NCBI GenBank assembly: GCA_024762925.1
Contig: JANTGM010000057.1
Coordinates: 1-35,268, forward strand
Length of the DNA stretch: 35,268 nucleotides
Origin: Kofleriaceae bacterium
GTDB taxonomy: Bacteria > Myxococcota_A > Polyangia > Haliangiales > Haliangiaceae
Reading direction: 5' to 3'
Position numbers and translations under genes: made by a program. Under the pieces are notes generated by a model. That model was given only the letters and a program-made list of their open reading frames with translations, was not told where the DNA came from and made no database searches. Shown here piece by piece: positions 1 through 35,268 of this stretch; positions within the stretch are counted from its first letter, which is position 1; the number at the start of each line of letters is the position of its first letter.

Positions 1-60
1 CTCGCCAGCAAACGAGCTGACTTCGCGATCACGAATCAATGTCCATGGATCGCGCACTGG
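1..60. repeat. Partial copy of dispersed foldback repeat (family A)
   Basis: This is the right-hand end of a family A repeat cut by the window edge. It matches the right end of the complete neighbouring copy (about 183-238) almost base for base and ends in ATCGCGCA followed by CTGG instead of CTAG. The next copy starts immediately at 61, so the two are head-to-tail. No gene is supported here. Confidence 0.85.
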
Positions 61-234
61 TGCGCGATTCATGAATATAGAACGCGCTCACTCGTCTCTC
101 GCCCGCTGGACAGACTGGCTTTGCCAGTCTTCTTCGTTGTTCCTCGGTCGCTTGCCCCGGCAAACTCCCTCTTCCCGCCTCGCCAGCAAACGAGCTGACT
201 TCGCGATCACGAATCAATGTCCATGGATCGCGCA
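61..234. repeat. Complete copy of dispersed foldback repeat (family A)
   Basis: This 174-bp unit is nearly identical to 15596-15776. Its ends form an imperfect terminal inverted repeat: TGCGCGATTCATG on the left and, reading inward from the right, TGCGCGATCCATG. A perfect central hairpin has arms GACTGGC (113-119) and GCCAGTC (123-129) with a TTT loop. The right boundary is CTAG at 235-238, which contains the TAG stop of the leftward DUF1552 gene. The element looks like a non-autonomous, MITE-like repeat. No transposase is seen. Confidence 0.85.
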
Positions 235-1782
235 CTAGCTCTCGAAGAGTTCAGGCAGGATTCCGGTAACCTCGCCAAGGGCATCGCCGGTGTAGCCAAC
301 GGCGCGCATGGCGGAGGTGAGACACTGCGCAGGGTGTGCGCGATTGGTTCGGATGTGACTGCCCGGCGTTAGCCCTCCGGCTCGGCCACCAACAAGCATT
401 GCCATGTTCTCAACGGAGTGCGTTTGGTTTTCACTGGTCGCATCATTGAGCTGGCGACCGTGTCCCGCCTCGTTTGCGAAGACCGCCACACAGTTGTCGA
501 GCATCGTACCGTTGCCCTCAGGTGTGTTCTTGAACTTTTCGAGCAGGTAGGCGTAGTGCGAAATGTGCCACTGCAACATGATGCTCACTGCCTTCTGGCC
601 GCGGTTGTTGACGTCTCCATTGTGCCCAAGTTCATGAACGTCTGCGTGAAACTCGTAGCCTTGTTGCTGGCTCGGCGGTAGCGCACTCATGTGCGATTGG
701 AAGGCGGTGATTTGCAGCGTTGAAACTCGGGTGAGGTCACAGACAAATGCCATGTGCATGAGGTCGCACATAGTTCGAGCACGGATGTGCTCATCACTGT
801 ATCCGGTGCTCGCCGAAGTGATGTCGTTTGAGCCTGCACCTGTATTGTCGGCGCCGATGCTTGGGTCGGGGCCCGGATCGTCGAGCTTGTGACACTCACC
901 GCCCACTACGGGTGGCTCCGCCCCAAGGCGGATCTCTAGATCGCGAATCTCGTCGAAGTGGCGCTCTAGTCGCTCCTTGTCGTAGCGGCTCGCGCTCTGC
1001 GTGAGCTTTTGGCGACTGCCTTTGACGAGGTCCAAGACACTGCGGCGTGAGCGAAGTTGAAAGTCCAAGACTGCCTGGGCCTCTTCGTCATCGGGCGGAA
1101 CAAAGTTTCCGAAGAGCGACATGTACGCGTTACGTGGGCTGGTCTGCGCTTCAATCCGGCCTCCATTGCCGGCTCCCTCGTAAGAAATATACTGACGACC
1201 CGAGTGATCGTAACCAGTGAGGTAGAAGGGTACTTGCGCACGCATCACGAGGTGACGATGAACCGTATCTCCGGCACACATCTCCGCTATCACTTGATCC
1301 GACGTCGGACCATTGCAGGTAAAGCCCGCTGATGTGGAGCGTGTTCCCGAGAGCAGCGGACTGCAGCCGCCGCCATGGAAGTCTCGGTATGCACCACCTG
1401 CGGGGACAGCAGAGCCATCCCCGTTGGTGGTGTTGAACGGAATTGCCATGTTTGTCACGACCGAGACGTCGCCCAGAAGGTCGCGCTCTTGTAAGGGAAC
1501 CAGTGGAGTTGTTACTTCATAGTCTTGGCCAATGGCTGTTGGCGCAATGAAGTGGTTGCCCTCTTGGATGTTCTCGCCAGCGATTCGACTTGAGGTTTTG
1601 TCGTAGTTATCACCTCCAAGAGCCTGGCCTGCAAAGAGCAAGGCGTAGCGCTGTGGCAGTCCTGAGTCGTTGGCGGTTGCGAGCTTCTCTCCATGTTTAC
1701 CGAGCATGCACTCAAGTACGGGGAGGGCAACAGCGGCGCCGCCGATGCCGCGAAGTAGGGCTCTTCTGCTGAGTTTTTTCAT
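235..1782 (-). CDS. DUF1552 family Tat-exported protein
   Basis: This 515-residue protein begins with a twin-arginine signal (SRRALLRGIGGAAVALP, about residues 5-21), so it is probably exported folded. The length and overall pattern fit the DUF1552 family, of unknown biochemical function, which is usually encoded beside DUF1592-type cytochromes in Planctomycetes and Myxococcota. Features visible are an early FAGQALGG stretch, an internal HGGGCSPLLSG segment, a long helical middle with many Arg/Glu, and a C-terminal FANEAGHG segment. The start overlaps the upstream gene's stop by four bases (ATGA), which indicates translational coupling. The TAG stop lies in the CTAG that borders a family A repeat. 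The family call is fairly firm; the function is unknown. Confidence 0.82.
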   Translation of the reverse strand: MKKLSRRALLRGIGGAAVALPVLECMLGKHGEKLATANDSGLPQRYALLFAGQALGGDNYDKTSSRIAGENIQEGNHFIAPTAIGQDYEVTTPLVPLQERDLLGDVSVVTNMAIPFNTTNGDGSAVPAGGAYRDFHGGGCSPLLSGTRSTSAGFTCNGPTSDQVIAEMCAGDTVHRHLVMRAQVPFYLTGYDHSGRQYISYEGAGNGGRIEAQTSPRNAYMSLFGNFVPPDDEEAQAVLDFQLRSRRSVLDLVKGSRQKLTQSASRYDKERLERHFDEIRDLEIRLGAEPPVVGGECHKLDDPGPDPSIGADNTGAGSNDITSASTGYSDEHIRARTMCDLMHMAFVCDLTRVSTLQITAFQSHMSALPPSQQQGYEFHADVHELGHNGDVNNRGQKAVSIMLQWHISHYAYLLEKFKNTPEGNGTMLDNCVAVFANEAGHGRQLNDATSENQTHSVENMAMLVGGRAGGLTPGSHIRTNRAHPAQCLTSAMRAVGYTGDALGEVTGILPELFES

Positions 1783-3413
1783 GGCGCTACCTGCTCGGTG
1801 CCTTGGAACTCGCGTCGCAAGGCAAATCTATCACTGCTAATGAAGCTGAGCATGAGTGCTCGCATATCGCGGCCCTCAGCTCGGAATTGTTCTAAGAGCT
1901 CATCAACAACAGGTTGCTCAACCTCATCGATTTCGCGACCGATGGTGAACTGGTAGAAGTTCTTCATGATGCAGGCTTCTAGACGCCCGCTTTCGATGAG
2001 TGTTTCCGCAAGTTCCTTTGGCCCTGAAAACTCGCCAACTCCGGGCACGCTGCCTTGGCCATCAATGATGCACTCGGGAAGACCATCGTCATGCTCGCGA
2101 TATCGGCCCTGCATATCAAAGTTTTCAAGGCCAAAGCCGATGGGATCCATTTCGGAATGGCAGGCAGCACAGCTCGTTACTTCTCGGTGCTGAGCATAGC
2201 GATCATACTTGCACGTCGCTTCCGCGTTGCCGGGCGGGCTATCTACATTGAGTGTCGGTGGCGGAGGATCGATCTTGTCGCACATGAGTCGTGTGCGGAT
2301 GAGGATGCCGCGCTGAGTTGGACTTGTATCTGCAAACTTCGCAAAGGAGGCGAGCACGCTGCCATGCGAGAGAATGCCTGCACGAGGCGGCCCCTCGTAG
2401 GTTACCCAGCCTTCGCCCCCCTCGGGCCTTGGCAGCCCATAGTGGTCAGCAAGGTCATTGTCGAGGTAGGTCTCAGGCATCGTGAGCATGTTGTAATAAC
2501 TCTGAGGCTCGTCAAAGATCACGCGGTCGATGAGTGCTCCGGTCTCCATCGAGAACGCATTCACAAGTTCGGCTGGCTGCGGAAGAATGCGATGGCCCAG
2601 CCACATGGCGTGGAAGCGCCGCATCTGCAGTTTGGCACGCTCATCGGTCATCATGCGCTCGGCAACTTCGTATCGAGTCGTTGCAGTGGTGAGTCGTCCC
2701 GCCGCTGCGTCTTCTCGCAGCGCTTGGTCTGGCATCGTGCCCCAGAGCAAGTACGAGAGTCTCGATGCCACCTGCCAATCGTCGAGGGCGAGCACGCCCT
2801 TGTCATTGGTCTTCGTACCGCTCTCAATGCGATAGAGAAATTCTGGTTGTTGAAGAACCGCGCGAACAATGAGATTGACGGCCGTCGAGAAACCATTGTC
2901 GACGTACGGATTGGCTTCGGTAGCAAAACTCTGAAGCCCGAGGTATAGATCTGCTTCACCGTCTTCTAGAGGTCGGCGCAACGCGATTGGAACCCATGAC
3001 TCGACAAACGTTCGGAGGCATGCTGTGTCATCGGCTCCGGTCGGCGTGCATCCCAAAATACTCTGCATGCGTTCGTCATCGGCGGTGAGCCTGTCGGCGA
3101 CGTCACCCGCCATGATTTCGAGCGAGGTAATCAGCGCCTCGGATGGTGCTTGGAGTGCGACGTCGTTGTCGTACGGCGAATACTGATCGGAGACCAAGGT
3201 GCGCGAGGCCGCCTTCGTATCGTCACCCAGAAGGTCGCGTAACGTATTATCAAGCTCGACATTGCTAAGACGCCGCGCAGCACTTTCTGTGGCGATTTCG
3301 GAACTGCGCTCAGGCACCCCATCGTCACCACCACAGGCGACGAGTTGAGAGGCGCCGAGGCAGGTTGTAAGCAGCAGTGCAGATGTTGCTCGCGAGAGCC
3401 CAGATGCTGTCAT
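1779..3413 (-). CDS. DUF1592/DUF1588/DUF1585-type lipoprotein cytochrome
   Basis: This 544-residue protein has a lipoprotein signal ending in LVAC (Cys27), followed by GGDD. The domain order matches planctomycete-type proteins: a DUF1587-like ARRLSNVELDNTLRDLL segment, a DUF1595-like RAVLQQPEFLYRIE, a DUF1592-like ASRLSYLLWGTMPD, a DUF1588-like segment ending near RTRLMCDKIDPPPP, a CAACH heme-binding motif at residues 415-419 followed by MDPIGFGLENFD, and a DUF1585-like C-terminus. One covalent heme is expected. It is the first gene of a two-gene unit with the DUF1552 gene. The physiological substrate is not known; periplasmic or outer-membrane location is inferred from the lipobox. No clear Shine-Dalgarno was seen before this ATG. 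Confidence 0.82.
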   Translation of the reverse strand: MTASGLSRATSALLLTTCLGASQLVACGGDDGVPERSSEIATESAARRLSNVELDNTLRDLLGDDTKAASRTLVSDQYSPYDNDVALQAPSEALITSLEIMAGDVADRLTADDERMQSILGCTPTGADDTACLRTFVESWVPIALRRPLEDGEADLYLGLQSFATEANPYVDNGFSTAVNLIVRAVLQQPEFLYRIESGTKTNDKGVLALDDWQVASRLSYLLWGTMPDQALREDAAAGRLTTATTRYEVAERMMTDERAKLQMRRFHAMWLGHRILPQPAELVNAFSMETGALIDRVIFDEPQSYYNMLTMPETYLDNDLADHYGLPRPEGGEGWVTYEGPPRAGILSHGSVLASFAKFADTSPTQRGILIRTRLMCDKIDPPPPTLNVDSPPGNAEATCKYDRYAQHREVTSCAACHSEMDPIGFGLENFDMQGRYREHDDGLPECIIDGQGSVPGVGEFSGPKELAETLIESGRLEACIMKNFYQFTIGREIDEVEQPVVDELLEQFRAEGRDMRALMLSFISSDRFALRREFQGTEQVAP

Positions 3414-3780
3414 GACTCGAAGGAGTGCAAGGGGTGGACCCAGACCTTGTCATCTTCAAGTTGTCGGAACTTTGGATCTTTTCTGGCGTTCTCGAGGTCG
3501 GACACTGGCGTTCATCGTGGCGTGCTCCCCCCGGTTGGGTGCCAAGAGCCCCAATATCGCCGCACATCTCGTGGTCTGGCTAGCTCCTTTCACGACGGCG
3601 GATCAAGTGATTCCGGATCAAACGACCGTTGTGATTTGCCATCATATCTAAGAAGAACTCCTATTCTCCGTCGGGCCACCTCAAGCCCTCATGCGCCACT
3701 CAAGATTCGAGGTTCATGCCCCCCCTACGACCTCAGAGGGCCATTCTTTGGGTCGGCTGGGCTTCAGCCTGCCCACAGGT
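3414..3780. other. Gene-free stretch between two leftward operons
   Basis: This stretch must hold the promoter of the DUF1592-DUF1552 pair and the end of the operon above it. A small hairpin lies at 3755-3769 (GGCTG and CAGCC arms), just past the methyltransferase stop, but it lacks a T-run, so it is at best a weak terminator. No convincing -35/-10 pair, RNA gene or repeat was recognised. Confidence 0.4.
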
Positions 3781-4563
3781 TCAGAGCCCCATCTCGTTGC
3801 GCACTTCCTGGTAGGCTTGGCTGACGTTACCTTGGCTGTCACGCACGGGGAGTGATACGCGGTGCGGATCTGAACATGACTCTCGGGAAAACTCGTAGAC
3901 GCTCAAGAAGGGCTGGTTGCGATCACTGCGCATGAGGAAGTCGGCCTGGCCTGAGAGATGCAGGTTGTTCGCGGTTGCAGACGCCAACACACGATCGGTC
4001 CAAAGAGTTTGGAAGACGAGGTAGAGCCGCCCGTTCTTCGAGAGCGCTCGCTCGGCGGTTTCGAGGTAGCCTTCCACTCCGCCACGGGCTTCGAAGCGGC
4101 ACGCCCGGCGTTGTGCATCATCGGGCAAGACGCCGGTGCCAATGGGGAAGTAGGGTGGAGATCCTGTAACGAGGTCGAAATGCTGGTCTGAAAAATCGAG
4201 GCTGCGGAAATCCGAATGCCTTAGGGAAAACTCGCAGGAGTTATCAGGAAGCTCGTCCACGCTGCGCGCAACCATCGCAAAGGACTGTGGCTGTGCTTCG
4301 ACCCCCCAAACCGTGGGCGGGCGAAGCTTGTGGCTGACCATGAGCATCACGGAACCAATGCCGCAACCAAGATCTAGGTAGTTTTCTGTTGGCGATTTGG
4401 TGCGATGGCATGCGTACCAAGCCGTTATCAAATCATCTGTGCTCGTTCTGTGCCCACCCTTGCGCTGGTATAGGTACCAGTCCCCAATGAGACGGTCGCG
4501 GGTACTGTCAAGTGGCCACCCCTCAGGTTCTGGCCAGCGAACCAAGTCGCTTACGTCGTCCAT
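3781..4563 (-). CDS. TrmN6-like SAM-dependent methyltransferase
   Basis: This 260-residue protein has a class I SAM-binding motif LDLGCGIGSVML near residue 80 and a catalytic-type SPPYFPIG motif about 60 residues later. That corresponds to the (N/D/S)PPY motif of N6-adenine methyltransferases. Motif, spacing and length fit the TrmN6/YfiC group, which methylates A37 of tRNA-Val. The first motif residue is Ser where TrmN6 usually has Asn. It starts directly after the TAG stop of the FAD monooxygenase (TAGATG), as the third gene of a unit with tryptophan 2,3-dioxygenase. A small-molecule substrate is therefore an open alternative. The methyltransferase fold is clear; the substrate is not. Confidence 0.7.
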   Translation of the reverse strand: MDDVSDLVRWPEPEGWPLDSTRDRLIGDWYLYQRKGGHRTSTDDLITAWYACHRTKSPTENYLDLGCGIGSVMLMVSHKLRPPTVWGVEAQPQSFAMVARSVDELPDNSCEFSLRHSDFRSLDFSDQHFDLVTGSPPYFPIGTGVLPDDAQRRACRFEARGGVEGYLETAERALSKNGRLYLVFQTLWTDRVLASATANNLHLSGQADFLMRSDRNQPFLSVYEFSRESCSDPHRVSLPVRDSQGNVSQAYQEVRNEMGL

Positions 4564-5700
4564 CTAGCTATCGGCAGCCGCGCGAGCTCGCTCATAGGCC
4601 TCGACAAATGCCGGATCCTGCTCGCGAAGCAGATCCATGTCCACTCTCCCGCTGCGCGTCATGCAGTCGTAGGCGAAGAGGTGAGGGTCAGGGCCCATCT
4701 TCTCTCCCATGTGTTCAAACCAAATGCGGCTGGTCTCTGCGGCGCGCTGGATCTTCTCAACGGCGGGACGTCGCTCCTTTTCGAAGCTTGCCAGAGTCTC
4801 TTGAATGCTCTTGCCCTCTGCCAGTAGCCGTGCCAGAACGATCGAATCTTCCATGGCAAGCTTGGTGCCCGAGCCGATGGAGAAGTGCGCCGTGTGCAGA
4901 GCATCGCCAAGCAGAACGACGTTTTCGTGGTGCCAGTGCGCGTTCTTCACTTGGCGGAAATTGATCCAAGCGGAGCGGTTCGACAGTAGTGGTTTACCGT
5001 CGAGTTCTCGCGCAAAGACCTTGCCCAGGATCGCAAGCGACTCTTCTTCGGTTGCGGTGTCCAGGCCGGCCTTCTTCCAAGTCTCCTCAGTGCACTCGGC
5101 AATGAAGGTGCTCGTATCCGCATTGAATCGATAGGCATGGCATGCGAACGGGCCATACTCAGACTCGGTGAAACCCATCGTGAGTCCCGTGAACAAGTGT
5201 CGCGTTCCGAGCCAAATGAACTTGTTCTTGCCAACGCGAATTTCTGGCTCGAAGTGTTCTTTGTATGTCTCGCGAACAAGACTGCTTATCCCATCGGCGC
5301 CAACCAAGAGGTCGCAGTCCCTGAGACTCTTCACATCGTCCACTTGGTGATCGAAGTGCATCTCGACGCCAAGCTCAGCGCACCGTACTTGTAGCGTCTT
5401 GAGAATATCGATGCGGGCAATGGCGGAGAATGGGTTGCCGCAAACGCGAACTTCCTGGCCTTGGTATGGCAACACGACGTCAGTCCATTTGTTGAGCTGA
5501 CCCTGAAGCCGCTCGTGGACAACCGCATCGCTGCTACTAAGGTAGTCGAGAGTCTTGCTTGAAAATACGACGCCCCAACCCCAGGTAACATCTGCTGGGG
5601 TTTTTTCGTAGACGTGTATTTCGTGGCTCGCGTTCTCAGCCTTCATGAGAATGGCCAAGTAGAGTCCCGCAGGACCACCTCCGATAATGTTGACCTTCAT
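4564..5700 (-). CDS. FAD-dependent monooxygenase, VioD / salicylyl-CoA hydroxylase-like
   Basis: This 378-residue flavoprotein hydroxylase has the FAD dinucleotide motif GGGPAG at residues 7-12, a WGWGVVFS segment near residue 40, the LVGADGISSLVRE motif, and the second FAD motif VLLGDALHTAHFSIG followed by GTKLAMED. The KFIWLGT and STFIAECTEET segments resemble the tryptophan hydroxylase VioD and the N-terminal monooxygenase domain of salicylyl-CoA and aminobenzoyl-CoA hydroxylases. It overlaps the upstream tryptophan dioxygenase by four bases (ATGA), so its substrate is plausibly tryptophan or a kynurenine/anthranilate derivative. The family is well supported; the substrate is inference. 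Confidence 0.75.
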   Translation of the reverse strand: MKVNIIGGGPAGLYLAILMKAENASHEIHVYEKTPADVTWGWGVVFSSKTLDYLSSSDAVVHERLQGQLNKWTDVVLPYQGQEVRVCGNPFSAIARIDILKTLQVRCAELGVEMHFDHQVDDVKSLRDCDLLVGADGISSLVRETYKEHFEPEIRVGKNKFIWLGTRHLFTGLTMGFTESEYGPFACHAYRFNADTSTFIAECTEETWKKAGLDTATEEESLAILGKVFARELDGKPLLSNRSAWINFRQVKNAHWHHENVVLLGDALHTAHFSIGSGTKLAMEDSIVLARLLAEGKSIQETLASFEKERRPAVEKIQRAAETSRIWFEHMGEKMGPDPHLFAYDCMTRSGRVDMDLLREQDPAFVEAYERARAAADS

Positions 5701-6797
5701 CGTGCATCCTCGTAGTTGAAGCGTAGCTTGTTGGAAACCTCATCGGGAAGCGTTGGCAATGCTGAGCGCTTAATAAGAAACGTTGGCAAATCGAAGAGAT
5801 CCGTGAAGACGCGGTGTTTTTGTGCCGCTGATCGCAGGTAGCGATGTCCCGCTGAGCCACCGGTTCCAATCTTACTGCCAATCATGCGATGAACCATGAT
5901 GACGTGTCGTTGTCGCCACGCCGTGAAAAGCTCGTCGACGTCTACCAGCAAGCGCAGGAGCTTGTGTGGCAGCTGCAGCGCCGGATAGTCTCGGTAGAGT
6001 TCAATGAAGAGTGCGGCGCTTGTGGCGCGATGTGAGAGCCTGCGCTCACCATCCTCACGCAATCGATTGTGCTCGTCGCGATCGATCAGAACCTGAAATC
6101 CCTTCTCTGTGTCGGCAAGTTGCCCTAGTTGATCGGTCTTCTCGCTCTCGCTCAGCATCGAGTTGTTGCGAATAATCTCGGCGTCATTCTCGAGCATTTG
6201 TGCAACCGCACCTTGGTAGTCTCCCCAGAAGTCGTAGCCATCAACATCGAGAAAGGGAATTCGCTCAAGCCAATCTTCGACAAGTTCAACCAAGCTTGGT
6301 TGAGCTTCTACGGCTTCGAGTTTCTCGCGCTCTGCATCAGTTAGCCGCGTTCGGTAGGCATCGGCGCTCAGAGGTGTGCGGTCTCGTTGGCGCAAACCGA
6401 GAGCAATTTCGATCAAGCGAAATTGCACGCTCTGAAACCCGGATGCGGGCACCAAGTAGTCGCGAAAGTCCAAGAAGTCGAGTGGTGTCATCGTCTCGAG
6501 AATCGTCAGTTGGTCGACCAGAATTCTCTGGATCTCAACGACCCGTTCCAAGCGCGCCACGATGAACCCCATGCGCGCTTCATCTAGCGTTTTCTTCTTA
6601 AAGAGCGGCAACACCGAGCCAACCTCATGCAGTATCTGTTTGAACCACAGCTCGTACGCCTGATGAATGATGATGAAGAGCATCTCATCGTGTGCAGCTT
6701 CCCCATCCTTTCCACTTCGAGGATGCTGGCTATCGAGCAGCTTTCCCAACTGCAGGTAGTCGCTATAGTGCGTTCCGGTTGGGCCTGTTTGACTCAT
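5697..6797 (-). CDS. kynA: Tryptophan 2,3-dioxygenase
   Basis: This 366-residue heme enzyme opens the indole ring of L-tryptophan with O2 to give N-formylkynurenine. Hallmarks are the N-terminal HYSDYLQL, the active-site HQAYELWFKQ helix, and the C-terminal RHVIMVHRMIG with GTGGSAGHRYLR, which carries the proximal heme histidine and substrate-binding loop. It is longer than the compact (about 280-residue) bacterial enzymes and closer in size to the animal-type form. It heads a three-gene unit with the FAD monooxygenase and the methyltransferase. No kynurenine formamidase or kynureninase gene is in view. Confidence 0.93.
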   Translation of the reverse strand: MSQTGPTGTHYSDYLQLGKLLDSQHPRSGKDGEAAHDEMLFIIIHQAYELWFKQILHEVGSVLPLFKKKTLDEARMGFIVARLERVVEIQRILVDQLTILETMTPLDFLDFRDYLVPASGFQSVQFRLIEIALGLRQRDRTPLSADAYRTRLTDAEREKLEAVEAQPSLVELVEDWLERIPFLDVDGYDFWGDYQGAVAQMLENDAEIIRNNSMLSESEKTDQLGQLADTEKGFQVLIDRDEHNRLREDGERRLSHRATSAALFIELYRDYPALQLPHKLLRLLVDVDELFTAWRQRHVIMVHRMIGSKIGTGGSAGHRYLRSAAQKHRVFTDLFDLPTFLIKRSALPTLPDEVSNKLRFNYEDAR

Positions 6798-6868
6798 ACC
6801 TCAAGACTCGGCCGCAGAAGGCCCTACGTCAAGGAGACGAATGCCAAAGCGGCCCGAGAAACCACGCC

Positions 6869-8242
6869 CTAACGCGGCCGCAAAAACGGTGCGCTAACTT
6901 TATGGACGGTATCACTATCATCCTGGCTCACGTCGAGGTGGATACTGTCGACGGTGTTTGATGGAGAGCTGTAGATGAACATGGGAACGCGCATTCCTTG
7001 CCCACCTTTGAGGGTCGGATTTGGAATGGCGATTACGTACTCAAGTCCATCGTCGGTGGAAGGCTTTATCTCGTAGGTGTGGCTCTTGCTCTTCTTGTTG
7101 ACGACGTGAATCTCAAAGAGATTCTGAATTCGCCCATCATCCTCAACCAGGTATGGGGTGCCACCAAGGCGCAATAGATTCGCTTCAAACTCCTCGTGCG
7201 ATTGCAGACCGAAGAAGAATGCGACCACAAGACCTACGGCAGCGAGGAAGCCGTATAGGGCGAGTCGCGGACGCCAGAACTTTTTGCGCTCACCGCGAAG
7301 ACCATGCTGCGAGTCGTAGCGAACCAGACCAGGCTTGCGCTTGAGCTTGACCATGATTTCGTCACAGGCATCCACACACGCTGCACAGCCAATGCAGTCG
7401 AGTTGCAGGCCGTTGCGAATGTCGATTCCCGTTGGACATACCGCCGTGCATCGACCGCAATCTACGCAGTCGCCTGCATCTGGATCGCTCTTTTTGCCGC
7501 GTGGTTCTCCACGCCCTTCGTCATAGCCAATGATGATCGTGTCTAGGTCGGTCATCACCGACTGAAGACGGCCATAGGGACAGATGATCACGCACATCTG
7601 CTCACGGAACCAAGCGAAGTTGAAGTACATGATTCCTGTGAGGATGAAGACCCAGAGAAATGCTGAGATATTGTTGAGTGGGCTCTCTTGCATCATCTTC
7701 CACAGCCCTGGCAGTGAGACGAAGTAGCTAATGAAGATGTGCGCGACGGTGGTCGACATCAGAAAGAAGGCAATGTGCTTTAGTGTTTTCCTCCAAAACT
7801 TGTCGAAATTCATTGGACCCGCGTTGCGGCGAATTCGCTTGGCTCTAGGGCCTTCGATCCAGCGTTCTATGCGGCGAAAAACGCCCTCGAGGAACACCGT
7901 CTGCGGGCAGGCATAGCCACACCAGACTCGCCCAAAGACTGCTGTTGCGACGAAGAGTGCAAAGCCTATCCCCGACAAGAGAAAGAAGAGCAAGAAGGTG
8001 TCTTGCGCGTTGAAGGTTGCACCAAAGAGGTAAAAGCGCCGGGCCGCGATGTCGAGAAAGACCGCAGGGTGTCCACCGATTTGCACCCAGGGCAGCAAGA
8101 CGTAGATTCCAATGAGGAGGGCGAAGATTCCTTTGCGTGATGTCGCAAATCGCCCCTTGACGTCAGCTGGCTGGACGTAGTTGCGTCGGCCGTCAGAGTG
8201 AAGGGAGCTTGCTACCTTCTCGAATTTCGCTTTCTCGGTCAT
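6869..8242 (-). CDS. ccoG: Cytochrome cbb3 oxidase accessory protein CcoG
   Basis: This 457-residue integral membrane iron-sulfur protein belongs to the CcoG/RdxA/FixG family, which assists copper delivery to cbb3 oxidase (reported as a Cu(II) reductase). It has several membrane segments in the first half, a FixG-type GYACPQTVFLEGVF motif, two ferredoxin-like clusters (CVDCGRCTAVCPTG and CIGCAACVDACDE), a further membrane span (GFLAAVGLVVAFFFG), and a C-terminal immunoglobulin-like domain. A GAGGAA ribosome-binding site precedes the ATG. It follows ccoP by 47 bases and closes the cbb3 cluster. Confidence 0.93.
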   Translation of the reverse strand: MTEKAKFEKVASSLHSDGRRNYVQPADVKGRFATSRKGIFALLIGIYVLLPWVQIGGHPAVFLDIAARRFYLFGATFNAQDTFLLFFLLSGIGFALFVATAVFGRVWCGYACPQTVFLEGVFRRIERWIEGPRAKRIRRNAGPMNFDKFWRKTLKHIAFFLMSTTVAHIFISYFVSLPGLWKMMQESPLNNISAFLWVFILTGIMYFNFAWFREQMCVIICPYGRLQSVMTDLDTIIIGYDEGRGEPRGKKSDPDAGDCVDCGRCTAVCPTGIDIRNGLQLDCIGCAACVDACDEIMVKLKRKPGLVRYDSQHGLRGERKKFWRPRLALYGFLAAVGLVVAFFFGLQSHEEFEANLLRLGGTPYLVEDDGRIQNLFEIHVVNKKSKSHTYEIKPSTDDGLEYVIAIPNPTLKGGQGMRVPMFIYSSPSNTVDSIHLDVSQDDSDTVHKVSAPFLRPR

Positions 8243-8289
8243 TGTTCCTCTACTGCCTGTGGCCCGACATTTTGCGGTGGTCGCTCACT

Positions 8290-8856
8290 CTACTCGGTTG
8301 GGGCGACCCACTTGTCGCCTTGGGGCGCCTTGCCGGCGACGTTTGTATTGCGCAGGGTCAGCACGTAGGCGGCGACTTGCTTTGTGGCTCCCTTGCCCAT
8401 CTTTGGGCCCCAGTTTGGCATGCCCTTCGGAGTGCCATCGGAGATCGTTTTAAAAATCTCCGAAGGAGCTCCACCATGGATCCAAAACTCATCCGTGAGA
8501 TTCGGGCCTTCTTTGCCTTCTGCTTTGGTGCCATGACACTTAGTGCACTCCTTCATGAAGATAGCCTTCCCCGATGCCACCATTGGCACGTCTTCGGAAA
8601 GGGCGATCAAGTCTTCATCGGTCACAGGGCCACCTTTCTCCATCGCAGCCAAACGCGCTTTTGTGTATGCCTCGTGCGGGTAGTCGGCAACGGCGAACGA
8701 CTGATGGAACATCCAGTAGAAGACGGCGAATAGGATGGCTCCGAAGAACGTTGCCAGCCACCAATGAGGGAGTGCGTTATCCGCCTCTTCAATTCCATCG
8801 TAAACGTGGACAATCTGTCCCTGAATCTCGTCTTTGCGTAATGGTTCGCTACTCAT
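8290..8856 (-). CDS. ccoP: Monoheme cbb3 oxidase subunit III (CcoP-like)
   Basis: The start at 8856 (MSSEPLRKDE) is preferred over an in-frame start 40 codons upstream, because the upstream segment overlaps ccoQ and is not CcoP-like. The 188-residue protein has a FixP N-terminal region (VYDGIEEADNALPHWW), one membrane span (about residues 34-52) and a single CTKCH heme site at residues 104-108, followed by GPNLTDEFWIHGG. Classical CcoP has about 300 residues and two heme c domains, so one domain is absent here. It overlaps ccoQ by eight bases. It should carry electrons from cytochrome c or the membrane pool to CcoO. Confidence 0.85.
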   Translation of the reverse strand: MSSEPLRKDEIQGQIVHVYDGIEEADNALPHWWLATFFGAILFAVFYWMFHQSFAVADYPHEAYTKARLAAMEKGGPVTDEDLIALSEDVPMVASGKAIFMKECTKCHGTKAEGKEGPNLTDEFWIHGGAPSEIFKTISDGTPKGMPNWGPKMGKGATKQVAAYVLTLRNTNVAGKAPQGDKWVAPTE

Positions 8857-9058
8857 TGTCGTGCGCTTTCTCGTTTGTCGTGCCATGCGTATCGTCGCTG
8901 AGAGGCAGGCCAGCGACGTGCTGGAGTGATTCCTTGCTGCTACGAAGAGTTCGTATGGTGATAAACGTGAAGGCAACGAGGAAGATCACAAGTGCAAGGA
9001 CGGGAAAGAAAATTAGTGGGCTATCGGTAAAGAAGCCCTTTGCCATCATGCTCAGCAT
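8849..9058 (-). CDS. ccoQ: Small cbb3 oxidase subunit (CcoQ-like)
   Basis: This 69-residue single-span membrane protein has a hydrophobic helix (SPLIFFPVLALVIFLVAFT) and a charged cytoplasmic tail ending in NEKAHDNE. Position between ccoNO and ccoP, size and topology fit CcoQ/FixQ, which stabilises the CcoNO-CcoP complex. Its ATG shares one base with the ccoNO stop (TAATG), so translation is probably coupled. Sequence conservation in this family is poor, so the call rests largely on context. Confidence 0.75.
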   Translation of the reverse strand: MLSMMAKGFFTDSPLIFFPVLALVIFLVAFTFITIRTLRSSKESLQHVAGLPLSDDTHGTTNEKAHDNE

Positions 9059-11400
9059 TACTTTGTCTCCTCAGTTGTGGGTTCTTCGCTTGCCGTCTCA
9101 TTGCTTGCAACTTCAACAATCGGCGGATTGCCGAGGCGCTTTAGGTACGCAATGAGGGCAACAAGCTTGGTATTTGGAGCAATATCGACGTTGGCGGTTT
9201 CCTTGAGCTCTTGGACGATGGTCATCGCCTGCTCGTTGGCGCTCACTTCCGCAGCCTGCACTTCGAGTGCTGTGTAGGGCACGCCGACAAAACGCATGCC
9301 ACGCATCTTTCCCTCGGTCTTGCTGAAGTCGATAGTCTTCTTTGCCAAGTGTGGGTACGGCGGCATGTTCGACCCCTTGGACGATGCCCTCGGATCGAGC
9401 ATGTGCTCGTAGTGCCAAGCAGCGGACTTGATGGGGCCTTCGCGAGCGAGGTCGGGACCGGTGCGTTTTGAGCCCCACTGGAAGGGATGGTCAAAGACCG
9501 ATTCTTCCGGAGTTGATGGCGCTCCATATCTTGCGACTTCCCAAGTGAAGGGGCGAATCATCTGTGAGTGGCAGTTGTAACAACCCTCTGCCAAGTAGAC
9601 GTCGCGTCCCTCGAGTTCGAGTGCAGTGTAGGGAACGTTGGTCGTGGAGCGCATTGCAGAGGGGCCCGCGATGATGGAAGGAACGATCTCCGCAACACCA
9701 CCAATGAGTACGGCGACGACGACAAGCACAGTGAAGAACGCCGCGCGTCCCTCGATGATGGAGTGCCAACTTGGACCCTTGCGCCCCTCTTTGAGTGACT
9801 GAAAGACGATAATCAGGACCGCGGCAACAACAAAGGTCACCAGCATCGCGCTACTTGCAAGGGATGTTGTGAAGCCCGCTGCTGCAGCGATGAGAAGGAC
9901 CACGACGCTGACCTGCATGGGTTGAGCGATGATGAGCTCTTTCCAGCTCTTTCGGTTCTTCTCAGGAGGCAGTCCAACCGTTGCAACTTCCGTCGTTCCA
10001 TCAACAGCTTTGCCGCTTTTCGCAGTCATGATGAGGTTCCAAGCCATGAGAATGAAGCCGCAGAGGTAGAGCGTTCCGCCAACGAGACGCATCCAGTACA
10101 TGAGGCGAAGTTCGAGGAGTGTCTCGAGGAAGTTCGGGTACTGAAGGCCACCCTCTGGGAGTTCGGCGCGCCACATGAGGCCTTGAGTGATGCCAGCAAC
10201 CCACATGGAAACCACGTAGAGAAGAATTCCAAAGGTGCCGATGTAAAAGTGCAGATTGGCGGCTTCCTTGTTGTAGAGCTTGGTGCCATACAAACGGGGA
10301 ACCAGCCAGTAGAACATGCCGGCTGCCATGAAGCCGTTCCAGCCCAAGGCACCAGCGTGAACGTGGCCGATAATCCAGTCGGTGTAGTGCGCGAGACTTG
10401 AGACAGCTTTGATTGATAGGAGCGGACCTTCAAACGTCGCCATGCCGTAGAAGGTGACACCCGCGGCGAAGAATTTGAGAATTGGATCGGTGCGCAACTG
10501 ATCCCAGGCTCCGCGGAGTGTGAGTAGGCCGTTGAGCATTCCGCCCCAACTTGGCGCCCACAACATGAGACTGAAAATCATGCCAAGGGTTTGTGCCCAG
10601 TCGGGCAGCGCTGTATTGAGAAGGTGGTGAGGACCTGCCCAGATGTAGATGAAGACCAGTGCCCAGAAGTGAATAATCGAAAGACGGTAGGAGAAGACCG
10701 GCCGGTTGGAGACCTTGGGAATGAAGTAATACATGATTCCCAACACAGGCGTGGTTAGGAAGAAGGCAACCGCATTGTGCCCGTACCACCACTGCACAAG
10801 TGCGTCTTGTACGCCACCGAACACCGAATAACTCTTAAAGAGCCCGACCGGGATTGCCATACTGTTGACGACATGCAGCACGGTTACCGTGACGATCGAA
10901 GCGATGTAGAACCACAAGGCAACATAGAGCTGCTTTTCGTTCCTTCGCTTGAGCATCCAGAAGAAGTTGTAAGCGAAGACCAACCAGATGCCGGCAATGG
11001 CAATGTCGATAGGCCACTCGAGCTCGGCATACTCCTTGCTTTGGGTGATTCCCAGAGGCAAGGTGATCGCCGCAGCAACGATAATGAGCTGCCAACCCCA
11101 GAAGTGGATTGCCCCCAAGAGGTCACTTGGCAGCCGCACCTTCAGAAGCCGCTGGGTTGAGTAGTAAACGCCCGCAAAGATCATGTTGCCAACGAAGGCA
11201 AAGATCACCGCATTGGTGTGCAGTGGTCGTATGCGCCCGAAGGAGAAATACTCTGTTATGTTGGCTGGCCAGAAGGCCAGTTGCAGCGCCGCCCAGGCGC
11301 CGACGAGCATGCCAACAATTCCGAAGACCACCGAGGCGGCAATGAATTGCCTGGTGATCTTGTCGTTGTAGACAATGGTTGTTTTCTGGGATTCACTCAT
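9058..11400 (-). CDS. ccoNO: Fused cbb3 oxidase subunits I and II (CcoNO)
   Basis: This 780-residue protein joins the catalytic subunit CcoN (roughly residues 1-480) to the monoheme subunit CcoO. In the CcoN part, IRPLHTNAVIF carries a low-spin heme ligand, WYGHNAVAFF and GPHHLLNTALPDW carry the CuB ligands, and HVHAGALGWNG carries the heme ligands. After a linker with extra membrane spans, the CcoO part has VYLAEGCYNCHSQMIRPF with the heme c motif CYNCH at residues 607-611, and NMPPYPHL with a likely axial Met. The enzyme reduces O2 to water at the inner membrane with proton pumping. CcoN and CcoO are separate genes in most bacteria, but fusions are known. Confidence 0.94.
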   Translation of the reverse strand: MSESQKTTIVYNDKITRQFIAASVVFGIVGMLVGAWAALQLAFWPANITEYFSFGRIRPLHTNAVIFAFVGNMIFAGVYYSTQRLLKVRLPSDLLGAIHFWGWQLIIVAAAITLPLGITQSKEYAELEWPIDIAIAGIWLVFAYNFFWMLKRRNEKQLYVALWFYIASIVTVTVLHVVNSMAIPVGLFKSYSVFGGVQDALVQWWYGHNAVAFFLTTPVLGIMYYFIPKVSNRPVFSYRLSIIHFWALVFIYIWAGPHHLLNTALPDWAQTLGMIFSLMLWAPSWGGMLNGLLTLRGAWDQLRTDPILKFFAAGVTFYGMATFEGPLLSIKAVSSLAHYTDWIIGHVHAGALGWNGFMAAGMFYWLVPRLYGTKLYNKEAANLHFYIGTFGILLYVVSMWVAGITQGLMWRAELPEGGLQYPNFLETLLELRLMYWMRLVGGTLYLCGFILMAWNLIMTAKSGKAVDGTTEVATVGLPPEKNRKSWKELIIAQPMQVSVVVLLIAAAAGFTTSLASSAMLVTFVVAAVLIIVFQSLKEGRKGPSWHSIIEGRAAFFTVLVVVAVLIGGVAEIVPSIIAGPSAMRSTTNVPYTALELEGRDVYLAEGCYNCHSQMIRPFTWEVARYGAPSTPEESVFDHPFQWGSKRTGPDLAREGPIKSAAWHYEHMLDPRASSKGSNMPPYPHLAKKTIDFSKTEGKMRGMRFVGVPYTALEVQAAEVSANEQAMTIVQELKETANVDIAPNTKLVALIAYLKRLGNPPIVEVASNETASEEPTTEETK

Positions 11401-11409
11401 GTATTTCGT

Positions 11410-11559
11410 TCAGCTTTCGTCGTTGTCGAGTTCTAGGGGTAGAAGAGCCAAGCGGTCTCCGTGTTCATGGCTCTTTTGTCGAAGGTTCCAAGCAAAGAAT
11501 GCAACGCCGGTTCCGGCGAGGACTAGACTTACAAAGATCAGAAGAATTATGACTTCCAT
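11410..11559 (-). CDS. ccoS: cbb3 oxidase maturation protein CcoS
   Basis: This 49-residue protein starts at MEVIILLIFVSL; the longer in-frame start would bury it deep inside ccoI. It has one N-terminal membrane helix, the AFFAWNLRQ motif typical of CcoS, and an acidic tail. CcoS is needed for cofactor insertion into cbb3 oxidase. Its start lies 13 bases inside the end of ccoI, and ccoNO follows nine bases after its stop. Confidence 0.9.
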   Translation of the reverse strand: MEVIILLIFVSLVLAGTGVAFFAWNLRQKSHEHGDRLALLPLELDNDES

Positions 11560-13919
11560 CGTGTGCTCCGCGGAGAGAGGGACAGGGTCGTGGCGAGCAC
11601 GATGAGGATCGAGCTCGATGGCATGAGGATCGCCGCAAGCCACGGACGCATTACACCCGCCCATGCAAGTGAGATTGCGAGTCCGTTGTAGGCAAGCGCG
11701 AACACAAGATTGCGGCGCACGACGCTGGTTAGCACTGTAGCCGCGTGAAGCGCGTCGCGAATGGGGGCAAGCTGGTTCGTACCCAAGTAGAAGTCGCAGT
11801 TCGATGCCATAAATGGTCGATCAAGGGCTGGTGTTCCCGAGCAGCTAGCGGTTTGTGCAGCAAGACTGTCATTGATTCCATCGCCGACGAAGAGCATGTC
11901 GCCCTGGTCATGGGCGGCAAGCCACTGCTGCTTGTCAGTTGGACTCTGTGTAGCGAATGCCCGCGACTGTGGGATGTTCAATTCATCGGCCATTTGCGAA
12001 ACGCGATCAGGCGCGTCTCCACTGAGAAGAAATATGTCGTAGCCTTCTGTGGAAAGAGCCTGAATCTCGTGACGCGCATCGCTGCGAGTATCCTCGTGAG
12101 TGTCGAGGTTGACGAGAAGCCTTCCATCCTTGCTAAGAACAGTTCCTTGTCCTGCCTTTGTTGCCCACTGCGCCTTGCCAAGTCGGTAGTGACTTCCGTT
12201 GTGGCGACATTCCATGCCCTTGCCCGGAATCTCCGTTACACAGAGCGTTGCGAGGAGCGATGGGGATTGTGCTTCCAGTCCTCGTCGAATCGCAGCGCTA
12301 ACCGGGTGGTTGCTGTGTGTTGCGAGGGTGAAGAGCACGTCTCGTTCTTCGGAGGACAGGGCCGTTACAGCATCGGTGATGGGTAGCGTAAGTTGCCCGC
12401 TGGTAAGAGTTCCAGTCTTGTCAAAGACCAGGCTTCGAACCTTGGAGAGCTTGTTGAGAAAATCTCCATTGCGAACATAGAGGCCCTTGCCACGCAGCCT
12501 TGCTTGCACAAGCTCGTGAGCCAGGGGAGTGGCAATTCCAAAGGCGCAGGGACAGCTCACAACCAAGACGGCAGTTGCCACCTCAAGTGCATGTACAGCA
12601 CTGCCAGTTGCAAAAATCCAGGCGGCGAATCCGCCCGCCGCAGCCAGCAGGACGCCGATGACGTAGTAGCTAGATATTGTGCGTACGAGGCCGGTCTCGT
12701 GTGCTGCGTTGCCGGTTTGACTGCTAGGGCGAAGCAACGCTTGCAGGGGCGAGCTCTCGAAGTTGGCCGTTGCGACAACATGAAATGATTGGTCACCCGC
12801 ATTGAACGATCCAGCCTTCAGCTGAGCGCCTTCTTGCAGTTGCGTGGCACGACTCTCACCTGTGATCCAATCAGTGGACACAAGTGCTTGGGGGGAGCGA
12901 AGCTTGGCCGCCACGGGTACCAGGTCGCCTGGAGCAATGAGCAGCTCGCACCCTGAGAGAATCTCTGAGCTCCGAATTGTCTCTACGCTACCGTGGACAA
13001 GGCGCTTGGAACGCAAACCCTCGGTACCCTCGCTGGCCAGAAGTCGGTTGCGATTGGCGTTGAGAACTCGTTCTTGGAGGTAGCGGCCCAAGAGCATAAG
13101 AGCAATGAAGACACTTACACTATCAAGGTAGAGTGCACTGTCGCGACCAGTCCAAAACGCCCAACTCGAGCCGGCAAACGCCAGAGCAATACCGATGCTG
13201 ATGGGGACATCAAGATGAAGTACGCGGCTGCGGAGCCCAGCAATCGCTGAGCGAAAGAACACTGGCCCACCGATGACCACCGAGAGCGAGGCAAGCGCAT
13301 AGGAGAGGGTGCGGAAGACGTCGTAGAGCCGACCTGAGTTGAGCCCAAGGTAGAGCGCGGCCGAGAGCATCATGACATTGAGTGCGATCGCAATGCTCAC
13401 TCCGACGCGGAGCAGGAGCGTGTCGGTTCCCAAGTCACTGGCCTTTAGAGAGGGGCCAAAACGGTAGCCAAAGCGCTCCACCGCATGCAGCCACTCCTGA
13501 AGCGGAAACTCTGGGGTAATCCACAGTTCCACTTTTCCCAAGGCTGGGTTTGTGACGAGCTTGAGAGCGCCGGGGTGCCGTTGAAATGTCTTGTCGAGAA
13601 CCCAAACACACCCACTGCAGTGAATGCCCTGAATGTCGAGTCGAAGGTGCTTCTGTGTATCTGTAGAGTCGTCCTGATAGGCCTCGGAGAGCCAGCTGAG
13701 ATCGCGACTGGCGTCGGGCCTGTCGGTGATTGGCGTGCCAGGGCCCCGGCGCAAGCTGTAGTAGCGCTCAAGTTCCCCGTCGTGCAGCAACGCATAGACT
13801 GCTTCGCAGCCGTGACAGCAAAACGCTCCCCGCATCTCGGGCGTCATCGGCAAGCCACAGTGTAAGCATGTCGAGGTGGAAAGAGCCTCGGGTGCCGTGG
13901 CAACAGCTGCCATGTTCAT
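11547..13919 (-). CDS. ccoI: Copper-translocating P-type ATPase CcoI
   Basis: This 790-residue pump supplies copper for CuB of cbb3 oxidase. The start at 13919 is chosen because its ATG overlaps the upstream stop (ATGA). From the N-terminus it shows a putative metal-binding domain (CLHCGLP and CCHGCE), a heavy-metal-associated domain with GIHCSGCVW, transmembrane segments, the ion-binding CPC motif at residues 456-458, the phosphorylated aspartate in DKTGTLT (Asp500) and GDGINDS. The two N-terminal metal sites plus CPC are typical of the CcoI/FixI group. It lies between the SafE-like gene and ccoS in one transcription unit. Confidence 0.93.
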   Translation of the reverse strand: MNMAAVATAPEALSTSTCLHCGLPMTPEMRGAFCCHGCEAVYALLHDGELERYYSLRRGPGTPITDRPDASRDLSWLSEAYQDDSTDTQKHLRLDIQGIHCSGCVWVLDKTFQRHPGALKLVTNPALGKVELWITPEFPLQEWLHAVERFGYRFGPSLKASDLGTDTLLLRVGVSIAIALNVMMLSAALYLGLNSGRLYDVFRTLSYALASLSVVIGGPVFFRSAIAGLRSRVLHLDVPISIGIALAFAGSSWAFWTGRDSALYLDSVSVFIALMLLGRYLQERVLNANRNRLLASEGTEGLRSKRLVHGSVETIRSSEILSGCELLIAPGDLVPVAAKLRSPQALVSTDWITGESRATQLQEGAQLKAGSFNAGDQSFHVVATANFESSPLQALLRPSSQTGNAAHETGLVRTISSYYVIGVLLAAAGGFAAWIFATGSAVHALEVATAVLVVSCPCAFGIATPLAHELVQARLRGKGLYVRNGDFLNKLSKVRSLVFDKTGTLTSGQLTLPITDAVTALSSEERDVLFTLATHSNHPVSAAIRRGLEAQSPSLLATLCVTEIPGKGMECRHNGSHYRLGKAQWATKAGQGTVLSKDGRLLVNLDTHEDTRSDARHEIQALSTEGYDIFLLSGDAPDRVSQMADELNIPQSRAFATQSPTDKQQWLAAHDQGDMLFVGDGINDSLAAQTASCSGTPALDRPFMASNCDFYLGTNQLAPIRDALHAATVLTSVVRRNLVFALAYNGLAISLAWAGVMRPWLAAILMPSSSILIVLATTLSLSPRSTRWKS

Positions 13920-14650
13920 TGGGCACCGCCAGAGTGCAGAGGACACGATTGTGCTGCCGTTCCATCAGCAGCAGAGCCAGGTTTCAGATCGCGAAAGGCA
14001 TCTTGCATAGCGAGCGGCCGCCAAACCAAGACGATTGCGCCGACTGCCAGTACCACTGCAAGCGCCTTTTGCCGAAACGGTCGTCCCGAGGGGGCTCCAG
14101 CGGCCTTGGCTACCAAGCGGCTACTTGCCCAAACTCCAATTCCCGAGGTGAGTGAGAAGGCGACCATGAGGGTTGCACCTGAGGTTGGGGAACCACTGGC
14201 AACAGCGAGGGCAACGCCACTCCAAAGCGCGCCGCAAGGCAATAGAGAACTGCAAGCTCCGACAAGCTCCGGGCTCTTTGGAAGCTTAGCCAGGACGCGA
14301 AGAAAGAGCGATTTACGAGGCTTGAGCCGCACCAGACCCTCGACCTTTGCGACCTTCTGTGCCTGCTCTCGTGGCCAAATTCGAATTGCAGCGATTAGCA
14401 TCACGATCGCGAGGGCAATCGAAAGCGTGAGGGCGGCTTGCGAAGACCACAGTGCGGAAATCAGTGGTTCGCCAAGCAGGCCAGCGCCAAGACCGAGGCC
14501 AGCGTAGCTGAGGGAACGCGCAATTTGGTACCGCGCAAATCCACCAGACCCACATCGAGTTGCGTGCACTCCAAGCGGCCCACACATGAGGGCGCAGTGT
14601 GGGGCGCTTATGAGCCCCGCGATTGCGCCTGCTGTTACCACTTCGAACAT
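13916..14650 (-). CDS. Sulfite exporter TauE/SafE-like membrane protein
   Basis: This 244-residue membrane protein has the SAPHCALMCGPLG motif in its first helix and SSLLPCGALWSG midway, so paired Cys-containing helices as in the SafE/DsbD-like 'heavy metal transport' group. Members are often encoded next to ccoI and are thought to help copper handling or cytochrome maturation. It is the first gene of the cbb3 cluster and overlaps ccoI by four bases. The transported species is not known, and the family name does not prove sulfite export. No separate ccoH (fixH) was found in the cluster. Confidence 0.83.
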   Translation of the reverse strand: MFEVVTAGAIAGLISAPHCALMCGPLGVHATRCGSGGFARYQIARSLSYAGLGLGAGLLGEPLISALWSSQAALTLSIALAIVMLIAAIRIWPREQAQKVAKVEGLVRLKPRKSLFLRVLAKLPKSPELVGACSSLLPCGALWSGVALAVASGSPTSGATLMVAFSLTSGIGVWASSRLVAKAAGAPSGRPFRQKALAVVLAVGAIVLVWRPLAMQDAFRDLKPGSAADGTAAQSCPLHSGGAQ

Positions 14651-15198
14651 GGGATGATTTTGGGTGACGAGTGCACAGGCCGAGCCGAAGCTAAGCCCCT
14701 AGAAAGAAAGAGAGTGAGGCCAGAAGTCTGAAAATTTTGCACGTACAGGTACACGCCACGCAAAGCCTGCAAAACCGTGCGTGTGCGGGCAGTTGGAGAA
14801 CAATTCTGTACGAAATACAACATGTGCAGAGCCCTGGGCTACGCACCCAGTCGGTTCAATTGTGTTGAACCTAAAGCGATCGTGATGATTCTCTGGGACA
14901 CCCTCGGGGTACCACGCGCAATCACGTGGGTCACCGGTTTCGCTTGCGGCTTTTTGTCGCTGGACAAATCGATGCACGATTCAAGCTATCTATGCGTGTG
15001 GGTGAGGCATAACAGCCCACCAGACAAACTCTTATTTCCCTTACGTCACCTTCGGGATGCAACATCACCCTCCCAACCTCAAAGCGAACGTTTTGCGTCT
15101 GGGGCCGAGTTGTCAGCAAAATGTTGCGTTGCCAACGCTGTGCGCCCTGTCTTCTGTGGTGGTTGCGGCTGGCTTCCGTCTTGCTTTGTATGGGTAAC
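14651..15198. other. Divergent regulatory region between cbb3 cluster and CBS gene
   Basis: About 550 bases without a supported gene separate the leftward cbb3 cluster from the rightward CBS-domain gene. The region must hold both promoters. It contains a perfect 19-bp palindrome at 14853-14871 and an adjacent smaller inverted repeat at 14834-14850. No clear FNR/ANR box (TTGAT-N4-ATCAA), which would be usual for a cbb3 operon, was found. A weak open frame at 15121 could extend the CBS protein but has no supporting features. Confidence 0.5.
14853..14871. promoter_or_regulatory. Perfect palindrome, candidate operator
   Basis: The sequence GGTTCAATTGTGTTGAACC has perfect seven-base arms around a five-base centre. 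Its dyad symmetry and location between divergent genes suit a dimeric repressor or activator. It does not match the FNR consensus. A second inverted repeat (CTGGG and CCCAG arms, 14834-14850) adjoins it. The regulator is unknown. Confidence 0.45.
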
Positions 15199-15591
15199 AT
15201 GCCTGGAACGACTGTCGCCGACTTCATGTCTCATTCACTACACTCACTCGAACCAGAGCACAGTTTGGTCGCCGCACGACGGCTGATGCGCCGGCACAAA
15301 ATTCGCCACCTTCCCATCCTTGAGAATGGCGAGCTCAAGGGGGTTGTCTCCCAACGCGACCTGTACTTCGTTGAGAGTCTTGACGACGCAGACCCCAAAG
15401 AAATCACGGTCGGAGAGGCCATGACAGAAGATGTCTTGGCGGTTGCGCCCACTCTCTCGGTCACCGAGGTCGCTCGGCGCATGGCGGAGCAACGGGTTGG
15501 TTCAGCGGTTGTAATCGAGAACGGCAAGGTGGCCGGCATTTTTACGACCATGGATGCACTACAAGTCCTCGCTGACTGCGTTCAGGCGTAA
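15199..15591 (+). CDS. CBS-domain pair protein
   Basis: This protein of about 130 residues consists of two CBS motifs. The first runs from FMSHSLHSLEPEHS through HLPILENGELKGVVSQRDL, the second from AMTEDVLAVAPTLS through SAVVIENGKVAGIFTTMDAL. CBS pairs bind adenosyl nucleotides and act as energy or redox sensors. The start at 15199 (MPGTTVADF) is chosen by homology; an ATG at 15190 is equally possible, and neither has a clear ribosome-binding site. It faces away from the cbb3 operon across a shared regulatory region. Its TAA stop lies directly against a family A repeat. Confidence 0.8.
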   Translation: MPGTTVADFMSHSLHSLEPEHSLVAARRLMRRHKIRHLPILENGELKGVVSQRDLYFVESLDDADPKEITVGEAMTEDVLAVAPTLSVTEVARRMAEQRVGSAVVIENGKVAGIFTTMDALQVLADCVQA

Positions 15592-15780
15592 CTCGTGCGC
15601 GATTCATGAATATAGAACGCGCTCACTCGTCTTCTCGGCCGCTGGAGAGACTGGCTCAGCCAGTCTTCTTCGTTGTTCCTCGGTCGCTTGCCCCAGCAAA
15701 CTCCCTCTTCCTCTTCCCGCCTCGCCAGCAAACGAGCTGACTTCGCGATCACGAATCAATGTCCATGGATCGCGCACTAG
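15592..15780. repeat. Complete copy of dispersed foldback repeat (family A)
   Basis: The 181-bp interior (15596-15776) is nearly identical to the copy at 61-234, apart from a six-base CTCTTC duplication and a few substitutions. Ends are TGCGCGATTCATG and the inverse of TGCGCGATCCATG. The central hairpin arms GACTGGC (15649-15655) and GCCAGTC (15659-15665) are conserved, while the loop changed from TTT to TCA. It is bordered by CTCG on the left, next to the TAA stop of the CBS gene, and CTAG on the right. Confidence 0.88.
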
Positions 15781-15790
15781 GATGGTCCAA

Positions 15791-15957
15791 AGCTAGAGCG
15801 TATCTCACAACCTCTTCGGTCGTCTGAGTCCCGATCTGCGGCGCATCTCGGCGTCGCGAAACCTGCCGTAGAGCAACTATGCCTGCGCTCTCTCTCCTGG
15901 ACCTGCTCTCAGCTCGGGCCTCATACTCGGTCAGCGGGTATGAGATACGCTCTAGCT
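15791..15957. mobile_element. MITE-like foldback element (family B) at the cpsD 3' end
   Basis: This 167-bp element has perfect 17-bp terminal inverted repeats: AGCTAGAGCGTATCTCA at 15791-15807 and its exact complement at 15941-15957. A subterminal pair at 15825-15838 and 15910-15923 matches in 12 of 14 positions, so the whole unit can fold back. Both ends contain CTAG, which may be a four-base target duplication. The right CTAG supplies the TAG stop of the polysaccharide ATPase gene. The unit is unrelated in sequence to family A, has no coding capacity, and is probably moved by a transposase encoded elsewhere. Confidence 0.8.
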
Positions 15958-17040
15958 CTCAAAGAGGGTCGTTCCCAAAATCTTTGTGGGTGTGAGCTGA
16001 TCCACTGCGTTGCGTATGTCTCGGGCAGTCACATGCTTCGTTCGTGCAGCGAGAAGAACTCCATCGGTAGCATCTTGGATGAGATTGACGTCAGCGTTGC
16101 CTAGGACCGATGGACAGTCCACAACAATGTGCTCATAGGGGCCCAGTCGCAGGCGCTCCATAGCGATAGCAAATGCCGGCGCGTCTAGGCGTGCACGGTT
16201 TTCTCCACGCGGATCAATTGCAGCGACATGCAATCCAGTCGATGCGATATCTACAAGAGTCCAAGGAGCAAATGGCTCGTCTCGGTGTTTTTCTAATTGC
16301 GCGGCAAAGCACCAAGGTGGAACAAAGCGCATGCTGCTGGCAATCTTTGGGTTGCGCAAGTTGGCGTCTATCAGCAGCACCTGTGAGCGACCACATTCCG
16401 CCAATGCCATGGCCAGATTGATCGCCGTTGTGGTTTTGCCGCAGCCATCGTGAGGCCCCGATACTGCGATGACCTGTGGGTGCCCAGCTCCGAGCACGTG
16501 GTGCCGAAGAACCCGAAATGCCGCTGCTTGTTCGGAGTCAGGTTGGGCGAGCAGCACGAGTCGAGAGTCGTATGGGCTGTCCCTGGGAATCTCGTGTTGT
16601 ACCAGCTCAATTTCGGGAGGCTGGAGGTTTTGCGAACTTGGGTGCGACTCCATCGCGACTGATCCTTGTGCGCTCTCAAGACCGGCTTGGACGGCCGCCG
16701 CGCCCGATTCGGCACTCATCACGACAGTGTGCTGCTCTTGGCCAGAGGGCAGCCCGTATTTCTTGCGCGGCTTGACCTGGCTTCGGCCCGCTGCGCCCAC
16801 AACTTGGCCGGGTTTCATGATCAGCGTACTGCGCGGATCGGCTTGGGAGGGTGGCGTTGTGGCTGCCGCGTTGGGCTGGGACTGCGAACGCGCCCCAGAA
16901 GCCCGAATCTGGGTGCCAAGGTCCGCGGCAAAACGTTGTTTGGTTACACGCTTGGCCGGAATTTCGCCTTTCGCGATGTCGGTGTTTTTCTTAGTCCCCT
17001 GGCTCTGTGGGGATTTCGAGTAGTCTTTGGTTCTAGCCAC
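15952..17040 (-). CDS. CpsD/CapB-like P-loop ATPase of exopolysaccharide synthesis
   Basis: This 362-residue protein starts with GTG at 17040, which has an AGGAG ribosome-binding site eight bases upstream. About 170 residues of low-complexity, basic and Ser/Gln-rich sequence precede [17 protein letters not shown] and the Walker A motif [10 protein letters not shown] (Lys202). Walker A' is [10 protein letters not shown] and Walker B lies in [11 protein letters not shown]. This is the cytoplasmic ATPase of bacterial tyrosine autokinases, which pairs with Wzz-type chain-length proteins. The C-terminus ends shortly after ILGTTLFES and has no tyrosine cluster, so it may be an ATPase without autokinase activity. 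It overlaps the upstream chain-length gene by eight bases. Confidence 0.83.
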
Positions 17041-18523
17041 GTCGGAATCTCCTCTTGCTCTTCTTGCTCTTTGGAATGACAACGAGAACAGGCGCGATGC
17101 CCAGGTCATCGATGTCGGCGCGTCGATAGACTCGATCGTCGAGGAGGGCTAGCCCCAGTGCCAGACCGCATCCAAGGCATATGAACACGACTGTACCGGC
17201 CATCGCGAGCATCTTACGCCCCTTGCCGGCAGGTCTTGCTGGAAGGTAGGCCTCGTCAATCACCACGAGCTTTGCCGCTTCGGCAAATTCGGAGCTGGCC
17301 GTAATCTCGGCGGTGAAGACTCGGCTCTCCAGGCTGGAGAGTCTTTGTGATGCCACATCGACCTGCCTTTGCAGCCGGGCATACTCGGTCTCCAGACTCA
17401 CAAGCTCGGTAGCGATGGTGTCCTTTTCCGGCTTGTCAGTCACCGTTGAAGCACTCAGCCGGCTTATCTCCGATTCGATGCGGGAGAGCTCTCGCTTGAG
17501 ATCTGCAACGCTTGTTGTGGGAGTAATCGCCGGCGTGACCGACTTTGGCCGTGAGCTTCGTTCTGCAGCCTCCAAACGCTTTAAACGCCTGGTGACTTCG
17601 GCGACGTTGTTCTTTGCAGCAATGACATCGGGGTGCTTTGGTGTGAATCGATTGCTCTTGTCCGCAAAACTGCGCTTTGCGCTTGCAAGCTCGCTTCGGG
17701 CTTGTTGCAAGGCTGGGGATTCGACGCGATTGGTTCTAGTGGAGGCTGCAACCACAGGGGCATCGGGATTGGCGATGCGATCACGAAGACGCCGCGCTGC
17801 TCGCCGCAATGTGTCGATTTTTGATCGACTTGGCGCCTTAGAAGACTTCTCAACGGATGCGCGAATAGATGCTCCAGCCCCGGCTGCACCGCCCGTGGCC
17901 GTTTCTACGACAAATTCGGGGTGTTTTGATGCAAAGACTGCAAATGCGGACTCCGCTTCGAAAAGCCGGTTCTCCGCAGCGACCTTCTCGTTCTCTAGGA
18001 AGGTCTTGGTTTGCTCTGCTTGCTCTTTGCGAACCCTCTCGTCTTTCTCTTGCAAGAGCGAGGCGAGACGTGCCGTGACCTGCTGTGCTTGTTCGGGAGT
18101 GTCTCCCAGGTAAGCGATGCGAAAAGTGCCAGCACCTCGGTCGCGAAACTCAACGAGCAAACGCAGCTTCTCTGCAGCAGCAACGGTTCCCTGAGCCTGT
18201 ACCACTTCTGGGTACAAGCCAAACTCTTCAACCACGGCTGAGAGCGTAGCGCGCGACAAGAGCATCTCTTTGAAGCGCGCACTTTGTGTTCGGCTGCCTT
18301 TGGCTACGTCCCGTCCTTGCAACACACTCTGAGAAATCTTCTCTTGGTAGAGCAGAACCGCCTCACTGGAATACGTTGGTTTCTGCTTGAGGGCTAGCAA
18401 GACCGAGAGTCCAGCCCCCACGATCGTGATGAGCGCTACGAGCCAAGCGTGGCGCATTGTCTTCTTAAGAAGGTCAACCAACAGGGTAAGTTGGTCGCGG
18501 GTGGTCTTTGGGCCTTGGCTCAT
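17033..18523 (-). CDS. Wzz/GNVR chain-length determinant (polysaccharide co-polymerase)
   Basis: This 496-residue protein has an N-terminal membrane helix (LVALITIVGAGLSVLLAL, about residues 30-47), a long periplasmic part rich in heptad-like charged helices (roughly residues 150-400), and a second membrane helix (VVFICLGCGLALGLALL) near residue 450, followed by a basic tail. That is the polysaccharide co-polymerase architecture, which sets chain length and couples to the CpsD-like ATPase encoded next. A GGAG ribosome-binding site precedes its ATG. It begins ten bases after the preceding Wzz-like gene. Confidence 0.85.
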   Translation of the reverse strand: MSQGPKTTRDQLTLLVDLLKKTMRHAWLVALITIVGAGLSVLLALKQKPTYSSEAVLLYQEKISQSVLQGRDVAKGSRTQSARFKEMLLSRATLSAVVEEFGLYPEVVQAQGTVAAAEKLRLLVEFRDRGAGTFRIAYLGDTPEQAQQVTARLASLLQEKDERVRKEQAEQTKTFLENEKVAAENRLFEAESAFAVFASKHPEFVVETATGGAAGAGASIRASVEKSSKAPSRSKIDTLRRAARRLRDRIANPDAPVVAASTRTNRVESPALQQARSELASAKRSFADKSNRFTPKHPDVIAAKNNVAEVTRRLKRLEAAERSSRPKSVTPAITPTTSVADLKRELSRIESEISRLSASTVTDKPEKDTIATELVSLETEYARLQRQVDVASQRLSSLESRVFTAEITASSEFAEAAKLVVIDEAYLPARPAGKGRKMLAMAGTVVFICLGCGLALGLALLDDRVYRRADIDDLGIAPVLVVIPKSKKSKRRFRRG

Positions 18524-18533
18524 GGAACTCCGA

Positions 18534-19661
18534 TTATGACGTGTGTTTGGCTCTGCGACTACGTTCGCGCAGTGTGCCCATTTGTGCGCCTGGGAAGTCG
18601 GGCACGTGTCCTACGACGGGCATGCCCAATCGCATGACGTCCTCAATGTGATGTAGTTTGGTGTCCATCGCGGCAAGTCCGATGGCGCAAATTGGCAGCA
18701 GACAAACGAAGACAAAGAGGCCCACAATGCCGTAGACGGCCATGGAGGTGCCGGGAATGATAATGGGGCGCCGCACATCTACGATTTCAAACTGCAGCGC
18801 CTGGTTGGCGCCCTCGGCGGCTTGCGCCAAGTTCGTGTAGCTCTGCTCGGCGGTGACTGCTTCAAGTAGGAGGGTCGTTTCTTTGAGATCAACTAGCAGC
18901 CGCTTCTTGGTGATGCGAGCCTCGGCGACCGCAAGGGCGGCGTTTTTTCCGGTGCCCGGTTGGTCAATTGCTAGATCCGCCTTGGCCAAGGCCTCAGTCT
19001 GCTCTGCGAGGCGCTGCTGTACACGGGACACGGTGCTATTGGCAATTGCGCTTAGCTTGCTGGCGTGGTTCTTTCGTCGCTCAACCTCAGCTTCCCTCAG
19101 GATCGTTCCAAGATCTTGGGCAACATCAAACGCCAAGTTTGGGTCAAAGTCTGAGAAGTGAACCGTGATCCCGACCGACCGTTGCGGATCCCCTTCATCT
19201 CGTTCTCTAGCAAAGAAGTTTGAGCCAATCTCGATGTCGAGGAAGTTGCGAAGTTCGTCAATCGCGAACAAGTCTCCAAAGGTCTCCCTCTGGGGGTAGA
19301 GGTTGTGCTTTTCGATCAAGGGCATGAGCCGCTCCTTGCTGAGCGCAACGCTGTAGAGGTAGTTGGCAAGTCCTTGGGCCGCCAAGGGCGACTCCTCATC
19401 AACCAAGACACCTTCGGTGGCACGCATAACGATACTGGCAGTGTAGAGAGGACGGCGCTTGGAGACCTTGTAGAGCACCGCTGCCGTTCCCAAGAGCGCA
19501 AGGACTACTACCAGCAGCTTGCGTTGCTTGGCCCGACGTTTGAGTCGCTTGAGCTCATTGCGCAGAGTTTGTTGGGTGGCTTCAGCTTCGAGCCAGTCGA
19601 TCTCTTCCGGAGTTTCCGGCGTAACTCCAAAACTACTCATGATCGCTTGATTCGAGAGCAC
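18534..19661 (-). CDS. Second Wzz-like chain-length determinant
   Basis: This 375-residue protein has a cytoplasmic helical N-terminus (ETPEEIDWLEAEATQQ), a membrane helix (LLVVVLALLGTAAVLY, about residues 49-64), a Wzz domain start RRPLYTASIVMRA, coiled-coil periplasmic sequence, and a second membrane helix (VYGIVGLFVFVCLLPIC) near residue 320. The cytoplasmic tail is short. The start may instead be an ATG seven codons in (19640). Two chain-length proteins in tandem suggest either division of labour or a hetero-oligomer. It lies downstream of a glycosyltransferase gene in the same operon. Confidence 0.78.
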   Translation of the reverse strand: MLSNQAIMSSFGVTPETPEEIDWLEAEATQQTLRNELKRLKRRAKQRKLLVVVLALLGTAAVLYKVSKRRPLYTASIVMRATEGVLVDEESPLAAQGLANYLYSVALSKERLMPLIEKHNLYPQRETFGDLFAIDELRNFLDIEIGSNFFARERDEGDPQRSVGITVHFSDFDPNLAFDVAQDLGTILREAEVERRKNHASKLSAIANSTVSRVQQRLAEQTEALAKADLAIDQPGTGKNAALAVAEARITKKRLLVDLKETTLLLEAVTAEQSYTNLAQAAEGANQALQFEIVDVRRPIIIPGTSMAVYGIVGLFVFVCLLPICAIGLAAMDTKLHHIEDVMRLGMPVVGHVPDFPGAQMGTLRERSRRAKHTS

Positions 19662-19724
19662 GGTTCCAAATCGCGTGGAGTTGCGATGAGCCGAAGGCCA
19701 GGGGAAGACAGGTCATGCACTAAG

Positions 19725-20888
19725 CTATGAGTGTAGCACTGACGTGAGCACAGCTTCTAAATCCGCGGCGCTCTTCTGCCAGTCACCACGTGCTCCAGCT
19801 TTGGCGACCGCTTCGGGGGAGTACCCAACCCGAGACTCTCGCTGCAGCGCCCTAGCAAGGGCTTCGGTGTTCTTGGCAGGAACGAGTGCACCGATGGCAT
19901 TGCTGGTGATGAGATCCGGTACACCACCAACCGCGCTTGCCAATACACGTCGGCCACACGCAAGCGCCTCAAGAACGGCATTCGGCGTGCCTTCATTCCA
20001 GCTTGGCAGCACAAGGAGATCGCAGGCTGCCATCCAGAGCGGAATGGTGTCGAAAGGCTGACTTCCAGCGAGTGTCATTCGAGGAGGCATATTGGTTTCA
20101 AGAGCTGCTCGCGCATTCCCATCCCCGACAAATGCCAAGTGCAAATCAGGCGTAGAACCCACAATGCTGGCAAAGGCATCACGTAGATCCAAAACTCCCT
20201 TGGTCTCGATGAGATTGCCAACGCAGAGCGCAAGTTTGCCGCTGGTTGGAAGCCCGAGCGTTCGTCTCGCTTCGATTCGTGATTGTGGATGAAAGAGCGT
20301 GCTATCGACACCATTCATCACAAGGTGAATGCGTTTCGGGTCGACGCCAAGGTCGGCAACTTGTCGCGACAGTTCACTACTCACAGAGACAATCGCATCG
20401 GCCTTCGGCAGCATTGCCTTCATCACCCGGCTAGGTCCTGGCAGCTGCAATCCGGTATTGATGTCTGTGCCGTGCAGTTTGACGACCGATGGGACACCGA
20501 GAAGCTTTGCGAGAGCAATCGCCGCGCAGCCATCCGGGTGTGCCCACGATCCCAAGACAACATCGACCTTCGAGCGATACCGAGCAACCACCGGAAGCAG
20601 GGAGGCTGCAAACAGCGGCGCTGCGATTGGAATGCCGAATTTGGGGATATGTAGTGTGCGCGGATGCCGCACATGCAGACCGTCAATGCACTCTTCTCGT
20701 GGCAGTGCACTGGCAACTTTGTGGGTGGCAAAGCGACCGAGAAATCGCTGAGCTGGGTACCAAGGTTGGGTTGCCAGAACCTCCACTTCGCAGGTCTTGC
20801 CAAGCGCGGCAAACTGTTGACGGTTGAAGCTCGCCACCCGCGGATGCGCCGCGTTAGGAAAGAGGTTGGTGATTATGAGGACACGCAC
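19725..20888 (-). CDS. Glycosyltransferase family 4
   Basis: This 387-residue GT-B glycosyltransferase has an N-terminal acceptor domain starting VLIITNLFPNAAHPRVASF, a middle VNGVDSTLFHPQSR, CVGNLIETKGV, and the donor-binding NEGTPNAVLEALACGRRV with VGGVPDLI typical of GT4 enzymes. It should transfer a nucleotide-activated sugar to the lipid-linked repeat unit at the inner membrane. The start is GTG, five bases after the STAS gene stop. The sugar cannot be read from sequence. Confidence 0.9.
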   Translation of the reverse strand: MRVLIITNLFPNAAHPRVASFNRQQFAALGKTCEVEVLATQPWYPAQRFLGRFATHKVASALPREECIDGLHVRHPRTLHIPKFGIPIAAPLFAASLLPVVARYRSKVDVVLGSWAHPDGCAAIALAKLLGVPSVVKLHGTDINTGLQLPGPSRVMKAMLPKADAIVSVSSELSRQVADLGVDPKRIHLVMNGVDSTLFHPQSRIEARRTLGLPTSGKLALCVGNLIETKGVLDLRDAFASIVGSTPDLHLAFVGDGNARAALETNMPPRMTLAGSQPFDTIPLWMAACDLLVLPSWNEGTPNAVLEALACGRRVLASAVGGVPDLITSNAIGALVPAKNTEALARALQRESRVGYSPEAVAKAGARGDWQKSAADLEAVLTSVLHS

Positions 20889-20893
20889 CCGGG

Positions 20894-21205
20894 CTAGGCC
20901 ATGTTGAAGACCTTGTCCATCCTCAGTAGCTTGAAGATCGCCAGTGGCTGATCTCGGGCACCAACAACTTTGAGCTTGGTACCAATTGCTCGGCTGCGTT
21001 TGTAGAGTGCCACGATTGCAGCGACACCCGAACTATCGATCAGTTCTAGATCGGTCAACTCAACGACGATTCGCTTTCGCTTTTCTGCGATGACCTTGTC
21101 GATGGTCGGCAACAACTCGGATGCACTCAAAGCATCGAGCTGACCTCCAAGCTTGAGCACAAGCTCGTTCTCGTCGTCATCGATTGTAGAAAATGTTAGA
21201 GCCAA
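20894..21205 (-). CDS. STAS-domain anti-sigma factor antagonist
   Basis: This 103-residue STAS protein resembles SpoIIAA/RsbV. The motif LELIDSSGVAAIVALYKR contains the serine that is phosphorylated in this family. Antagonists release a sigma factor, or another target, by binding the cognate HATPase kinase when dephosphorylated. That kinase-like partner is encoded four bases upstream. Lying inside a polysaccharide operon, it could link export or assembly to a switch rather than to a sigma factor. Confidence 0.9.
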   Translation of the reverse strand: MALTFSTIDDDENELVLKLGGQLDALSASELLPTIDKVIAEKRKRIVVELTDLELIDSSGVAAIVALYKRSRAIGTKLKVVGARDQPLAIFKLLRMDKVFNMA

Positions 21206-21209
21206 GGTC

Positions 21210-21677
21210 TTATTCTTCTCCTTCTGCGCGAAGGTATTTCGTGAGGCGCCACCGATTGGGGGGGCCGGGCGTGTATTCCAATTCGTCGAGGCAAGCGCGG
21301 GCTATGTGAATTCCCATGCCGCCCTCTGGAAGAGATTCCAGTTCTGGAGCAGGCACACTGCTCAGGTCAAACGTTTTGCCATTGTCGCTAATCTCGAGGA
21401 CTAAGTGATCTTTGGCCGGGGTGAGCTCGAGTTTCAAACCACCGTCACCGCTTCGCTCATAGGCGTGGATTGCGATGTTGTTGAAGATCTCTGAGAACGC
21501 GGAGATGAAGGCTGCGTCAAAGGTTCGTTGTAGCTCTAGTTGAGATGCATCTCGGTTCGTCACATCGTCCGCGTCTTGGCCAACAAGGTGACACGCAGAT
21601 GTCACACAACGAACAGCGAGATCTCGATACCGCAGTCCTGCAGGCATACTGAGAACGATCGTGGTTTGCTCTGCCAC
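21210..21677 (-). CDS. RsbW-like anti-sigma regulatory HATPase
   Basis: This protein of about 155 residues starts at GTG (AEQTTIVLSMP); a TTG seven codons upstream is less likely. It has the N-box EIFNNIAIHAYERSG, the G1 box ISDNGKTFD and the G2 box GGMGIHIARACLD of the SpoIIAB/RsbW histidine kinase-like ATPase family. Such proteins phosphorylate the STAS partner and sequester a target. It is the first gene of the leftward polysaccharide operon and is divergent from the sugar transferase gene, with 47 bases between the starts. No sigma factor gene is visible nearby. Confidence 0.88.
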   Translation of the reverse strand: MAEQTTIVLSMPAGLRYRDLAVRCVTSACHLVGQDADDVTNRDASQLELQRTFDAAFISAFSEIFNNIAIHAYERSGDGGLKLELTPAKDHLVLEISDNGKTFDLSSVPAPELESLPEGGMGIHIARACLDELEYTPGPPNRWRLTKYLRAEGEE

Positions 21678-21724
21678 GCCCGCATCGTACCAGAGCAAAA
21701 TAGCCCTGTGGTAGAGTAGGGGGC

Positions 21725-22456
21725 ATGCACTGGGGGGTGAGGCTCACCAAGCGAAGCATCGATCTTCTCGGTGGATCCATTGGTTTGGCATTGACGGTTC
21801 CGATGATGCCCATCATCGCAGCAGTCGTTTATATAGACTCACCAGGCCCTGTTTTCTTCTCGCAAAAACGGGCAGGGAAACTGCTTGGAACCACCACAAA
21901 GGATGGGGTTCGCGAGTTTCATTTCGAGGAGTTCTACATTCACAAATTTCGCACGATGAAAGTGGATGCAGAAAAGCACACTGGTGCGGTGTTTGCTGAA
22001 AAGGACGATCCCCGCATCACCAAGGTAGGAGCTTTTCTTAGAAAGTCTCGCCTCGATGAACTGCCTCAACTGTGGGATGTTGTACGTGGCGCCATGAGCC
22101 TTGTGGGGCCACGTCCTGAGCGTCCTGAATTGCTATCGAACCTCGCCCATGCGATCCCGCTCTTCGAGGAGCGGATGCGTGATGTAAAACCCGGAGTCAC
22201 CGGCTTGGCGCAGATCTCTTTGCGCTACACCGGTGCCTTGCCAGAAGACAGCGAGATCGCGCAGCTTGCCGCCACACTGCAAAACCCTTTTGAGTTGGAC
22301 GAAGCAGATGGCGCGGTTGCCGACGACATGCGGCTAAAGATGCTTTACGACCTTGCGTACCTTGCCTCGCTGGAAACGTTCTGGAGCTTCTTGGGGATGG
22401 AACTAAAGATTATCTTCAAGACGCCATTCGTTATGCTGGGCCGACAAGGGCAGTAG
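21725..22456 (+). CDS. Initiating sugar-phosphate transferase (WbaP/PglC-like)
   Basis: This 243-residue enzyme transfers a sugar-1-phosphate from its nucleotide donor to undecaprenyl phosphate, the first step of repeat-unit synthesis. It has the re-entrant membrane helix IDLLGGSIGLALTVPM with SPGPVFFSQKR, then HKFRTMKVDA, RLDELPQLWDVV and MSLVGPRPERPE, all standard for bacterial sugar transferases. The N-terminal multi-span domain of WcaJ-type members is absent, so this is the short form. A GGGGG run sits just upstream of the ATG. It is transcribed opposite to the HATPase operon. Confidence 0.92.
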   Translation: MHWGVRLTKRSIDLLGGSIGLALTVPMMPIIAAVVYIDSPGPVFFSQKRAGKLLGTTTKDGVREFHFEEFYIHKFRTMKVDAEKHTGAVFAEKDDPRITKVGAFLRKSRLDELPQLWDVVRGAMSLVGPRPERPELLSNLAHAIPLFEERMRDVKPGVTGLAQISLRYTGALPEDSEIAQLAATLQNPFELDEADGAVADDMRLKMLYDLAYLASLETFWSFLGMELKIIFKTPFVMLGRQGQ

Positions 22457-22759
22457 CTCGGGCAAATTCTGATATAGTCTTGGTGCGCATGCTACGCATG
22501 CTTGGGGATCTCTGTGCTGTGTTCTACGCACAGCTGGGGTCATGGGGGGGAGCTTTCGCACGCAATCGGGGACACCGAACCAGGGACAGCTCTGGTGTAG
22601 GCCTGGGGGATCAACTCCCAGATCCGATGTAGGCGAGCCGCTAGGTGGGGACTCAGGACACCAGTTGATCGCAACTGCCCGTAATACTTTGATGCACATG
22701 CCGCTGCGGTGAAGTTGGCAAGACAACTGCACTAGCCACCAACCAGGATGGGAATCTCG
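22457..22759 (+). promoter_or_regulatory. Long structured leader upstream of the exported-protein cassette
   Basis: About 300 bases without a gene. A candidate promoter lies at 22470-22478. After it come several short hairpins and repeated G-rich motifs: TACGCATGCTTGGGGATC, then TACGCACAGCTGGGGTC, then a run of seven G, then GTAGGCCTGGGGGATC, then CGCTAGGTGGGGAC. The regular spacing of GGGG(A)UC/GAC segments after hairpins suggests an RNA-level control element or protein-binding leader. It does not match any riboswitch I can recognise, and no ORF is supported. Confidence 0.4.
22470..22478 (+). promoter_or_regulatory. Candidate extended -10 promoter element
   Basis: TGATATAGT fits an extended -10 (TGN plus TATAGT). 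No good -35 is present at 17 bases upstream. It would start a leader of about 270 bases before the cassette at 22760. Confidence 0.3.
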
Positions 22760-23884
22760 ATGTCACGAATTGCACTCAGCACATTACTCGCTGCTTCCTT
22801 CGGCGCTGCCTGCGTAGGTGATGCACCTACCTTCACAGGGGATCCCACCCCTGATGCGAACACTGCGGAACTCACTCCAGAAGAAGAGGTGGAGCTTCAG
22901 TTCAACACAGAGGTTGCCCCTCTGCTCACCAACTTCTGCTCAGCCTGTCACGGTCCCGAAACGACTGTTCCTTTTATGGGGCCTTCCGCCGAGGAGATGT
23001 ACTCCTCGGTCAAAGAATGGCCAAACCTTGTGAGCCTCCAAGCTCCAAGCGCATCGAGCCTCATCACTCGCGGCGCGCACTCTGGTCCTGCATGGCAGCC
23101 AGATCAACTCACTGTTGTTCGTCAATGGATTGAGGCGGAAGCCGAGTTGGCTCCCGACCAAGGTCCAGTTCTTGAGACCACACCATTTGTTCCAGTCGAG
23201 GGAGCCAACATCATCGACCTTGCTGAGGTTGGACTCACTGGAGCCACCATCACGTTTGAGATGGATGCGCTTTCTACCGGTATGTACATCTACCGTATGT
23301 CACTCAATGCGGCCGACCAAGGCGTTCACATTGTGCACCCAACATTCATTCCTTGGGAGGGTGACTCTCCTCTCCCCGACCCTGTCGATCGCTTCTCGAA
23401 TGTTGACATCTATGCTGGTGTGCAAGAGTCAACTTCGGTAGGTGGTGGCACCCTGATTCTTGTCGGAGTTGATTCAACCTCACCAATTAGTGTTCGCTTT
23501 GGAGTTGCAGAATTCTCGGACCAAGGCAACGACGTTCTTGAAGGATGCAACGCAGTCGCCGAATTCACCGCTAATGCTCAGGGCCCTCTAAGCCAAGCCT
23601 GTGTCTCTTGCCATGGCGGCAACAACGGTGGCGCAACTGCCGCAACCGACATGACATCTATTAACGACCTCTCTCCAGAGGGACAGGCTGCAGCCTGTGG
23701 ACAGATTCTCAGCCGAGTCAATCTTCTCGACCCGAACAACAGCAGCATCTTCCTCGCTGCCGAGCCTGGAAGTGCTCTTGGACACCCGTTCAAGTTCAAC
23801 AACAACAACGCCAACTTTGAAGCCTACCGAGCCGCGCTTATCACGTGGATCACTGCCGAACAGGCCGCCGCCCCTCAACCGTAA
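22760..23884 (+). CDS. Di-heme c-type cytochrome lipoprotein
   Basis: This 374-residue protein is counted from 22760, where GGGA sits seven bases upstream; an ATG at 22748 has no good ribosome-binding site. The signal ends in a lipobox (FGAAC, Cys18). An N-terminal domain holds CSACH (residues 60-64) in the context FNTEVAPLLTNFCSACHG, like planctomycete cytochrome C domains. A central beta-rich region follows, then a second heme site CVSCH (residues 281-285) in QACVSCHGGNNGG. Asn-rich stretches lie near the end. It is probably anchored in the outer membrane. It is the first gene of a four-gene exported cassette. Redox partner and substrate are unknown. Confidence 0.8.
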   Translation: MSRIALSTLLAASFGAACVGDAPTFTGDPTPDANTAELTPEEEVELQFNTEVAPLLTNFCSACHGPETTVPFMGPSAEEMYSSVKEWPNLVSLQAPSASSLITRGAHSGPAWQPDQLTVVRQWIEAEAELAPDQGPVLETTPFVPVEGANIIDLAEVGLTGATITFEMDALSTGMYIYRMSLNAADQGVHIVHPTFIPWEGDSPLPDPVDRFSNVDIYAGVQESTSVGGGTLILVGVDSTSPISVRFGVAEFSDQGNDVLEGCNAVAEFTANAQGPLSQACVSCHGGNNGGATAATDMTSINDLSPEGQAAACGQILSRVNLLDPNNSSIFLAAEPGSALGHPFKFNNNNANFEAYRAALITWITAEQAAAPQP

Positions 23885-23901
23885 GTAACCCTAGGAACAA
23901 C

Positions 23902-25089
23902 ATGAACAAAGCGAAAACATGGTCCGCAGCATTCGCATTGCTACTCGGCCTCAGTGCCTGTAGCGGCGATACTCAAACGCAAGGCAATGGTCCTGGCGGC
24001 AACAACGGTGGCGTTGATGCTGGTCCCACTGAGGATGCAGCGCCAGAGCTCACTCCATTTGAGGAAGCACTAGAAGAGCGCGAGTATGACTACTCGGCTG
24101 CACTTCGAATTGCTGCACTCCGCCTCAAAGGCGACTTGCCAACTCTCACCGAGCTTCAGAGCGTTGAGACTGCAAGTGATCAGAAGAGTGCTTACGAGGC
24201 GCTAGTGGCTGCCTACATCGCAGATCCACGATTTGCCGACATGCAAGTAGACTTCTGGAAGAACACATTCAAGATGGGTGGTTCGGTTGAACTCGACTCT
24301 GCCGGTGTGCTCGCTGCCCAGCTTGTTGTTGAGGGGCGTCCTTTGACAGAGCTTCTTACAGCAACAACGGGAACCTGTCCTACCTACGACCCAAACACCA
24401 ACATCTTCACGCCGGTTGATTGTGACAATGGAGTTCCAGTACATGCTGGTCTTCTCACGCACCCAGGCATGAACGCACACTTCATTTCGAACATGGCGTT
24501 CCGTCGAGTTCGTTGGGTTCAAGAGACCTTTGCTTGTACCGCATTCCCTGCTGAGATTTCTTCTGAGCCAGAAGCATTGAGCGATACTGCTCTCTACACA
24601 GCTCCTTGGGAGTTCACAAGCATCTCTGGTGTAGCCAACGGCGGTGACATTGACTTCCTCGACTACCAGAGTGTTGTTTGTGCAAACTGCCACGCCACGA
24701 TGAACCACATGGCTCCGCTCTTTGGCTACTTCGACGACCTTGGAGTTCTGAACAACGAAATTTCAGTGCCAAAGCCTGTCGATGGCAATCCTCCAACAGC
24801 CCTTATCGATTGGCTGCCGGATGGCGAAACAACAGGTTGGCGCGTTGATGCTCCAGCTGCTGACTTGCCTGCTCTCGGTGCCATAATGGCTGCCGACCCT
24901 AGAGTTGCTGAGTGCTCTGTTGCACGAGCATGGAACTGGGCCATGGGCAAAGGCGATATCGTTGACACCCTCTCAACCGTTCCACAAGAGGTCTTCCAAA
25001 CTCAGTTCGATGACTTCATCGCCAACGGCTATGACTACAAAGAACTGCTCTACCAAGTATTCACCAGTGACGACTTTGTCCAATTCTAG
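23902..25089 (+). CDS. Mono-heme lipoprotein, DUF1549/DUF1585-like
   Basis: This 395-residue protein starts at ATG 23902 with AGGA upstream. A lipobox (GLSAC) is followed by a Gly/Asn/Asp-rich linker. The region ALRIAALRLKGDLPTLTELQ resembles the start of DUF1549-type domains, a CANCH heme motif lies at residues 260-264 in VVCANCHATMNHMAPLFG, and the end (YKELLYQVFTSDDFVQF) resembles DUF1585/DUF1553 C-termini. It is shorter than typical family members. It lies 17 bases after the di-heme lipoprotein gene, so the two are co-transcribed. Probably a periplasmic or surface-exposed heme protein; role unknown. Confidence 0.72.
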   Translation: MNKAKTWSAAFALLLGLSACSGDTQTQGNGPGGNNGGVDAGPTEDAAPELTPFEEALEEREYDYSAALRIAALRLKGDLPTLTELQSVETASDQKSAYEALVAAYIADPRFADMQVDFWKNTFKMGGSVELDSAGVLAAQLVVEGRPLTELLTATTGTCPTYDPNTNIFTPVDCDNGVPVHAGLLTHPGMNAHFISNMAFRRVRWVQETFACTAFPAEISSEPEALSDTALYTAPWEFTSISGVANGGDIDFLDYQSVVCANCHATMNHMAPLFGYFDDLGVLNNEISVPKPVDGNPPTALIDWLPDGETTGWRVDAPAADLPALGAIMAADPRVAECSVARAWNWAMGKGDIVDTLSTVPQEVFQTQFDDFIANGYDYKELLYQVFTSDDFVQF

Positions 25090-25099
25090 GAGGCCAACC

Positions 25100-25795
25100 A
25101 TGAAACCAACAAAATACATCCTCCTAGCGTTTGCTCTAACCGCATTCGGTGCCTGTACTGAGGGCGATACCCTTGGTGGCAACGACATCGATGACACACC
25201 AACGCCTGATGACACCACTGAGCCTGGTGATACTTCTGGTGGCGAAGACAACACCTTCGAACACCCTGGTGGCCCCGATATCTGGGACTACTTGGACAGG
25301 CTGGCTGAAGAGGGCCCACCCGAGTTCTCCTCTCGCATGCACTCATGTCCAAAGATGACCTATGAGCGCATCGGCAACATCCTCCAATCTCGCGGAGTTG
25401 ACCTCAACGCTCAAAGCGGCCTTAGTGCTGGCTCCTTGTGGCGAAATGGTGCTCCGGCCTTGGGTGCTCCAAAGCTTGATGTTCGGTCTAGGGAAAGCAC
25501 TGAGATTACAACTGCCTCAGCGGCAAAGCTGTTCGACATCTTTGCCCAGGCTGCTCCAGAAATCATTACAGCAATGCCAACTCTGGCAGCTTGTACTGTG
25601 GATGGAGTTGGAACTGAGATGTTCACCCCTGAAGGAGCTTGCACCATTGATGGCATTGCGTGCCTAACCGGTGTCCCAGCAACCGTAGCCCACCTAGAAC
25701 TATGTAACGAGATGGTCAACCGTGCTTCGACCACCACAAAAGGCCAGGAAATTGCCGTCGCCGCACTCGCTGCTGCCGCACACACCTGTGAGTAA
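25100..25795 (+). CDS. Lipoprotein of unknown function
   Basis: This 231-residue protein has a strong AGGAGG ribosome-binding site and a lipobox (AFGAC). It continues with an acidic Asp/Thr/Pro-rich linker (about residues 22-55). The remainder is mostly helical with several cysteines (MHSCPKMTYERIG, LAACTVDG, GACTIDGIACL, LELCNEM and a C-terminal TCE) that could form disulfides. I do not recognise a family. Its position between a heme lipoprotein and a Tat protein suggests a structural or assembly partner of the cassette. Confidence 0.75.
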   Translation: MKPTKYILLAFALTAFGACTEGDTLGGNDIDDTPTPDDTTEPGDTSGGEDNTFEHPGGPDIWDYLDRLAEEGPPEFSSRMHSCPKMTYERIGNILQSRGVDLNAQSGLSAGSLWRNGAPALGAPKLDVRSRESTEITTASAAKLFDIFAQAAPEIITAMPTLAACTVDGVGTEMFTPEGACTIDGIACLTGVPATVAHLELCNEMVNRASTTTKGQEIAVAALAAAAHTCE

Positions 25796-25805
25796 GGAAC
25801 AGAAT

Positions 25806-27203
25806 ATGTCTAAGAGCAGCGATAAAAAAGAATACGCGCGAATGGTCTCCCGGCGCAGCCTGGTCAAGTGGAGCGTCGCAGCTGGAGCCGCATTGGGGCT
25901 CAAGCCGTGGCAGGTCTTTGAAGCCCTAGAAGGTTCGGGCCCAGGGGGAGTCGCAATGGCTGCCGATGCCGCATGCCACTCCACAAACCGCTCTGTGCAC
26001 ATTGTTGCTGGTACTGGTGGCTTTGCCTGGTTCCAGCTTCTGTGGCCACACAATGATGTTGCGGCTGCAGGCAATGCCAACTTTGCGTTCCACGCACCTG
26101 GCGAGCAAACCATTGCGGAGAACACCGACAGGCTTCTCACGTTGGGGCCAGAAGCTCCTTGGAAGAACTTGAATGGGAGCCGGCAAGTAACCGCTCTCAT
26201 GGCTGGTCGCAATGAGACGCACACAAACTCGCCATCAACGAGTTCGACAATTAACGGCGGCATCTCGCTCTTCGCCGCATGTGCAGCCATGCAATCCACC
26301 AATCCAACCTTGGTGCCAGTGATTGCGGTTGATGATGTTGGTGTCGGTAACGCACCCGGTGCGCCAAACGTAGCTCGAGTGAACAACGGTGATGCAATCG
26401 TCGGTCTCTTCAACAGTGCAGCCTCTCGCGCTGGCAGTGTCCTTGAGAATGCCGCTGATGCGGAAATCTACGATGCTCACTACAAGGCACTCCTCTCACT
26501 CAACCGAATGTCGGGACGTCCAACTTCGAAGAGGTCGCTTGCCACAGGCCGTGAGGCTTCAGCGCTTCTTGGTAAGAACCTCGCAAATGCGTTGGCTCCA
26601 ACCAATGCCGACCTCAGCCGTTATGGCGTGAATGGGGCAACCCCAACCAAGCTCACGAACTTGGCTCGCACACTCATCGTGACAGCGCGTGCCTTTACGC
26701 TCGGTCTTACGAGTTCGGTTGTTCTGCCCGCGATGAAGGACGATCCACATGGCGCCTTTACCAACATGGCAAACCTCCGCTCAACGGTTGTTGGCCTTGG
26801 TGGCATCCTCGATGCTTTCATGGGCGACCTTCAAACGATGGACGACCCAGCATGTAGCGACAAGCTCGCAGAGGGAACCGTCATTACCATCCATGGTGAT
26901 ACTCCAAAGAACCCGCTCAACCGCTCTGGCTGGCCTGATGGCACTCCGCAAAACAGCAACTGGCTGTACGCGCTTGGTGCAGGTCATCTCAAGACGGGTT
27001 GGCACGGCGGAATCGATCGCAACGGAACGGTAACCACGTTCGACCCAGCAACTGGAAACCCTGTCAACGCAAGCAGCGACTCAACCCGTGAAGCCGCCAG
27101 CGCTGCTGTGGCCTACGCCGTCGCAAAAGGCGATATGCGCCGAGTTCAGGACTTCTACGATGGTGGAGACATCAGCGGAATCGTCACTCCTGTAACGCTC
27201 TAG
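25806..27203 (+). CDS. Tat-exported DUF1501/DUF1552-like protein
   Basis: This 465-residue protein has a Tat signal (SRRSLVKWSVAAGAALG, about residues 15-31). The mature part has VHIVAGTGGFAWFQLLWP, RQVTALMAGRNETH and a C-terminal VITIHGDTPKNPLNRSGW, which resemble secreted DUF1501/DUF1552-type proteins encoded next to planctomycete-type cytochromes. The match is weaker than for the DUF1552 protein at the left end of the window. It ends the four-gene cassette. Its TAG stop is inside the CTAG that starts a diverged family A repeat, and a hairpin terminator follows. Confidence 0.65.
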   Translation: MSKSSDKKEYARMVSRRSLVKWSVAAGAALGLKPWQVFEALEGSGPGGVAMAADAACHSTNRSVHIVAGTGGFAWFQLLWPHNDVAAAGNANFAFHAPGEQTIAENTDRLLTLGPEAPWKNLNGSRQVTALMAGRNETHTNSPSTSSTINGGISLFAACAAMQSTNPTLVPVIAVDDVGVGNAPGAPNVARVNNGDAIVGLFNSAASRAGSVLENAADAEIYDAHYKALLSLNRMSGRPTSKRSLATGREASALLGKNLANALAPTNADLSRYGVNGATPTKLTNLARTLIVTARAFTLGLTSSVVLPAMKDDPHGAFTNMANLRSTVVGLGGILDAFMGDLQTMDDPACSDKLAEGTVITIHGDTPKNPLNRSGWPDGTPQNSNWLYALGAGHLKTGWHGGIDRNGTVTTFDPATGNPVNASSDSTREAASAAVAYAVAKGDMRRVQDFYDGGDISGIVTPVTL

Positions 27204-27315
27204 TGCGTGATTCAATGATGTTGAGCGTGCTCGCTCGTCTTCTCGTCCGCTGGACGCGTTGACGAGCAAACGCTCATCGTCGCTTGATCGATCACGTCGA
27301 TCAATCAATCAAACC
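27200..27315. repeat. Diverged, truncated family A repeat
   Basis: Starting at CTAG (27200-27203), the sequence TGCGTGATTCA followed by GCGTGCTCGCTCGTCTTC and CGCTGGAC parallels the left half of family A. The right end is missing. Instead there is a perfect inverted repeat with arms TTGATCGA (27284-27291) and TCGATCAA (27297-27304). The copy overlaps the stop codon of the Tat protein gene. Confidence 0.6.
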
Positions 27316-27324
27316 CACGAATCC

Positions 27325-27357
27325 AAGCCGAGTCCGAAAGGGCTCGGCTTGTTTCGT
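27325..27357 (+). terminator. Rho-independent terminator of the exported cassette
   Basis: Arms AAGCCGAGTCC (27325-27335) and GGGCTCGGCTT (27340-27350) pair over 11 positions with one G-T wobble around a GAAA loop, followed by GTTTCGTT. The T-tract is broken, so termination may be moderate. Confidence 0.7.
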
Positions 27358-27519
27358 TCTAGCTCTTCGCAGTTGAGCTCAAACCCGATGGGCCTTGTCC
27401 TCAGAAATCGTTCGTGGGTAGCTCTTGCAGGAACACTAGGTGGAACACTGCGTTCCAGCCTTCTTCGCAAAATGCACGGATGTCAAAGGCATTGGCTTCC
27501 TGCATCGATGACGAGCCAA
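27358..27519. other. Short gene-free stretch
   Basis: Between the terminator and the Wza stop codon nothing convincing was found. Open frames here are short and unlike any protein I know. Confidence 0.4.
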
Positions 27520-28122
27520 CTATGGGACGTACAATGAGTCGCCCGCCAGCATCACAATGTTCATCTCAGGATGGCTGCCATCCTCGATGAAATCAAAGGC
27601 AATTGGAATGCGCCGAATCGTGCCATCGGCGTCGCGACGGCTCAGGGTAATTTTGTTGCGTTCAGCGAAACGCGTGAAGCCGCCAGCTTGGGCGATGGCA
27701 TCCGCAACGGTGAGGTATTGGCGAGACTGCACCATGCCGGCACGTACGACTTCACCACTCACCGTGAATCGGTAACTATTGACCTGTGTGACAGCAACCG
27801 TGATTTCCGAGGCACCAAGTTTCACATACTCGGCCAGCCGCTTTGCGATCTCTTTGCGGAGTTGGCTTGGCGTCTTGCCGCGAGCAACCAAATCCCCAAC
27901 CAGAGGCATGGTGATGGTGCCATCGGGACGTACCACGACCGAGGTGGAGAGCTGTTCGTTCTTCCAGACGTTGATATTGAGGCCATCATCAACGCCAACG
28001 ACATACTCTGAGACCCGCGGGTCCACCTCTTTGCTGTAGTCGTAGTTTGGCATCTTTGGCCCACAGGCCACAATCAGACCAAAAGCCAGGACGGCCATGA
28101 GCTTTCCCACGTAAGCTTGCAC
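27520..28122 (-). CDS. Polysaccharide export protein (Wza-like)
   Basis: This outer-membrane lipoprotein of about 200 residues starts uncertainly: GTG codons at 28122 and 28110 and an ATG at 28098 are all possible. The GTG at 28122 gives the best signal length before the lipobox LIVAC. The polysaccharide export domain (YVVGVDDGLNINVWKNEQLS through VVRPDGTITMPLVGDL) is followed by a SLBB-like domain (YRFTVSGEVVRAGM through ITLSRRDADG) and the end MLAGDSLYVP. It forms the exit channel for the polysaccharide. It is shorter than Wza and lacks its C-terminal transmembrane helix. It diverges from the Wzy gene. Confidence 0.85.
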   Translation of the reverse strand: MQAYVGKLMAVLAFGLIVACGPKMPNYDYSKEVDPRVSEYVVGVDDGLNINVWKNEQLSTSVVVRPDGTITMPLVGDLVARGKTPSQLRKEIAKRLAEYVKLGASEITVAVTQVNSYRFTVSGEVVRAGMVQSRQYLTVADAIAQAGGFTRFAERNKITLSRRDADGTIRRIPIAFDFIEDGSHPEMNIVMLAGDSLYVP

Positions 28123-28147
28123 CTGCTTACTATAGGCAACTCCCTCG

Positions 28148-29536
28148 ATGTTCGCTATTCCCGGAATCCTCGGCATTCTATTATTTATCTACCTGCGCCC
28201 GCAGGAGGCCTTCGCTCCGTTGCAAGGCGTGCCGTTTCTCTACCTTTTCTTTGCCCTGATTCTCTTTGGAGCGGCAGTGGACTTGCGTCTGCGCGTGACA
28301 AAGGCAATTCCCATTCCCGCATTGCCATGGGCCATCGGCTTTCTGGTCTGGTGCCTCATTTCGGTGGCGATCAACAAGCCTGATCAGCTGATGCCCAGCG
28401 CCATTCAGCTCTTCATCACCATCGCGATCTTCGTCTTGGTTGCGCAGAGTATCCAGAGTTTCCGAGTTTTCGAGAAAGTCGCTGCGATGTTGATAGCGCT
28501 GGGAATGCTGCTCACGCTCATTGCCATCCATCAGAGTCAGGCACCGCTAACTTGCGTCATTGCCCCGCCGGGGGAGGGCAATCAAAATGAGACGGGAACG
28601 CCAACAGGAGTGCCCTGTGTAAGGGCGAGGACTTGCTACGCAGACGCAAAAGACCCGAGTGTTGACTACTACTGCGAGCGTGTTGGGGTTCTCGGTACTC
28701 ACTCCATTGGCAAACGCGTGCGGTATCGCGGCGTCTTGCAGGATCCGAACGAGTTGGCGATTGCTCTTACGTCTGGGCTCGCACTGCTGATTGCTCTATG
28801 GCTGCGAAAGCGAAAGCGAAGATGGAAGTGGGCTGCCTTGCTTGGTGTTGTCTTGGTGGCGTGGGCGGTCAAGGAGACTGGTTCGCGCTCGGGACAGCTA
28901 GGGTTCTTGGCGACGATCGGCGCCTTCCTGTTTTGGAAGTACCGGTGGAAGATCGCGGTGGTTGCTGGCCCTGCAATGGTGCCTGTGCTCCTGCTTGTTG
29001 CAAAGGGCGGCAGTGATCGTGCTGATGCTGCATCGTCGAGTACTGAGCGCTATGAGGCTTGGCTGGCTGGATTGCAGATGTTCCGACAATCCCCAATCTG
29101 GGGTATCGGCTTTGGGCAATTCAACGAATACCACTTCCTTACAGCACACAACACGCTCATCTTGGTGCTCGCAGAGTTGGGCTTTGTCGGCGCCTTTATC
29201 TTCTCCATGTTGGTGTGGATCATGATTAAGACACCGCTTCAGGTGCTAAGACGCTACTCAGGTCATGAGGAAGCCCGGGTCTCTGTCATCTGGTCAGTGG
29301 CGCTCTTGGCCTCCATCGGAGCGATCCTCGCGGGCAGTATGTTCCTCTCATTTGCCTACCACTACATCCTTTGGATTTTCATGGGCCTCGCTGGTGGGCT
29401 GTTCATTTCGGTGCGCAGCCACGATCCAGATTTCGAAGTCCGCATCACACTCATCGATGCTGCGGTGGTTCTCATCTTCAACGTCTTCATGTTTGCACTG
29501 CTCACGGTCTTCCTCCGATTGAAGGGGATCTACTGA
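28148..29536 (+). CDS. O-antigen ligase / Wzy-type polymerase
   Basis: This 462-residue inner-membrane protein has roughly ten or more membrane segments. The motif YRGVLQDPNELAIALTSG and the following periplasmic region (SRSGQLG, then FNEYHFLTAHNTLIL) are typical of the O-antigen ligase/polymerase family. In this setting it most likely polymerises repeat units rather than attaching O-antigen to lipid A. It has few close neighbours in common with a flippase; no wzx was found in the window. Confidence 0.82.
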   Translation: MFAIPGILGILLFIYLRPQEAFAPLQGVPFLYLFFALILFGAAVDLRLRVTKAIPIPALPWAIGFLVWCLISVAINKPDQLMPSAIQLFITIAIFVLVAQSIQSFRVFEKVAAMLIALGMLLTLIAIHQSQAPLTCVIAPPGEGNQNETGTPTGVPCVRARTCYADAKDPSVDYYCERVGVLGTHSIGKRVRYRGVLQDPNELAIALTSGLALLIALWLRKRKRRWKWAALLGVVLVAWAVKETGSRSGQLGFLATIGAFLFWKYRWKIAVVAGPAMVPVLLLVAKGGSDRADAASSSTERYEAWLAGLQMFRQSPIWGIGFGQFNEYHFLTAHNTLILVLAELGFVGAFIFSMLVWIMIKTPLQVLRRYSGHEEARVSVIWSVALLASIGAILAGSMFLSFAYHYILWIFMGLAGGLFISVRSHDPDFEVRITLIDAAVVLIFNVFMFALLTVFLRLKGIY

Positions 29537-29560
29537 ACTGGATGTTGTAGAGTCCGCCAC

Positions 29561-30019
29561 ATGAGCCGCTCTTCTCGCACCAAGGCCAGCATTGGTCTCT
29601 TTGCCATGGCCCTTCTTCTGCCAGCGTGTCGCAAGTCGCCGACCACGAAGCAAATCAAAGGATTCGCGGACAAGGTATGCGCGTGCAAAGACGCAGCGTG
29701 CGCGGAGGCTGTGCAGGCCGAGTATCTCGAGTGGTGGAAGGGCAACATGCGGGCCCGTGGCTCGGAAGGTGATCGCAAAGGCGTCGAGAAGGCCATGCAG
29801 CGGTATGCAGAGTGCCACTTGGCCTTGGTGGGCCCAAAGACGGTTGCTGCCCCACCCGCAGCTCCTGTGCCAAAGGTCAATCTCCAGCGGCCAATGCCCA
29901 CGCCTGAACCCGCCTCGGTCGCTCCTGGCACAAGGGAGGTGGCACCTTCAAAGGCAACGAGCGAGACTGTCGACCAGGCTGCCACCCCCCCGGTTCCAGC
30001 CAAATCGCCAGCTCCATAA
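29561..30019 (+). CDS. Small lipoprotein with Cys-rich core
   Basis: This 152-residue lipoprotein (lipobox LLPAC, Cys23) has a short helical domain with four cysteines (DKVCACKDAACAEAV, then RYAECHLAL) and a proline/alanine-rich tail from about residue 92. I do not recognise a named family. The order and charge suggest a disulfide-stabilised envelope protein. It lies 24 bases after wzy and 129 bases before the selenoprotein gene, so it may be a substrate of that thiol oxidoreductase. That link is inference only. Confidence 0.7.
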   Translation: MSRSSRTKASIGLFAMALLLPACRKSPTTKQIKGFADKVCACKDAACAEAVQAEYLEWWKGNMRARGSEGDRKGVEKAMQRYAECHLALVGPKTVAAPPAAPVPKVNLQRPMPTPEPASVAPGTREVAPSKATSETVDQAATPPVPAKSPAP

Positions 30020-30116
30020 TCGCGGTCAGACAGCCGGTATTCCCAGGAATGGGAAAGAACCAGCGACCAGCTGAGAATCCCAAAATAAACGTCGCAGGGT
30101 GCGATGGTCTCTTGAC

Positions 30117-30130
30117 CAGACGAACGTCTG
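30117..30130 (+). promoter_or_regulatory. Short inverted repeat upstream of selenoprotein gene
   Basis: CAGACGAACGTCTG has perfect six-base arms around AA, 18 bases before the ATG at 30149. It could be an operator or a small leader hairpin. A second hairpin (TTCCCA and TGGGAA arms) lies near 30040. The regulator is unknown. Confidence 0.3.
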
Positions 30131-30148
30131 TCGGCAGGATGGCGTCCT

Positions 30149-30967
30149 ATGAAACGTACTGGTCTCTTCCTATTGTCCGCAGTAGCCGTATTCGGCTGCC
30201 AACGGGACGATGCTCCGCTGAGGAAAGAGGTTGCAGAACTTAAGGCTGGCCAAGAGAAGATCTTGGATGCCATTAAGAACATGCCAAAAGCTGGCCCTGC
30301 TGCCGCTCGTCCTCAGCGCCCTCAGCGTCCACGTCCTGATGCCAATTCCGTCTACTCCGTCAACATCAACGGAGCCCCGTTCAAGGGAGCAAAAGACGCC
30401 AAAGTTACAGTTGTTGAGGCGTTTGAATTCGCCTGACCGTTTTGCCAGAAGGTCGGTCCGACCATCCAACAACTCATCAAAGATTACGAAGGCGACATCA
30501 AAATTGCCTACAAGCACTTTGTGGTTCATCCACAGAGCGCAACAGAGCCAGCTCTGGCCGCTTGCGCAGCAGGACTGCAAGGCAAGTTCAGCGAGATGGA
30601 GAAGGGAATCTGGGAGAAGGCGTACGCAAAGCGCGACTTCAAACCAGAAACACTTGAAGCCATTGCAAAGGATGTCGGTGTCGACATTGCTAAGTACAAA
30701 GCTGACAAGGACGGCCCTTGCAAGAAGCAAATCGGCCAAGATCAAAGCGATCTTCGCAACGTCGGAACTTCGGGAACCCCGGCGTTCTACATCAACGGCC
30801 GCTTCCTCTCTGGTGCACGCCCAGTTGACCAGTTCAAGAAGCTGGTTGATGAGGAGCTAAAGAAGGCTAACGATCGCATCGCAAAAGGCGAAGCTTCGGT
30901 TGCTGACTACTACGACAAGTTCGTTGTTAAGAAGGGCCTCAAAAAGCTCGCTCCGCCGAAGAAGTAA
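30149..30967 (+). CDS. DsbA-like selenoprotein lipoprotein with U-P-F-C active site
   Basis: Read through the in-frame TGA at 30434-30436, this is one 272-residue protein. It has a lipobox (AVFGC, Cys17), a short coiled segment, a Pro/Arg linker, then a thioredoxin/DsbA fold: DAKVTVVEAFEFA, Sec96-Pro-Phe-Cys99, QKVGPTIQQLIKDY, a helical insert, and GTSGTPAFYING with the cis-Pro at 211. Homologues normally have C-P-x-C, so TGA sits exactly on the first active-site cysteine. The downstream frame runs 176 codons without a break. A SECIS-like stem-loop follows the TGA. The protein is expected to act as an envelope thiol-disulfide oxidoreductase with a low-pKa selenol. A strong terminator ends the unit. 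Annotation pipelines would split it in two. Confidence 0.85.
30434..30436 (+). other. In-frame TGA predicted to encode selenocysteine (Sec96)
   Basis: The codon replaces the first cysteine of the CxxC motif, with Cys99 (30443-30445) retained. Both flanks are in the same frame, and conserved DsbA-like sequence continues on either side. The stop is followed by C. Confidence 0.85.
30437..30466 (+). promoter_or_regulatory. Bacterial SECIS-like stem-loop
   Basis: A perfect five-base stem pairs GGTCG (30451-30455) with CGACC (30459-30463), closing a GTC loop at 30456-30458. The loop starts 19 bases after the TGA and begins with G followed by U. Bacterial SECIS elements for SelB typically have an apical loop with a G in the first two positions, about 16-37 bases after the UGA, so this fits. 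It lies inside the coding sequence and encodes part of KVGPT. Confidence 0.75.
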
Positions 30968-30988
30968 GCATTCGCTTCACTCACTATC

Positions 30989-31022
30989 AACGCCGGCATC
31001 TTCGCGATGCCGGCGTTTTTTT
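30989..31022 (+). terminator. Strong Rho-independent terminator after the selenoprotein gene
   Basis: Arms AACGCCGGCATC (30989-31000) and GATGCCGGCGTT (31006-31017) pair perfectly around TTCGC and run into a T-tract. The cysteine synthase gene starts 17 bases further on, so it needs its own promoter or readthrough. Confidence 0.92.
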
Positions 31023-31038
31023 GTGGTAGCAAGCAGTC

Positions 31039-31974
31039 GTGCCAATCTACGAGGACATCACTGCAACCGTAGGAAAAACTCCGCTAATCGACCTGAGCCG
31101 CTTTGTTGCCAAGGAAAAGCTCTCTGTGCGTATTCTCGGAAAGCTGGAGGCGCGCAACCCTTCTGGATCGGTCAAAGACCGCATTGCTGTTGCGATGATT
31201 CGCGACGCGAAAGAGAACGGCACCCTACAAGATGGCGCCATGATCGTCTCAGCTTCGTCGGGAAATACAGGCATCGCCCTAGCTTCCGCTGCTGCAGCAT
31301 TTGGCTACGACATCACTATCGTTATGCCGGCGAGCATGAGCAGTGAACGCATCGCGCTTCTGCAGATGCTTGGAGCGAACGTTGTGCTTGCTCCGGGCGC
31401 ACTGATGGGCGCTGCAGTTGAGAAGGCCGACGAGATTCTTAAGAAGAACCCCAAGGCCGTGAGGCTGCGGCAGTTTCAGAACCCCGCAAATCCTCGCGTT
31501 CACCGCGAGACAACCGCAGAGGAAATCTGGCAAGACACCGAAGGTGACGTGCATGCCTTTGTGGCGGGCGTCGGGACAGGTGGGACACTCACTGGCGTAG
31601 GACGTTTTCTTAAGGCGAAGCAGTCGTCGATTGTGATTGCAGCGGTCGAGCCGGAAAACTGCGCTGTGATCTCTGGCAAGAAGCCCGGCCCGCACTACAT
31701 TCAAGGCATTGGTGCAGGGTTTGTTCCCGAGAATCTCGATCGCGACGTCATCGATGAAACAATTCTTGTGAGTGACCGCGAAGCCACCAAGATGGCACTC
31801 TCGTTAACCCGCAGTGAGGGCATCTTGGTAGGCATCTCATCAGGGGCCAATCTAGCCGCTTGCATCAAGCTCGCAAGACGGGAAGACATGGTGGGAAAGA
31901 CGATCGTGACGGTTTTTTGCGACAGTGGAGAGCGCTACATGTCTACGCCGCTGGCGGACGAAGCTCTGCTCTAA
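31039..31974 (+). CDS. cysK: Cysteine synthase (O-acetylserine sulfhydrylase)
   Basis: This 311-residue PLP enzyme makes L-cysteine from O-acetylserine and sulfide. It has ITATVGKTPLIDLSRF, the PLP lysine in NPSGSVKDRIA (about residues 41-51), SASSGNTGIALA, GTGGTLTGVGRFL and the C-terminal GILVGISSGANLAA with TVFCDSGERYMST, all typical of CysK. The start is GTG, placed by alignment to the family's usual beginning (PIYEDITATVGKTP). It follows the terminator closely. Cysteine supply next to a thiol-oxidoreductase gene may be coincidence. Confidence 0.95.
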   Translation: MPIYEDITATVGKTPLIDLSRFVAKEKLSVRILGKLEARNPSGSVKDRIAVAMIRDAKENGTLQDGAMIVSASSGNTGIALASAAAAFGYDITIVMPASMSSERIALLQMLGANVVLAPGALMGAAVEKADEILKKNPKAVRLRQFQNPANPRVHRETTAEEIWQDTEGDVHAFVAGVGTGGTLTGVGRFLKAKQSSIVIAAVEPENCAVISGKKPGPHYIQGIGAGFVPENLDRDVIDETILVSDREATKMALSLTRSEGILVGISSGANLAACIKLARREDMVGKTIVTVFCDSGERYMSTPLADEALL

Positions 31975-32030
31975 TGCAAGACACTATCCGCCGTATTGCA
32001 ACCTCAACACCGCTCAGGTGTCTTCACTCC

Positions 32031-32876
32031 ATGAAACGCTGGATCAGTATCACTCTGCTCTGTGTGCTTCTCCCATTTTCGTCAGCATCGGCAGAGCCTG
32101 AGACTGCACCACAGGCTGTAGTGGCAGTTTCGCCCGCTGTCTCGGCTGTAACTTTGGCTGCAGCTCGCTGGGATTCGTCATGCAAGCGAGCCGGGCCTTT
32201 GGGATGCCTGACGCTTCGTCGGGTTGCTCGGAAAAATTCCTGTCAACCCTTCGTGGACACGCTCCAATTCGCAGGTCGTAAGCGATCCAAGGCTAAGCAG
32301 GCCGCAGCCCAACTCGCTGAAGCTCTCGAAGATTTGGGAACCGCGCCAGCCGAAGCAGAAGATGATGCGGTTGCGGCTGCACGAGCACAGGCGCTCTTTC
32401 TGCAAGGAGAGGCGAGCCTTGAGGCGTTTGCGCAGCTAAAGGTGCCGTCCGGGCTTACCTTCAGCGAAAAGAATCGCAAGCGTAAGAAAAAGTCGGAGGA
32501 GCGCTTTGTGGAGTACATGCGACAGGCCAACACGCTAGTCGACAACACAAGCGCCATGTACCAGCGAGTTATCGCGTTGCCAGAGCAGGCGGCCAATACC
32601 CGATGGCGAGCCGCTGCGGTGGCTCGAATCTCTCGTGTACATTGGATCTTTGCGAGCCAGCTCTATGGAATACAGATACCACCTGACATTCGTACCGGTC
32701 CGTATGCTGAGGATGCGGTGGCTGCCTTTTGCGACGCGCTGGCCAATGTCGCCGACCGGCTAGCGGCGCGTGCTCGCAAAGGAGCTCAGTACTGTGTCGA
32801 CGAAATCGCTGAGTCCTCGGCCCCTGTTTGGCATTCGGAGTGCAAATCTATGCTGGGCCCATCCGGGCAGCCCTAG
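32031..32876 (+). CDS. Secreted helical protein of unknown function
   Basis: This 281-residue protein has a classical signal peptide (KRWISITLLCVLLPFSSASA) cleaved before EPE. An ATG at 31974 that overlaps the cysK stop is an alternative but would spoil the signal. The mature part is almost wholly helical and Ala-rich, with a Lys-rich stretch (NRKRKKKSEERF) and paired cysteines near both ends. It may have a TPR-like fold, but no repeat consensus was confirmed. Probably periplasmic. It follows cysK by 56 bases and may be co-transcribed. Confidence 0.68.
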   Translation: MKRWISITLLCVLLPFSSASAEPETAPQAVVAVSPAVSAVTLAAARWDSSCKRAGPLGCLTLRRVARKNSCQPFVDTLQFAGRKRSKAKQAAAQLAEALEDLGTAPAEAEDDAVAAARAQALFLQGEASLEAFAQLKVPSGLTFSEKNRKRKKKSEERFVEYMRQANTLVDNTSAMYQRVIALPEQAANTRWRAAAVARISRVHWIFASQLYGIQIPPDIRTGPYAEDAVAAFCDALANVADRLAARARKGAQYCVDEIAESSAPVWHSECKSMLGPSGQP

Positions 32877-33048
32877 AGACCGACTGCGATGGAGAGGTGG
32901 ACGTTGCGCACCAATGGCTGCCTGGTGCGAGCAAGAGGCCTCGGACGGATGGGTCGAAGTCATGCCCACATTGAATCACGACCTCATCGCCTGGGAGTCA
33001 GACCAAAGAAATCGTGAATACCTCGCGCCGAAGAGCGTCCACAGCGCC

Positions 33049-33795
33049 ATGCGTCTCTCCCTCCTCTTCCCCCTCCTGCTCTCGCTTTGCGCATTGGCCG
33101 GCTGCACCGGTGGCTCTGGCAAGGGCGAGAGCGGCTCCTCCGATGCATCCGTGAGCGCCGATGGTGACACTCCTGTGGGTCCCTGCCCCACTGGCACCCT
33201 CTGCCTGCAGCCCTTTCTGGTCCAACCTGAGCTCCCCCAGCGCGCCGGACGCCTGGTGATTCTCTGGTACCAGCCCTACGGCGAACTCAACGGTCTCTTC
33301 GACAGCTGGCCACTGGCCCTCGGCTACGACGCCCCCTTCGAGCCCGGTGCGGAACGCTACGAAATTTCCCTTGAGGAAATTTCTGAGCCGCCCGTTCCCA
33401 CGCTGCTCTGCCAGTGGGAGGAAGAGTGTCTGCAACAAGCCAATCCGCGCCCGGTGGGCGTTGGCGTTCCCATGGTCTTTGCCGACGAAAATGGTAACGA
33501 CAGAATCGACCCGGAGGAAATCACCGTCTACGGAAGCATAGGTACCGGGATGGTCTTCGTGCTGTGGAGCAAAGAGGGAGCTCCTGTCGGCTCAGATGCC
33601 CTGGGCTTCGATGGACAGAGCGATTGTTTCCCCTTCGGAGTGGAAGCAGGCATCCACTTCTACGATTTCGATGGCAGCCTCCTTGATGCCACCACAAGAC
33701 CAGCGGACCAGGGCGGCCCTTTCGATCTCGCGCTCTGCGCGAATGCCAGCTGCAACAACCAGCCGCCCCGCTTGCTCCGGGCTCAAAAGCCCTAG
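33049..33795 (+). CDS. Lipoprotein of unknown function
   Basis: This 248-residue protein has a lipobox (ALAGC), a Gly/Ser/Asp-rich linker (about residues 19-45) and a globular part with several cysteines (VGPCPTGTLCLQP, LLCQWEEECLQQ, QSDCFPFG, ALCANASC). A calcium-loop-like ADENGNDRIDPEE (EF-hand pattern D-x-N-x-N-D-x-I-x-x-E-E) lies near residue 145. No family was recognised. Codons end in C far more than in neighbouring genes. Its TAG stop shares a CTAG with the oppositely oriented broken gene at 33792. Confidence 0.68.
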   Translation: MRLSLLFPLLLSLCALAGCTGGSGKGESGSSDASVSADGDTPVGPCPTGTLCLQPFLVQPELPQRAGRLVILWYQPYGELNGLFDSWPLALGYDAPFEPGAERYEISLEEISEPPVPTLLCQWEEECLQQANPRPVGVGVPMVFADENGNDRIDPEEITVYGSIGTGMVFVLWSKEGAPVGSDALGFDGQSDCFPFGVEAGIHFYDFDGSLLDATTRPADQGGPFDLALCANASCNNQPPRLLRAQKP

Positions 33796-34682
33796 AGAGC
33801 GAGCTGGTTCAGATAAATTCTTACGAGTTCGCCCGTCGACTCGCCTTTGAGAAACCTCGGTTGGCTGTGATACTCAGTGAGCTCCGCTCGCAGCTCGCTT
33901 GACGTTCTCGCGAGGCGCCAGCTCGTCTTCGCACATGGCATCCAACAGACCCGATAGCCGAGCCTCCTCCACCTTCGCTCGATTGCCCAGCAAGGTGTGC
34001 TCTTCGTTGCGATACTGCTTGCCCGTTTCGCCGGTCATGCAGCGCATGCCCAGAAACACCAGCAGGTTGTTCACCTTGCAGTACTGGGGCAAGTAGACAT
34101 GGCTTCGCCCTCGTAGGAGGGCTGATCGAAGTCGATGGCCCGCAGGCTGTACACCGTCTCATCGAAGTCCGGGGTGATGTCGACGACGAAGTTGTCCGCG
34201 TGCATATCGCCGAGGAGTTCTCAGCATGCAGCGCTCGTTGAACTTCACGAACTCCTTGGCCAGGGGAACCTCGTCGAGATGCTCGTCGGTCAGGTAGTGC
34301 TTCATCAAATCCTGGGTGGGAATTCCAGCGACATGTTGCTCCACCACCGTCTGCCCGTTTCGGGGCGATTGCGCGAGTGCTGCTATTCGATGAGGTAGTT
34401 GCCCGCCTCGAGCTGCTTCTCGGGCAGGCCATGCTTCTCGGCGACCTGGCTGATGATCTTCGGGCTGAGTTTCTTGGCAACTGCGACCGCAATACCGCCC
34501 GCCCCACCCGAGGCAAGGACAGCGATGTAGAAGAAACCCATGCGGATCCCGGCGTAGCGGAGGGCAAAGAACACAGCGAACCACCCGCACCACGCTGCGA
34601 CAAAGGCCACCGTTCGCACTCGAGACCTTCGTTGGCCGATTTCTGCGATAGCTGCGAGCTCTGCCTGGAATTCACCGTCCAT
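33792..34682 (-). pseudogene. Frameshifted membrane protein with kinase-like GDMHADN motif
   Basis: The coding signal switches frame at least four times. The N-terminal frame (34682 to about 34385) gives two membrane helices (VAFVAAWCGWFAVFFALRY, MGFFYIAVLASGGAGG) and ends at GNYLIE. A second frame carries EQHVAGIPTQDLMKHYL and LAKEFVKFNERCML. A third carries LLGDMHADNFVVDI and LRAIDFDQPSYEGEA. A fourth carries LPQYCKVNNLLVFLG through DELAPREN. The last frame ends LVRIYLNQLAL at the TAG in 33792-33795. The HxDN-like loop plus DFD resembles phosphotransferase active sites; this is inference. The pieces fit one conserved protein of about 295 residues. Single-base losses explain each switch. Genuine decay is likely, but local sequencing error cannot be excluded. 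Confidence 0.7.
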
Positions 34683-34954
34683 CGCCGGAGTCTAGCTGCT
34701 TTTTGGGGAGGGATCGATGGGGCGTGATTGCCGCTCCTTCGCCTCCTCTCAAGAAACTCAGAACCAATCACCTCAGACGCGTACGCTTGACAGATATCAA
34801 GCACATCATAGGGCACAGGCTCTTGGTCTTGCCACGAGCATCGGCACACCGTGCACTAGCCCAAAGTGTACATACCTAAATTGCATTCTTACGGAGCACC
34901 ACGCTGGCTCGTTTTCTTTTGGGGACTTGTGCTATGGATTCGTGAGTGCTTCGC
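34683..34954. other. Gene-free stretch
   Basis: No supported gene, RNA or repeat was recognised. A CTAG with flanking TGCACTAGCCC at about 34853-34863 could be the edge of a decayed element, but this is too weak to call. Confidence 0.35.
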
Positions 34955-35208
34955 CTAGTGTGCAGATCGAAATGATTGACCGGAAGATCGCGCTGGGAGC
35001 TCGTTTTCTGGCAAGGCGCAAGGAGTTGAACGTATCGAGATACGTGACCGACGAGCAACGCAGAGCGAAGCGCCCAGAAGGTGAGAAACCAAGCGAGGGC
35101 CGCTGGGGCAAGCAACCGATGAACAACGAAGAAGACTGGCAGAGCCCGTCTGTCCAGCGGGCGAGAAGACCAGTGAGCGCGTTCTATATTCATGAATCGC
35201 GCACTAGT
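34955..35208. repeat. Diverged family A repeat, reverse orientation
   Basis: Bounded by CTAG at 34955-34958 and at about 35205-35208, this copy is the reverse complement of the units at 61-234 and 15596-15776. The right part (about 35110-35204) is close to them: GTGAGCGCGTTCTATATTC, GGCGAGAAGACC and AACAACGAAGAAGACTGGC are shared. The left part is more diverged (GGAGCTCGTTTTCTGGCAAG) and carries an insertion of roughly 70 bases. No real gene is supported inside it. Confidence 0.75.
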
Positions 35209-35268
35209 GTGCGGCTCAGAGGAATAGAAATGTGCTGGCGACGGGAGCTCGTTCTTTGACAAGGCGCG
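35205..35268. repeat. Start of a further diverged family A copy
   Basis: From the CTAG at 35205, the sequence TGTGCGGCTCAGAGG through GGGAGCTCGTTCTTTGACAA parallels the left part of the preceding copy, in the same orientation. It is cut by the window edge. Copies thus occur in tandem at both ends of the window. Confidence 0.6.

Follow-up and report, generated by a model that had tools for sequence, protein, structure and literature searches.

The window, a stretch of 35,268 nucleotides, carries on its forward strand a gene for a DsbA/DsbG-like protein that mechanical ORF calling divides into two ORFs, 30149-30436 and 30521-30967. Starting with ATG 30149 and closing with TAA 30965-30967, the frame comprises 272 codons and has a sole interruption, the TGA at 30434-30436. 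The initial annotation had described two in-frame ORFs with only this TGA between them, and the sequence confirms it. The region 30149-30967 is one gene and not two. The features of the locus are the following.

30149..30967, + strand: DsbA/DsbG-like thioredoxin-fold (seleno)lipoprotein gene, 272 residues with TGA read as Sec (read-through translation)
30149..30199, + strand: putative signal peptide of the lipoprotein type with a lipobox-like VFG-C17 (from the sequence and from homologues of equal architecture)
30434..30436, + strand: TGA codon, read as Sec (U96), first residue of the UPFC active site (homologues with Cys or TGA; selA/selB/selC/selD in the genome)
30448..30466, + strand: bacterial SECIS-type hairpin (in all 26 TGA copies, not in Cys copies; AGG/CGN contrast)
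30989..31017, + strand: strong terminator-like (intrinsic) hairpin, a 12 bp stem followed by a T run, directly 3' of the read-through stop

Comparison with the nearest congener gave dN 0.14 and dS 2.5 (the latter near saturation) for the part 5' of the TGA, and dN 0.16 and dS 1.44 for the part 3' of it. The low dN with respect to dS on either side indicates that purifying selection acts on both parts of the gene as protein. A search of the window against Rfam gave no match. The neighbours are an O-antigen ligase-like gene, a small gene at 29561-30019 and cysK. They are kept in one congener only, so that synteny gives no pointer to function or partner, and no conserved operon was found outside the genus. 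The small upstream gene codes for a putative lipoprotein with a Pro/Ala-rich C-terminus and no Pfam or NCBIfam match; it adjoins the selenoprotein gene in the congener as well (52% identical).

Protein architecture and active site

The read-through product has the sequence ...EAFEFA-U96-PFCQ... around the TGA. As the initial annotation had it, the TGA takes the first Cys position of CPFC, and the second Cys (C99) and the cis-Pro (T210-P211) are intact. Domain matches run across the TGA (PF13462, 2.5e-19; PF01323, 7e-18), and so does the alignment to the best solved relative, DsbA 4pwo, while the 95-residue N-terminal piece alone has no domain match. Homology to two structures of the DsbA family, PDB 4pwo and 7unn, extends over residues 61-240 (E 7e-20 and 1e-19); both have Cys where the window protein has Sec. 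The cis-Pro motif is invariant in the 59 homologues aligned; the invariance of residues 96 and 99 is partly by construction, since the homologues of the tree were chosen by their (U/C)xxC motif. Two further cysteines, C139 and C191, are each conserved in 53 of the 59 and probably form a second disulfide. The domain match, the (U/C)PxC active site and the cis-Pro place the protein in the DsbA/DsbG-like group. Structure prediction from a three-sequence alignment was poor (pLDDT 41), and the assignment to the DsbA/DsbG-like thioredoxin fold rests on sequence homology.

The lipobox-like MKRTGLFLLSAVAVFG-C17 was recognised by eye only, and it is from VFG-C17 only that the product would be taken as membrane/lipid-anchored. 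The signal peptide is followed by a charged stretch (approximately residues 22-43), a Pro-rich linker and the DsbA-like domain. The charged stretch is probably helical, appearing as a helix in the low-confidence model only.

Codon 96 among homologues

Homologues were present in 94 of the 95 genomes searched. Mapping by tblastn gave TGA at codon 96 in 26 distinct copies from 21 genomes and TGC or TGT in 34, numbers that are neither a census of TGA against Cys, the TGA-bearing copies having been fetched deliberately, nor counts of independent events, as these copies are related. No codon besides TGA, TGC and TGT appeared among the mapped homologues; Cys or TGA, as anticipated in the initial annotation, is thus what all those sampled have. 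Both congeners carry the TGA, at 78% and 62% identity. Three loci (L036, L038 and L051) were flagged as containing TGA, yet they have Cys at codon 96 and their TGA lies elsewhere.

A clear tRNA-Sec was found in 19 of the 21 genomes with a TGA copy versus 37 of the 74 others (p 0.0008), "clear" meaning a score of at least about 62 bits, as ordinary tRNAs also reach 40-50 bits. The two genomes with a TGA copy and no clear tRNA-Sec are assemblies just 73% and 80% complete. At L050 (1042-2790, G032:C22), in a genome 80% complete and with no clear tRNA-Sec, two adjoining DsbA-like genes each have a TGA and a hairpin.

The hairpin downstream of the TGA

The hairpin reported in the initial annotation was recovered in the window, starting at the 15th base 3' of the TGA. 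It has a stem of 5 bp (GGTCG/CGACC, 30451-30455 with 30459-30463) and the loop GTC (30456-30458), the stem being extended by two more pairs (GA/TC) beyond an A.A mismatch. The distance from the TGA to the loop is 19 nt. All 26 TGA copies have a hairpin located 12-30 nt 3' of the TGA, with the form GAGGGTC-RGTNN-GACCCTC or one close to it and the loop (G/A)GT(C/T)N between the GAGGGTC and GACCCTC arms. The mean number of pairs formed was 7.3 of 8 possible in the TGA copies versus 4.1 of 8 at the equivalent place in the Cys copies. Changes that preserve pairing were seen in the stem (T-A to C-G, G-C to A-U and G-C to G-U), and sliding the partner strand lowered pairing from 92% to 26-58%. The column-shuffle control for covariation was moderately exceeded (15 of 500). 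Among copies that have Arg five codons after the Sec site, this residue is encoded by AGG in all 20 with TGA and by CGN in all 15 with Cys (Fisher p 3e-10, a nominal value as the copies are related). This contrast in synonymous codons, the strongest of the signs, indicates that the hairpin is selected as RNA.

The folding results were divided. The segment 30446-30472, the part that would stay free with a ribosome at the TGA, gave the hairpin described (-7.1 kcal/mol, z -1.9; 8 of 200 shuffles did equally well). When folding began at the TGA itself (42 nt, 30434-30475), as the initial annotation had proposed in order to look for the apical loop, the best structure was another one and its stability was not above that of shuffles (z -0.6). 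Folding stability on its own is therefore modest evidence for the hairpin. The model of bacterial SECIS elements (bSECIS) specifies a loop of 3-9 nt with G in the first two loop positions, a stem of 4-16 bp, a loop located 16-37 nt after the TGA and a minimum free energy no higher than -7.5 kcal/mol (PMC13188914). The window hairpin lies within the constraints on loop, stem and spacing (GTC, 5 bp and 19 nt), and its -7.1 kcal/mol is just short of the energy threshold; the stems of the homologues are longer.

Selenocysteine machinery in the genome

The genome to which the window belongs (6.79 Mb in 246 contigs, 98% complete) was searched for selA, selB, selC and selD, and all four were found. 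SelB scored 331.8 bits, over the cut-off, in an open frame of 649 aa, SelA 579.5 bits and SelD 373.7 bits. The tRNA-Sec scored 67.6 bits and has the anticodon TCA (ARAGORN). The SelD gene (G000:C125:12235-13164, L017) has an in-frame TGA in its active-site motif, GG-U-AAK, and SelD itself is likely a selenoprotein here. A gene for formate dehydrogenase alpha (G000:C26:38805-40832, L090) has TGA at the classical Sec position, CAAT-U-HAPTVAGL. Thus the Sec machinery serves other genes too. The exact hairpin pattern of the window gene was found nowhere else in the genome, and its remaining selenoprotein genes therefore rely on different ones. In the formate dehydrogenase gene, the motif CAAT-U-HAPTVAGL is followed by GGCCGGTCTGGTC.

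Decoding of the TGA and function of the product

We consider it highly probable (about 0.93) that the TGA at 30434-30436 encodes Sec in a lipid-anchored DsbA/DsbG-like envelope protein with a UPFC site. The Sec reading is very well supported by comparison because the machinery is in the genome, relatives have TGA at codon 96 and the hairpin accompanies TGA only. SelB and tRNA-Sec would decode the UGA owing to the hairpin directly downstream, which has a small loop with G as its first base. The initial annotation had proposed a lipid-anchored selenium-dependent thiol oxidoreductase. Its selenium part stands, by virtue of machinery, homologues and hairpin; the anchor is suggested by the lipobox only and the activity by the UxxC. 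The Sec-Cys pair (U96-P-F-C99) would most likely perform thiol/selenol-disulfide exchange on envelope proteins, and the family features (UxxC, cis-Pro and C139/C191) point to an envelope enzyme of thiol-disulfide exchange. Two oxidising partner families (VKOR and DsbB) and a reducing one (DsbD-type) are encoded in the genome. As all of them are present, the partners do not decide the redox direction, and oxidation, isomerisation and reduction would all be compatible with them.

Sec is commonly used in peroxidases. A selenoprotein whose main activity was that of a peroxidase, or of a reductase acting on oxidised small molecules, and not that of a DsbA/DsbG-type disulfide oxidoreductase or isomerase, would find a DsbD-type reductant in this genome. 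However, the UxxC with its resolving Cys, the cis-Pro and the DsbA domain are features of exchange enzymes and there is no match to any peroxidase family, so that we regard this function as unlikely, although it is the alternative to be taken most seriously. Much less probable is that the TGA is a true stop, leaving a pseudogene or a truncated protein of 95 residues, whether or not translation restarts at GTG 30521. The two ORFs of standard ORF calling agree with a stop, but both parts of the gene evolve as protein, TGA and hairpin recur at the identical codon in 26 copies, and the 95-residue piece corresponds to no domain. An ORF starting at GTG 30521 would, besides, contain neither the active site nor the beginning of the thioredoxin fold. 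We give slightly less credit still to a reading of the TGA as Cys or Trp through a suppressor or a reassigned code. The homologues with Cys at codon 96 could be cited for it; against it are the complete Sec machinery, with a tRNA-Sec of UCA anticodon, the site-specific hairpin confined to TGA copies and the adjoining genes that are open without TGA read-through. A sequencing or assembly error that turned TGC or TGT into TGA might be suspected in an assembly as fragmented as this one (246 contigs), but it is hardly credible and in practice refuted by the 26 copies in 21 genomes, with TGA plus hairpin in both congeners and 18 more genomes.

With the TGA read as Sec, standard annotation splits a selenoprotein gene in two and thereby misses it. 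The corrected gene would bring a selenoprotein clade of many members into a lineage that the reviews consulted leave unmentioned.

Relation to known selenoproteins

The high novelty implied by the initial annotation does not hold. DsbA-like and DsbG-like selenoproteins with UxxC were reported from the Sargasso Sea in 2005 at the latest (PMC1088965), and a 2026 review lists both types, the DsbG-like one under NF041057 (PMC13188914). The Sargasso Sea DsbA-like selenoprotein shares with the window protein the PF01323 domain, the UxxC and a bacterial SECIS downstream; its family was assigned to COG2761, and the likeness is drawn from the published description (PMC1088965). NF041057 (Rcas_1661 family thioredoxin-like (seleno)lipoprotein) is alike in being a lipoprotein of thioredoxin fold with a UxxC that has Sec or Cys. 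It is also the best NCBIfam match, with 79.3 bits over residues 41-235, below its curated cut-off of 190 bits. Since neither the window protein nor any of the 95 relatives reaches this cut-off, they form a clade separate from NF041057.

We found a similar protein in another phylum, in the Nitrospirae MAG locus L071 (1312-2067). It is 35% identical and has a lipoprotein-like N-terminus, a charged spacer and the motif SDYQ-U-PFC, its TGA occupying the same position. It differs in having no conserved GAGGGTC hairpin downstream and is below the NF041057 cut-off too. A plasmid search returned distant Cys-type relatives only, and nothing was retrieved by searching the literature for myxobacterial selenoproteins. 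Compared with the known UxxC selenoproteins, the less familiar aspects here are the lineage and the repeated switching between Sec and Cys, in many cases among paralogues in tandem.

Sec/Cys switching and tandem paralogues

To place the Sec and Cys states on the tree of the 59 homologues takes 9 changes, and well supported branches demand at least 6 of these; the tree does not show their direction. Sec and Cys paralogues are often neighbours, as in L046, L048, L053, L059, L061, L062, L063 and L064. Changes of this kind among close paralogues, tracked by the RNA signal, provide a natural series for the question of why envelope thiol enzymes use selenium. One may speculate that the tandem paralogues are functional pairs, that the nearly invariant hairpin is a portable cassette for Sec insertion, passed on by gene conversion, and that selenium supply tunes the handling of disulfides in the envelope, a scenario that we hold to be quite doubtful.

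In each of the eight tandems, the Sec copy has the hairpin and adjoins one or more Cys copies that lack it. Open frames of 900-1000 residues with several DsbA-like domains in a row were also detected (for example in G082:C147, G087:C251 and G034:C151) and are widespread in the class.
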